Program-made: the position numbers and the translations under genes
The notes under the pieces: model-generated
Told to the model about the DNA's origin: nothing
Seen by the model: the letters and a program-made list of their open reading frames with translations, nothing else
Database searches by the model: none
In this document: positions 1 through 48,243 of the stretch, piece by piece
Layout: each line of letters opens with the position of its first letter
Numbering within the stretch: the first letter of the stretch is position 1
Assembly: GCA_903927345.1 (NCBI GenBank)
Contig: CAIYMO010000032.1
Span: 87,758-136,000, forward strand
DNA from: an uncultured Armatimonadota bacterium
Lineage (GTDB): Bacteria; Armatimonadota; Fimbriimonadia; Fimbriimonadales; Fimbriimonadaceae
Length of the DNA: 48,243 nucleotides
Direction of reading: 5' to 3'

Positions 1-1333
1 GAAGCTCCGTACCCTCCCAATTGTTCGCCTTTCGGTCCAAGTGCTGCTTCGTGATCGATGCCTTGTCGATGCTAAAGGCATCTCGGCGCTCAAAGAAGAC
101 ATCGCCTTCGATCATCGTCATCACGCATTTCGAGTAGGTACTCATTGGAGTTCCATCCCAAATCGCAATGTCGGCGTCCTTTCCAGGCTCAAGCGAACCG
201 GTGCGGTGGTCAATTCCAAGTTCCTTGGCAGGATTGATCGTGATCGTCTGAAGAGCTTCCTCTTCGGTCAGCCCACCAAATCGGATCGTTTTGCCAGCGT
301 CGACGTTGAGAGCGGTAGTGCCCGAAAGTCCGTCCGTATTGATCGAGACGTTTACGCCTGCCTTCTTGCAGATGTACGCATTCCAAGGGATGGCGTCGTA
401 GCCTTCCTGCTTGAAGCTCCACTCGTCGCTGAAGATCGAGATTCCAACTTTGGCTTTCGCTAGCTCTGGGGCGATCTTATAGGCCTCCAATGCGTGTTGC
501 ATTGCGCCGATCTTGAATCCAAACTCCTGGGAGAGTCGAACCATCATCAGCATTTCGTCGCTTCGATAGCTGTGGCACTGGACCCAGATCTTTCGATCCA
601 GAATGTCTGCAAGGGTCTCGAGACGGAGATCTCGTCGCGGCTTAACCTTGGTCTTGCCCGCGTTAAAGTCTGCCCATGCAGCCTTGTACTTTTTGGCCTC
701 GTTGAACCCGTTTCGATACACTTGCTCTTGTCCCATTCGGGTGTTTGGGTATCGAGTGCTGTTGGTCGACGACTTCCGAGTGACATTTTCGCCCAGCGCG
801 AATTTGATCATCCGCGGAGCATCAGCAACTGGAGCTTCTGTCGCTGATCTGCCGAACTTGTACTTGATAACAACGCTTTGGCCGCCGATCGCGTTCGCCG
901 AACCGTGAAGTGTGACTGCGGAGGTATGTCCGCTTGCAAGTGCAGTCCAGACATTGATTCCGCTTAGATTCAATACGTCGCCGATGCGGACTTCTCCGGT
1001 GATGCTGTCGGCACCCTCGTTTGTTCCGTCAGAGCCTCGGTGCGAGTGTCCATCCACAATGCCCGGGACAACGACCTTGCCAGTCGCATCAATTACCCTC
1101 GTTCCAGCCGGAGCCGCCAGACCGCGTCCGATCCGAACAATCTTCCCATTCTGTACAAGAATATCGGTGTTTTCAAAGCTACCCCTGGTTGCCGTGAGTA
1201 CACGTCCACCCTTGATCAAGCATGAACCGTTGGTGACTGTCGCGGGCTTTCGATGAGCTTCAAGCTCGAATGGGAACTGCTGAGCATTGGCAACGCCTCC
1301 CAGCATGACGGCGAGCAGAGCGAGTCGCTTCAC
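1..1333 (-). CDS. Exported amidohydrolase (imidazolonepropionase-like), 3' end outside the window
   Basis: The frame is open from a GTG at 1333 to the left edge (444 codons), so the C-terminus is missing. The GTG overlaps the stop of the upstream gene as GTGA, which argues for translational coupling and decides the start. Residues 1-17 form a signal peptide ending in ANA before QQF, so the enzyme should be exported. Metal ligands of the amidohydrolase superfamily are visible: HSH at 96-98 after 'GIVDG', H254 in 'QCHSYR', H280 in 'MQHALEAY' and D334 in 'NTDG'. The pattern and the 'PGKDADIAIWDG' segment near the end match imidazolonepropionase-like periplasmic amidohydrolases, whose substrates are often unknown (cyclic amides or peptides). 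It is paired with a homologue lacking the ligands (1330-2613). Family call is firm; substrate is not known. Confidence 0.88.
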   Translation of the reverse strand, partial: MKRLALLAVMLGGVANAQQFPFELEAHRKPATVTNGSCLIKGGRVLTATRGSFENTDILVQNGKIVRIGRGLAAPAGTRVIDATGKVVVPGIVDGHSHRGSDGTNEGADSITGEVRIGDVLNLSGINVWTALASGHTSAVTLHGSANAIGGQSVVIKYKFGRSATEAPVADAPRMIKFALGENVTRKSSTNSTRYPNTRMGQEQVYRNGFNEAKKYKAAWADFNAGKTKVKPRRDLRLETLADILDRKIWVQCHSYRSDEMLMMVRLSQEFGFKIGAMQHALEAYKIAPELAKAKVGISIFSDEWSFKQEGYDAIPWNAYICKKAGVNVSINTDGLSGTTALNVDAGKTIRFGGLTEEEALQTITINPAKELGIDHRTGSLEPGKDADIAIWDGTPMSTYSKCVMTMIEGDVFFERRDAFSIDKASITKQHLDRKANNWEGTEL

Positions 1334-2613
1334 TTCGCACCTCCCTTGGTCGGGTCAACAATTGGGGTTCCTGCGATCCAGAGACCCTCCACCTTGCTCG
1401 ATTCATTTTCCATCGGTCCGCTCATCAGCACCAAATTTGCCATTTTCCCAACTTCTACGGTTCCCAGTTGAGAGTCCAGTCCGAAGATCTTCGCCGCATT
1501 GATGGTCATCGCTTTCAGCGCGTCGTTGGCAGGAAGCCCGTTCTTGATGAGAACTCTGACATTCTTCAAGAAATCGCCTGTTGAAGTCCCGGAGCTAAAC
1601 GCAACAGGTACTCCCGATTGGAAGAGCTGAACAGGGGCAGAAATCTGCTCCTTCCACCGTGCCCAACGTTCTTGCTTGTATTCAACCGGTGTGCGGTCGG
1701 CAGGAGCGACCGAATCCTTATCAGGGTTCACGGATGGCTCGTCGTTGTAGTCCACCATTAACAGGACCGGTGTCTTCGACTTGGTCAGTAGCGAGATCGT
1801 CTTATAGGCGTCACGACCTCCGGCGATCATGTAAGGGAATCCAAACTCGGCTGCGAGTCGCGAGGATCGCTCAATTTCACGGTCAAGATTGACCTCAAAA
1901 ACACCACCTCGTTTTCCGGTTACAAGTGGAGCCAGATCGGTGAGCGCTTTCAAATTGTCCTTTGGCGAACCAACATCAATGCCTTCCGCCGTGCTCTTTG
2001 CGTCTGCAAGAACTTGACGCATCAGGGCAATCACACCCAGGATGTTGGATGGGTAGCCCTCTCCAGCACCGCCCCGATATGAAAGACCAAAGGGTCCTTC
2101 CGAGACCAAGACACGCTCCTTAACAGTGGAAGGGAGAAGGTTGACTACCGCACCCGCGCCTCGGATCGAACCTTTGCCCGGAGCTAGAAATGCGGTGGTA
2201 ATTCCGTTCTCAAACGAGCTGGAATCTTTCTCGAAATCAAGCAGAGAAGCGGTCGAGAAATCCGAGTAGATTCCTTTCCGGTTTCCTGCCCACATGAATG
2301 GTGGCGCCGAAGTGTTTGTGTCGGGCCGGCCCTCTTGCTTTGGTTCTGGCGCCGACTTCTGTAGGCGCGTCGAGTAAGCATCGATAAAGCCGGGGTAAAG
2401 AACTTTCCCGGTACCCGAGACCCGGACTGGGTTGCCTTGAAAATCAAGCACGTTTCCGACCGAGAGAATCTTGCCATCGGCAATTAGAACAGTCTGGTGC
2501 TCAAGGGTTCGGCCATCGCCAATCTTGACCGTCACATCGCTGATGAGGGTCGTAACGGACTGGGAGCAGGCCACAACGGGCGCAATGCAAAACAGTACCG
2601 GAAATAATCGCAT
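1330..2613 (-). CDS. Amidohydrolase-fold protein without the metal-binding histidines (putative pseudoenzyme lipoprotein)
   Basis: 427 residues. The N-terminus 'MRLFPVLFCIAPVVAC' is a signal with a lipobox-like VVAC, so C16 may be lipidated. The amidohydrolase frame is recognisable: the N-terminal beta sandwich 'VLIADGKILSVG', 'GKVLYPGFIDAY' and the C-terminal 'KIFGLDSQLGTVEVGKMANLVLMSG'. Where active members have HxH after 'GxxD' this protein has YST, and I find no equivalents of the later His ligands or the catalytic Asp. It should therefore not hydrolyse by the family's metal mechanism. It precedes the intact amidohydrolase with a 4-base overlap, which suggests the two products act together, for example as a heteromer. 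A TAAACT -10 lies 7 nt before the ATG. The partnership is inference; loss of the ligands is seen directly. Confidence 0.82.
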   Translation of the reverse strand: MRLFPVLFCIAPVVACSQSVTTLISDVTVKIGDGRTLEHQTVLIADGKILSVGNVLDFQGNPVRVSGTGKVLYPGFIDAYSTRLQKSAPEPKQEGRPDTNTSAPPFMWAGNRKGIYSDFSTASLLDFEKDSSSFENGITTAFLAPGKGSIRGAGAVVNLLPSTVKERVLVSEGPFGLSYRGGAGEGYPSNILGVIALMRQVLADAKSTAEGIDVGSPKDNLKALTDLAPLVTGKRGGVFEVNLDREIERSSRLAAEFGFPYMIAGGRDAYKTISLLTKSKTPVLLMVDYNDEPSVNPDKDSVAPADRTPVEYKQERWARWKEQISAPVQLFQSGVPVAFSSGTSTGDFLKNVRVLIKNGLPANDALKAMTINAAKIFGLDSQLGTVEVGKMANLVLMSGPMENESSKVEGLWIAGTPIVDPTKGGAK

Positions 2614-2620
2614 GACGGGC

Positions 2621-2626
2621 AGTTTA
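2621..2626 (-). promoter_or_regulatory. -10 element TAAACT, 7 nt before the amidohydrolase-pair start
   Basis: On the minus strand TAAACT is followed by 7 nt and then the ATG at 2613. With a usual -10 to +1 distance the mRNA would begin at or next to the ATG. It is part of the window-wide TAnnnT pattern. No convincing -35 is visible. Confidence 0.6.
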
Positions 2627-2634
2627 GCCCGAAA

Positions 2635-4683
2635 CTATGCCGCGATGACTACCTGTAAGTTCGCCTTTGCCCGCGCATGATTGGGATCAAGGGTAAGTGC
2701 TTGGCGGTAGCACCCCTCAGCACCCTGGTCCAGGTTCATCTGAGCCATGGCGTTTCCGAGTACAAACCATCCGTCCGCAAAGTCGGGTCGAAGTTGCAAG
2801 CCAACGTGGTACATCTCAGCCGCCTGGGGATAGTAGCCAAGCCGGTAAAGCAAGTCTCCACAGCTGAACTGTACGTTCGAGTCCTGAGGAGCAAGAGCCA
2901 TTGCCTCTCGGAAGCAACTGAGTGCCTCCTCAAGCCGTGACGCACCCGCAAGTGCATCAGCCCACTTCATCAAAAGCCCAGCATCCAGTGGTCGATACTT
3001 CTTCAGCATCTCAAATGGGGTGACGGGGTCGCCCATCTTAATCAGGGCAAACGCCCAAGATTCCCACACCGTGAGGTCATTTGGATTTGCATCCCAAGCG
3101 GACTTGTAATGGCGGCCCGCCGCGGCATAGTCGCCACGTGCCCCAGCAACGATGCCCAATCCTCTCTCAGCATCCCATCGGGTAGCTGGGTTAGAAAGAG
3201 CCATTCGATAAGTCAGTTCGGCATCATTCAGACGGTTGAGTTGAACAAGCGCGTTTCCGCGACCCAACAGCGCAGCCGGATACCCCGGCTGTCTCGCCAA
3301 AGTCTCGTCGTACCAAGCGAGAGCCTCTTTCCAATTCTCCTGTGCACTGAAGATCATTGCCTTGTGCCCGTAGCGTCGGAAATCGGCGATCGCCTTATCG
3401 CCCACAAAGTTCTCGGGCCAAGTCAGAGCCAGGCAGCGGTCAACCGCAGCGTGTGCTTCGTCGTATCGATTCAAGTTGTAGAGAGCAATTGACCAGAGGT
3501 ACTCATTGACGATTCCACCGTAGGCCGTCGTCGCACAGATTTCGCAAACTTTGACGGCTTCTTCGGATCGGCCATCCATATCCAGAGCGGTTGCCCAAAT
3601 TTGGAAGGCAGAGGAACCGTAGTCGGCACCGGCCGCCGCAATGTTTCGGATGCACTTTTCCGCAGTCTCGGCGGCCTGTTGATAGGTTTTGGCGACGAAC
3701 TGTGTGTTCGCTAAGTTAAACAGTTGAAACGGATCGTTCGGATTGCTCGCAACCGCCTTCTCCAGCATTTCGAGCGTGCGCTTGACCTTGTCTTTGGACT
3801 TGACCAACTCTTCTCGGTAACCGTCATGATGAATCCGAGCCGCAGGAAGTGGAGTCCACGGAAGGCCCAGGTTAATCAAAGAGGGCGTGATCTGCTCGTG
3901 AATGGGCTCAGAAAATTCTACGCCAGGAAGTCGGCGGAACAGACGTGTCGGGGAGTGGACAAATTCGGTGACCGTGCCACCTTCATCAAGGTAGTTCACG
4001 ATTTCGATGCTGAATCCGCCAATATGGGGTCGGCAAACCGCTTTCTCGAATTCATCAAGGCATGTGGGATCGAGTTGCTCATCAGCGTCTATCCAGAGCG
4101 CCCACTCACCCGTAGCAAGCGAGAGAGCGTGGTTTCGGGCGGCAGAGAAGTCTTTGACCCACTCGAAGTAGCCTTCAATCGCCCCGAAGTGGCGGGCAAT
4201 CTCCATGGTGCGATCTGTGGAGCCTGTGTCAACGACAACAATCTCGTCAACGATGCCTTGGAGAGATGCCAAGCACTTCTCAAGTACGGCTTCCTCATTT
4301 TTGACAATAAGGCAAGCGCTGATCCGGGTTCCGATTCCGGGTTCAGGAGTATAGGGATGTTGTGTTAGCCAACCATCTGCCGAAACGTCGGTGCGGGGAC
4401 GTCCTGTTGACAGCTGTTTGTGAGCCACCAGTTGGCGGCAATAGAAGTAACGCGACAGAAAAAGTTCAAGGTCATGGTGTCTTGGAGCGCCGATGGTCTC
4501 GGCAAACCTCTGTGATGCCACCTCTTCGTTGCCGAAATATGATTCGACGAAGAGATGCTCACAGAGCAAATCGGGATTAGTCGGCTCTTTCAGAAGAGCC
4601 TGGTTCAGTTGCTCACGCGCAGCGAGAAATTGATGCTGGCGTAAGCTCTCTCGGGCTTGTTGAGCAACTGGATGGGGAATCAT
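2635..4683 (-). CDS. Family 2 glycosyltransferase fused to a TPR array
   Basis: 682 residues, no signal peptide, so cytoplasmic. Residues 1-70 are TPR-like ('LNQALLKEPTNPDLL'). A GT-A family 2 domain follows at about 118-280: 'ISACLIVKNEE', 'VDTGSTDRT' and a metal/nucleotide-binding 'WIDADEQ'. From about 315 to the end there are repeated TPR units ('NPNDPFQLFNLANTQFV', 'QPGYPAALLGRGNALVQL', 'RPDFADGWFVLGNAMAQM', 'DPNHARAKANL'). Such GT2-TPR proteins glycosylate proteins or build surface glycans, with the TPRs probably holding the acceptor or partner proteins; the acceptor here is unknown. The ATG overlaps the merR stop by four bases (ATGA), so the two are co-translated. Confidence 0.88.
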   Translation of the reverse strand: MIPHPVAQQARESLRQHQFLAAREQLNQALLKEPTNPDLLCEHLFVESYFGNEEVASQRFAETIGAPRHHDLELFLSRYFYCRQLVAHKQLSTGRPRTDVSADGWLTQHPYTPEPGIGTRISACLIVKNEEAVLEKCLASLQGIVDEIVVVDTGSTDRTMEIARHFGAIEGYFEWVKDFSAARNHALSLATGEWALWIDADEQLDPTCLDEFEKAVCRPHIGGFSIEIVNYLDEGGTVTEFVHSPTRLFRRLPGVEFSEPIHEQITPSLINLGLPWTPLPAARIHHDGYREELVKSKDKVKRTLEMLEKAVASNPNDPFQLFNLANTQFVAKTYQQAAETAEKCIRNIAAAGADYGSSAFQIWATALDMDGRSEEAVKVCEICATTAYGGIVNEYLWSIALYNLNRYDEAHAAVDRCLALTWPENFVGDKAIADFRRYGHKAMIFSAQENWKEALAWYDETLARQPGYPAALLGRGNALVQLNRLNDAELTYRMALSNPATRWDAERGLGIVAGARGDYAAAGRHYKSAWDANPNDLTVWESWAFALIKMGDPVTPFEMLKKYRPLDAGLLMKWADALAGASRLEEALSCFREAMALAPQDSNVQFSCGDLLYRLGYYPQAAEMYHVGLQLRPDFADGWFVLGNAMAQMNLDQGAEGCYRQALTLDPNHARAKANLQVVIAA

Positions 4684-4946
4684 GCTGCGCGTTCGCTGCG
4701 CTGCCGAGCAAGGTACTTGCGGGCACCGGCGATACTAAACATCTCGTCGCGGACAAGGCGCTTAATTGTAAAAACCGTTTGAATATCTTCTGGTCGGTAG
4801 CGTCGCTGACCGCCGTCTGTTCGCACTGGCTCAAGAAACTCCTCGAACTCTCGTTCCCAATATCGCAACGTGTGGATTTCCACCGCTGTGATCTTGCTGG
4901 CAACGCTAATGCTTACCAATCCTTCTGACTTACGTCGTTCACTCAT
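4680..4946 (-). CDS. Short MerR-family DNA-binding protein
   Basis: 88 residues, essentially only the MerR winged-helix: 'VASKITAVEIHTLRYWERE' followed by 'RTDGGQRRYRPEDI' and the helix 'VFTIKRLVRDEMFSIAGARKYL'. The long dimerisation helix and effector domain of classical MerR regulators are missing, as in the small stand-alone MerR proteins common in bacteria. Its stop codon is inside the start of the glycosyltransferase-TPR gene, so it probably regulates that operon or uses it as its co-expressed target. No TAnnnT motif sits just before its ATG, unlike many neighbours. Confidence 0.88.
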   Translation of the reverse strand: MSERRKSEGLVSISVASKITAVEIHTLRYWEREFEEFLEPVRTDGGQRRYRPEDIQTVFTIKRLVRDEMFSIAGARKYLARQRSERAA

Positions 4947-5142
4947 CGTTTGCCCTTACTCAGGTTGAATTGAGACGTTGGCCGCCTCACACGAAGATGT
5001 ATTGGTCACTTCCCCGCATATTTGCAGGGTTGGTCCGAAGTTTTGGAGTGGTTTATCAGATAATCAGGTTCAAAACGCTTGAGAAATGGTTTGCTTTAAC
5101 TCCAAATCCCACGGTTCATGGCAAGTGAGATAGACTAGCCAA
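4947..5142. other. Intergenic region between merR and the M14 peptidase gene
   Basis: This 196-base divergent region is the largest gap in the window. I see no open frame with coding character, no tRNA-like structure and no repeat. It carries the -10-like TAGACT at 5131 for the rightward gene. Confidence 0.6.
5131..5136 (+). promoter_or_regulatory. -10 element TAGACT, 6 nt before the M14 peptidase start
   Basis: TAGACT is followed by AGCCAA and the ATG at 5143. There is no Shine-Dalgarno sequence in the six bases between, consistent with a leaderless transcript. Confidence 0.6.
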
Positions 5143-7680
5143 ATGTTCTCTGCTACCCTCGCCGCGGTTCTTCTCACAAGCTTCCAAGCTGATGCGAACA
5201 TGCACCTGAACGGGCCGTTCAATTCGGCAGTTCCAACGCCTGAATCGGTGCTTGGCTATCAGATCGGATCGCGAATCACGACCTACCGAGAGCAAGAACG
5301 AGTGTACGATGCCATCGCCGCCAAATCCGGTGGGAAGGCGGTTCGCATCGACTACGGAACCTCGAACCAGAATTTCCCGTTGCGCGTTTACGCAATCTCC
5401 TCACCGAAAAACATCGCGCGGTGGGACCAGATCCAAAAGGCAATGGAGAAAGCGGGTTCGACCGGAACGGAGCCACCCAAGGACATTCCAGCAATCGTCT
5501 GGATCAACGAGACGATCCACGGCAACGAACCAGCTTCCTTCGAGGCAGGAATGGAACTGTTCTACAACCTCATTGCCGGAAAGGGCGATTTTGCGAAGGC
5601 TCTGGAGAACACCGTGGTCATCCTCAACCCGGTGTATAACCCTGACGGTCACGAGCGATTTGCCGTAGGCTACAACTCGTATGCCCGCGGCAACTACCAA
5701 GACGGAGCGTTTGAGTCCTATGAAATCAACCTCCTTTGGGGTCGTTACAACCATTACCGGTTCGATATGAACCGTGACCGTATCTCCTTCTCTCAAAAGG
5801 AAACTCAAGCGGAAGTGAAGCTGATGCAGTCGATTCGGCCTCAAATCTACATTGACCAGCACGGCCAAGTCGAGAACTACTTCTTCCCGCCAAACCCTAT
5901 GGCGATCAACGCCAATACCGACCGGGCTCGCATCAACAAGTGGACCGACATCCTCGGTCGGGCGTGCGCAAAGGCATTCGATCGAACCGGGTGGAGCTAC
6001 TTTGTTCGAGAGGACTTCGACCTCTACGCCCCTTGTTATCTCGACTCCCACGCCTCGCTCAGCGGAGCTATCGGCATCACTCACGAAACTGACGGCGGAA
6101 AGGTCCTCGCTAAGAGCCGTAACGATGGTTCAATCTCGACCCTTCGTGAAGGAGCGGCAAAGCACCTCACCACCGCGCTTGCAGTAATCAAGACGGCAAG
6201 TCAGAACCGAGACGACCTCGTCGCCGACTGGGCGAAGTTTAAGAAGTCAGCGGTAACCGCCGAGGGCAGTGAGATGAAGCGGGTCTACATCACCGGAAAC
6301 GACCTTCGGCCGCTCGCTCGGCTTCAAACGCATCTAGCTAAGACGGGTGTCCGATCAGAGTTTGCGTTCGCTCAGCAGCCCCCAACCCAGCCGATCCAAG
6401 GAAAGCTTGAGTTCATCCGACTCGAAGCAACCGATCTATGGACCAATAAAAAGGACAAGGTCGAATTGGATCGCTACGCCCTGGTCGTCGACCTCCGCCA
6501 GGAGTTTGGTCCCGTTGCAAAGTCTCTTCTCGAGCGAGTTTCTGACTTCGAAAAGGAGTTCATCGACGCTCAAATGAACAAGAAGAAGACCGCTCCAGAA
6601 GGAGAGCAGTATCCAGGTCCTCAAGGCACCGAGTTTTATGACCTAACCGGTTGGGCGCTGCCGTTTGCTTACAACCTCAAGGCGTACGCAACCGACGGAA
6701 GTGAAAAGCTGACTTCCATAAAGTCGTTCCCAGTCAAAAAGAGTCAACCGGAAAAGTCCGACCTAGGATGGGTGATTCCTTATCGAGACGCCGCAGACGC
6801 ACTCGCCGTCCGAGAGATTTTGGCGGCGGGCGTCAAAGCCTCCGTGGCAACCGCAGATATGAACCTTGGTGAACAAAAAATTGCTAAAGGTTCATTCATC
6901 ATCTTCGCCCTCCGTAACCCTGTTGAGACACCCGAAATCATTCGAAGTGCAACGGAATCGCGAGGCACCGAAGTCTCAACCTTAAGCACCTCATATCCTG
7001 AATCTGGCCGAGAGGGTCCCGGAAACCGTCTCGCAGGACTCCGGACTCCTAACATCGGAGTGGTCTTTGGCAACGGTGCAAACCTCACCGGAGTGAGCGG
7101 AACCTGGTTCACACTGGAACAGGACTTGAAACTGCCATTCGTGAGCCTTTCAAGCAACGCGCTGGGCACCCCTGCGATCCGCGACTACACCGCGATCATC
7201 GCCCCTGCCGGGTCTGGTGCGCTAGGGAACAGCAAGGTCAAGGACTGGGTGCGCGAAGGTGGCGTTCTCGTAGTCTATGGCGAAAATCCCTCAGGCGTCG
7301 CCTCCTTCAACGGTAGTTCCGACACCCGCTCAATCCCAGGTGCAATCTTCCAGGCCACCCTCGACAAGCGATCGCTCCTCGCGAGTGGCTACGATTCAGA
7401 CCGAATCGCAGTGCCAGTTGACGGGGACTCGTTCTACAAAGCGCGCAAAGAAGGAGGCGGAGTGGTCAAGTTCGCCGATGACGACACGCCGAAGCACCTT
7501 ACCGGCTGGATGTGGGGCGACGAAAGCGAGAAGGCAGTTAAAGGCACCGTGTGGCTTCACGACGAGCCGCTCGGACGTGGACATATCATTTGGTTCGCCC
7601 AAGACCCCTGCGAGCGCGCGATGTGGCCAGGGCTGCACAAGCTTCTGCTCAACTCGCTGATTCTGATGCCGGGGAACTAA
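5143..7680 (+). CDS. Secreted M14-family zinc carboxypeptidase
   Basis: 845 residues. A signal peptide covers about residues 1-18 ('LAAVLLTSFQADA'), so it acts outside the cytoplasm. The zinc site of M14 carboxypeptidases is present: H126 and E129 in 'IHGNEPA', H240 in 'IDQHGQ', and the general base E315 in 'GITHETDGG'. 'MNRDRISFSQKETQAEVK' before H240 is the usual substrate-binding stretch. The catalytic domain occupies about 35-350; the remaining 490 residues are beta-rich, with a Rossmann-like stretch at about 640-720 ('WVREGGVLVVYGENPSG') as in the long M14 proteins of many environmental bacteria. Its gene ends in a four-base overlap with the convergent fucosidase gene. Likely role: peptide or cell-wall peptide trimming; the substrate is not known. 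Confidence 0.9.
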   Translation: MFSATLAAVLLTSFQADANMHLNGPFNSAVPTPESVLGYQIGSRITTYREQERVYDAIAAKSGGKAVRIDYGTSNQNFPLRVYAISSPKNIARWDQIQKAMEKAGSTGTEPPKDIPAIVWINETIHGNEPASFEAGMELFYNLIAGKGDFAKALENTVVILNPVYNPDGHERFAVGYNSYARGNYQDGAFESYEINLLWGRYNHYRFDMNRDRISFSQKETQAEVKLMQSIRPQIYIDQHGQVENYFFPPNPMAINANTDRARINKWTDILGRACAKAFDRTGWSYFVREDFDLYAPCYLDSHASLSGAIGITHETDGGKVLAKSRNDGSISTLREGAAKHLTTALAVIKTASQNRDDLVADWAKFKKSAVTAEGSEMKRVYITGNDLRPLARLQTHLAKTGVRSEFAFAQQPPTQPIQGKLEFIRLEATDLWTNKKDKVELDRYALVVDLRQEFGPVAKSLLERVSDFEKEFIDAQMNKKKTAPEGEQYPGPQGTEFYDLTGWALPFAYNLKAYATDGSEKLTSIKSFPVKKSQPEKSDLGWVIPYRDAADALAVREILAAGVKASVATADMNLGEQKIAKGSFIIFALRNPVETPEIIRSATESRGTEVSTLSTSYPESGREGPGNRLAGLRTPNIGVVFGNGANLTGVSGTWFTLEQDLKLPFVSLSSNALGTPAIRDYTAIIAPAGSGALGNSKVKDWVREGGVLVVYGENPSGVASFNGSSDTRSIPGAIFQATLDKRSLLASGYDSDRIAVPVDGDSFYKARKEGGGVVKFADDDTPKHLTGWMWGDESEKAVKGTVWLHDEPLGRGHIIWFAQDPCERAMWPGLHKLLLNSLILMPGN

Positions 7681-8951
7681 CTCCGGCCCTTTGTCATTAA
7701 GAGCTCGAGTGGTCCCTCGAGCTCAACCTTATAAACCGTCGCATCTGGGTCAGGTGTAAATCCATCAGGTATTTGGATTTCCAAATCCCCGGGCACTCCG
7801 GTCCACTCCATCGTCACCGGCTTTTTGAACGCTAGCTCCTCGCCAGTGCCGAGCACCGTCACTCGTTTCACGTTGTTACGGATTCCCCTTGCGTTCACGT
7901 ACTCACGAGGCACATCAAACTGATGCAGATACAGCGTTTCGCGATCCTTGCTGAGAGTGGATGCCCCATAGAACAGCCCTGCCGGGAGCCCCGCAACCGA
8001 GCCATAAATCGCTTCGGCGTGCTTGTGCGTCCAGCGACCAAGTCCAAGGAGGCGCTCTTGTTGAATCGGTGTGATCTGACCGTCTGCCGTCGGTCCGACG
8101 TCTAGAAGCAGGTTTCCACCCATCCCAATGGTCTCGGCAAAAATCCGAACAAGTCGCCGCACAGACTTCTCGTTGAAGTCCGCCTTCTGGTATCCCCAAC
8201 TGTCGTTGACCGTCATGCAGAATTCCCACGGACTATCGGGAGCGATGATGGGCTGTCCCTGCTCAGGAGTCGCATAATCCCCATAACCCAACATACGAGA
8301 GTTAAAGATCACGTTCGGTTGTTTAGCAGTAATCCGCTCCTTCAGCTCAGGGAAGTTCCACTGCTCGGGATCGCGCTCCCAGTCACCATCAAACCAAAGT
8401 AGGTCCACGTCTCCAAACTCCGAGCACAGTTCATCAAGTTGCTGTCGATGGAATCGGATGAAATTTCCCCACCGTTCGGGGGATTCTTCCCCGTCTGGAG
8501 GAAATGCGAACCGATTGGAGAAGTCGGTGTAATGAGACTTCGTCGGTCGAATCGAGGCGTAATCAGGGTGCGCCCAGTCCAGCTGGCTGAAATAGAAGCC
8601 CACCTTCAGGTCGTGCGCGCGAAGTGCATCAACGTAAGGGGTAAGCAGATCCCGACCCGCGGGAGTATCGCGTACGACGCTTCTGCCTTCAGCTTTGGTA
8701 TCCCAAAGAGCGACGCCATCATGATGCTTTGTTGTCAGGACGGCGTATTTCGCCCCTGCTTTCACAAATAGGTCCGCCCATTCATCGGGATCGTAAGCCG
8801 AAGCAGTAAATCCGTCCAGCTGGCTCCAATAAACCTCAGGCGTCACCTGGCCGCTAAACAGAGACCAGGACTCCGGGATGCCTTCCACGGCGTAAATGCC
8901 GTAGTGGATGAAAATGCCAAGTTTGGCGTCGGGGAACCAAGGCTGCATCAT
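7677..8951 (-). CDS. Alpha-L-fucosidase, glycoside hydrolase family 29
   Basis: 424 residues, no signal peptide, so apparently cytoplasmic. GH29 landmarks: 'AKLGIFIHYGIYAV' at the start, 'VLTTKHHDGVALWDT' at 71-85 (HHDG at 76-79) and the nucleophile D188 in 'DLLWFDGDW'. 'GNLLLDVGPTADGQI' is another conserved GH29 stretch. The C-terminal 100 residues form a beta domain. Two ATG codons lie in tandem at 8951 and 8948; TAAACT sits 9 nt before the first. The gene converges on the M14 gene (4 shared bases) and diverges from a glucan enzyme at 9005. It would release L-fucose from fucosylated glycans; lack of export implies imported oligosaccharides or a turnover role. Confidence 0.92.
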   Translation of the reverse strand: MMQPWFPDAKLGIFIHYGIYAVEGIPESWSLFSGQVTPEVYWSQLDGFTASAYDPDEWADLFVKAGAKYAVLTTKHHDGVALWDTKAEGRSVVRDTPAGRDLLTPYVDALRAHDLKVGFYFSQLDWAHPDYASIRPTKSHYTDFSNRFAFPPDGEESPERWGNFIRFHRQQLDELCSEFGDVDLLWFDGDWERDPEQWNFPELKERITAKQPNVIFNSRMLGYGDYATPEQGQPIIAPDSPWEFCMTVNDSWGYQKADFNEKSVRRLVRIFAETIGMGGNLLLDVGPTADGQITPIQQERLLGLGRWTHKHAEAIYGSVAGLPAGLFYGASTLSKDRETLYLHQFDVPREYVNARGIRNNVKRVTVLGTGEELAFKKPVTMEWTGVPGDLEIQIPDGFTPDPDATVYKVELEGPLELLMTKGRS

Positions 8952-8960
8952 TGCGATGCG

Positions 8961-8966
8961 AGTTTA
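8961..8966 (-). promoter_or_regulatory. -10 element TAAACT upstream of the fucosidase gene
   Basis: TAAACT on the minus strand lies 9 nt before the ATG at 8951, 26 nt from the divergent TATCAT of the GH57 gene. The two promoters share a 53-base region. Confidence 0.5.
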
Positions 8967-8991
8967 TCACCAGATGCGAAGGGGCAGAGCG

Positions 8992-8997
8992 TATCAT
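8992..8997 (+). promoter_or_regulatory. -10 element TATCAT, 7 nt before the GH57 start
   Basis: TATCAT is followed by TAGAGGC and the ATG at 9005. This supports 9005 as the start rather than an ATG 54 bases upstream in the same frame, which would lie ahead of the promoter. Confidence 0.6.
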
Positions 8998-9004
8998 TAG
9001 AGGC

Positions 9005-10708
9005 ATGCCCGTCGGAAGATTCTTGCTATGCCTCCACTCGCACATGCCCTACGTGCTGAGCCATGGCAAGAGCCCGCACGGAACCGACTGGATTCACGAA
9101 GCAATTCTCGAATGCTATCTTCCGCTCCTCGACGCTCTGTGGCGGCTCGAACAAGACGGAATTAAGCCTCGCTGGACGGTCAACATGACCCCGATCCTCG
9201 CCGAGCAACTCGAGGATGAATCACTCAAAGACAGCTTCGAGTACTACTGCCAAGAGAAGATCGACTACGCAAAGGGCGACGCCGAAAACTTCAAAGCCCA
9301 AGGTGAAATGTGGATGGAAGGCCTCGCCCACTTCTGGGTTGCGCAGTACGAAAAGGAACTCGAGCAATTCCGAACGCGCTGGAATCGCTCCATCATCAGC
9401 GGCTTCCGCCACTTTAACGACTCGGGATCTATCGAGGTCATCACCAGCGGTGCCACCCACGGCTACCAGCCCCTTTTGGGAACCGATGAAAGCTGCAAAG
9501 CTCAAGTGCGACTCGGCGTCGAGACCCACAAACGACACTTTGGCAAGCAGCCTCGAGGAATCTGGCTCCCCGAGTGTGCCTACCGACCGCGATACGACTG
9601 GAAGTCCCCAGTTGCCGAAAATGAGTCGGCCTGGCAACGCATGGGCACGGAAGAGATCCTCAAAGACGAGGGAATCGAATACTTCTTTGTGGACAGCCAC
9701 ATGATTCGTGGCGGTAACCCACTCGGCACCTACGCCACCAAGTTCCCGCAGCTCGCCGAGATGTTCGCTCGGTCCTCGAAGTTCTTCACTCCGCCCGCTG
9801 AGTATCGCTCCGAGTACGAGCACTACATGTTGCCCAATGGCGTCGTCTGCTTCGCCCGAGACCCGCAGACGACCGTTAAAGTTTGGTCCGGCGACGTCGG
9901 CTACCCAGGCGATCCGGCTTACCTGGAGTTCCACAAGCAGCTCTACCCTGGTCGACACAAGTATTGGCGCATCAGCGAAAACAAAGCTGATCTGGGGCAG
10001 AAGCAACCTTACGACCCGTTCAAAGCTTACGAGTCGATTCAGAACCACGCCGCCGACATGGTGGACGTCCTGAAGAGCACCTTGGCGCACTACAAGGGCC
10101 TTGCCGATCGGAACGGATGCATCGTAGCGATGTACGATACCGAGCTCTTCGGCCACTGGTGGTGGGAGGGTCCTGAGTTCCTGTATCAACTCGGCAAAAA
10201 GCTTCATGAAGACGGCGAAGTCGAAATGGTGAGCGGCGGCGACGTCCTTGATGTCGATCCCGCAAAGCACGTGATCACCCTGCCCGAAGGCTCTTGGGGC
10301 GAAGGTGGGTACCACTACATCTGGCTTAACGAAGAAAATTCTTGGACCTGGGGACGTCTCTATGACTGCCAGCGCAAGATGCGTTACATGGCAAAAGAGT
10401 GGCGGGATGGGGCCGCCAAAGAGATCATCACCCAAGCTGCCCGCGAACTTCTGCTCGCCGAAGCGTCTGACTGGCAGTTCCTCATCTCAACCCAAGCCGC
10501 GCGAGACTACTCTGAGATCCGGTTTAACGACCACGTTGATCGCTTCCTTCAACTCTATCCCCTCGCAGAGAAAGTTCACACCGGAGGAACTCTCAATGAG
10601 CAGGAACTCGAATTCCTTAAGGACTGTCAAATCAAGGACGCGCCTTTCCCCGAGATTGACCTGACCATGTGGGCAATCGATCCGGCAACGGGTGCGCTAG
10701 TACAATGA
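9005..10708 (+). CDS. GH57 enzyme of the 1,4-alpha-glucan branching type
   Basis: 567 residues, cytoplasmic. It begins 'MPVGRFLLCLHSHMPYVLSH', the typical first strand of bacterial GH57 branching-type enzymes. The nucleophile is E190 in 'GIWLPECAY' and the acid/base D378 in 'MYDTELFGHWWWEGP'; 'TSGATHGYQPLL' is another family motif. The helical C-terminal region (about 440-560) contains 'ENSWTWGRLYDCQRKM', as in the DUF1957 domain of these proteins. The expected role is glycogen/alpha-glucan branching (alpha-1,6 transfer); a related alpha-amylase-like activity cannot be excluded from sequence alone. No other glycogen gene is in the window. The start is fixed by the TATCAT element 7 nt upstream. 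Its stop codon lies close to the start of the lipoprotein gene at 10714. Confidence 0.9.
   Translation: MPVGRFLLCLHSHMPYVLSHGKSPHGTDWIHEAILECYLPLLDALWRLEQDGIKPRWTVNMTPILAEQLEDESLKDSFEYYCQEKIDYAKGDAENFKAQGEMWMEGLAHFWVAQYEKELEQFRTRWNRSIISGFRHFNDSGSIEVITSGATHGYQPLLGTDESCKAQVRLGVETHKRHFGKQPRGIWLPECAYRPRYDWKSPVAENESAWQRMGTEEILKDEGIEYFFVDSHMIRGGNPLGTYATKFPQLAEMFARSSKFFTPPAEYRSEYEHYMLPNGVVCFARDPQTTVKVWSGDVGYPGDPAYLEFHKQLYPGRHKYWRISENKADLGQKQPYDPFKAYESIQNHAADMVDVLKSTLAHYKGLADRNGCIVAMYDTELFGHWWWEGPEFLYQLGKKLHEDGEVEMVSGGDVLDVDPAKHVITLPEGSWGEGGYHYIWLNEENSWTWGRLYDCQRKMRYMAKEWRDGAAKEIITQAARELLLAEASDWQFLISTQAARDYSEIRFNDHVDRFLQLYPLAEKVHTGGTLNEQELEFLKDCQIKDAPFPEIDLTMWAIDPATGALVQ
10701..10706 (+). promoter_or_regulatory. 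-10 element TACAAT, 7 nt before the lipoprotein start
   Basis: TACAAT overlaps the end of the GH57 gene and is followed by GAACCAT and the ATG at 10714. An in-frame ATG at 10705 lies inside this element, so 10714 is the better start if the promoter is used. Confidence 0.5.
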
Positions 10709-10713
10709 ACCAT

Positions 10714-11685
10714 ATGCGTCGCTTCTCCGTTCTGCTCCCCATGCTGCTGATTTGGGGTTGCTCGCCTCAAAAGGAGGACGGAGCATCGAACACAACTGCG
10801 CCGGCAACCGCGGACGCAACTTCCTCACAAGCCGACGCAAACGCACCTACACCTCCAACTCCAGGAAAGACAGAGCCATCGAATACCGATCCAACCGCCA
10901 AGGGTGATCCAAAGTCTGGCGATCCTGTGAAATCCGCCGAGACAGCATCCGCCCCGCTGCCCCCACCAATTCCTGAACCAGGAACCGCAGGATTCCAACC
11001 GACGACGAACAACGCAGTGAAGACCCTCGCCGAAGTGGATTCCCAAATGAAGAAGCTTCGCGACATTGAGATGGTTCAGCTTGTGCAAGCGATCTATCCT
11101 GTCGGGCGCGGCTCGGCAGAGCTGGTGAGTCGAGTCAAAGAGCCAGGCAACCTCTTGCTGCGCTACGCCAATCTCGAGCCAGTAGGCCTCAACTACAACC
11201 TAGTTCAGTACACCGAAGTCAAAAAGGACGGTAAGTCGCAGACCCTCGTCGGGCAGAAATACGAACCAGGGCATCGCGCTCCCTCGGGCAACGTCCTTGA
11301 AACCTGGCCAAAGAATTTCTCACACCATCTGGTCAGCAACTTTGGCACCAACGGCGTGAACTCCCTCTCAGAGCTCGCCCGACTGGCCGCCAAAGCAGGC
11401 TGGAAGACTAGCGTCGAGACCAAGAAGTTTGATAACGGCTCGTTCCAGCGTGTGACGCTCATTTCTAACAGCACTCCGAAGCGAACTTATACGATCCTAG
11501 TCGAGCCGAACAAGAAGTTGCCAATGGAGCTTCAGATGAGCATTGACGACAAGAAGAAAACTCGAGTCATCGTTGCGCTACGCTGGCGCCAGAGTGATAA
11601 GCCGCTTACACAGGAAGACCTAGATCCAAAGATCAAGACGGCACCTCACGTAGATGGCGAAATGGCGAAGAAGCCAGGAATCTAG
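10714..11685 (+). CDS. Lipoprotein of unknown function with a Pro/Thr/Ala-rich linker
   Basis: 323 residues. Signal of 15 residues with a lipobox-like 'LLIWGC' (C16). Residues about 20-110 are a low-complexity Thr/Pro/Ala/Ser linker that would hold the folded part away from the membrane. The folded part (about 115-305) is predicted mixed alpha/beta: 'VKTLAEVDSQMKKLRDIEMV', then strands such as 'TYTILVEPNKKLPMELQMSI'. The charged end 'DLDPKIKTAPHV' faintly resembles lipoprotein-carrier-like folds, but I do not recognise a family. An alternative start is the ATG at 10705. It may be co-transcribed with the GH57 gene. It ends in a four-base CTAG overlap with the convergent gene. Confidence 0.75.
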   Translation: MRRFSVLLPMLLIWGCSPQKEDGASNTTAPATADATSSQADANAPTPPTPGKTEPSNTDPTAKGDPKSGDPVKSAETASAPLPPPIPEPGTAGFQPTTNNAVKTLAEVDSQMKKLRDIEMVQLVQAIYPVGRGSAELVSRVKEPGNLLLRYANLEPVGLNYNLVQYTEVKKDGKSQTLVGQKYEPGHRAPSGNVLETWPKNFSHHLVSNFGTNGVNSLSELARLAAKAGWKTSVETKKFDNGSFQRVTLISNSTPKRTYTILVEPNKKLPMELQMSIDDKKKTRVIVALRWRQSDKPLTQEDLDPKIKTAPHVDGEMAKKPGI

Positions 11686-13634
11686 TTTCCTCGCTTTGTC
11701 GCGAAGACTCTGACTCCTTTCAGCTCGGCAACCTTGTCGCTTGCGTTCAGAATCCGGACGTATCGTCCGCCCATTGGTCGCGGTCGGAACACGGTCACTC
11801 CCGCCTCTGCGTCTGGATAAAAGGCACGACGCGTCTGCATGTCTGCCTCTGCAATCCAAGCCCGAGACTCATCGATCTTCTCTGATGTCCCGTAAACCGA
11901 AACCAGCAAAGCCGAAGGAACATCGCCTCGCAGTTCAAGCTCACCCAAGAATCGGTCTCGACCGAGGTCAATCTCAACCCATTGCTTAGGCTGGAGCGGA
12001 TAAACAGTCAGGTCTTTGTCATCGGTAACCGCCAGGAGTTGAGCAGGGAAGGAGCCCGATGAGTCCCGCACAGGTTTGCCAAGAACAAGGTTTGTGTCTC
12101 GAGAAATCTCCGAGATTGGGAGGTTGAAGGGCAACTCAATCGATGCCGCCTGGGTCATTCCTCGAGCGAAGATATTGCTCAGCTTTGCACTGCTGAAGCT
12201 AAATGAATCACGCACTCCAAACGATTCGGCCGCGACCGAAATCGTGCCGATAAAGCCCTTCGCGGGTGATGCTGGGAACGCGTAACCGTTCTTGTCCGTT
12301 GTCAGCTCGGGCTGATCCGCAAACTTAAGCTTTGTCCCGACCAAGGGAGTTCCGTCGGGCGTAACCGCTCGTAAGATTAAGACGCCGGGGTAGCTTGGTG
12401 CGGGGTTCATCAGGCGGTCAACCTGAAACATCGTCAACGGACCCGTTTCCGGTCTGGCAAGCTGCTTAAACAGTGGCTCGTTCGTTGGGCGAGCAGGCGG
12501 AACCAGTCCGGCCAGCAACGCTACATCGGTCAGATTCTCATCCTCTACATCCTTCGGAATAAGAGTCGAAAGAATCCCCACTGTGTCCTTGTTGCCGTTT
12601 GGGTTCACATGACTCAACGCCCCCAGCGGCGCGAAGCTATAAGTTGAGGCATCAACGCGGTTCAGATTCCACTCTCTTGCCCGGCTTGGAGTTACGTCGA
12701 GCCAAGTTGCTGCAGGGTTAATCAGAATCAGTTTGACTGCTAGGCTGGCATCCTCAAACACGGGAACGACACGCAAGATGCTGTTCCGATTATCCTTCGA
12801 CTTCGGCGCTGAAGGGAGCTTAAGTTCGAGTTGATTGGCTGCACCATTTGCCGAGGTGAGCGAAGCGGCTTGAGTACCCGCAAAGACCCTATATCCGCTC
12901 ATTGGCTGATCGCTGTTCAGGACGACCCTATCGCCGTTCGTCGTCAGCCAGGCGTTGCCAACCTTGGTCGACCCAGGCGCCAACGTGAGCTCGAGGCGGG
13001 GCCGATCCGCAGGCGCCAGCGAACTCCACATCTCGACCTTTCCAGAGCACTCGAGAAGCAGTCCAAAGTTGTCACCCTCGTGAGTTTTGAGATATTGGAA
13101 GGTCTTCCCAAGTCCAGAAATGGTGACTGTGTCGCCGTTAACCTCGATCTTTGCGTTCAGCTTTTCTGAATCCTCATTACCGAGCGCACCAGGGGTCTGC
13201 CAGTTTCCAACATCGCCACCAGCTTTTGACCAAGTGACCCCTGGGGCAAAAGGAATCGGCGCATCCTTAGGGAGCGCCTTGACTCGGCGAGAGAGCGGTT
13301 GAATTCCGGGCCACAGCCAGGGTCGTTTGAGCATCCGAACCCCGGAAACTGCCCCGAATTCTGCGTTGGATAGCTTGATCCTGATCACTGCATCCGCGAT
13401 CTGCTTTTCGTCCCCAACCGCCAAATCTAGCGAGCCAAACCTGAGCAGGATACTGCGCCTTGCGTCGCCTGATAAACCGAATCCGGTTGGGATTGGCAGT
13501 CCAGCCCCTTCCGCATCAATCTGAGCCTCCTGCACATCCCAGTACCGATCCATGATCGATCCCTGGACTCGAGCGCCGCGCTCCAAAATGAGGGTGTCGG
13601 CAGCCAAGTATGTGCACGCAAGCAGTGAAAGCAT
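11682..13634 (-). CDS. Large exported protein with C-terminal discoidin-like domain
   Basis: 650 residues. The ATG at 13634 follows AGAAGG directly and starts a short signal 'MLSLLACTYLAA'; a longer frame upstream lacks coding character. The N-terminal 100 residues ('LILERGARVQGS', 'SILLRFGSLDL', 'ADAVIRIKLSNAEF') look like the DNRLRE-type beta domain found in secreted proteins. The middle has further beta repeats, including an Ig/carboxypeptidase-regulatory-like stretch at about 450-510 ('GTPLVGTKLKFADQPELTTD'). The last 120 residues ('KQWVEIDLGRDRFLGELEL', 'GGRYVRILNASDKVAEL') fit an F5/8 type C (discoidin) fold, usually carbohydrate-binding. I see no catalytic motif. It is probably a surface or extracellular binding protein. 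The domain calls are by motif only. Confidence 0.75.
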   Translation of the reverse strand: MLSLLACTYLAADTLILERGARVQGSIMDRYWDVQEAQIDAEGAGLPIPTGFGLSGDARRSILLRFGSLDLAVGDEKQIADAVIRIKLSNAEFGAVSGVRMLKRPWLWPGIQPLSRRVKALPKDAPIPFAPGVTWSKAGGDVGNWQTPGALGNEDSEKLNAKIEVNGDTVTISGLGKTFQYLKTHEGDNFGLLLECSGKVEMWSSLAPADRPRLELTLAPGSTKVGNAWLTTNGDRVVLNSDQPMSGYRVFAGTQAASLTSANGAANQLELKLPSAPKSKDNRNSILRVVPVFEDASLAVKLILINPAATWLDVTPSRAREWNLNRVDASTYSFAPLGALSHVNPNGNKDTVGILSTLIPKDVEDENLTDVALLAGLVPPARPTNEPLFKQLARPETGPLTMFQVDRLMNPAPSYPGVLILRAVTPDGTPLVGTKLKFADQPELTTDKNGYAFPASPAKGFIGTISVAAESFGVRDSFSFSSAKLSNIFARGMTQAASIELPFNLPISEISRDTNLVLGKPVRDSSGSFPAQLLAVTDDKDLTVYPLQPKQWVEIDLGRDRFLGELELRGDVPSALLVSVYGTSEKIDESRAWIAEADMQTRRAFYPDAEAGVTVFRPRPMGGRYVRILNASDKVAELKGVRVFATKRGN

Positions 13635-13671
13635 CCTTCTAGTTTGACGCCTGCTGGAATTGAATGTGTCG

Positions 13672-13703
13672 CAAAATGAAACGACCCGCTCGTTGGCGGG
13701 TCG
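13672..13703 (-). terminator. Rho-independent terminator of the small basic protein gene
   Basis: CGACCCGC (13682-13689) pairs with GCGGGTCG (13696-13703) around a six-base loop. On the minus strand the stem is followed by TTTCATTTTG. It lies 27 bases past the stop at 13731 and upstream of the next minus-strand gene. Confidence 0.75.
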
Positions 13704-13730
13704 AAACAAATTACGGTCGAATGAAAAGCT

Positions 13731-13904
13731 TTAGGCTTCTGCTTTCTTAGGAGCAGCCTTCTTAGCTGCTGGCTTTGCGGCCTTTGGAGCAGCGGCTTTC
13801 TTTTCTTTCTTGACGCCGCCAGCCATGGCTTCTTTTTTGGCAGTCTTGATGATCTGCTCTTTGCGGTGTCGCTTCACTCGTAGTTCTTTGTTTCGGACTC
13901 TCAT
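13731..13904 (-). CDS. 57-residue Lys/Ala-rich basic protein
   Basis: A short frame starting at ATG 13904 and ending at TAA 13731. Residues 1-26 are strongly basic ('MRVRNKELRVKRHRKEQIIK'), faintly like the RNA-binding N-terminus of ribosomal protein L20. Residues 30-57 are a disordered tail of Lys, Ala and Pro ('KAAKPAAKKAAPKKAEA') of the kind in histone H1-like and some ribosome-associated bacterial proteins. It has a TAAACT element at 13942-13947 and a good terminator at 13682-13703, so it looks like an independent transcription unit, and the codon use is that of a real gene. It probably binds nucleic acid. Whether it is a nucleoid protein, a ribosomal protein extension or something else cannot be said from this sequence. 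Confidence 0.8.
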   Translation of the reverse strand: MRVRNKELRVKRHRKEQIIKTAKKEAMAGGVKKEKKAAAPKAAKPAAKKAAPKKAEA

Positions 13905-13941
13905 CGTTGTTTCAAAATCTCCAGCTTAGTGCTAAAAAGGC

Positions 13942-13947
13942 AGTTTA
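13942..13947 (-). promoter_or_regulatory. Possible -10 element TAAACT for the small basic protein
   Basis: TAAACT lies 37 nt upstream of the ATG at 13904, so the transcript would have a leader of about 30 nt. A GGAG sits 14 nt before the ATG. Weaker than the elements close to start codons elsewhere. Confidence 0.35.
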
Positions 13948-13962
13948 CCCGAGGTTAAAAAA

Positions 13963-14940
13963 TCACCCCAAAATCCGGCCAATCTGTTCTAAATCATCGG
14001 TCGAAGGAACGGCAACTCCAGGCTTCCGAACAACACTTGCTGCCGTATGCGTCGCCAAGTGAAGGCTCGTCTCGGTGAGCGGCCCCAAAGCCGCACAAAG
14101 GGCAAGGGTGGCAATGACCGTGTCACCCGCACCCGCCTCGTCATAAACCTCCACCCGAACCGCAGGAACCTGGGCAACGGAATCCTTTGTCGCTACAACC
14201 ATCCCGCTTCCTCCCAATGTGACGACGAGATTGTCGATGTCGTATTGCTGCCGCAACATCTTTGCCACGGGGCCAGCTTGTTCATCCCCGATTGGCTTTG
14301 CAGACCCGACAGCCGCGCTTGCCTCAAAGCGATTCAGGCTCACCATCGCCGCACCGCTGTAGTAGCTAAGAGTTCCTGGCTTGGCGTTGGCGACGACGGG
14401 AAGACCAAGCCGGCGCCCAAGTGCGATGATCTGCTCAATCACAGTCTGAGGAATCGCGCCTTTCTGATAGTCGCTCAGCAGAATGACTTGCCGCCCTTTG
14501 GAATTCGCTTCGACTTGAGCGATAAGCTGTTCTGCAATCGACTCTGGAATCGGTCGATCGTCTTCGTGGTCAATCCGCAACACCTGATGCGAGTGGTTCG
14601 CAACAACTCGAGTCTTTCGGGTCGTCGGTCGGGTCGAGTCCCGTTGGATCAGAATCGGGTTGATTCCGCTGATCTTAAGGGAGTCTTCAAGATCGTCACC
14701 CGCCTTATCTTGGCCAGCAACGCCAATGATGCCGGTGCTTGCTCCGAGAGCCATGAGGTTCATCGCAACGTTTGCGGCACCGCCCGGAACCGAACTGACT
14801 TTGGACTGCTTAACAACCAAAACCGGAGCCTCTTGGCTCACCCGGGTTGCTTGCCCATAAACGTACTCGTCGAGCATCAAATCTCCCGCGACAAGCACGC
14901 TTAACCCGTGGAACTCTGCCAAGTAGTCTTTTCCGTTCAT
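13963..14940 (-). CDS. rfaE1: D-glycero-beta-D-manno-heptose-7-phosphate kinase-like PfkB sugar kinase
   Basis: 325 residues of the PfkB/ribokinase fold. It follows the heptose kinase domain closely: 'VLVAGDLMLDEYVYG', 'SVPGGAANVAMNL', 'TTRKTRVVANHSHQVLRID', 'VILLSDYQKG', and the ATP/catalytic signature 'DEAGAGDTVIATLA' with base D273. The role would be phosphorylation of heptose 7-phosphate for ADP-heptose synthesis for LPS core. Odd points: the usual 'DPK' after the Rossmann strand is 'NAKPG', and no nucleotidyltransferase half (the C-terminal domain of HldE) is fused or adjacent. Its ATG overlaps the lgt stop as ATGA. The specificity is family inference; another PfkB substrate is possible. 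Confidence 0.78.
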   Translation of the reverse strand: MNGKDYLAEFHGLSVLVAGDLMLDEYVYGQATRVSQEAPVLVVKQSKVSSVPGGAANVAMNLMALGASTGIIGVAGQDKAGDDLEDSLKISGINPILIQRDSTRPTTRKTRVVANHSHQVLRIDHEDDRPIPESIAEQLIAQVEANSKGRQVILLSDYQKGAIPQTVIEQIIALGRRLGLPVVANAKPGTLSYYSGAAMVSLNRFEASAAVGSAKPIGDEQAGPVAKMLRQQYDIDNLVVTLGGSGMVVATKDSVAQVPAVRVEVYDEAGAGDTVIATLALCAALGPLTETSLHLATHTAASVVRKPGVAVPSTDDLEQIGRILG

Positions 14941-15695
14941 TCGGTCACCTCAGCCTTAACTGGTCGGAGGAAGAAGTAAAGCCCAAAGAGCGAAACCGCG
15001 ATCGCCATCACATGACCCTCAGTGAATGGCGAGCCTCCAATCGTGGTCGAACTCGATCCCGCTCGGAAGAATTCGTAGATGAAGCGGGTTATCCCGTGAA
15101 GCAGGAAAACGAGGCCGAACGTGTAGCCGGGCTTTGTCGATCGCTTTTCGAGCTGCAGGACAAGGAAGAACACGATCAGGTTCATCGCCGAGTCGTAAAG
15201 CTGTGCGGGGACAGTCTGAGCCCTGGCTTCGGCACTGTAAACTGTGAACGGGAATGCGCTCGTCGCAACGGCTCCGTGGCAACAACCATTGAGAAGGCAA
15301 CCAATCCGTCCAACCGCATGGCCCAAAAGGAAGGCTGGACCCGCCAAGTCTAAAAATCCGATGACGCTGAGCTTCTTTCGTCGGCACCATATCGCTGCTG
15401 CGATGCCGCCAATGATGAATCCCCCAAAGCTCGTAAGACCCTGCATTTGCAAGCTGAAGAGCTCATCGGTGTGAGCCAGGTAGTAAGGCAGTCTCTGAGC
15501 AATAAAGAAAATCCGAGCACCAAGAATTCCGCCAATGATTGCAACAAAGGCAACGTCGGAAACTTGTTGTTTACTGAACCCAAAGCGTTCAGCCCGTCGC
15601 GAGGCGACCATCAGGGAAAGAAGGAAAGCGACGACCATCGCCGCGCCAAAACTGGCAATCTTAAAATTGCCGATGTGAATCAGCTCGGGATGCAT
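14937..15695 (-). CDS. lgt: Prolipoprotein diacylglyceryl transferase
   Basis: 252 residues with several membrane helices. The family signature 'HAVGRIGCLLNGCCHG' lies at 126-141 (R130, N136). 'GARIFFI' and 'GLTSFGGFIIGG' are further conserved parts. It transfers diacylglycerol from phosphatidylglycerol to the lipobox cysteine of prolipoproteins in the inner membrane, and the window contains candidate substrates (lipoproteins at 10714 and 1330). I take the ATG at 15695; a TTG lies directly before it, but a TACAAT element ends 8 nt upstream of this ATG. The gene overlaps the heptose kinase start by four bases, so envelope biogenesis genes are coupled. Confidence 0.93.
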   Translation of the reverse strand: MHPELIHIGNFKIASFGAAMVVAFLLSLMVASRRAERFGFSKQQVSDVAFVAIIGGILGARIFFIAQRLPYYLAHTDELFSLQMQGLTSFGGFIIGGIAAAIWCRRKKLSVIGFLDLAGPAFLLGHAVGRIGCLLNGCCHGAVATSAFPFTVYSAEARAQTVPAQLYDSAMNLIVFFLVLQLEKRSTKPGYTFGLVFLLHGITRFIYEFFRAGSSSTTIGGSPFTEGHVMAIAVSLFGLYFFLRPVKAEVTE

Positions 15696-15703
15696 CAACT
15701 AGA

Positions 15704-15709
15704 ATTGTA
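15704..15709 (-). promoter_or_regulatory. -10 element TACAAT, 8 nt before lgt
   Basis: On the minus strand TACAAT is followed by TCTAGTTG and the ATG at 15695. It starts just after the stop codon of the upstream DUF433 gene, so lgt and the kinase gene can be transcribed independently. Confidence 0.55.
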
Positions 15710-15713
15710 CCGA

Positions 15714-16187
15714 TTACCGAACGTAACGCCCGGCACCGATCAGTTCGAACTTCTCAATCATGGCGTTGATTTCGTCCGGATGTGTATCGGCATAGCGGAG
15801 CGCGGCCTTAATCTCGCTCATCGGAAGACTTGGGTACATCGCGGCAAGCGCGCTTACGCTAGAACCCTTTCGGTACTCGCGCTCAACTTCCCAAACCGCG
15901 ATGCGACAGGAAACGAGCTTGGCAACACCATCGATGATTTCAATCCGGTGGTCGCCCGTACTGTGATAGTGAGCCAACTTAGACTCAGCCTCTTCTCTAC
16001 CAATCGAAAGGAGCTCGGCTACTTCTTGGAGTGACACCTGACCTTCATCAGCCGCCATAATCGCAAGCTCTTCAAGAAGATTCGGGTAGCGATTCCATAG
16101 GGCAGTCAGCAACTCATCCAGTCGCTCGGGCGTGCGTTGCCCGACTCGACGAAGCTGATCGATTTGCCAAGATGCTCGCGATGTCAT
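15714..16187 (-). CDS. DUF433-domain protein with N-terminal helix-turn-helix-like region
   Basis: 157 residues. The C-terminal 60 residues ('AVWEVEREYRKGSSVSALAAMYPSLPMSEI' region and 'AALRYADTHPDEINAMIEKFE') match the DUF433 helical domain often found in VapB-like antitoxins. Residues about 40-95 ('VSLQEVAELLSIGREEAESKL') look like a winged helix. No PIN-domain toxin gene is next to it; neighbours are lgt and an alpha/beta hydrolase. A TAGGCT element 6 nt before the ATG suggests its own promoter. It is more likely a stand-alone DNA-binding protein than half of a toxin-antitoxin pair. Function unproven. Confidence 0.72.
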   Translation of the reverse strand: MTSRASWQIDQLRRVGQRTPERLDELLTALWNRYPNLLEELAIMAADEGQVSLQEVAELLSIGREEAESKLAHYHSTGDHRIEIIDGVAKLVSCRIAVWEVEREYRKGSSVSALAAMYPSLPMSEIKAALRYADTHPDEINAMIEKFELIGAGRYVR

Positions 16188-16193
16188 TGATAA

Positions 16194-16199
16194 AGCCTA
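16194..16199 (-). promoter_or_regulatory. -10 element TAGGCT, 6 nt before the DUF433 gene
   Basis: TAGGCT on the minus strand is followed by TTATCA and the ATG at 16187. It fits the TAnnnT spacing seen elsewhere. Confidence 0.4.
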
Positions 16200-16228
16200 T
16201 GTAAGGTGCGCAGACATCGTCGGCTACG

Positions 16229-17110
16229 TCAGTGCTGATTATGTCCAATTTTTGATGGCATGTGCTCGTTCAAAAAGCCCAGAACCTCCGAAAAGTACCG
16301 CTCAGGGTCTTCCCATCGAGCCTCGGAGTGATTGCGTCCCGCAAACCATACGAGTTTTTTGGGTCCCTTCAAAGCAGCGAAGTTTCCTTCCGCCGCCCTC
16401 GGGAGAGCAAGCGAGTCTCGATCCCCGTGCAGCACAAGCGTTGGCTTTTCAACCTTCCCCAGGGCCTCCGAAACGCGAATCTTAAACGGGTTCAATCCAA
16501 GAATCGGAATCCCAAGAAGGATGACTGGTTTAAGGAGTACTTGAAGAGTCTTGCCACCCAAGAAGTTCCACCAACCATCGATGGCGCTGCTGAGATGATC
16601 GTAAGCAGAGTCCAGAATCAGCACATCAGCACAATCGGAATTCTCGGCAACCGCAAACGCTGCGGCCGCCGAACCCATTGAACTCCCTATCAGTGCCACC
16701 GGCACCCCAGGATGCTTCACACGGACCCACGCACAGGCCGCAAGCATCGAACTGCGCTCACGCCAACCGAGCCCTGACCGGCGACCTTGTGAGGCGCCAC
16801 ACGCAGGAAAGTCAAAGTACAGCGACGCGTATCCGTCTTCCAAAAGTTTAGGAGCGAGAGGGGCGAGCTCGGCCCGGTTCATCATGTAGCCGTGACCACA
16901 GATCACAATCCCTTTCGGAGCGCCGTGGGGCACCCACCATCCTTTCAGTTTGAGTCCTGTCGCTGGGTCGTCAAACTCCACCATCTCTTGTGGAGTTCCC
17001 AAGAATCCAGGTGAAAGGAAGAGCGGAGTTCGCATGGGAAACGCAAACAAGTAAGCGATCCCTGCCATAAGTGCCACATAAAGGCCAAGAAGAAGAAAAA
17101 GGATGAACAT
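16229..17110 (-). CDS. Membrane-anchored alpha/beta hydrolase
   Basis: 293 residues. An N-terminal hydrophobic helix (1-24, 'FILFLLLGLYVALMAGIAYL') acts as anchor. The catalytic triad of the serine hydrolase fold is complete: S144 in 'LIGSSMGSAA', D232 in 'HGDRDSLALP' and H261 in 'GRNHSEARW'; the oxyanion 'CGHGYMMNR' is also present. The family is the BAAT/dienelactone-like 'hydrolase of the alpha/beta superfamily', with broad esterase or lipase activities; substrate unknown. It stands between the DUF433 gene and a divergent gene at 17141; no promoter motif of the common type is visible near its start. Confidence 0.85.
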   Translation of the reverse strand: MFILFLLLGLYVALMAGIAYLFAFPMRTPLFLSPGFLGTPQEMVEFDDPATGLKLKGWWVPHGAPKGIVICGHGYMMNRAELAPLAPKLLEDGYASLYFDFPACGASQGRRSGLGWRERSSMLAACAWVRVKHPGVPVALIGSSMGSAAAAFAVAENSDCADVLILDSAYDHLSSAIDGWWNFLGGKTLQVLLKPVILLGIPILGLNPFKIRVSEALGKVEKPTLVLHGDRDSLALPRAAEGNFAALKGPKKLVWFAGRNHSEARWEDPERYFSEVLGFLNEHMPSKIGHNQH

Positions 17111-17140
17111 GTTTGCGTTTTGTGGCTGGGTTAGAAGACA

Positions 17141-17503
17141 ATGTTAGCAGTCTCCATGTTCGCACTCAACTTTTACTCAGATTTGTACGGCGACGTTTTG
17201 AAAAATAATCGCAAAACGGTCACGATTCGGTTGGGAGATAAAGCGGACAAGTACCAGGAGGGCATGGTGGTCTGGGTCACCGTCGGTCCCCGGTTCGGCC
17301 GACGCCAGAAACTGTATTCGGCGATCATTGATCGTGTCGAAGTAAAGCCCATCCACGAACTTTCCCCAAGAGATATTGAGCGGGAGAATCCCGAGTTCCG
17401 CTCGCAAGACGACGTTATTGGATTGCTTTCGCGAGTCTACGGCGACCTGATCACCCCCAACCACCACGTCACGGTCATTTACTTCTCTCGAATTGACGAG
17501 TAG
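17141..17503 (+). CDS. ASCH-like (PUA-fold) small protein
   Basis: 120 residues, cytoplasmic. 'FYSDLYGDVLKNNRKTVTIRLGDK' followed by 'GMVVWVTVG' and 'IIDRVEVKPIHELSPRDI' resembles the ASCH/PUA-like fold, which binds RNA or single-stranded nucleic acid. The segment 'SPRDIERENPEF' is the helix typical of ASCH domains. The start could be 17141 or the ATG at 17156; neither has a clear Shine-Dalgarno or a TAnnnT element. It is divergent from the hydrolase and precedes the sigma factor gene by 58 bases. The function is only implied by fold. Confidence 0.72.
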   Translation: MLAVSMFALNFYSDLYGDVLKNNRKTVTIRLGDKADKYQEGMVVWVTVGPRFGRRQKLYSAIIDRVEVKPIHELSPRDIERENPEFRSQDDVIGLLSRVYGDLITPNHHVTVIYFSRIDE

Positions 17504-17561
17504 TTTTCAGAAACTGGTCAACCTTTCGCCCGCGTACTTCCTCTGAGTTATTTGGAGAACA

Positions 17562-18104
17562 ATGGAATCGCACGTGATATCCGAAATGGATAGGCTAAAA
17601 CAGGGAGATTCTGAGGCGCTACACGTTTGGGTGTCGGAGCATTACGACGGCATCTATCGCTTTTTGCGCCATCTGACTCGGCAGGTCGAGGCCGCCGAGG
17701 ATCTTGCGCAGCAGACCTTTCTGAACGCCATCCAGGCTCTTCCCAAGTATCGGGGAGAGTCGAGCCAGAAAACCTGGCTCCACCGGATCGCATTTCGTGA
17801 GTACATTGCCTGGCGTCGCAAACGGCGCTTGCTTCTGCCGCTCGAGTTCTTGGCTCCCAAAGAGGACCCGAGATTCGCGGCGATCGATGCAGGTGAAGTC
17901 TTGCTGGCGGCTCTCCATCAACTGCCTTCGGCGTACCGCGAGGCATTTCTGCTCTTTGAGGTGCAGCAAATGTCGATCGAGGAGATTGCTGAGGTGACGG
18001 ACAGCCCGGTGGGGACGGTGAAATCTCGGTTGCATCATGCAAGAGAGAGGTTACGAGTCCAGTTGGGCGGGACGTTTCTAGAGGTGAGCTATGAACCCAA
18101 ATAA
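17562..18104 (+). CDS. ECF-type RNA polymerase sigma factor
   Basis: 180 residues. Region 2 is at about 10-85 ('EDLAQQTFLNAIQAL', 'SSQKTWLHRIAFREYIAW') and region 4 at about 115-170 ('LPSAYREAFLLFEVQQMSIEEIAEV', 'SPVGTVKSRLHHARERL'). The length and the lack of regions 1 and 3 identify an ECF (group 4) sigma factor. A GGAG lies 4 nt before the ATG, so this mRNA appears to have a normal leader. The gene overlaps the following membrane protein gene by 14 bases, the usual layout of a sigma factor and its antagonist. The regulon and signal are unknown; an autoregulatory promoter is not evident. Confidence 0.92.
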   Translation: MESHVISEMDRLKQGDSEALHVWVSEHYDGIYRFLRHLTRQVEAAEDLAQQTFLNAIQALPKYRGESSQKTWLHRIAFREYIAWRRKRRLLLPLEFLAPKEDPRFAAIDAGEVLLAALHQLPSAYREAFLLFEVQQMSIEEIAEVTDSPVGTVKSRLHHARERLRVQLGGTFLEVSYEPK

Positions 18105-19068
18105 CATTCAAAACGAAGTCGAACACTTGCGCGCTGAGAAGCCGCGAGAGGGTGCCAAGGGCGAGTTGATCTACAAACTGATCCAATCAAAAGGCAAAAC
18201 AATGACTACCCTGCGCAAAGCAACTCTTCCCACCCTCGTTACCGCGGTCGCCCTCGTTGGCGGCGTGATGCTCATGCAGCCCAAGGCGGTTGCGGCAACC
18301 CCGAAAACGGTTGCGGCTGCCCTCAAGAAGGCGATGAACTATACGATTCAGTCGTTTGTGGGCGAAGGCTCTTCGCGGCGGATGCAGTCGGTAACCACCG
18401 TTGAAGGCGAGAAGAAGACGACAAAGTTCGTTGATTCCAAGGGCAACCTTGTTGACAAAAATATCCACTTTAAAACTCTCACAGGTAAAGATGGTGCCGT
18501 GACGGTCACAGGCTCGGTTCTTGACAACAAGATGGTCGTGATAAAGGAACATAAGGCTCGGAAGGGAGAAAGTGTTGAACTGAAGGTCACCAAGATTAAC
18601 GGCAAAGAATCGAAAATGATCAAGGTAAATGGTAAGCCAGTTTCGGAGCTTCCAAAGGAGCTGAAGGAGAAGGTCAAGGTCCACATGAGCGACGGTAAGG
18701 TCGTCGAAGGCGTCGGCATCATCGGAGATCATTCCGAGCATGGCGAGATGTCCGGCGCCAAAAGCTCGATGGTCATCGCTTCCTTGGGACAAACGAACGG
18801 AAAGCCAATGATCCTTCAATCGGGTCAAACGCCGTCCGAATACCTAATGGACCTGCTTGCTGATGAATCCCGCTGGAACATCTCCCGTGGAGTGACTTAC
18901 TACGGCGCAAGGCTAGACCGTTTTGCACTGAAAACCGGCGGTCAGCTCACCCCCGTTGAGCTCTACGTTGATCCTGCTTCCGCACTGCCCAAGTACCTCG
19001 TGTTCAAGGGAATGGACGGCATGGGTATGAAGATCGAAGACGTTTACACCTACGGCGTCCGACCGTAA
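18091..19068 (+). CDS. Single-span membrane protein, putative anti-sigma partner
   Basis: 325 residues. About 35 residues precede a transmembrane helix at about 45-65 ('LPTLVTAVALVGGVMLM'), and a 260-residue exported domain follows. The exported domain is rich in beta strands ('ELYVDPASALPKYLVFKG', 'ADESRWNISRGVTYYG') and lysine, and its 'LKTGGQLTPVELYVDP' stretch resembles lipoprotein-localisation-type (LolA/RseB-like) sensors. The cytoplasmic tail 'HLRAEKPREGAKGELIYKLIQ' is short and has no zinc-binding HxxxCxxC anti-sigma motif. The 14-base overlap with the sigma gene makes an anti-sigma or sensor role likely, but the binding surface is not one I recognise. Confidence 0.7.
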   Translation: MNPNNIQNEVEHLRAEKPREGAKGELIYKLIQSKGKTMTTLRKATLPTLVTAVALVGGVMLMQPKAVAATPKTVAAALKKAMNYTIQSFVGEGSSRRMQSVTTVEGEKKTTKFVDSKGNLVDKNIHFKTLTGKDGAVTVTGSVLDNKMVVIKEHKARKGESVELKVTKINGKESKMIKVNGKPVSELPKELKEKVKVHMSDGKVVEGVGIIGDHSEHGEMSGAKSSMVIASLGQTNGKPMILQSGQTPSEYLMDLLADESRWNISRGVTYYGARLDRFALKTGGQLTPVELYVDPASALPKYLVFKGMDGMGMKIEDVYTYGVRP

Positions 19069-19077
19069 CATCGGCTG

Positions 19078-19104
19078 AGCCCTTCGCCAGTTCAGCGAAG
19101 GGCT
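19078..19104. terminator. Hairpin between the sigma-partner gene and the convergent gene
   Basis: AGCCCTTCGC (19078-19087) and GCGAAGGGCT (19095-19104) form a 10-bp stem with a 7-base loop. No long U-tract follows on either strand, so termination strength is uncertain. It overlaps the stop of the minus-strand gene ending at 19103. Confidence 0.6.
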
Positions 19105-19381
19105 ATCTCCACCTGTCGATGGCTGGATCAGCCAGGATTTTCTTGACCGTCTCAAGGCTATCCCGTAGAGAAGACTCTAAACCCATTTCTTCGACTTGAA
19201 TCCGGTCCAATTCGCGTGCGATACTTCGCGGCGGTTCTTTCGAGATGATCATTCCTGCGATCTTAGGTGCGTAGCTCTCATACTCCCCACGCGACTCTGG
19301 TTCGTGATTCACCCCAATCGGATCCCAATGAGTATGCAGGAGCCAACTGACGTTCATGATTAGTAGCCGCACGTCTTTCAT
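19103..19381 (-). CDS. Conserved small hypothetical protein
   Basis: 92 residues from the ATG at 19381; another ATG lies at 19357, and upstream in-frame codons look less like coding. The pattern 'LLHTHWDPIGVNHEPES' followed by 'EYESYAPKIAGMI' and 'IARELDRIQVEEMGL' is one I know from widespread small bacterial proteins without assigned function. It has no membrane segment or known catalytic motif. The gene converges on the sigma-partner gene and diverges from deoC at 19435, with no promoter motif visible for it. Confidence 0.72.
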   Translation of the reverse strand: MKDVRLLIMNVSWLLHTHWDPIGVNHEPESRGEYESYAPKIAGMIISKEPPRSIARELDRIQVEEMGLESSLRDSLETVKKILADPAIDRWR

Positions 19382-19422
19382 CGGCAAGATCTGCCCCGAA
19401 CCTGTCTCCACTCGCAAAATTG

Positions 19423-19428
19423 TACAAT
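19423..19428 (+). promoter_or_regulatory. -10 element TACAAT, 6 nt before deoC
   Basis: TACAAT is followed by AGAGGC and the ATG at 19435. This supports 19435 as the start of deoC; an upstream in-frame start at 19420 would lie before the element. Confidence 0.6.
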
Positions 19429-19434
19429 AGAGGC

Positions 19435-20406
19435 ATGATTACCTCCGGCGCAGGTGCGACGACGCACAAACGCAACCCCGGAATGCCCCTCGACCTGGAG
19501 TGGGTCGAGTCGCTAACCGCTAACCGGAGCGCCATCGAGCGCCGAGCGGCAACCCTGGGTGGACGGCGAACTGTCAAGAAAGAGTGGCAAGCCGCATGGC
19601 TCATCCGGGCGATCCAGTGCATGGACCTCACCACCCTCAGCGGAGACGACACCGCCGGGAACGTCCATCGCCTCTGTGCAAAAGCAAAGCAACCCCTCTC
19701 CGCCGAGATGCTGGAGAAGCTCGGACTTGAGAACCTCCACACCGGTGCTGTTTGCGTGTATCACCAATATGTCGAGGAGTGCGTCAAGAACCTCAAAGGC
19801 ACCGGAATTCCGGTCGCCGCAGTTTCGACTGGTTTCCCTCACGGGCTCTCGCCGTTCCGCGAACGGATCCATGAAATCAAGGCCAGCGTCGCCGCCGGTG
19901 CGGATGAGATTGACATCGTCATCACCCGTGGACACGTTCTGCGAGGAGATTGGGAGGCACTCTACGAGGAAATGCGCCAATTCCGCGAAGCGTGCGGCGA
20001 AGCGCACGTCAAAGCGATTTTGGCAACCGGCGAGCTAGGAACTCTCACAAATGTCGCCCGCGCGAGCGCCGTCTGCATGATGGCGGGAGCAGATTTCATC
20101 AAGACGTCGACGGGCAAGGAGCCAGTCAACGCGACCCTCCCCGTCTCACTCGTTATGGTTCGCGCCATCCGCGAGTACGAGGAAATGGCTCGAGTCAAAG
20201 TGGGCTACAAACCCGCCGGCGGAATCAGAACCGCGAAGCAATCCATCGATTTCTTGATGCTGATGAAGGAAGAGCTCGGTGACCCTTGGCTCAAACCCGA
20301 CCTGTTCCGACTGGGCGCCAGCACCCTACTCGCCGACATTGAGCGACAGCTCGAACACTTCTTGACCGGACGATACTCGGCGTACAACCGCCACGCGATG
20401 GGCTAA
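19435..20406 (+). CDS. deoC: Deoxyribose-phosphate aldolase
   Basis: 323 residues. The Schiff-base lysine is K223 in 'ADFIKTSTGKE'; K259 in 'VGYKPAGGIR' and D160 in 'DEIDIVI' complete the DeoC active site. It cleaves 2-deoxy-D-ribose 5-phosphate to glyceraldehyde 3-phosphate and acetaldehyde. It is longer than the E. coli enzyme (about 260) by an N-terminal extension of about 60 residues, as in the eukaryote-like DeoC group. Its TAA is directly followed by the ATG of the aldehyde dehydrogenase gene, a tight operon that would channel acetaldehyde onward. No nucleoside phosphorylase or deoB is in the window. Confidence 0.94.
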   Translation: MITSGAGATTHKRNPGMPLDLEWVESLTANRSAIERRAATLGGRRTVKKEWQAAWLIRAIQCMDLTTLSGDDTAGNVHRLCAKAKQPLSAEMLEKLGLENLHTGAVCVYHQYVEECVKNLKGTGIPVAAVSTGFPHGLSPFRERIHEIKASVAAGADEIDIVITRGHVLRGDWEALYEEMRQFREACGEAHVKAILATGELGTLTNVARASAVCMMAGADFIKTSTGKEPVNATLPVSLVMVRAIREYEEMARVKVGYKPAGGIRTAKQSIDFLMLMKEELGDPWLKPDLFRLGASTLLADIERQLEHFLTGRYSAYNRHAMG

Positions 20407-22725
20407 ATGAGCAAGGTAACTGAGATTTTGGAAACGATGGAATACGGCCCGGCGCCCGAAGACGCAAAGTTGGTCAATGAGTGGCTTGAGGCCAGGGGCC
20501 GCAAGTTTGGAGTCTACGTCGGCGGAGCATGGCACGAAGGAGAAACGCATTTCGCCTCCGTAAACCCAGCGACGGGACAGGAGATCGCCCAGATCACGCA
20601 AGCCACTGAGGCTACGGTCGATGCGGCAGTCAGTGCCGCAACCGCGGCGCAAGCCGAATGGGCGGCAAACCCATCTCTGCGTCAGCAAAAGCTCTATGCA
20701 GTCGCCCGCCAGATTCAGAAGCACTCACGCCTCTTTGCGGTCCTCGAAACGCTCGACAACGGCAAGCCAATCCGTGAGACTCGTGACCTGGATATCCCAC
20801 TTGTCGCGCGGCACTTTTACTACCATGCGGGTTGGGCACCGCTCATGGCGGAGGAATTCCCAGGTTACAAACCGGTCGGAGTCTGCGGTCAGATCATTCC
20901 CTGGAACTTCCCGTTGCTCATGCTCGCATGGAAGATTGCTCCTGCGCTCGCGATGGGCAACACCGTCATTCTTAAGCCCGCAGAGTTCACCTCCTTGACT
21001 GCGCTGCTCTTTGCCGACATCTGCGACCAGGTCGGAGTCCCTGCTGGTGTCGTGAACATCGTGACCGGTGACGGAGAAACTGGAAAAGCAATCGTCGCGC
21101 ATCCTGGAATCCATAAGCTGGCGTTCACCGGTTCCACCGAAGTCGGTCGAATCCTGCGCCAAGCTACCGCCGAAACAGATAAAAAGCTCTCTCTAGAACT
21201 CGGTGGAAAATCTCCCTACATCGTCTTCGACGATGCGGATCTGGATTCTGCCGTCGAAGGATTGGTTGACGCGATCTGGTTCAATCAAGGTCAAGTCTGC
21301 TGTGCTGGCTCGCGGCTTCTAGTCCAAGAGAGCATCGCCGAAAAGGCGTTCGCTAAGATCCGAACAAGAATGTCGAAGCTTCGGGTTGGGAATCCGATGG
21401 ACAAAGTCGTCGACATTGGTGCAATCGTCGACAAAACCCAACTCGATCGAATCACCGAGCTCGTCGAACTCGGAGTCACCGAGGGTGCGACGAAGTTCCA
21501 ACCAGAGTGCAAGCTCCCCGAGGGAGGATGGTTCTACCCTCCAACCCTTTTGACCGGAGTTGAGCCTGCCTCCACGGTTGCCCAAGTCGAGATCTTTGGC
21601 CCAGTGTTGGTCGCGATGACCTTCCGAACCCCTGCGGAGGCCGTCGCACTCGCTAACAACACCCCTTATGGTCTCGCCAGCAGCGTCTGGACCCAGAACC
21701 TGGATATTGCCCACGACGTTGCGGCTCAGATCAAGGCAGGAACGGTCTGGGTGAACTGTACAAATCAGTTCGACGCCAGCGCTGGATTCGGCGGCTACCG
21801 TGAAAGCGGATACGGTCGCGAAGGCGGCAAAGAGGGTCTGTACGAGTACGTCAAATTGACCCCCCAGTCGGCGAACTTTAGCCTTCAGCCGTCCTCAAAG
21901 GGAACATCCGCGGGCCTTGACCGCACGCACAAACTTTACGTCGGCGGAAAGCAGGTCCGGCCAGACGGAGGATTTTCATTCCCAGCTCTTGGCGGAGAGT
22001 TCGCCCTTGCGAACCGGAAGGACGTCCGGAATGCCGTCGAAGCTGCCGATGCCGCCGCTAGCGGCTGGGCATCGGCAACCGGCTTCCTCCGGAGCCAGAT
22101 TCTTTACTATCTCGCCGAGAACCTCGTTGCAGGTCGCGATGCGATGATCTCGACTCTGTCAGCCGGCGGCTCCACCGCGCCGGAGCAAGAGTTTGAGGCT
22201 TCCGTGGCGACCATTCTTCACTATGCGGCGTGGGCAGACAAGTACGACGGCCAAGTCCATCAAGCACCTATTCGAGGTCTGGTCTACACCCGCAACGAAG
22301 CACTTGGTGCCAGTGCTGTGTTCGCACCAAATGCACCCGGTTTGGCAGGGTTCCTCGGAGCCTGTTTGCCGCTCATCGCGATGGGATCTCCCGTCGTCGC
22401 CATCGCGAGTGAAAAAGCTCCGTTGGCCGCGATGGAGCTGGTCAGAATCATCGAAGCGAGCGACATTCCTTCAGGAGTCTGGAACGTGCTGACCGGGGTT
22501 CACTCGGAGCTAGAAGGCACGATCGGCGATCATCTTGGACTCAACGCGGTTTGGCACTTCGGTTCAATCGAAGGCGGACATCGTATCCAGAAGACCTCTG
22601 CCGGTAATTTGAAGCAAACGTGGTCTGCTCCCGAAGGAACGATCAACTGGCTCGCCACTCCAAACAAGGAGTTCCTGCGCCGAGCCACGCAAGTCAAGAA
22701 CGTCTGGGTCCCCTACGGCGCGTAA
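20407..22725 (+). CDS. Two-domain aldehyde dehydrogenase of the ALDH16 type
   Basis: 772 residues. The first 490 are a full ALDH domain: 'IPWNFPLLMLAWKIAPALAM', E264 in 'LELGGKSP' and the catalytic C298 in 'NQGQVCCAG'. The last 270 repeat part of an ALDH fold ('KLYVGGKQVRPDGGFSFP', 'AVEAADAAASGWASATGF', 'FGSIEGGHRIQK') but have no catalytic Cys-Glu pair; this is the ALDH16 arrangement known from animal and some bacterial members, in which the bacterial ones keep the N-terminal cysteine. It begins immediately after the deoC stop, so oxidation of the aldehydes from deoxyribose breakdown (for example acetaldehyde) is a reasonable guess; the preferred substrate is not fixed by sequence. Confidence 0.9.
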   Translation: MSKVTEILETMEYGPAPEDAKLVNEWLEARGRKFGVYVGGAWHEGETHFASVNPATGQEIAQITQATEATVDAAVSAATAAQAEWAANPSLRQQKLYAVARQIQKHSRLFAVLETLDNGKPIRETRDLDIPLVARHFYYHAGWAPLMAEEFPGYKPVGVCGQIIPWNFPLLMLAWKIAPALAMGNTVILKPAEFTSLTALLFADICDQVGVPAGVVNIVTGDGETGKAIVAHPGIHKLAFTGSTEVGRILRQATAETDKKLSLELGGKSPYIVFDDADLDSAVEGLVDAIWFNQGQVCCAGSRLLVQESIAEKAFAKIRTRMSKLRVGNPMDKVVDIGAIVDKTQLDRITELVELGVTEGATKFQPECKLPEGGWFYPPTLLTGVEPASTVAQVEIFGPVLVAMTFRTPAEAVALANNTPYGLASSVWTQNLDIAHDVAAQIKAGTVWVNCTNQFDASAGFGGYRESGYGREGGKEGLYEYVKLTPQSANFSLQPSSKGTSAGLDRTHKLYVGGKQVRPDGGFSFPALGGEFALANRKDVRNAVEAADAAASGWASATGFLRSQILYYLAENLVAGRDAMISTLSAGGSTAPEQEFEASVATILHYAAWADKYDGQVHQAPIRGLVYTRNEALGASAVFAPNAPGLAGFLGACLPLIAMGSPVVAIASEKAPLAAMELVRIIEASDIPSGVWNVLTGVHSELEGTIGDHLGLNAVWHFGSIEGGHRIQKTSAGNLKQTWSAPEGTINWLATPNKEFLRRATQVKNVWVPYGA

Positions 22726-22739
22726 GCGGGACTCCGAAG

Positions 22740-22776
22740 TAACAATAGAGCAGCGTCTTACGCTGCTCTATTGTTA
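22740..22776. terminator. Bidirectional 16-bp hairpin terminator
   Basis: TAACAATAGAGCAGCG (22740-22755) pairs perfectly with the sequence ending at 22776, around a five-base loop at 22756-22760. It lies between the convergent ALDH and HD-GYP genes. The loop holds the TTA that is the stop codon (22758-22760) of the minus-strand gene. Confidence 0.85.
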
Positions 22777-23819
22777 TCTTCCTTACGCTGATACCAAGGA
22801 AAGAGCTGCAGGAGCGCATCCACGACCATTGGGTCGAACTGAGACCCGGAGTTTCGCTCAATTTCCGCAAGCGCATCCTGAACCGGCCAAGCCTTCTTAT
22901 AGGATCGCTCGTTGGTTAGCGCGTCAAACACATCAACAACGGCGACAATTCGCCCAGAGAGCGGGATATCCGCTCCGGTCATCCTTCGTGGGTATCCACG
23001 ACCATCCCATCGCTCGTGGTGAGTAATAGCGATTTCCTCGGCCATCGCCAAGATTTCGCTCTTACTGCCTGAAAGAATCTGCGCACCGATCATCGTGTGC
23101 TGCTTCATTGTCTCGTACTCCTCCTCGGTGAGCTTTCCGGGCTTAAGCAAAATCGTATCGGAAATACCGATCTTGCCTACATCATGGAGAAGGGCGGAGT
23201 AGCGGATGGTTGAAACAAACTCGGGCGGAAGTCCGAGCATCGCTGCGATCTTTCCGGCGAGTTCGCCAACTCGCGTCACGTGCTCTTTCGTATCGTCGTC
23301 GCGGAACTCGGTTGCGAGCCCGAGTCGCTCAACAATTTCAAGCTGAGTCTTCCGAATCGCCTCGGTTCGCTCCTCTACCTTTTCTTCCAACGTCGACTTC
23401 TCGTCGTTCAGGTTGGTGTACAGCGACCTCATCCGAAGAAGGTTCTTTACTCGAAGGCCAACTTCAAACGCTTCGAAGGGCTTCGTCAGGAAGTCGTTTG
23501 CCCCCAAGGAGAGCGCCTGACGTTTTGCGTTCGGAGTCGCGTCTGCAGTCAGAACCATGACGGGAATAAAACTGTGGTCGGCTCCGCGTGCCTGCAACTT
23601 TTCAAGGACTTCAAAGCCACTCATGATTGGCATCTGAAGGTCAAGGAGAAGCAAGTCTGCACCGTTCTTATCGACATAATCCCATCCATCGACGGGGTTC
23701 GTAAATCCGGTAACGTGGCTGAACCCGATTTGCTCAAGCACCCGGCGAAGCAGCAGGACGTTCGCAGGCTCATCGTCAACGACGACGATGTTCAAGTTGA
23801 AAAGTGTGGTTGTATCCAT
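22758..23819 (-). CDS. Response regulator with HD-GYP output (RpfG-like c-di-GMP phosphodiesterase)
   Basis: 353 residues. A receiver domain (1-125) has the acidic pair DD15-16, phospho-acceptor D60 in 'LLLLDLQMP' and K113 in 'LTKPFEA'. A coiled coil (136-165) joins an HD-GYP domain: HD at 212-213 in 'LLHDVGKIG' and '[11 protein letters not shown]' at 267-277. HD-GYP proteins hydrolyse c-di-GMP using a di-iron site. It starts four bases after the hybrid kinase gene, which is the likely phospho-donor, and ends inside a terminator hairpin. No GGDEF cyclase is nearby in the window. Confidence 0.94.
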
Positions 23820-23823
23820 GTCC

Positions 23824-26298
23824 TTAGGCGGCCTTTAGGTTTTGCTTCAGTGCAGAAAGAAGATTGTCGACGTCGATGGGTTTCTGGATGAATTGCTTCG
23901 CACCCGCATCGAGGCACGTCGTGATCCTTTCAGATGTAATATCGGCACTAATGACGAAAATGTCTATGTTTCGCGTTACCGGGTTTGATCGAAGTTCCTC
24001 AATCACCCTCACGGCATCAATGTCGGGAAGATTGTTGTCCAACAGGATGAGATCGGGAACCTGTTCGCGAGCCATCGCAATGCCAAGCCACCCTTCTCGA
24101 GCTTCGAGCATCTTGATGTTCGAGTAATCAGCAAACACCCGGTTCATGAGGTCAATGTTCACCTCGTTGTCTTCGATGTAAAGAATTCGGATCTCGTTCT
24201 GATCAAATCCTTTGACGAGTTTGAAGGTTGCACCGACTCGAGGAGCGGTTGCAGGAAGCGCAACGACGAAGGTCGTGCCTTCTCCCACCTTCGAGAGAAC
24301 ATTAATCCGTCCATCCATCGCTTCAACAAGAGTCTTGCTGAGAGAAAGACCGAGGCCAGTACCCTCAACTCGGCTGCGATCAGCACCAAGCCGGTCAAAC
24401 GGCGTGAAGAGCCGAGGAAGCAGCTCATCCGAAATTCCGTTGCCCGTATCCTGAACGGAGAGGTAGACGTCGGATTGGGTCTTGGTAACTTCAACCGTCA
24501 CCGTGCCTCCGTCTCGGTTGTACTTCACGGCATTCGAGAGCAAGTTGATCACGACTTGAGCAATTCGTTGTCGGTCTGCCTTGAAGTACACATCATTTGG
24601 AACCTTCAGTTCCAGCGTAATTCCGCGGCTTTGAGCCTGCAACTGAATGTTGCTGACACAGTCGCTAATCAGCTCTGAAACAAGGACTGGCTCCTTCGAA
24701 ACGGAAATCGAATTCGTCTCGATGCGGCTAATATCCAAGATGTCGTTGATCAGCCCTAGAAGGTGCCGACCGCTCTTCAGGACCTGATCGACGCTCTCGC
24801 GATCGAGCTCGTCCAAATCGCTGAGCTGGAGGAGTTGGCTAAAGCCGAGAATCGCGTTCAAAGGCGTCCGCAGCTCGTGGCTCATTCGGCTCAAGAACTC
24901 GCTTTTCGCGACATTTGCACGTTCCGCCGATTCCTTTGCCTGAATCAGCATCATCTCAGCCGCTTTTTGGGCTTCGATGTTGCGCAATGTCACGACGATA
25001 CCGTCCACTTCAGGATCGTGCTTCAGGTTGGTCGCAACCAGTTCATGCCATCGGAGGCTCTTATCAGGCTTCTCGATCTGAACCTGAATTGAATCTGTAG
25101 CGTGAGGAGAGCCCGAAACGCGCCCAAGCATCTCAGTAAGGCTTCGACGAGTCTCGGAGGACAAGAATAGCGATAGATTGACACCGGACAGATGCTCTGG
25201 CTTCCAGCCGATTAGCTGACGGGTTTGACCGCCGACTTGATGAATCTCTCCACTCTCATCGCAAAGCAGAATGATCTCGCTGGAGTTCCGCAGCAGTCCC
25301 TGGAATCGGTCCTCCTGCTTGCGTCGAATCTTAGTCACCAAGATGATGCCAAAGAACAGCAGAGCCCAAGTGGAAAGGACAGATGCAACAAAGTTCTGGC
25401 GAAGGACTGAGACATCGGCACGCGACCAGAAATCAGAGTCAAACCGAGCCGTCCAAAACAGCCACTTGCCGGAAGTATCTGCGACCGAGAGATTGGTCGT
25501 ATAACAGAACATCACCGACTGGGCATACTCGCCAAGTTGAGCCGACTTCCAGAACGATTCGACAGTTCCAAAACCCGGAGGGTACGCAACAAACTGCCGC
25601 GACGGCAGGACAACCGCCCGATCCGGACCGTTTAGCTTGTCTGCAATAAACTTTGAATCGATGGAGGCACCCAAAATGCCTGCAAACTCTCCCTGCTCGT
25701 TGAAGACAGGAATTGAGTAAACAAATGACTGACTATCCGTGGTGGAAAGCGCTTTAGGGTCAGGAGATGCCGAAAGACCAACTGCCGTTGATGGATAATC
25801 ATGCAGCGCGACCGATTTGATCGTCGGGAAGCGACTCTTCTCTCGAAGCACCAAAGCTTCAAGTTCCGACTTGCTCGCACCGTTTTCCCGGGAGGAACCT
25901 CCAATGATCTGGACGAGTGGCGAAGACTCGTCTGCGGAGACGATGTAGAAACCGTCCGCTCCGAGTGCGTCGAAAGTGGGCAAAATCTCTTTTGAAAGCT
26001 GATCGGCATTACTGCCCGGGTTCCGAAGTGCGGCTCGGACCGCAGGAGTCTGCGCAGTCGCAACCAGTGTGTTTCGGAGAGATTGGAAGGCGGATTCAAC
26101 ACCAATCTTTTCAAGATTCGCTTTGTCAGTCTCTTCAAGTTTGTAAACTCGAAGAACACTTTGCAGCTCACTCTGGTATCGGTTATAGAGGGATACTGTT
26201 ACCGCGGTTCCGATGATGACGGCGCCTAAGCTAAACGCCGAAACTGTCGATAAAAACCCCTTTGCCTTTTTTGTAACTCGAATCCCGATTCCTTTCAA
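23824..26298 (-). CDS. Hybrid sensor histidine kinase with Cache-like sensor
   Basis: 824 residues. TM1 is at about 14-37 and TM2 at about 305-325, enclosing a periplasmic sensor of about 265 residues with a Cache-type stretch '[19 protein letters not shown]'. A PAS domain (about 330-450) with '[18 protein letters not shown]' follows, then HisKA with H474 in '[17 protein letters not shown]', an HATPase domain (about 575-690: '[14 protein letters not shown]', 'VQDTGNGIS', '[10 protein letters not shown]') and a C-terminal receiver with D754 in '[11 protein letters not shown]'. The start is TTG with AAGGAG 7 nt upstream, a normal leader. It forms an operon with the HD-GYP regulator and diverges from 26330. 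The signal is unknown. Confidence 0.92.
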
Positions 26299-26313
26299 CG
26301 ATTAGCTCCTTCC

Positions 26314-26319
26314 TAGATT
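26314..26319 (+). promoter_or_regulatory. -10 element TAGATT, 10 nt before the 26330 gene
   Basis: TAGATT is followed by 10 nt and the ATG at 26330, within the 31-base divergent region shared with the hybrid kinase gene. Confidence 0.35.
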
Positions 26320-26329
26320 TATTGGCGAA

Positions 26330-27562
26330 ATGAACAAGGCAACTCAGGCAATTTTTGCAAGTAGACTCAAACGGATGCGGTCCAGCACGATCCTTGCGAT
26401 GATTTCCGCAATGTTGACGTGCGTTGGGACAGCACAATCACCGTTTACTGTGCCGAAGATTCAGTTCTCTGGCTGGAGTCAACAGAACTCCGTCTCGGGT
26501 CAATTGGAATATCTGGCGAGCTTCCCCAGCCCCTATATTTCTGGGACAAAGGTCAACGATCTTGTCCAACTCAGGGTGATCCTTCCGGAAGAAGCGGACG
26601 AACCCCCGCCGATGGTTTTGATTCTCCACTACTGGGGAGCTTCCAACCTTCGCATCGAGCGAGCGCTCGCACTCGACCTCAACCGTCGGGGAATCGGAGC
26701 AGCAATCCTCAGCCTGCCATACCACCTCAATCGCGCGCCGGCCGGCACCACAAGCGGACAACTCGCCATTCAGCCTGACCCGAAAAAGTTGGAAGCCACG
26801 ATGACCCAGGCGGTCATGGATGTCCGCCGAGCCCTTGATTTCCTCGAACAGCGGAAGGAGTGCGGCTCACTCCTCGGGATCTATGGCACAAGTCTCGGAG
26901 CTATCGTCTCGAGCCTGTCCTATGCCAACGACGCACGACTCAAGAGCGCGGTGTTCCTTCTTGGCGGAATTGACCTCGCAAAGCTCCTCTGGGAGTCCTC
27001 CAGAGTTGTCCCGATCAAGGATGAGCTTAAGAGATTGGGCTTTACGGAGTCATCATTACGTGAGGAGTTGCGCTCGGTCGAACCCAGCCAATATCTCCCC
27101 CGCCAAGTGATGGGAAGAACTCTTGTCATCCGGGCAACTTTTGATTCGGTAGTCCCGCCGGAATGCACCGACGAGCTGATCAACAAGTTGCCAGGCAGCC
27201 AAGTCCTTGAGATTGACACGGGTCACTACGGTGGAGTGTTTGTCCAAGGACGTCTCCTCCGAGTCGCGGCGGACTTCTTCGAAGCAGTTCGAGATCAGCG
27301 AGACTTCGTTCTCCCTAAGAAGCTGATCGCCCCCACAATTCGCTTGGGAGCGCTTGCGTCCAGCCCAAACGGGTTTGATGTTGTCGCGGGAATTGATATT
27401 CTAAAATTTGATCCGAGCGGAAAGAGCTACGCAAGCATTCTGTTGACGCCTCGCAGTCCGGTAGTATGGTTCGGCACAACGATTAGCCCGGGGCTCAATC
27501 TCGGAGTTTCCGTCGCAAATCGCCGAGCAGGGTTTGGCCTTCTGTGGAGCACCGTCCTCTAA
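26330..27562 (+). CDS. Secreted alpha/beta hydrolase
   Basis: 410 residues. Residues 17-37 are hydrophobic and end in 'CVGTAQSP', a signal peptide; an alternative start is the ATG at 26375, which would leave a tighter signal. The triad is visible: S188 in 'GIYGTSLGAIV', D272 in 'RATFDSVVPPE' and H299 in 'IDTGHYGG'. The C-terminal 85 residues ('LIAPTIRLGALASSPN', 'KSYASILLTPRS') form a beta-rich extension that is not part of the core fold. The hydrolase type (peptidase or esterase) cannot be told from motifs. Its end overlaps the acetyltransferase gene by 19 bases. Confidence 0.82.
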   Translation: MNKATQAIFASRLKRMRSSTILAMISAMLTCVGTAQSPFTVPKIQFSGWSQQNSVSGQLEYLASFPSPYISGTKVNDLVQLRVILPEEADEPPPMVLILHYWGASNLRIERALALDLNRRGIGAAILSLPYHLNRAPAGTTSGQLAIQPDPKKLEATMTQAVMDVRRALDFLEQRKECGSLLGIYGTSLGAIVSSLSYANDARLKSAVFLLGGIDLAKLLWESSRVVPIKDELKRLGFTESSLREELRSVEPSQYLPRQVMGRTLVIRATFDSVVPPECTDELINKLPGSQVLEIDTGHYGGVFVQGRLLRVAADFFEAVRDQRDFVLPKKLIAPTIRLGALASSPNGFDVVAGIDILKFDPSGKSYASILLTPRSPVVWFGTTISPGLNLGVSVANRRAGFGLLWSTVL

Positions 27563-28302
27563 CCGATCAAGAAATAATTGAGCGTTGCTGTCTCAACATG
27601 ACAGAGACGTACTTCAGCATCGCTCAAAGTGCCCCCGGTTCGACTCGATACATTGCCGACGGCATCATGGGCTGGTTTTCCGAGATCAACCACCCAGCCA
27701 CAAATGTCGCGGTCATCGCCCGCCCTACCCCAAAGTCTCTTCTCGAGCTAAGAACCCAAAAGGATATCCACGGGCCCTTCACTAGCTACGTTTTGCCTAC
27801 AAATGACGACAGCGCCGTTCTTGAGATGGCGACACGGGCCGGTTTCACCACGGCTGGAAGGATCCACCTGATGTTCCTGAAGCCCCGGCCCCAGCGCTCA
27901 GCTCCAGAGTTGGACTTCCTCACCGATTCTAACGATCGCTTTGACCTGACCTACTTCCTCGCCCGCCAATTCTTCTTCGAAATGGATGACTCGTTCAGCA
28001 CGATGATCGCCGGGCTGACCGCAAAATCATCGCGTTGTGAACTGATCCAGTTCCGACGGGGCGTTGTCCTTGAGGCCGGTGCCATGGTGTCTCAAGTCGG
28101 CGACACTCTCGGCTTCTATAACATCGCAGTGTCCCCCGAGAGGCGTCATCGAGGGGTCGGCGGAACCGTTCTGAGCCACCTCATTGGTCTCGCCGGTGCG
28201 CGTGAATGCTACGCCGTGTTGCAATGTGGTGATACGCTCGTCGAGTGGTACGAACGCCTGGGCTTCCGGCGCTACGGGACCGTCACGATGGTGCGGGCTT
28301 AG
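27544..28302 (+). CDS. GNAT-family N-acetyltransferase
   Basis: 252 residues from a GTG at 27544, which overlaps the hydrolase gene; I prefer it to the ATG at 27598 because the segment 'LTDQEIIERCCLNMTETYF' is typical of this family's N-terminus. The acetyl-CoA binding motif 'VSPERRHRGVGGTVLSHLI' and the closing 'LVEWYERLGFRRYGTVTM' identify the GNAT fold; the N-terminal half is a second, degenerate GNAT-like copy. Substrate unknown. The gene ends with a TTAG four-base overlap with the convergent polyprenyl synthase gene. Confidence 0.85.
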   Translation: MEHRPLTDQEIIERCCLNMTETYFSIAQSAPGSTRYIADGIMGWFSEINHPATNVAVIARPTPKSLLELRTQKDIHGPFTSYVLPTNDDSAVLEMATRAGFTTAGRIHLMFLKPRPQRSAPELDFLTDSNDRFDLTYFLARQFFFEMDDSFSTMIAGLTAKSSRCELIQFRRGVVLEAGAMVSQVGDTLGFYNIAVSPERRHRGVGGTVLSHLIGLAGARECYAVLQCGDTLVEWYERLGFRRYGTVTMVRA

Positions 28303-29312
28303 CCCTGGCGAGCCAAGACGTATTCAGAAATCGCGGATAACATATCCCGAGCGAGAGTAGGTTCAAGAATCTCCAACGATTCCTGAGCCTTCGAAATGTA
28401 ATCTCGCGCAACCTGCTCCGATCGAGCAAAGGCTCCTCGGCTTGCCATCCAGTCGCAAATCATTCGGATCTCGTCCTCATTCACTGTCCCGCCAAATCGG
28501 CGCCGTGCGATCTGCAGTTCTGGTTCGCTCAATTTCTCGCGCAGGAAGATCAGAGGCAGTGTGGATTGACCTTCTCGGAAGTCAGTCGCAACTGGCTTCC
28601 CGGTCTTAGCCTTGTCACCTCGATAGTCCAGAAGGTCGTCAGCAATCTGAAACGCCATTCCCGCCTGCTCTCCGTACTGTCCGAGGGCCGCTACTTGGGC
28701 TTTGGTGCCACCGGCTGCCAGAGCACCAATCTCGCAGCAACAGCGGATAAACGCTGCCGTCTTCATACGCAGGATGTTGAGGTGTGACTCTTCCTCTAGG
28801 TCAAAGTCGCCTCGTGCTTCAATCTCAAGGACTTCACCCTCTGCAATCTCGGTAACCGCTTCGCTTACCGTGCGAATGACCTCCAGATCTCCGTCTTTTG
28901 CCAAAAGGAGCATGGCCTTCGCCAAGAAGACGTCGCCAGACATGATCGCGGCGATGTTGCCAAACGTGGCACTCGCCGTCGGCTTACCTCGGCGGGTCGG
29001 AGAATTGTCGAGCACGTCATCGTGGACCAAGGTCGCCATGTGGATGATCTCCATGCAAGCGCCTAGCCTGCGAAGTCTGTCCTCATCAACATTCGGGTTA
29101 ATCGCCTTACCTGCGAGGATGACGAAAGCAGGACGCAACCGCTTCCCACCGGCCGAAAGAGTGTGATCCGCAACTTGTCGGATGATCTCAACCTTTGAAT
29201 CGACAGCAAGACGAATCTCTCGCTCGATCTCGGCAACTTCGTCAGAAACCCGACCAAGCAGTTCGGCCCGTAGTTCTGGATTAGAAAGAATATGAATGGC
29301 GGATGGTGTCAT
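28299..29312 (-). CDS. ispB: Polyprenyl diphosphate synthase (quinone side chain)
   Basis: 337 residues. The first Asp-rich motif is D98, D99, D102 in 'LVHDDVLDNSPTRRGK' and the second is 'QIADDLLDYRGDKAKTGK' near 215. 'GGKRLRPAF' binds the allylic substrate. This is the all-trans polyprenyl synthase family that makes the isoprenoid tail of menaquinone. The start ATG at 29312 overlaps the menG stop as ATGA; a frame extension further upstream would run into menG. Tail length cannot be fixed from the sequence. The pairing with menG fits menaquinone synthesis. The end overlaps a convergent gene by four bases. Confidence 0.93.
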   Translation of the reverse strand: MTPSAIHILSNPELRAELLGRVSDEVAEIEREIRLAVDSKVEIIRQVADHTLSAGGKRLRPAFVILAGKAINPNVDEDRLRRLGACMEIIHMATLVHDDVLDNSPTRRGKPTASATFGNIAAIMSGDVFLAKAMLLLAKDGDLEVIRTVSEAVTEIAEGEVLEIEARGDFDLEEESHLNILRMKTAAFIRCCCEIGALAAGGTKAQVAALGQYGEQAGMAFQIADDLLDYRGDKAKTGKPVATDFREGQSTLPLIFLREKLSEPELQIARRRFGGTVNEDEIRMICDWMASRGAFARSEQVARDYISKAQESLEILEPTLARDMLSAISEYVLARQG

Positions 29313-30043
29313 GGCTTTGTCCCCCAGTGAACGCATATATTGCCGAACATGAGGTCTTTGTAGTGGACGTCGACGAAACCCGCACTCCGCATTGAGGCGG
29401 CTAGTTCTTCTCTAGATTTAAACCGAGCTGTACTTTCGCTCAGGTACTTGTAAGCATCGCTGCTACCGACGAGCTTGCCGAGCAAGCCCAGGGCCGGTGT
29501 TCGAAAGACATTGGTCGCAATTCGAATAAGCGCGGCCCGTGGCTCGGCACAGTCCACACTCACAAATCGCTTTCCGGGCTTGAGGACGCGGTTGATTTCT
29601 CTGTGTGCACGGTCAATATCCGGCACATTTCGAATTCCCCAGCCGACCGAAACTCCGTCAACGGATTGATCTTGCAGAGGGATTGAACATGCATCCCCGA
29701 TGGTCAGAGTTGCCGCTGAATCTTTGCCAACCGCCTTCTCAAGCATTGGCGCGCAGAAGTCGATCCCAATCACGACACCAGCCTCTCCCACCGTAGTTCG
29801 ATGGATTGGAAGGAAGTCGCCGGTTCCTGTGCAAAGGTCGAGCACCGATTCTCCCAGTTGAAGATCGAGCTTGGAAGCAGCGAACTTTCGCCACCGATGA
29901 TGGAAGTTAAAACTCATCACCGCGTTAGCCCTGTCATAGGTTGGAGCGATAGCGCTGAACATTCCCCGCACTTCACGACGCTTCTCGTCGCCTTGCGCTT
30001 CCCAAATCGGCCGGGTGGGCGTCTGCGGAGTCATTAGCTTCAT
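29309..30043 (-). CDS. menG: Demethylmenaquinone/ubiquinone methyltransferase
   Basis: 244 residues. SAM-binding motif I 'VLDLCTGTGDF', 'VIGIDFCAPMLEKA', 'DACSIPLQDQSVDGVSVGWGIRNV' and 'EINRVLKPGKRFV' match the UbiE/MenG family closely. In an organism with a polyprenyl synthase next door it should methylate demethylmenaquinone; ubiquinone synthesis is not suggested by anything in the window. The ATG at 30043 is preceded by TATAAC 4 nt upstream, a weaker promoter candidate. It is divergent from the HAD gene at 30136. Confidence 0.95.
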   Translation of the reverse strand: MKLMTPQTPTRPIWEAQGDEKRREVRGMFSAIAPTYDRANAVMSFNFHHRWRKFAASKLDLQLGESVLDLCTGTGDFLPIHRTTVGEAGVVIGIDFCAPMLEKAVGKDSAATLTIGDACSIPLQDQSVDGVSVGWGIRNVPDIDRAHREINRVLKPGKRFVSVDCAEPRAALIRIATNVFRTPALGLLGKLVGSSDAYKYLSESTARFKSREELAASMRSAGFVDVHYKDLMFGNICVHWGTKP

Positions 30044-30124
30044 ATCAGTTATACCGTCCTACGGGGAGTAAATGATTGAAGTTTCAGAATTTTATGAAAA
30101 TAGCATCCTGAGCATGGTTTGCAC

Positions 30125-30130
30125 TAGAAT
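30125..30130 (+). promoter_or_regulatory. -10 element TAGAAT, 5 nt before the HAD gene
   Basis: TAGAAT is followed by GAAGC and the GTG at 30136. With such short spacing the mRNA would start at or next to the GTG. Confidence 0.5.
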
Positions 30131-30135
30131 GAAGC

Positions 30136-30912
30136 GTGCGACGCTACTCGTGCTATGTTTTCGATCTTGATGGGACGATCTATCGAGGAGATGAGGTGAT
30201 CGACGGTGCTGTCGAAGCACTCAAAGAACTTCGGAAGCGAGACGTCAAAATCTTCTTTGCAACCAATAATTCCAGCCAAACGGAGCTTGCTTATGTCAAC
30301 AAGCTCGTGCGGATGGGGATCACCGCAAAAGTCGATGAAATCTTGACCAGCGGAAGGGCGACCGCAAAATACTGCCAAAGCGTAGGCGCACGACGAATCT
30401 TTGTGGTCGGTGAGCCCGGACTCGTCGACACCCTTGTTGGCGAAGGGCTCGGCGTCGTCAACTTCAATAGTCTTCGCGTCCACCCCGTCGAAGGCAAGGT
30501 CGATGCCGTCGTTGCTGGCATCTGTCGCGATGCGCTCTCCTACGAGCTTCTAGACTCTGCAATGCAGTGCATTACCGCTGGAGCCAGGCTGATCGGGACA
30601 AATTCTGACGCAACCTACCCGTTGGCTCAAGGAAAATTCGCACCCGGAGCCGGCACGATACTGTCTGCTCTCGCAACCTGCAGCGGGACAAAGCCAACAA
30701 TCATCGGCAAGCCAAACCCCTTCATGCTGTTCCACGCCCTACAAGCGAACCAAATCCTGCCGTCCGAAACAGTCGTTGTCGGAGATCGCATCGACACGGA
30801 CATCATGTTCGCGAAAGCTGCCGGATGCACAGGTGTGCTTGTCACGTCGGGCGTCGACAAAGAAGCCCCCAATGGAACTGCTTCCATCGGGGGCCTCCAA
30901 GAACTCCTTTAG
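30136..30912 (+). CDS. HAD-superfamily phosphatase of the NagD type
   Basis: 258 residues from a GTG start placed by the TAGAAT element. HAD motif I is 'VFDLDGTIYRGDE' (D10, D12), motif II 'FATNNSS' and motif IV 'VVGDRIDTDIMFAKAAG'. The cap 'LVDTLVGEGLGVV' and 'IGTNSDATYPLAQGKFAPGAGTI' mark the C2-capped NagD/NIPSNAP-like (HAD IIA) group, which acts on sugar, nucleotide or other small phosphates. Substrate not identifiable. It converges on the tricorn-like gene with a 9-base gap. Confidence 0.92.
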   Translation: MRRYSCYVFDLDGTIYRGDEVIDGAVEALKELRKRDVKIFFATNNSSQTELAYVNKLVRMGITAKVDEILTSGRATAKYCQSVGARRIFVVGEPGLVDTLVGEGLGVVNFNSLRVHPVEGKVDAVVAGICRDALSYELLDSAMQCITAGARLIGTNSDATYPLAQGKFAPGAGTILSALATCSGTKPTIIGKPNPFMLFHALQANQILPSETVVVGDRIDTDIMFAKAAGCTGVLVTSGVDKEAPNGTASIGGLQELL

Positions 30913-30921
30913 GACGCGCCT

Positions 30922-33900
30922 TTAGGGGTTGATCTTACCGTTCTTGCCAACCTGAGGGACCTTAGAACGAACCTTCTTTGGTGGCATCTTCGCGAGTTGC
31001 TCCAAGAGGTATTTCACGCCCGCTTCAAGCTGAGGGTCTTCACCCTTGGCAACCAGATCCGGTCGCATATCAATGTCCATGTCAGGATCGATTCCCTGGT
31101 TCTCGGCAATGATCTCGCCGGTCTCTGGGTTGTAGATCGAGAACGAAGGAGCAGTGATGTTGCCACCGTCAACGGTGGTGTAACCACCGCTGATTCCGAC
31201 GAGACCGCCCCACGTTCGCTTTCCGATGAGCGGACCACGTCCAGCCTGTCGGAACATGTAAGGGAAGAAGTCTCCGCCCGAACCTGCATAGCCGTTGATC
31301 AGGAGCGCCATTGGACCCTCGATCACCGGAGCTTCTGGCTGGTCGTTGCCGTAGCGAGGTTGGATCACAGCCTTCTTCTTTCGAGCAAGGGTGTCGACGA
31401 ACCAAGGCTGAATGTATCCGCCTCCGTTCCATCGCTCGTCCACCAGAACTGCATCCTTATCGGTTTGCTGATAGAAGCCTCGAACGAGGTCATGCGATCC
31501 TTCTGCTGCGGTGTTCGAGATGTGCATGTAGCCAATTCGTCCGCCGGAGAGCTCAGCGACCTTCTTTCGATTGCCCTCAACCCAATCCCAATATCGTGCG
31601 GGAACGTCCGTGGCAATCGGCTTAACGCGAACCTTTCGAGCACCTTCCATCGATGGCTTGGAGTTGACCGATAGGGTCACGGTCTTACCGACCTTGCCCA
31701 CCAGGAACTGCGAAGGGTTCACATCAGCAGAAACCGGGTTGCCGTCAACTGCAACGAGGTACTCGCCGTCCTTGACGTCGATGCCAGGAAGCCCAAGGGG
31801 AGTCTGATACTGCTCTTCATCGTTAAATCCACGAAGAATCTTTGCAAATCGGACACCATCTCCGAGAACCTCGAAGTCAGCACAAAGGTTGCCAACCGCA
31901 ACGCGAGGTGCACCGGCTCCAAGATCGCCTTGGCCCTGAATATAGGCGTGACCTGTTGCCAGTTCTCCGATCAGGAGACCGAGGATGTAGTTGAGGTCAC
32001 CGCGGTGGTTCACGTACTGGAGGTAGCCCTCGTACTTCTTACCGATCGCAAGCCAATCCTGACCGCCCATAGACGCATCGTAGAAGTGATCGCGCTCATA
32101 GCGCCAGACATCCCAGAAGATCTGCTTCCATTCCGCCTTAGGATCGATAACCGCCTCGACGTTGCTCATGTCAACCCGACCAGCTCCCGGCTGTTGACCC
32201 GGCTGGACAGGGAGAATCTGGAGTCCGCCTCGACCAAGAACTGCCATCTTTTGTCGGTTCGGGGTGAACTCGAATGCGCTAACTCCCTCGTACAGAGGGA
32301 CTGGAACCTTGCTGCCCATGTTGTACTGGAACAGAACGCCGCTCGAGACAAAGGCAAAACCATTTCCGAGTCCGGTTACAGCGTTGTAGTTGCCAGGACC
32401 AAGCGGCAGAACCATGATTCGGTTTCCGATGCCATCAAGCTCAATGCTTGGCTTATCGGCAGGCTTTTCACCAGCAAGTTTTTCTGGTGGCTTCGCGCCC
32501 TGCTCTGGCTCTTCATCGTTTCGATCGAGGAACGGGTTTGGAGCGTCCTTGGTCAAAGCAACTGCGTACATTCGAGTCGTATCTTCCACCTTAAGGCTGA
32601 ACTCGAAATGTCCGAATGTAGGCTCAAACGTTCGGTCCGAAGCAAAGTAGAGATAAGGTCGCTCACGGTCGAATGCGAGGGAGCTGTCGTTGAAGAAGCC
32701 CTCGGTGATTTTGACCTTCTTGCCGGTTTCGACTTCATACAGCCAAACTGCACCATTAGCGTTGGCACCGGCTTGGGTGTAAGCAATCCACTTCCCGTCC
32801 GGAGAAACGTCAACCGATCCGCCACCATTCGCGAAGTTGGTGATTTCAACAATCTGCTTGGTCGCTCCGTCCAGCTTGTAAACCGCAATTGGGCTGTAGA
32901 GAAGCATGAACTTGCTATCTGGGCTCCAAGAGATGTTCTCAATTCTGAAACCGGGGTTGTTCGTGAGCTGAGTCGCTGTCCCGCCAGCCTGAGGTTGGAC
33001 ATAAACCTCTCGATCTCCACTTGCATCAGAGATGTAAGCGATGTTCTTGCCGTCTGGAGACCAAATCGGAGTCATTTCCCGAACGCCGCTCGAACGGGTC
33101 ATGTTCCGCGTCTCACCAGTCTTTGCTGGCAGGGAGAAAAGTTCTCCGCGTGCTTCAACCGCGATTCGATTTCCGCTAGGTGAAATCGAGAAGTTGGAAA
33201 CGTAAGGCTGCAGGTTCTTTAGCGATGGCCGTGAGCCAAGGTTCTCGCTGAGAATTCTTGGAGCAAGTTTCACTTCCTTGCCCGTGGCTGGGTTGAAGTG
33301 ATAGAGGTAGCCATCTCGCTCGTACACGATCGTGGTTCCGTCAGTCTCTGGGAATCGGATGTCGCTGGAGCTGTCGTTGGTCAGCTGCGTATCCTTTCCA
33401 TTCTCGTTCTTGTACAGGTTAAGAGTCCCGTTCGCTCGGTCCGAAATGTAGTAAATCGAATTGCCCAAAACGATTGGGTGATAGTTCTGCTCGCGCTTGG
33501 CTGGCAGTTCTGAGTATTCGTTGGTTGCCAAGTTGTAGATCGAAATCTTGCCTTGCGAACCGCCTCGGTATCGGCGCCAGTTAAAGTTGAAGCTGTTAAA
33601 TCGGTTGTACGCAACTCGCTTTCCGTCGGCGAAGTACTGACCCGAAGAAAACTCCTTGATGGGTGTTGGCTGTGGGAGCCCGCCCTTTGTGTCGACGAGC
33701 ATCAATTGTGCCTGGCGTCCGCCGTAAGGGTTCCCCTCTGGAGTTGCGAACATGATCTTTCCGTCTGGTGTCCAGCCCATGCACTGGTCATTGTTGCCGT
33801 AGGTCAGTCGCTTAGGTTCGCCACCCTCCACCGGGATGGTGAAGACATTGCCGGAACCATCATAGGTCGCGGTAAACGCGACGGTCTTTCCGTCGGGTGA

Positions 33901-34110
33901 AAAGTGGGGGCGAGACTCGGCACCAACACCGCTCGTCAATCGCCGAGCGATCGAACCGTTCTCGGTGGTTGAAACCCAAAGGTCGCCTGCGTAGCAGAAC
34001 ACAACGTTGCTACCGTGAATGTCCGGTTGCCGGAGCAAACGTGGTTCGATTGTTGCGCCTTGTCTGCCTAGCATGGCAGTGGCGAGTGCGATGACGGTTA
34101 CTGATCCCAT
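30922..34110 (-). CDS. Tricorn-like protease with signal peptide
   Basis: 1062 residues. The N-terminus (residues 1-19, 'GSVTVIALATAMLGRQGAT') is a signal, so unlike archaeal tricorn it acts in the periplasm or outside. A beta-propeller of TolB/WD-like units ('SPDGKTVAFTATYDG', 'SPDGKNIAYISDASG', 'SPDSKFMLLYSP') covers about 25-630. A PDZ region (about 750-830, 'GLPGIDVKDGEYLVAVDG') precedes an S41-type catalytic domain with nucleophile S944 in 'GYAGSGGDFFPYMF' and H721 in 'ATGHAYIQG'. In tricorn these form the active site together with a later Glu. It should degrade peptides released by other proteases. A TAGACT lies about 55 nt upstream. Confidence 0.92.
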   Translation of the reverse strand: MGSVTVIALATAMLGRQGATIEPRLLRQPDIHGSNVVFCYAGDLWVSTTENGSIARRLTSGVGAESRPHFSPDGKTVAFTATYDGSGNVFTIPVEGGEPKRLTYGNNDQCMGWTPDGKIMFATPEGNPYGGRQAQLMLVDTKGGLPQPTPIKEFSSGQYFADGKRVAYNRFNSFNFNWRRYRGGSQGKISIYNLATNEYSELPAKREQNYHPIVLGNSIYYISDRANGTLNLYKNENGKDTQLTNDSSSDIRFPETDGTTIVYERDGYLYHFNPATGKEVKLAPRILSENLGSRPSLKNLQPYVSNFSISPSGNRIAVEARGELFSLPAKTGETRNMTRSSGVREMTPIWSPDGKNIAYISDASGDREVYVQPQAGGTATQLTNNPGFRIENISWSPDSKFMLLYSPIAVYKLDGATKQIVEITNFANGGGSVDVSPDGKWIAYTQAGANANGAVWLYEVETGKKVKITEGFFNDSSLAFDRERPYLYFASDRTFEPTFGHFEFSLKVEDTTRMYAVALTKDAPNPFLDRNDEEPEQGAKPPEKLAGEKPADKPSIELDGIGNRIMVLPLGPGNYNAVTGLGNGFAFVSSGVLFQYNMGSKVPVPLYEGVSAFEFTPNRQKMAVLGRGGLQILPVQPGQQPGAGRVDMSNVEAVIDPKAEWKQIFWDVWRYERDHFYDASMGGQDWLAIGKKYEGYLQYVNHRGDLNYILGLLIGELATGHAYIQGQGDLGAGAPRVAVGNLCADFEVLGDGVRFAKILRGFNDEEQYQTPLGLPGIDVKDGEYLVAVDGNPVSADVNPSQFLVGKVGKTVTLSVNSKPSMEGARKVRVKPIATDVPARYWDWVEGNRKKVAELSGGRIGYMHISNTAAEGSHDLVRGFYQQTDKDAVLVDERWNGGGYIQPWFVDTLARKKKAVIQPRYGNDQPEAPVIEGPMALLINGYAGSGGDFFPYMFRQAGRGPLIGKRTWGGLVGISGGYTTVDGGNITAPSFSIYNPETGEIIAENQGIDPDMDIDMRPDLVAKGEDPQLEAGVKYLLEQLAKMPPKKVRSKVPQVGKNGKINP

Positions 34111-34165
34111 ATGATTTTCCAGAGTTTCGGGCAGAATGACGGAACGCCCGATAGGTTCTTACTGG

Positions 34166-34171
34166 AGTCTA
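34166..34171 (-). promoter_or_regulatory. Possible -10 element TAGACT for the tricorn-like gene
   Basis: TAGACT on the minus strand lies 55 nt before the ATG at 34110, implying a leader of about 48 nt. GGAAA precedes the ATG by 5 nt. Confidence 0.35.
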
Positions 34172-34242
34172 TACGGGCATGAACCACGAAATGGTTTCGT
34201 AGGGCATTTTTTGTCGCCTTGTTATGGGCTTTCCCGTATTGG

Positions 34243-34248
34243 TAACCT
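34243..34248 (+). promoter_or_regulatory. -10 element TAACCT, 7 nt before the ThuA-like gene
   Basis: TAACCT is followed by GACCTGA and the ATG at 34256. Confidence 0.5.
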
Positions 34249-34255
34249 GACCTGA

Positions 34256-34921
34256 ATGTCGAAAAGTGCATTGATCGTTTGGGGTGGCTGGGATGGTCAC
34301 GAACCTGAAAAAGTGGCTCATTTCTTCCGCGACCTTCTCGTCGACGAAGGATTCTCCGTGGAAGTATCCAACTCTCTCGGCTCGTTCGCTGATGAGCAAT
34401 TGGTCTACTCCCAGAATCTGCTCGTCCCTGTTTACACGATGAGCGAAATCACGTCGGAACAGTTCGAGCCAGTCCGAAAAGCAGTCGCCGAGCACGGAAT
34501 CGGCATTGCTGGTTGCCATGGCGGCATGTGCGACTCCTTCCGAACCAATACCGAGTGGCAATTCATGACCGGCTCACAGTGGGTCGCTCACCCCGGTAAC
34601 GACGGAGTCCGCTACACGGTCAACATCAATCAGTCGAACCCCCACGAAATCACCGCCGGAATGTCTGACTTCGAAGTCGTCTCCGAGCAGTACTACCTCC
34701 ACGTCGATCCAGGCGTAAACGTCCTTGCGACCTGCGACTTCCCGCTTCCTGGCGTCGACGGACCGCACGTAGGAAACCCCTGCAAGATGCCGACGGTCTA
34801 CACCAAGATGTACGGCAAGGGCCGCGTCTTCTACAACGCCCTCGGCCACCATGCGGATGTCCTCGAGGCGGAGGTCCCCAAAGAACTCATGCGCCGAGGC
34901 TTCCTCTGGGCCGCCAAGTAA
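34256..34921 (+). CDS. ThuA-like (trehalose utilisation) domain protein
   Basis: 221 residues, cytoplasmic. The start 'SALIVWGGWDGHEPEKV' and 'GIGIAGCHGGMCDSFRTNTEWQ' with 'YTVNINQSNPHEITAGM' and 'GRVFYNALGHHADVL' are the hallmarks of the ThuA fold, a class I glutamine amidotransferase-like protein lacking a glutaminase site. Members are linked to trehalose or sugar metabolism, but the biochemical role is not settled. It stands alone, with its own promoter and a strong terminator 22 bases past the stop. Confidence 0.88.
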   Translation: MSKSALIVWGGWDGHEPEKVAHFFRDLLVDEGFSVEVSNSLGSFADEQLVYSQNLLVPVYTMSEITSEQFEPVRKAVAEHGIGIAGCHGGMCDSFRTNTEWQFMTGSQWVAHPGNDGVRYTVNINQSNPHEITAGMSDFEVVSEQYYLHVDPGVNVLATCDFPLPGVDGPHVGNPCKMPTVYTKMYGKGRVFYNALGHHADVLEAEVPKELMRRGFLWAAK

Positions 34922-34942
34922 CGTCAGCGCTTCGTGACACAC

Positions 34943-34982
34943 AAAAAAGAGCGGGTTGCCAATCAGCAACCCGCTCTTTTTT
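34943..34982. terminator. Bidirectional perfect 17-bp terminator
   Basis: AAAAAAGAGCGGGTTGC (34943-34959) and its exact inverted copy (34966-34982) flank a six-base loop; six A and six T residues at the ends make U-tracts on both strands. It serves both the ThuA-like gene and the convergent sdhA. Confidence 0.95.
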
Positions 34983-34995
34983 ACAAGCTTCGAGA

Positions 34996-36906
34996 CTACT
35001 TAGCCGCGCCAGCGAAACCTTCCAGGAAGTTCTCGCCCATGATCTTCTTGACGATTCCGATCTGGTTGACGGCGTACTTTCGCGCTCGAGGAGCGATGAA
35101 GCGGCAGTCGATTGGTTCGAACTCGAACTTGGTCTTTCCGTTGTCGTAAGAAGCCAAGGTGGTCTTCAACCAGTCGGTATCACTTCGCTCTGGAGTGTCC
35201 ATCTTGAAGTGCGCTCCACGGCTCTCGTCTCGAGTGATCGCACCGTCGACAATTGCCTTCGACTGTTCGATCATGTTGATCAGAGCTCGGGTGAACGGCA
35301 CGGCCTGGTTGGTCCAACCGGACGAGTCAATCAGGTTGCACTGTCGAGCTCGCGCTGCCAAGCTATCCAGCTCAGTTCGAGCCTTCACCAGGTCAGCCTG
35401 TACACGCCAGATTCCGCAGTTGTTCCACATCACGTCAGCAAGCTCCGCATGGAGACCGTATGGATTTTCGGTTCCGTTGGACGACTTGAGCGTGTTGTAA
35501 ATCGACTGTTGCTCGTTGCGGGCATCATCCAGAGCGGACGACGGCAGCGAGTCAGCCGCGACATCTCCCTTCTGGAGGTAAGCCATGATTCCTTCAGCAG
35601 CAATTTCTCCACCCACAAGGCAAGCAAGGAGTGCGTTGGCGCCAAGTCGGTTCGCACCGTGGTACTGATACTCGCATTCACCAGCTGCGTACAGGCCAGG
35701 AATATTGGTCATCTGGTTGCGTGGACTCTCGACGTCCCAGGTGTTATCACCATTGGTCTCGTAGTCAACCCACAGGCCGCCCATCGTGTAGTGCACTGCC
35801 GGGTAAATCCGCATTGGGTTCTCGATCGGATCCTCACGCATGAACTTCTCGTAAATCTCGAGAACGCCTTCGAGCTTGTCGTTGATAACTTCTCGAGTGT
35901 AAGGGCCGCCTCGCTTGTCGTGAAGCTGAGTGATGTCCAGATAAACCTGCTGTCGTCCCTTAACACCGTTGCCCATTCGGCAGGTGCAGTAGATGATGAA
36001 GCTAACGATGTCACGGCTCAGAAGGTTGCCGTACTTGCTGTCAAGCTCTTCGCAAATGTAGCGTCGCTCGTTCTCAGGAATGTCAACGCCCTTTCGCTGA
36101 TCTTCCGCATTCTTAGGAACCCAGATGCGGCCGCCTTCGCCACGAACTGATTCCGAGATCAGTCGGCACTTGTCTTCGCCAGGAATCGCGGTCGGGTGAA
36201 TCTGAACCATCTCAGGGTTGCCGTACTTGGCGCCCTGTTGGTATGCAATCGAAACTGCCGATCCGGTGTTGATGATCGAGTTGGTCGACTTACCGAAGAT
36301 CAAACCGTTTCCACCAGTCGCCATAACAACGGCGTCCGCGGCAAATGCCTCGATCTCCATCGTTCGCAAGTTCTGCGAGGTGATGCCACGGCAACGACCC
36401 TCAGAGTCCTTGATGATGCTGATGAACTCGTAGCCTTCGTACTTCTCGACCCGGTTCATGGTTTCCCATCGTCGAACCTGTTCGTCCAAGGCGTAAAGAA
36501 GCTGCTGACCCGTTGTAGCACCCGCATAAGCTGTTCGGTGCTTCAGCGTGCCACCAAATCGTCGGAAGGAAAGAAGACCCTCCGCCGTTCGGTTGAATGG
36601 AACTCCCATTCGGTCAAGAAGGTAAATGATCGCAGGAGCGCGCTCGGCCATTCGCATAACCGGAGGCTGGTGGTTAAGGAAGTCTCCACCGGTGATGGTG
36701 TCCTCAAAGTGAAGATAAGGCGAATCGCCCTCTCCACGAAGGTTGACTGCACCGTTTATACCGCCTTGGGCGCACACGGAGTGCGACCGTTTAACGGGTA
36801 CGACGCTGAAAATCTTGACCTTGTTTCCGGCTTCGGCGAGCTTCATTGCTGCCATAAGGCCGGCGAGTCCTCCGCCGACGACGATCACTGTGCGCTGTGC
36901 TGCCAT
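34996..36906 (-). CDS. sdhA: Succinate dehydrogenase/fumarate reductase flavoprotein subunit
   Basis: 636 residues. FAD fold 'VIVVGGGLAGLMAAMKLAE'; H42 in 'SHSVCAQGG' is the conserved covalent FAD-attachment His, and the active-site region 'HPTAIPG' and 'GANRLGANALLACLVGG' are present. It oxidises succinate to fumarate, feeding quinone (menaquinone here). No sdhB or membrane anchor gene is adjacent: the downstream side ends in the 17-bp terminator and the upstream neighbour is rsgA. The TAGAAT element lies 12 nt before the ATG with AGAGG in between, so a very short leader with a Shine-Dalgarno is possible. Confidence 0.95.
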   Translation of the reverse strand: MAAQRTVIVVGGGLAGLMAAMKLAEAGNKVKIFSVVPVKRSHSVCAQGGINGAVNLRGEGDSPYLHFEDTITGGDFLNHQPPVMRMAERAPAIIYLLDRMGVPFNRTAEGLLSFRRFGGTLKHRTAYAGATTGQQLLYALDEQVRRWETMNRVEKYEGYEFISIIKDSEGRCRGITSQNLRTMEIEAFAADAVVMATGGNGLIFGKSTNSIINTGSAVSIAYQQGAKYGNPEMVQIHPTAIPGEDKCRLISESVRGEGGRIWVPKNAEDQRKGVDIPENERRYICEELDSKYGNLLSRDIVSFIIYCTCRMGNGVKGRQQVYLDITQLHDKRGGPYTREVINDKLEGVLEIYEKFMREDPIENPMRIYPAVHYTMGGLWVDYETNGDNTWDVESPRNQMTNIPGLYAAGECEYQYHGANRLGANALLACLVGGEIAAEGIMAYLQKGDVAADSLPSSALDDARNEQQSIYNTLKSSNGTENPYGLHAELADVMWNNCGIWRVQADLVKARTELDSLAARARQCNLIDSSGWTNQAVPFTRALINMIEQSKAIVDGAITRDESRGAHFKMDTPERSDTDWLKTTLASYDNGKTKFEFEPIDCRFIAPRARKYAVNQIGIVKKIMGENFLEGFAGAAK

Positions 36907-36918
36907 TGCTATGCCTCT

Positions 36919-36924
36919 ATTCTA
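36919..36924 (-). promoter_or_regulatory. -10 element TAGAAT upstream of sdhA
   Basis: TAGAAT on the minus strand lies 12 nt before the sdhA ATG; AGAGG lies between them. Confidence 0.45.
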
Positions 36925-36957
36925 CGCAGTTTAAGCACCGAGAGTCTTGGGTTTGGT

Positions 36958-36981
36958 GCCGCAGAGCAGATGCTCTGCGGC
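36958..36981 (-). terminator. Hairpin between rsgA and sdhA
   Basis: GCCGCAGAGCA and TGCTCTGCGGC form an 11-bp stem with a two-base turn, 10 bases past the rsgA stop. No U-tract follows, so it may be a weak terminator or a processing site separating rsgA from sdhA. Confidence 0.5.
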
Positions 36982-36990
36982 GATAACCGT

Positions 36991-38178
36991 TTACAAACTT
37001 GCCAAGATCCGACCGTAGGTGTCAAACCTCGCTCGGTTCAGCGTCCCTTCTTCAGACGCGGCCCGAATTCCGCATCCTGGCTCAACCGTGTGTGAACAGT
37101 CCCGGAACCGGCACGAGATCCCTTCAAACTCAGGGAAGTAGTCAATCAGTTCCTCCCGCGCCAGCTTGAACAAGCCGAAGGCACGCACTCCCGGCGTATC
37201 AATGATCTCGGTTCCTCCGCCAAGCTCCCAAAGGTGGCTACTCGTCGTCGTGTGAGTTCCGCGGCCGTAACCTTCGCTCACCGCACCAGTATCCAGTTCC
37301 AGTTCTGGTTTTAGAGCGTTGAGCAATGAGCTCTTCCCAACTCCGCTATGCCCAACAAACGCCGAGCGCTTACCTTCCAAATGAGTGCGCAACTCGTCCA
37401 GCCCGTTCTTCCCCATTGCCGAAACCCGAATGATCGGGGCCAGTCCTCGGTAAGGATCCAACAGCCTGAACTCCTCGTCGTCGGGCGACAGAAGATCCGA
37501 CTTGTTCACGGCGATCACGGCATCTGCTCCCCCGCGCTGGATAGCGATCAGGTAGCGGTCAATCACCCGTGGGTGGAGCGGCGGCGCCTTCACGCTCACC
37601 ACGACCACAATCACGTCGACATTCGCCACGATCACACGCTCACGATCTGCCGAGCCTGGGTCAGGGCGCGACAGCTTGGTCCGGCGAGGTTGTACCGAAT
37701 GGATTCTCCAGATCTCTTCGGCCTGGTGAATGTTGACAAGGTCTCCTACGGCAAACTGTGACTGCTGCCACTTGGCCTGATCCGGCGTGAGGATACAGTC
37801 GATTCGCTCTGATCCCAGCACAACTTCACACCGCTTTCGGTGAAGCGCAATCACTGTTGCGCACTGAGTTTGTACCGGCACCGCCTCCTCCACAACTTCT
37901 TCCTTCAGAAGTTGATACAGGAATTCCTCTAACGGCTTTTGAGGGCGTTTGACCTTCGCAGGGATGTCTTCGTCTTCGTCGTCCTCATCCAAAACCGGAC
38001 GAGCCACCATTCGAGAGAGCGCTAGTTTCCGAGCCTTGATCGCTCGGTCCCGCAGCTTGTTGCGTTCGTTACTATCCATCGCCGCTAGCGCCTTAGCGAC
38101 AAAGTCTTTTTGCTTTTGATCCAATTCTTGATTTCCTAGTGTTCGGTCGGGCGCAAAGAAGTCGCGCAGAGGGAGCAA
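36991..38178 (-). CDS. rsgA: Ribosome small-subunit GTPase RsgA with long N-terminal extension
   Basis: 395 residues from a TTG at 38178; TTG at 38124 and ATG at 38079 are other starts. The circularly permuted GTPase order is clear: G4 'NKSD' 225-228, G1 'GHSGVGKSS' 276-284, G3 'DTPG' 327-330. The C-terminal zinc knuckle uses C356, C361, H363 and C369. The S1-like OB domain starts near 103. RsgA checks 30S maturation. Odd: about 100 residues precede the OB domain, with an acidic run 'DEDDEDED' at 64-71, where other RsgA proteins have almost none. The frame stays open upstream to 38263 without an ATG or GTG start, while an out-of-frame ATG with a strong Shine-Dalgarno sits at 38255, so the true N-terminus is uncertain. 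Confidence 0.9.
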   Translation of the reverse strand: MLPLRDFFAPDRTLGNQELDQKQKDFVAKALAAMDSNERNKLRDRAIKARKLALSRMVARPVLDEDDEDEDIPAKVKRPQKPLEEFLYQLLKEEVVEEAVPVQTQCATVIALHRKRCEVVLGSERIDCILTPDQAKWQQSQFAVGDLVNIHQAEEIWRIHSVQPRRTKLSRPDPGSADRERVIVANVDVIVVVVSVKAPPLHPRVIDRYLIAIQRGGADAVIAVNKSDLLSPDDEEFRLLDPYRGLAPIIRVSAMGKNGLDELRTHLEGKRSAFVGHSGVGKSSLLNALKPELELDTGAVSEGYGRGTHTTTSSHLWELGGGTEIIDTPGVRAFGLFKLAREELIDYFPEFEGISCRFRDCSHTVEPGCGIRAASEEGTLNRARFDTYGRILASL

Positions 38179-38298
38179 GGGCCCCTCGAACCGATTCGGG
38201 AAAGTGCCGGTCAGGCGGCTCGGGAGGCGCAGTGGATCGTGGTGTTGACAGTCATATTCTTCTCAGCCTCCTCTTTTCACCCTTGCGGGCGTATCCAC

Positions 38299-38304
38299 AG
38301 TGTA
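38299..38304 (-). promoter_or_regulatory. Possible -10 element TACACT upstream of rsgA
   Basis: TACACT on the minus strand would give a transcript starting near 38292, carrying the AGGAGG at 38267-38272 ahead of the ATG at 38255. Confidence 0.35.
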
Positions 38305-38314
38305 ACACAAGCGT

Positions 38315-38320
38315 TAAGAT
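38315..38320 (+). promoter_or_regulatory. -10 element TAAGAT, 9 nt before the exported thioredoxin gene
   Basis: TAAGAT is followed by GATGTAATC and the ATG at 38330, giving at most a leader of a few bases. Confidence 0.5.
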
Positions 38321-38329
38321 GATGTAATC

Positions 38330-38863
38330 ATGCGTATTCTCGCGTCTGTCATCGCTCTCGTCGCCGCTAGTTCGGTTTTTGCCGGAACTCCTACCACCGC
38401 AGACCTTCTCAAAAAGGCTTCGACAACCGCCAAGAAGGACGGTAAGAATGTGCTTGTCATCTTCCACGCTTCCTGGTGTGGCTGGTGTCATCGCTTTGAT
38501 AAATTCCTGGACACCACCGATGAAGGCAAGCTCGTCAAGGGCGCCCTCGAAGTCGTCCACATCACGGTTCAAGAAGATCCAAAGCACAAGGCCGATGAGA
38601 ATGCAGGTGGCATCGAGCTGATGGAGAAGCTCGGCGGCAAGATGGCTGGACTCCCATTCATGGCAATCCTCGACGCGAAAACCGGCAAGATGATCGTCAA
38701 CTCTCTACGCACTTCTGGCGACGCCCGAACGAACACCGGTTACCCAGCCGCACCCGAAGAAGTTTCCCACTTCGCAAAGATGCTCAAGCTCGGCGCACCA
38801 AAGATGGGTGATGGAAGCGTCAGCAAAGTTTCAGGCTGGCTCACCGCAAACGCACCGAAATAA
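38330..38863 (+). CDS. Exported thioredoxin-like protein
   Basis: 177 residues with a signal peptide (1-18, 'MRILASVIALVAASSVFA'). The thioredoxin fold carries the redox motif C50-G-W-C53 in 'ASWCGWCHRF', and cis-Pro in 'GLPFMAIL'. It probably reduces or oxidises disulphides outside the cytoplasm, or acts as a Thioredoxin_7-type protein with unknown partner. The CGWC motif is typical of reductases and Thioredoxin_7/DsbD-like proteins. It starts the rightward run; the next gene follows after 27 bases with its own promoter. Confidence 0.9.
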   Translation: MRILASVIALVAASSVFAGTPTTADLLKKASTTAKKDGKNVLVIFHASWCGWCHRFDKFLDTTDEGKLVKGALEVVHITVQEDPKHKADENAGGIELMEKLGGKMAGLPFMAILDAKTGKMIVNSLRTSGDARTNTGYPAAPEEVSHFAKMLKLGAPKMGDGSVSKVSGWLTANAPK

Positions 38864-38875
38864 TCCGCAATTTCG

Positions 38876-38881
38876 TACAAT
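38876..38881 (+). promoter_or_regulatory. -10 element TACAAT, 9 nt before the 38891 gene
   Basis: TACAAT is followed by AGGGCAATC and the ATG at 38891, just past the stop of the thioredoxin gene. Confidence 0.5.
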
Positions 38882-38890
38882 AGGGCAATC

Positions 38891-39358
38891 ATGTCGTTGG
38901 TGAGTGACCAAATTCTTGATGCCCCTGTCTCCAAAAGCGAAGCAACTCAGGTTGCTTCGCAATTCCTGGGAAACGTTTCCGATCAAAGTTCATTCACCAT
39001 CGGCTCGCTGGCCGATGACCTCGGGATGAAGCCCATGCTCGTCGCCAGAGTCATCTCAGACCTGCGCGGGGGAAGCGATCCAGAGCTTGATCACGCCATC
39101 AAGCACAACGACTTTCTCATCAAGAAGCTGGGCACCGCCCGCCTCTCCGCCGAAGTCGTCGCTGGCGATCGCCGCCTCCTCGACAAGTTCTGGCGCAACA
39201 ACGATCCTCTCGGTGTCTACCGCCCTGGCGACATGTGGTACGTCGACGAAAACCACAGGTGGATGCCCTACTTCCCGATCCTGATCCTTGTTCCGGCGGC
39301 GGCGCTCCTTGCTGTACCGGTGGTCGGTAGTCTCCTTCGACTGCTGGGGATGTCCTAA
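38891..39358 (+). CDS. Tail-anchored protein with winged-helix-like N-terminal domain, unknown function
   Basis: 155 residues. Residues 33-60 ('FTIGSLADDLGMKPMLVARV' then 'ISDLRGG') look like a helix-turn-helix. The C-terminus is a membrane helix at about 128-150 ('FPILILVPAAALLAVPVVGSL'), preceded by 'GDMWYVDENHRWMPY'. The same helix-turn-helix pattern and C-terminal membrane helix recur in the next gene, so the two are paralogues. I do not recognise the family. The ATG is placed 9 nt after a TACAAT element. A membrane-anchored regulator or a protein-interaction helix bundle are both possible. Confidence 0.72.
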   Translation: MSLVSDQILDAPVSKSEATQVASQFLGNVSDQSSFTIGSLADDLGMKPMLVARVISDLRGGSDPELDHAIKHNDFLIKKLGTARLSAEVVAGDRRLLDKFWRNNDPLGVYRPGDMWYVDENHRWMPYFPILILVPAAALLAVPVVGSLLRLLGMS

Positions 39359-39363
39359 TTACC

Positions 39364-39975
39364 TTGGGATCCAGTAACCGACTAGACCAAGCTGACCTGC
39401 TCAACGAGGAGGTTCAAACGGATGAGCTTCAAGAGTTACTAAGTCGACTTGCCGCCACCGAAGCGCTCTTCTCCGAACCAATCCCCACCATCCGAGATGT
39501 TGCCGAAGCGACGGACGCCTCGCCATTGCTCATCGGCCGAATTCTCAGCCAAATGCGTGGTCCAGATCAGGTAGCAGAGCTCAAGGGAAGGATGGACGGA
39601 TTCGAGGCCCGTCTACGGGAGCTGGAATTGCATGGGAGTCAAAAAGCTGAGGATACAAGATCATCTCGCCGCCATTCGGTGCCCGAAGACTTCGAGCCGA
39701 TTGACTTCAACCGGCTACTTGCAGAATCAGGTGCAGGAGACTTTGAACCGGACTTGGGTTGGTGTGCACAGAAAAAGCTGTTAGAACGTGACTTGAACAC
39801 CACTTTGAATTGGCATGACAACGATACTGCGCACCGAGTCGGGCGGATGGTTGTCGGAATACTGTTTGGATTTATGATCGTCGTCGTGCTACTCTCGGCC
39901 GGGCCGGAGTGTGGTCTCTCTCAGTCAACCGAAAACCGGCCGGTTCCACCCCCTATTGAGCGCTCTACCCGCTAG
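39364..39975 (+). CDS. Paralogue of the preceding membrane-anchored winged-helix-like protein
   Basis: 203 residues from a TTG six bases after the previous stop; no ATG or GTG is available in this frame before residue 80. Residues 42-66 ('PTIRDVAEATDASPLLIGRI' then 'LSQMRG') align with residues 36-60 of the 38891 protein. A helical stretch (70-95) and an acidic, probably disordered region lead to a membrane helix at about 160-178 ('VVGILFGFMIVVVLLSAG'). The last 25 residues would be outside the cytoplasm. The layout suggests a paired membrane-bound system. Start codon uncertain. Confidence 0.65.
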   Translation: MGSSNRLDQADLLNEEVQTDELQELLSRLAATEALFSEPIPTIRDVAEATDASPLLIGRILSQMRGPDQVAELKGRMDGFEARLRELELHGSQKAEDTRSSRRHSVPEDFEPIDFNRLLAESGAGDFEPDLGWCAQKKLLERDLNTTLNWHDNDTAHRVGRMVVGILFGFMIVVVLLSAGPECGLSQSTENRPVPPPIERSTR

Positions 39976-39983
39976 CCTGATCG

Positions 39984-40250
39984 CTAGGCTCCGCGTGGCG
40001 CGGCAGCCATCAGCACGGGGCAAGCCATGATCGAAATCAGATAGAACAGAGCGAGAGCGAGAAGGTAGATCCACTTAAACGGCTTGCCATCGCGAAGGTC
40101 GAACCAAAAGCCAGCCAGCACCGCAAACAGCATCAGAATGTTGCTGACCCAGCAGACAACCAGGACAAATCGGGCGGGTGCTCCTCCGCACATGAGAAGC
40201 CACGTTGCAAAGGCAACGAGGCGGATCACGATAAGAACCGGACGGTTCAT
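39984..40250 (-). CDS. Small membrane protein, three helices, unknown function
   Basis: 88 residues with three predicted membrane segments ('LIVIRLVAFATWLLMCGGAP', 'FVLVVCWVSNILMLFAVLAGFW' in part, 'WIYLLALALFYLISIMACPV'). It is short and hydrophobic, has no recognisable motif, and diverges from the NamZ-like gene by 41 bases. CATAAT lies 5 nt before its ATG, one base from the TAnnnT pattern. It converges on the 39364 gene with an 8-base gap. Likely a real gene because of position, promoter and helices, but of unknown role. Confidence 0.7.
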   Translation of the reverse strand: MNRPVLIVIRLVAFATWLLMCGGAPARFVLVVCWVSNILMLFAVLAGFWFDLRDGKPFKWIYLLALALFYLISIMACPVLMAAAPRGA

Positions 40251-40255
40251 AGCCC

Positions 40256-40261
40256 ATTATG
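40256..40261 (-). promoter_or_regulatory. -10-like CATAAT, 5 nt before the small membrane protein
   Basis: CATAAT on the minus strand is followed by GGGCT and the ATG at 40250. It faces the TATAAT of the NamZ-like gene 18 bases away. Confidence 0.4.
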
Positions 40262-40279
40262 TCGGCAAGTCATCCTCCG

Positions 40280-40285
40280 TATAAT
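40280..40285 (+). promoter_or_regulatory. Consensus -10 TATAAT, 6 nt before the NamZ-like gene
   Basis: A full TATAAT is followed by CTCCCC and the ATG at 40292. There is no room for a Shine-Dalgarno, so the mRNA would be leaderless. This picks 40292 over an in-frame ATG at 40259. Confidence 0.7.
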
Positions 40286-40291
40286 CTCCCC

Positions 40292-41488
40292 ATGTCTTTC
40301 GCGATCGGACTCGACCTGCTCTGCGCTCAGGATTTTGCATCCCTAAAGGGCAGAAACGTAGGCGTAGTCTGTAACCAGGCCTCGGTTGACTCCAACTACC
40401 GACACATCTTGGGGCTACTCGAGGCAAGCGACAACGTGAGCATCGGGGCGGTCTTCGGCCCTCAGCACGGTCTCTTCGGAACAACGCAAGACAATATGAT
40501 CGAGTGGAACGGGGAAGGTGCACCTCCGAAAACCTATCCGACCTACTCGCTCTACGGTGAATTCCGCGAACCTACCGATGAGATGCTCGGTGGGCTTGAC
40601 CTGATCCTAGTCGACCTGCCTGATGTCGGCTCGCGCTATTACACGTTCATCTGGACAATGAGCCTCTGCATCAAGGCAGCGGAGCGACTGGGAATTCCAG
40701 TTTTAGTGCTGGATCGCCCCAACCCGCTTGGCGGAGTTCGTGTTGAAGGGCCTGGAATTGAAACCGGTTTCGAGAGCTTCGTCGGGTTGCATAACGTCCC
40801 GATTCGCCACGGTAAGACAATCGGCGAAATCGCACGCCATGTCGTTGCCCACCACTATTCGAAGGCAAGGGTTGACGTGATTGAGATGGAAGGATGGGAT
40901 CGGCAATTCTACGCCGATCAGCTCCCCTATGCCTGGGTGATGCCCTCGCCCAACATGCCAACCGTCGACACTGCCGTTGTCTATCCCGGCGCCTGCCTGC
41001 TTGAAGCAACAAATCTGAGCGAAGGGCGCGGCACAACGCGACCGTTTGAGATCGTCGGAGCCTCCTTCGTGAACGGCCAACAACTCGCTGACAGTCTGAA
41101 TCGTCTCTCCATTGAGGGTGTCTACTTCCGCCCCCTCCAGTTCGAACCAACATTCAACAAGCACCAAGGAAAGATCTGCGAAGGTGTTCAAACACACGTT
41201 TTGGATCGCAGCACCTTCCGACCTGTCTTGGCCTACGCCTGCCTCATCAACGAGATTGCAAAGCAAACCGGCATACACGACTCCAGCCACGTACAACTTG
41301 ATCGATTCCAAGCAAACAGCGACGAGACCGCTCTCCCCGGATTCGCCTGGAAGCAACCTCCCTACGAATACGTGTATGACCGAATGCCGATCGATATTCT
41401 GAGCGGAAGCGAAGAATTTCGAAAGCTAGTAGAAGTCGGGGCAAATCGGAATCTCATTGAAGCTTGGACGCTCAGTTTAAAGCATTAA
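40292..41488 (+). CDS. NamZ-like (DUF1343) exo-beta-N-acetylmuramidase family protein
   Basis: 398 residues. 'GRNVGVVCNQASVD', 'FGPQHGLFGTTQ', 'VDLPDVGSRYYTFIWTM', 'VLDRPNPLGGVRVEGPG', 'MPSPNMPTVDTAVVYPG' and 'LSEGRGTTRPFE' match the DUF1343/GH171 family, whose characterised member NamZ releases N-acetylmuramic acid from peptidoglycan fragments. Most known members are exported; this one begins directly with the catalytic fold and has no signal peptide, which suggests a cytoplasmic role on recovered muropeptides, or a start further upstream that the promoter makes unlikely. Neighbours include the NlpC/P60 peptidase at 43016. Confidence 0.9.
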   Translation: MSFAIGLDLLCAQDFASLKGRNVGVVCNQASVDSNYRHILGLLEASDNVSIGAVFGPQHGLFGTTQDNMIEWNGEGAPPKTYPTYSLYGEFREPTDEMLGGLDLILVDLPDVGSRYYTFIWTMSLCIKAAERLGIPVLVLDRPNPLGGVRVEGPGIETGFESFVGLHNVPIRHGKTIGEIARHVVAHHYSKARVDVIEMEGWDRQFYADQLPYAWVMPSPNMPTVDTAVVYPGACLLEATNLSEGRGTTRPFEIVGASFVNGQQLADSLNRLSIEGVYFRPLQFEPTFNKHQGKICEGVQTHVLDRSTFRPVLAYACLINEIAKQTGIHDSSHVQLDRFQANSDETALPGFAWKQPPYEYVYDRMPIDILSGSEEFRKLVEVGANRNLIEAWTLSLKH

Positions 41489-41525
41489 AACTCTGTCTCT
41501 TTAACATATTCTTAACGCGAATTGG

Positions 41526-41531
41526 TAAACT
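41526..41531 (+). promoter_or_regulatory. -10 element TAAACT for the prepilin gene
   Basis: TAAACT follows a TTAACA (41501-41506) by 19 bases and lies about 91 bases before the ATG at 41623, giving a leader of around 85 nt, much longer than at other genes here. Confidence 0.45.
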
Positions 41532-41563
41532 ATTTGCTTAGAAGGAGTTGTCTAACAGCTCGG

Positions 41564-41622
41564 ATGCGGATGGGAAATGGATTTCTCGGTCTGCGCCGCA
41601 ATTTCCAATTGGAATCATTCAC

Positions 41623-41626
<4 letters not shown>
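41564..41626 (+). CDS. Possible 20-residue upstream ORF overlapping the prepilin start
   Basis: ATG at 41564 opens a 20-codon frame whose TGA (41624-41626) overlaps the prepilin ATG as ATGA. It could couple translation of the leader to the prepilin. No Shine-Dalgarno at the right distance was seen, so it may be chance. Confidence 0.2.
41603..41614. repeat. 12-bp palindrome in the prepilin leader
   Basis: TTCCAATTGGAA is a perfect palindrome ending 8 bases before the prepilin ATG. It could be a binding site or an RNA structure; nothing else links it to a known regulator. Confidence 0.5.
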
Positions 41627-42612
<986 letters not shown>

Positions 42613-42635
42613 GGTCTGATCGAAAGATCACAATT

Positions 42636-42665
42636 CACCCCGATTGCATGCAATCGGGGTGTTTT
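42636..42665 (+). terminator. Rho-independent terminator of the prepilin gene
   Basis: CACCCCGATTGCA and TGCAATCGGGGTG form a 13-bp perfect inverted repeat (42636-42661) followed by TTTT. A smaller TGATC-GAAA-GATCA hairpin with a GNRA loop lies at 42617-42630, before it. Confidence 0.9.
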
Positions 42666-42669
42666 CGTT

Positions 42670-42675
42670 TATAAT
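42670..42675 (+). promoter_or_regulatory. Consensus -10 TATAAT upstream of the c-di-AMP receptor gene
   Basis: TATAAT lies 14 nt before the ATG at 42690, just after the terminator. The leader would be about 8 nt. Confidence 0.55.
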
Positions 42676-42689
42676 GAGCCCCACTACTC

Positions 42690-43019
42690 ATGAAGCTCGC
42701 AGTTTGCATTCTCCACAACCGAGACAAGAGTCGCATCATTGATGAACTCATCTCTGCGGGTTTTAAGTTCACCATCATCGGCTCAACGGGTGGATTTCTA
42801 CGAGAGGGCAACACAACCCTGCTCATTGGCGCAGAAGACTCACAAGTAGACGCCCTCAAGAGAGTTATTGAAACGGCCTGCCCAACCCGCGAGCAAGTGC
42901 TCAGTATGGCGGCCTATGACGCGAATCCAGCCGCCGCGTTTGTGCCCAGTGCCATGAAGGTCCCCGTCGGCGGAGCCGTCATGTTCCTCCTCCCCGTCGA
43001 CGAATTTACGCGATTCTAG
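42690..43019 (+). CDS. DarA/PstA-type cyclic-di-AMP receptor
   Basis: 109 residues of the PII-like DUF970 fold. 'KLAVCILHNRDKSRIIDEL', 'GFKFTIIGSTGGFLREGNTTLLIG' (TGGFL loop) and 'PVGGAVMFLLPVDEF' match the DarA/PstA c-di-AMP receptors closely. It is a cytoplasmic trimer in known members; its downstream partners are unknown. No diadenylate cyclase or hydrolase gene is in the window. Its end overlaps the convergent NlpC/P60 gene by four bases (CTAG). Confidence 0.92.
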   Translation: MKLAVCILHNRDKSRIIDELISAGFKFTIIGSTGGFLREGNTTLLIGAEDSQVDALKRVIETACPTREQVLSMAAYDANPAAAFVPSAMKVPVGGAVMFLLPVDEFTRF

Positions 43020-43684
43020 CGCCGCGCAGCAACGAGAATACGCTGCCACTTCTCCGTCAGCTTATCGGTGTTAACACCGTCATGCCCGCGTGAGGAGTGA
43101 ACAAAATAACCGTTGCCCAAATACATGCCCGTGTGACCAATCGTATTGCGCTTCTTTTCCCAGAAGTAGAGCCGGTCGCCAGCGCGCAAGTCCTCTAGCC
43201 GACGAATAGGCATTCCCACCTTAGCTTGCTCCGCCGCAGTGCGAGGCAGTGAGATGCCGATCTCTCCATAAAGGGTTTTCACGAACGCCGAACAGTCGAT
43301 GCCGCGATTAATATCGTTTCCACCCCAAACATAAGGAGTGCCCTTGAAGGTCGTGCCCTTCCAAGCTGCCTTTGCCCGACTTGAGAGATCCGTAACGCGA
43401 GTTGCCTGAACCTTGTATTGCTCGGGAAGGATCGCGACCTTGCTTGTCAGGATATAGCCCCACAGGTTGTTCGCCATCAGCACCTTGGTCCACTTTTCGT
43501 TGTGAGCCCGGACCACCAAATATTGATATTGTTTGGCGCGGTAGAACTTGCCCGCCTTAGTGCTCGCCGACTTATAAATCGACGTCTGCTCAAGCGTCTG
43601 GCCATAATTGCCAAGCGTAATCTCCTCTGCGGCGGAAAGCGATGCCGCGCACGTAACCATAGCCAACAAACTAGCCTTAAACAT
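43016..43684 (-). CDS. Secreted NlpC/P60 peptidase with SH3-like domain
   Basis: 222 residues from the ATG at 43684; a GTG at 43696 is possible. Signal peptide 'FKASLLAMVTCAASLSAA' then a bacterial SH3-like region (about 25-90, 'QYQYLVVRAHNEKWTKVL'). The NlpC/P60 catalytic residues are C131 in 'GIDCSAFVK', H184 in 'IGHTGMYLG' and H196 in 'YFVHSSRG'. It should cleave peptide cross-links in peptidoglycan (gamma-D-Glu-diamino acid bonds in the family). TACTAT lies 16 nt before the ATG. It is an exported cell-wall enzyme, like the M14 and NamZ-like neighbours in this window. Confidence 0.92.
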   Translation of the reverse strand: MFKASLLAMVTCAASLSAAEEITLGNYGQTLEQTSIYKSASTKAGKFYRAKQYQYLVVRAHNEKWTKVLMANNLWGYILTSKVAILPEQYKVQATRVTDLSSRAKAAWKGTTFKGTPYVWGGNDINRGIDCSAFVKTLYGEIGISLPRTAAEQAKVGMPIRRLEDLRAGDRLYFWEKKRNTIGHTGMYLGNGYFVHSSRGHDGVNTDKLTEKWQRILVAARR

Positions 43685-43700
43685 CTTCTCGTACACTTAA

Positions 43701-43706
43701 ATAGTA
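43701..43706 (-). promoter_or_regulatory. -10-like TACTAT upstream of the NlpC/P60 gene
   Basis: TACTAT lies 4 nt before the GTG at 43696 and 16 nt before the ATG at 43684, so it does not settle the start. Confidence 0.4.
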
Positions 43707-43737
43707 GGCAAAATCCGCACCAAGTGGAGCGGTCGCC

Positions 43738-44394
43738 TTATGCATTAACGAGCGAAAGTGCCTTAAGGATCAATAAACCGTCATTTCCACCAAGAAGTTC
43801 CTTGGTAGCACGCTCAGGGTGAGGCATTAATCCCAACACATTCCCGGCTTCATTGACCACGCCCGCGATGTCGTCAACCGATCCATTTGGATTCGACACA
43901 TACCGAAAAGCGATTTGCTCCTGGTCCTGAATCCGCTTCAATCCATCAGCATCGATAACGTACCGACCCTCGCCGTGAGCAATCGGAAGAGAAATGGTTC
44001 GATCAACTGCGGCCGTCCAAATACTCGTCCGGTTGACTGCCTCAAGCATAACATCCTTGCAGATGAACTTCTGTCGCTCGTTCTTCAGGAGCGCGCCTGG
44101 AAGGAGTCCACTCTCTGTGAGAATCTGAAAACCATTGCAAGCTCCGATGACCGGTCGCCCTTCTTTTGCAAACCGAATCGTCTCCTGCATGATCGCGGAT
44201 CGAGAGGCCATCGCTCCACACCGCAAGTAATCGCCGTAGGAGAATCCGCCCGGCACAAACACTGCGTCAAATCCGTTCAAAGATCCGTCGTTATGCCAAA
44301 CGTAATCGGCATCAACGCCGACATCGTCGCGAAGCGCCTTAAGCGCATCCTGGTCGCAGTTCGAGCCAGGGAATTGCAGAACCGCAACCTTCAC
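43738..44394 (-). CDS. purQ: Phosphoribosylformylglycinamidine synthase subunit PurQ
   Basis: 218 residues from a GTG at 44394 that overlaps the purS stop (GTGA). Class I glutaminase with C86 in 'GACNGFQIL' and a His-Glu pair in 'LMPHPERA'. 'KVAVLQFPGSNCDQDA' and 'VPGGFSYGDYLRCGAMA' are PurQ signatures. It supplies ammonia from glutamine to the PurL synthetase for purine synthesis; purL is not in the window. It follows fabD and purS in one tight minus-strand run. Confidence 0.96.
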   Translation of the reverse strand: MKVAVLQFPGSNCDQDALKALRDDVGVDADYVWHNDGSLNGFDAVFVPGGFSYGDYLRCGAMASRSAIMQETIRFAKEGRPVIGACNGFQILTESGLLPGALLKNERQKFICKDVMLEAVNRTSIWTAAVDRTISLPIAHGEGRYVIDADGLKRIQDQEQIAFRYVSNPNGSVDDIAGVVNEAGNVLGLMPHPERATKELLGGNDGLLILKALSLVNA

Positions 44395-44624
44395 CCGACC
44401 ACCTCGTAACTGAAGTCTTCAATCACTGGGTTAGCAAGAAGCTTCTGGCACATCTCCTTGATGCGGCTCTCCTCAACCTTTTCAACGTCAAGGTGAATCA
44501 GCTTGCCAATCCGAACGTCGCTCACTTCGTCAAATCCAAGATGCTGGAGTGAGCTGGTGACGGTTCGCCCCGCAGAGTCAAGCAAAGCAGGCTTCAAAGT
44601 GACATAAACGCGAACTCGGGGCAT
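44391..44624 (-). CDS. purS: Phosphoribosylformylglycinamidine synthase subunit PurS
   Basis: 77 residues, the usual PurS length. 'RVRVYVTLKPALLDSAGRTV', 'LQHLGFDEVSDVRIGKLIHL' and 'CQKLLANPVIEDFSYEV' match the family. PurS bridges PurL and PurQ in the three-part FGAM synthase. It starts 3 bases after the fabD stop and overlaps purQ by four bases. A TAAACT overlapping the fabD stop codon lies 5 nt before the ATG, so purSQ may also have an internal leaderless promoter. Confidence 0.95.
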   Translation of the reverse strand: MPRVRVYVTLKPALLDSAGRTVTSSLQHLGFDEVSDVRIGKLIHLDVEKVEESRIKEMCQKLLANPVIEDFSYEVVG

Positions 44625-44627
44625 GGC

Positions 44628-45503
44628 CTAGTTTACGCTAAACCGTCTTCCCGGTACCGACTTGTCGATGCGTTTCAGCATCCCGCACAGCACCTCACCC
44701 GGCCCGAACTCGATGAATTCGGTTACTCCATCAGCGATCATATTGCGAACGCTTTCGGTCCATCGGACCTGATCCCGTAGTTGTTGCTCAAGAGTCTCCC
44801 GCCACGCCGAAGGATCCTTAACCGGCTGCGTCGTCACGTTGGCATAAACAGGCTTGCCAGGCTGGAATACCGCGTTCGACAGTGCTTCAGCCATGTTTCG
44901 GCTCGGCTCTGTCATCAGCGGGCTATGAAACGCTCCGCTTACATTCAACGGCAAAACGCGCTTTGCGCCCGCCTCAAGCAGGAGTGGAGTTGCCGCCGCT
45001 ACCGCATCAACTTCGCCGGAGATGACTGTTTGACCAGGGCAGTTATCATTAGCAACCACAACCGTTCCATCAACCTTCTCAAGGGTCTCCGCTATCACCG
45101 GAATCTCCAGACCAAGGACCGCCGCCATGGTTCCCGCCGCAAGCTCTCCCGCCGATGCCATCAACTCACCGCGCCGCTTCACCAATCGCGCACCATCCTC
45201 AAGAGAGAGGCTGCCCGAGCACACCAGCGCAGCATATTCGCCAATGCTGTGACCCGCAAACACGTCCGCTGCAATCCCGGAAGCCGCATAAGTTGCAACG
45301 CCGACGGTATAGAGTGCGATCTGCGCGTTATTCGTCGCTCGAAGCGTCTCTTCGTCCGACTCAAAGCAAAGTTTCGCGACGTCAATTCCCAGCGTATTCG
45401 AGACCTTCTCGAACACTTCTCGGGCGGAGGCGGAAGCCTCAAAAACGTCTTTGCCCATGCCGGGCGCTTGTGATCCCTGACCCGGGAATATCGCAGCAAT
45501 CAT
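44628..45503 (-). CDS. fabD: Malonyl-CoA:acyl carrier protein transacylase
   Basis: 291 residues. 'IAAIFPGQGSQAPGMG' at the N-terminus, S86 in 'FAGHSIGEYAAL' and H193 in 'NVSGAFHSPLM' are the FabD active-site motifs. It transfers malonyl from CoA to ACP for fatty acid chain extension. No other fab gene is nearby; instead it leads the purS-purQ pair, an unusual association. A TAGACT element lies 10 nt before its ATG. Confidence 0.96.
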   Translation of the reverse strand: MIAAIFPGQGSQAPGMGKDVFEASASAREVFEKVSNTLGIDVAKLCFESDEETLRATNNAQIALYTVGVATYAASGIAADVFAGHSIGEYAALVCSGSLSLEDGARLVKRRGELMASAGELAAGTMAAVLGLEIPVIAETLEKVDGTVVVANDNCPGQTVISGEVDAVAAATPLLLEAGAKRVLPLNVSGAFHSPLMTEPSRNMAEALSNAVFQPGKPVYANVTTQPVKDPSAWRETLEQQLRDQVRWTESVRNMIADGVTEFIEFGPGEVLCGMLKRIDKSVPGRRFSVN

Positions 45504-45513
45504 ATTTGGTAAT

Positions 45514-45519
45514 AGTCTA
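45514..45519 (-). promoter_or_regulatory. -10 element TAGACT, 10 nt before fabD
   Basis: TAGACT on the minus strand is followed by 10 nt and the fabD ATG. It faces a TAATCT on the plus strand at 45528. Confidence 0.45.
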
Positions 45520-45527
45520 CCGTCGGG

Positions 45528-45533
45528 TAATCT
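45528..45533 (+). promoter_or_regulatory. -10 element TAATCT in the leader of the MFS gene
   Basis: TAATCT lies 9 nt before an ATG at 45543 that opens a 7-codon frame closed by TAA at 45564-45566. The MFS protein starts about 80 bases further on. Confidence 0.4.
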
Positions 45534-45542
45534 TACTAGTTC

Positions 45543-45566
45543 ATGAAGCTCATCCGCACGCGATAA
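45543..45566 (+). CDS. Possible 7-residue leader peptide ahead of the MFS gene
   Basis: ATG at 45543 to TAA at 45566 encodes MKLIRTR. It lies 9 nt after a -10 element, in the same frame as the downstream transporter but closed by a stop codon. It may be a regulatory mini-ORF or coincidence. Confidence 0.25.
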   Translation: MKLIRTR

Positions 45567-45623
45567 AGGCCCTTGTCACTTGGCGCCCTGTCCGCGCCCC
45601 GACCGCCCCAAATCAAGTTTCGC

Positions 45624-46946
45624 ATGCAAAGCTCTCCTGCCCTAGGCTCACCTAAAGATGTCCTCTCCATACGCGATTTTCGCAACCTATGGATCGGTCA
45701 AGCAATCTCGCGCATTGGCGATGCGCTCTACTTCCTCGGCCCTCTCTTTGTCGTCAAAAAGCTCTTTAACGACGACGCAATGGTCGGCTACGTCGGCGCG
45801 CTAGAAGCCGTCCCCTGGCTTCTCTTTGGCACCTTTGCCGGAGCAATGGCCGACCGGATGGATCGCAAAAAGCTCCTCGTCTGGTCTGACCTCCTGAGCA
45901 CGATTGTGCTCGTCGCCTTCCTGGTCTATCTCCTGCTGCTCCAGGGCGATCCGCCAAGGTGGCCGTTCTACGTGTTCGGACCGCTGTTGGCAACGCTCCG
46001 AGTCTTCTTCATGCCCGCAAAGAACGCGGTCATACCGCGTCTTGTCCCGCCGGAAAAGCTGATGGGAGCCAACGCGTTCAGTGCGGCAACCGACCAGTTT
46101 GCATGGCTTCTCGGAAACATGCTCACCGCCTTGCTTGGCTCCATCGTCGAGAGTTTCAGTCCAGGTCGATTCCTCCAGGTCATGGTCATCGCCAACGCGC
46201 TGACATTCGCAGTCTCGGTGTGGTTCCTCGTTAAGCTCCCTTCGGTTGAGCCAGAGCGTGACAACATCCACGAGTCACACATGTTCCAGGACGTCGTGAA
46301 AGGCATCGAGTACGCCCGAAAGGACGAAGTCATTGGCCTCTCACTACTCGCCTCCTTCGGCCTTGCACTGTTCATGTCGCCCTTCTTTGTGGTCTACTTT
46401 GCCATCAACCAGCAGTGGTTCGATAACAAGGTCGCGACGGTTGCGCTCATCGAAGGCTGCTTCATCGTCGGCATGCTCGCTATGAGCTTCATCGTGCCGA
46501 AAATGAAGTTCCACCGACCAGGTCTCGCATATTCGCTCGGTCTCGGTCTCGCTGGCGTGATGGTGGTGTTTATGGGCTTCTCGCCCTTCGTCACCCTGTA
46601 CGCGTTCTGGAACCTTGTTTGCGGATTCGCAATCGGAGCGGTAGACGTTCCAATGCGGACCTACCAACAGCTCAAGGTGCCCGACGAGTATCGCGGACGA
46701 ATCATGAGCCTCGGCATGCTGATCTGGATGAGCGTCCAGCCGTTCGGAATGGCCCTTGGCGGAGCAATCCTCAAAATCCTTGGACCGGTCCTGATGCACA
46801 TGGTGATGGGACTTGGATTTGCCTTTACCGGCCTTGCGCCTCTGATGAGTAAGGCATTCCGAGAAGCCACCCTGCCCGACATCTCGGCGCAGCAGCAAGA
46901 AGATATCCTAGAGAAGAGCGAACTGGAAGAAGCACAAATAAGATGA
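45624..46946 (+). CDS. Major facilitator superfamily transporter (MFS_3-like exporter)
   Basis: 440 residues from the ATG at 45624; a TTG at 45573 opens the frame earlier but that part has no coding look. Twelve membrane helices are visible, with the family motif 'GAMADRMDRKKLLVWSDL' (motif A) and 'NAVIPRLVPPEKLMGANAF'. It resembles MFS_3 (EntS-like) efflux proteins that export siderophores or drugs; substrate unknown. The stop overlaps the RNase HIII start by four bases (ATGA), so they are coupled. The C-terminal tail is cytoplasmic and Gln/Glu-rich. Confidence 0.9.
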   Translation: MQSSPALGSPKDVLSIRDFRNLWIGQAISRIGDALYFLGPLFVVKKLFNDDAMVGYVGALEAVPWLLFGTFAGAMADRMDRKKLLVWSDLLSTIVLVAFLVYLLLLQGDPPRWPFYVFGPLLATLRVFFMPAKNAVIPRLVPPEKLMGANAFSAATDQFAWLLGNMLTALLGSIVESFSPGRFLQVMVIANALTFAVSVWFLVKLPSVEPERDNIHESHMFQDVVKGIEYARKDEVIGLSLLASFGLALFMSPFFVVYFAINQQWFDNKVATVALIEGCFIVGMLAMSFIVPKMKFHRPGLAYSLGLGLAGVMVVFMGFSPFVTLYAFWNLVCGFAIGAVDVPMRTYQQLKVPDEYRGRIMSLGMLIWMSVQPFGMALGGAILKILGPVLMHMVMGLGFAFTGLAPLMSKAFREATLPDISAQQQEDILEKSELEEAQIR

Positions 46947-47572
46947 GTCAAGGACGAGTTGGAGTCGATGAGAGCGGGAAAGGAGATTTCTTTGGCCCGC
47001 TCGTGGTTGCCGCATGTTATGTCGGTCCCGAACATTACGCAGAGCTAGAAGGCGTGAAGGACAGCAAGAAGCTGACCGACGCCCAGGCCCTAGCACTGGC
47101 AGAAAAGATCAAAAAGGCTTGCCCGCACTCGGTGATCCTGATGAATCCCACTAAGTACAACGAGCTGTACGCCAAGATCAAAAACTTGAACCACTTGCTT
47201 GCTTGGGGACACGCTCAGGCCATCGAGAACGTTCTCGAAAAGCAGCCCGCTGACCTCATCATCAGCGACCAATTCGCCGCCGGAGGCAACGTCGTCAAGT
47301 CCAAACTCAAGGAACTGGGACGCCAGGCCCAGTTCGTTTCTCGAGTCCGAGCCGAAGCCGACCTCGCAGTCGCTGCCGCCTCAATCCTTGCCCGAGCTGA
47401 GTTCCTCAAGCGCCTCAAGGGTCTGAGTCAAGAATTTGGCATCGACCTTCCCAAGGGCGCAACCAACGTCATCGGCACCGGCAAGCGATTCGTCGCGACC
47501 CATGGCGCCGAAAACCTTCCGAAGGTCGCCAAGATGCACTTCAAAACTTCTGGCCAGGTGCTAGAGAACTAA
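46943..47572 (+). CDS. rnhC: RNase HIII-like enzyme lacking the N-terminal domain
   Basis: 209 residues. 'VGVDESGKGDFFGPLVVAA' is the RNase HIII version of the metal-binding DExxxG motif (D9, E10); 'VKDSKKLTDAQ', 'NLNHLLAWGHAQAIE', 'ISDQFA' and 'AEADLAVAAASILARAEFL' are the other RNase HII/HIII parts. It cleaves RNA in RNA-DNA hybrids. Typical RNase HIII proteins are about 300 residues and carry a TBP-like substrate-binding domain in front; here the catalytic domain starts immediately and the 4-base overlap with the MFS gene leaves no room for more. The assignment to HIII rather than HII rests on the GKGD motif. Confidence 0.88.
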   Translation: MSQGRVGVDESGKGDFFGPLVVAACYVGPEHYAELEGVKDSKKLTDAQALALAEKIKKACPHSVILMNPTKYNELYAKIKNLNHLLAWGHAQAIENVLEKQPADLIISDQFAAGGNVVKSKLKELGRQAQFVSRVRAEADLAVAAASILARAEFLKRLKGLSQEFGIDLPKGATNVIGTGKRFVATHGAENLPKVAKMHFKTSGQVLEN

Positions 47573-47590
47573 GCAAATTGAAAAGGTGTC

Positions 47591-48243
47591 TCAGCGGACA
47601 TTCCATGGTGGCGAGATCTGCTTTATCAAGTTCGCTTCTAACCCATCCACGAGGCTGACCGGGATTCCTCGGTAAGTAAACTCTCCTGTATCTTCGAGAG
47701 CTAGAATCTTCACGGTCTGGCCACCCTTTATGGCTGAGCTGATCAGGCTATTGTTACGAACATTTGTCGTTTGCGAGACTCCAGGGGTCTGGAAATTCTG
47801 CATTCTCTGCATGAGTGACCTTGTTGTCTTCCCAATGTACATAACTTGGTTTTCAATGCAAAACGCGTAGAGGACGGCAATATCCTTTGAGCTGCTGACG
47901 AACCTGAATTCGATTCGGTCGCCAACGGGTTCCCAATGTCCCACATCAACAAACCCTAAAGATATTAGCGTCGGAACCTGAACATTTGGTTGCTGTGTTA
48001 CCATAAGCTCCTCAGGAAGCTGAACACCCTTTACCAGCTTAAAGATTCCTCGAGAGGGGCGAAAAACGAGATGGGGATGTTGTGTTGGCATATCTCCAAC
48101 TTGGGTATTGATCGTGTTGAACGGAGTCTCGGGTGCCTCCGATGCAATGGTTCGAACCAAGTCGCTAAACCTCATACCTTCTGCGTTAACTGCGAGTAGT
48201 TCCAGAACGCGGGCTCGAATCTCGGCCGTCGACAATTTCTTCA
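47591..48243 (-). CDS. GIY-YIG nuclease-domain protein with winged-helix-like N-terminus, start at the right edge
   Basis: The frame runs to the window edge; reading back from a TTG at 48235, two lysine codons and TG precede it, so an ATG, GTG or TTG one base beyond the window (48244) is the likely start. That gives about 217 residues. The N-terminal 65 residues ('IRARVLELLAVNAEGMRFSDLVRTI', split, and 'RPSRGIFKLVKG') look like a winged-helix. The GIY-YIG domain covers about 120-215: 'VLYAFCIENQVMYIGKTTRSL' in part, then 'RMQNF' and E203 in 'LEANLIKQISPPWN'. Such fusions occur in restriction or DNA-repair enzymes. The gene is convergent with RNase HIII. Its partners lie outside the window. 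Confidence 0.75.
   Translation of the reverse strand, partial: KKLSTAEIRARVLELLAVNAEGMRFSDLVRTIASEAPETPFNTINTQVGDMPTQHPHLVFRPSRGIFKLVKGVQLPEELMVTQQPNVQVPTLISLGFVDVGHWEPVGDRIEFRFVSSSKDIAVLYAFCIENQVMYIGKTTRSLMQRMQNFQTPGVSQTTNVRNNSLISSAIKGGQTVKILALEDTGEFTYRGIPVSLVDGLEANLIKQISPPWNVR

Follow-up and report, generated by a model that had tools for sequence, protein, structure and literature searches.

What is the role of a 57-residue basic protein encoded in the genome of a Fimbriimonadaceae bacterium of the phylum Armatimonadota? Its gene lies in the window, the whole 48,243-nt stretch of DNA analysed here. Sequence comparison gives about an even chance that the product is abundant, binds RNA, and serves the translation machinery, probably in association with the ribosome. 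This reading is drawn from single copy, conservation, apparent high expression, a shared promoter box, and pairing with an Hfq-related gene.

The gene and its product

The locus contains the following features.

13731–13904, minus strand: coding sequence of the 57-residue basic DUF6800-like protein; stop codon at 13731–13733
13818–13904, minus strand: conserved core, codons 1–29 (R4, E7, R9, R12, R14, and K20), from column counts in 71 loci
13682–13703, minus strand: intrinsic-terminator-like hairpin 3' of the gene; 8-bp GC-rich stem, then TTTCATTTTG
13942–13949, minus strand: promoter-like box GGTAAACT (own-family consensus GGTATCCT), from comparison with own-family loci
13963–14940, minus strand: PfkB-family kinase (rfaE-like; Pfam PF00294), the upstream neighbour, 58 nt away

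The initial annotation placed the open reading frame at exactly these coordinates; the strand, which it left unstated, is minus. The protein sequence is MRVRNKELRVKRHRKEQIIKTAKKEAMAGGVKKEKKAAAPKAAKPAAKKAAPKKAEA. It has 21 lysine and arginine residues versus 5 aspartate and glutamate residues, a net charge of +16, and a computed pI of 11.0, in agreement with the earlier description of a basic protein with an Arg/Lys-rich N-terminus and a disordered tail. AlphaFold, run on the single sequence, predicts one N-terminal, Arg-rich helix (residues 3–29). Block pLDDT is 81–95 over residues 1–30, and the disordered tail is predicted with low confidence. The hydrophobic moment of the helix is not above that of shuffles, giving no sign of amphipathicity. 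In the tail (residues 30–57), lysine, alanine, and proline make up 86% of the residues.

Conservation in Armatimonadota

The sequence is of low complexity and rich in arginine and lysine, and matches of such a kind can be chance. Three results nevertheless make a chance reading frame or a composition artefact extremely improbable. First, substitutions are biased towards synonymous ones. Codons 2–26 show no nonsynonymous difference (~56 sites) from the two nearest congeners, with 6 and 8 synonymous differences (18.6 sites), and codons 27–46 show 1 nonsynonymous and 5 or 8 synonymous differences. Second, when scored with a profile of the own-family core, 30 of 35 loci outside the family outscore all 300 composition shuffles of each sequence; for the remaining five, the score is reached by 1 to 6 of 300 shuffles. 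Third, profile A5 finds a member in 76 of 76 sampled Fimbriimonadaceae genomes, one copy each by table count, a figure biased towards this family because the profile is built from Fimbriimonadaceae-type members. The silent-biased changes in codons 2–26 and the single copy throughout the family indicate, on comparative grounds, that the reading frame is a real gene, of which all close relatives carry one copy.

A search with the single sequence gives matches in 68 of 101 genomes (E up to 0.1). Profile A5 matches 178 of 255 Armatimonadota genomes of at least 80% completeness (E up to 0.01); in the subset of best genomes the count is 147 of 194. Conservation of the N-terminus within Armatimonadota, which the initial annotation had proposed to look for, is thus found, both in codons 2–26 and across the phylum. 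Since 77 of the 255 genomes have no member detectable with profile A5, the protein is not universal in the phylum, a point against a role in the translation machinery. When the non-matching genomes are ordered by kinship to the source, the nearest is an order-level relative. A contig scan for further members finds at least two loci among the matches listed, both in Fimbriimonadaceae.

Across the 71 loci, conservation begins at the first residues. E7 and R14 are invariant (71 of 71 each), position 4 is arginine in 65 and lysine in 6, and position 12 is arginine in 63 and tryptophan in 8. The N-terminal core follows the pattern M-R-[VI]-R-N-K-E-[LI]-R-x-x-R-H-R-K. Many distant members have just 33–40 residues. 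Of 33 members sampled outside Fimbriimonadaceae and two near loci, 18 are 45 residues or shorter and lack the Lys/Ala/Pro tail; the tail is therefore an add-on. The initial annotation called it histone-H1-like, and a Lys/Ala/Pro tail is present, but as a variable extension that does not define the family. The last eight residues carry a net charge of 0 or less in 29 of 38 loci, two of the 38 (L073 and L075) belonging to another family. We dropped the idea of an acidic tail tip like that of Hfq, as the 57-residue protein has no such tip.

Relation to known protein families

The sole lead in Pfam is DUF6800 (PF20607, function unknown), which aligns with its profile positions 2–38 to residues 4–42, covering the conserved N-terminal core. 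The score is 16.7 bits (E 0.0083) for the whole protein and 18.5 bits for its core alone, and the curated cut-off is 25 bits. Matches at E up to 0.1 occur in 14 of 42 family rows, and two Armatimonadota members (G121 and G094) pass the cut-off. We label the protein DUF6800-like rather than a DUF6800 member, because its own 16.7 bits fall below 25, yet two members of the phylum exceed it. The Arg-rich N-terminal core is common to both, whereas the Lys/Ala/Pro tail belongs to the 57-residue protein. A literature search brought up no paper naming DUF6800, none that joins Armatimonadota with small proteins, and, among the papers listed, nothing about the family of the 57-residue protein.

A faint resemblance of the N-terminus to ribosomal protein L20, suggested in the initial annotation, does not hold up: bL20 was rejected, as no L20 family in Pfam or NCBIfam matches at E up to 10. 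Identity with bS21, or replacement of it, was rejected as well. PF01165 does not match, and the source genome has a separate bS21, as do 92 of 101 genomes. Among solved structures in the PDB there is no relative, which counts against a ribosomal assignment; the best hit (E 0.39) is an 11-residue stretch of a bS21m, at chance level. The protein resembles small ribosomal proteins such as bS21 and bL20 in being very short and Arg/Lys-rich, as bS22 and bTHX also are, and in its box and codon usage. It differs from them in the lack of a sequence match and in the position of its gene, outside the ribosomal operons seen.

The tail and the charge have also been read as signs of a nucleoid-associated or histone-H1-like DNA-binding protein, in which the Lys/Ala/Pro tail would compact DNA. 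The net charge and the tail composition fit this, as would the ribosomal-protein-like codon usage described below, which suits an abundant nucleoid protein too. The likeness to the histone H1-like proteins Hc1/Hc2 and AlgP lies in a disordered Lys/Ala/Pro-rich tail. However, no histone-like family (Hc1, linker histone, or AlgP) matches at E up to 10, and these candidates were rejected. The part conserved in the family is the Arg-rich helix, the tail is variable and often missing, and the genetic links are with Hfq-related and translation genes. We consider such a DNA-binding role quite improbable. Binding of another polyanion is very improbable. A precedent is AlgP of Pseudomonas, proposed as a polyphosphate binder (PMC9239181). 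Tail composition favours this reading, but neither the gene contexts nor the strong conservation of the core, in which E7 and R14 are invariant, is explained by it.

Transcription signals and expression

The good terminator reported in the initial annotation is borne out by the hairpin listed above; the fold of 13665–13732 has a z-score of −4.7. Its promoter-like element is supported in another form than a standard promoter. A sigma-70 scan upstream of the gene finds 0 promoters (0.2 expected), but both of the nearest congeners have conserved the 50 nt that lead up to the start codon. One of the two, G018, likewise has rfaE upstream, and there the rest of the gap between the two genes has diverged. 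The 20-nt block 13930–13949 has a single exact occurrence in the source genome.

Of 36 own-family loci, 29 have the motif GGTA[TA][CAT][CT]T at 15–90 nt upstream; chance predicts 0.55, and 200 shuffles give at most 3. The motif was picked after viewing 20 upstream regions, a choice for which the shuffles do not correct. It has no recognisable −35 partner. The motif is absent upstream in 7 of 36 own-family loci and in 33 of 35 other loci (present in 2 of 35), and the source genome has the variant GGTAAACT in place of the consensus GGTATCCT; both facts weaken the link to translation. With the terminator, the conserved 50 nt, and the box, the gene is likely an independent transcription unit, as first proposed, although only 58 nt separate it from the end of rfaE, which is encoded on the same strand.

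Across 34 own-family loci (394 kb), we count 29 copies of the strict form GGTATC[CT]T, of which 23 precede a family member. Of the other six, four stand before a tRNA-Ile gene, uL1, an EF-Tu-domain GTPase (which we take to be TypA/BipA), and a Tyr/Trp-type tRNA synthetase; the fifth precedes a gene for DNA alkylation repair, and the sixth is inside a gene. In a complete relative (G037), GGTATCCT occurs 27 times and the reversed control pattern 40 times. One site belongs to the family member. Seven of the other 26 precede bS6, uS14, uL1, uL11, an AspRS-like protein in which Pfam sees the OB anticodon domain alone, tRNA-Pro, and tRNA-Glu, a raw count in one genome rather than an enrichment over the background of translation genes. 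The sequence also precedes ndk, dxs, a transhydrogenase, a histidine-phosphatase/mutase, and a SurA-like gene, as identified with Pfam. Three further genes are presumably nuoD, accD, and a pyrophosphatase, recognised by eye; Pfam gives no match on the fragments given. The remaining sites are before hypothetical genes or without a clear gene, and one is inside a dnaK-like frame. The box resembles a strong promoter element of housekeeping type, and translation genes are frequent among the genes it precedes. Its presence before ndk, dxs, the transhydrogenase, and the mutase tells against a specific tie to translation, as the box may signal strong expression alone.

Codon usage, with 11 ribosomal genes of the source genome as reference, gives the gene an amino-acid-matched z of 3.08, a value that 3 of 216 background fragments attain. 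This is inside the range of ribosomal gene fragments (−0.40 to 4.36, n = 25). The signal is larger in the tail (z 2.97) than in the core (z 1.40). Judged by its codons, the gene is apparently highly expressed, and it combines this ribosomal-gene-like feature with a box common to bS6, uS14, uL1, and uL11 in G037.

The window contains GGTAAACT a second time, at 41524–41531 on the plus strand, 24 nt before a plus-strand gene at 41547–42612. That gene has the most ribosomal-like codon usage among 27 long genes of the window, and we take it to be prepilin-like from its N-terminus, recognised by eye.

Neighbouring genes

Beyond the rfaE-like kinase, lgt is also found upstream of the gene by Pfam. 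Clusters of the lgt type occur in 13 of 71 loci and of the rfaE type in 16 of 71, nearly all in Fimbriimonadaceae; the rfaE-type neighbour is kept in only part of this family. We rejected conserved neighbourhood as a clue to function, as contexts vary outside Fimbriimonadaceae, apart from the pairing with an Hfq-related gene. No ribosomal protein operon surrounds a member in the 71 loci examined, a further point against placing the protein on the ribosome. In two distant genomes (L152 and L155), the gene directly before the family member is presumably a GNAT-type acetyltransferase. Downstream, a 675-residue frame (11682–13709, minus strand) draws no Pfam hit at E up to 1e-4. It is listed with a TTG start on the far side of the terminator hairpin, and translation therefore probably begins at a more internal codon.

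Pairing with Hfq-related genes

In two other families (f17 and f26), an Hfq-related gene (PF21979; Pfam Hfq_1/Hfq) comes next after the member, in the same orientation. There are 19 such genes, 18 above the cut-off in 17 genomes and one just below it (G191). A member lies directly upstream of 14 of the 19 (G100, G126, G137, G146, G168, G174, G196 twice, G201, G209, G113, G214, G223, and G191), with gaps of 3–47 nt in the 11 of 14 pairs measured. The gene before the pair differs between the two families; we take it to be triosephosphate isomerase in f17 and glutaredoxin in f26. The genome G196 has two member copies (L191 and L192), each with its own Hfq-related gene; either a duplication or a mixed assembly may account for this.

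These pairs raise the alternative that the protein is an RNA chaperone or a partner of the Hfq family, aiding sRNA/mRNA pairing or modulating Hfq-type rings, in function like FbpA, FbpB, and FbpC of Bacillus subtilis. Pfam holds models of the FbpA/B/C proteins, and besides DUF6800 it gives no match to the 57-residue protein. The likeness is in size (29–54 residues for the Fbp proteins) and charge; the difference is that the Fbp proteins are Fur-regulated, whereas this gene has a housekeeping-type box and its product no sequence family match. FbpA/B/C are postulated RNA chaperones that act with the sRNA FsrA, with RNA binding unproven (PMC8464778 and PMC7430163). The recurrence of the pair behind different upstream genes, its twofold presence in G196, and the canonical Hfq of the source genome favour a partnership with Hfq. 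However, that Hfq lies on another contig, unlinked to the gene. At least seven genomes (G094, G098, G102, G106, G125, G128, and G130, from 20 of the 41 Hfq-less genomes) have a member but no Hfq match. In addition, 4 of the 19 Hfq-related genes (G154, G185, and G205, of one genus, and G161) have no adjoining member, and in one more genome (G218) the member and the Hfq-related gene are both at contig ends. We regard a role as RNA chaperone or Hfq-family partner as unlikely.

Discussion

We infer RNA binding, ribosome association, and abundance of the protein. The ribosome-associated role, one of the options of the initial annotation, gains indirect support from conservation, the box, the ribosomal-protein-like codon usage, and the Hfq-linked relatives. 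As an RNA binder of the translation machinery, it would be a housekeeping, highly expressed small protein of Armatimonadota. Like many small ribosomal proteins, it would use its Arg-rich N-terminal helix to dock on structured RNA, with rRNA as the most probable target, and the Lys/Ala/Pro tail, missing in the short distant members, may add unspecific RNA contacts. Pairing with an Hfq-related gene in two families would fit an RNA-handling role.

A bolder version can be put forward only tentatively. The protein may be a new ribosomal or ribosome-associated protein of Armatimonadota within a wider DUF6800 family, starting from an Arg-rich helix protein of 33–40 residues that gained its tail in Fimbriimonadaceae, and the Hfq-related pair in two families may link the ribosome to Hfq-type RNA handling. 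If it does bind the ribosome, it would add a new lineage-specific component to the ribosome of a phylum that has been little studied, and would offer a first clue to what DUF6800 does. The box is a candidate promoter element for growth genes in Fimbriimonadaceae.
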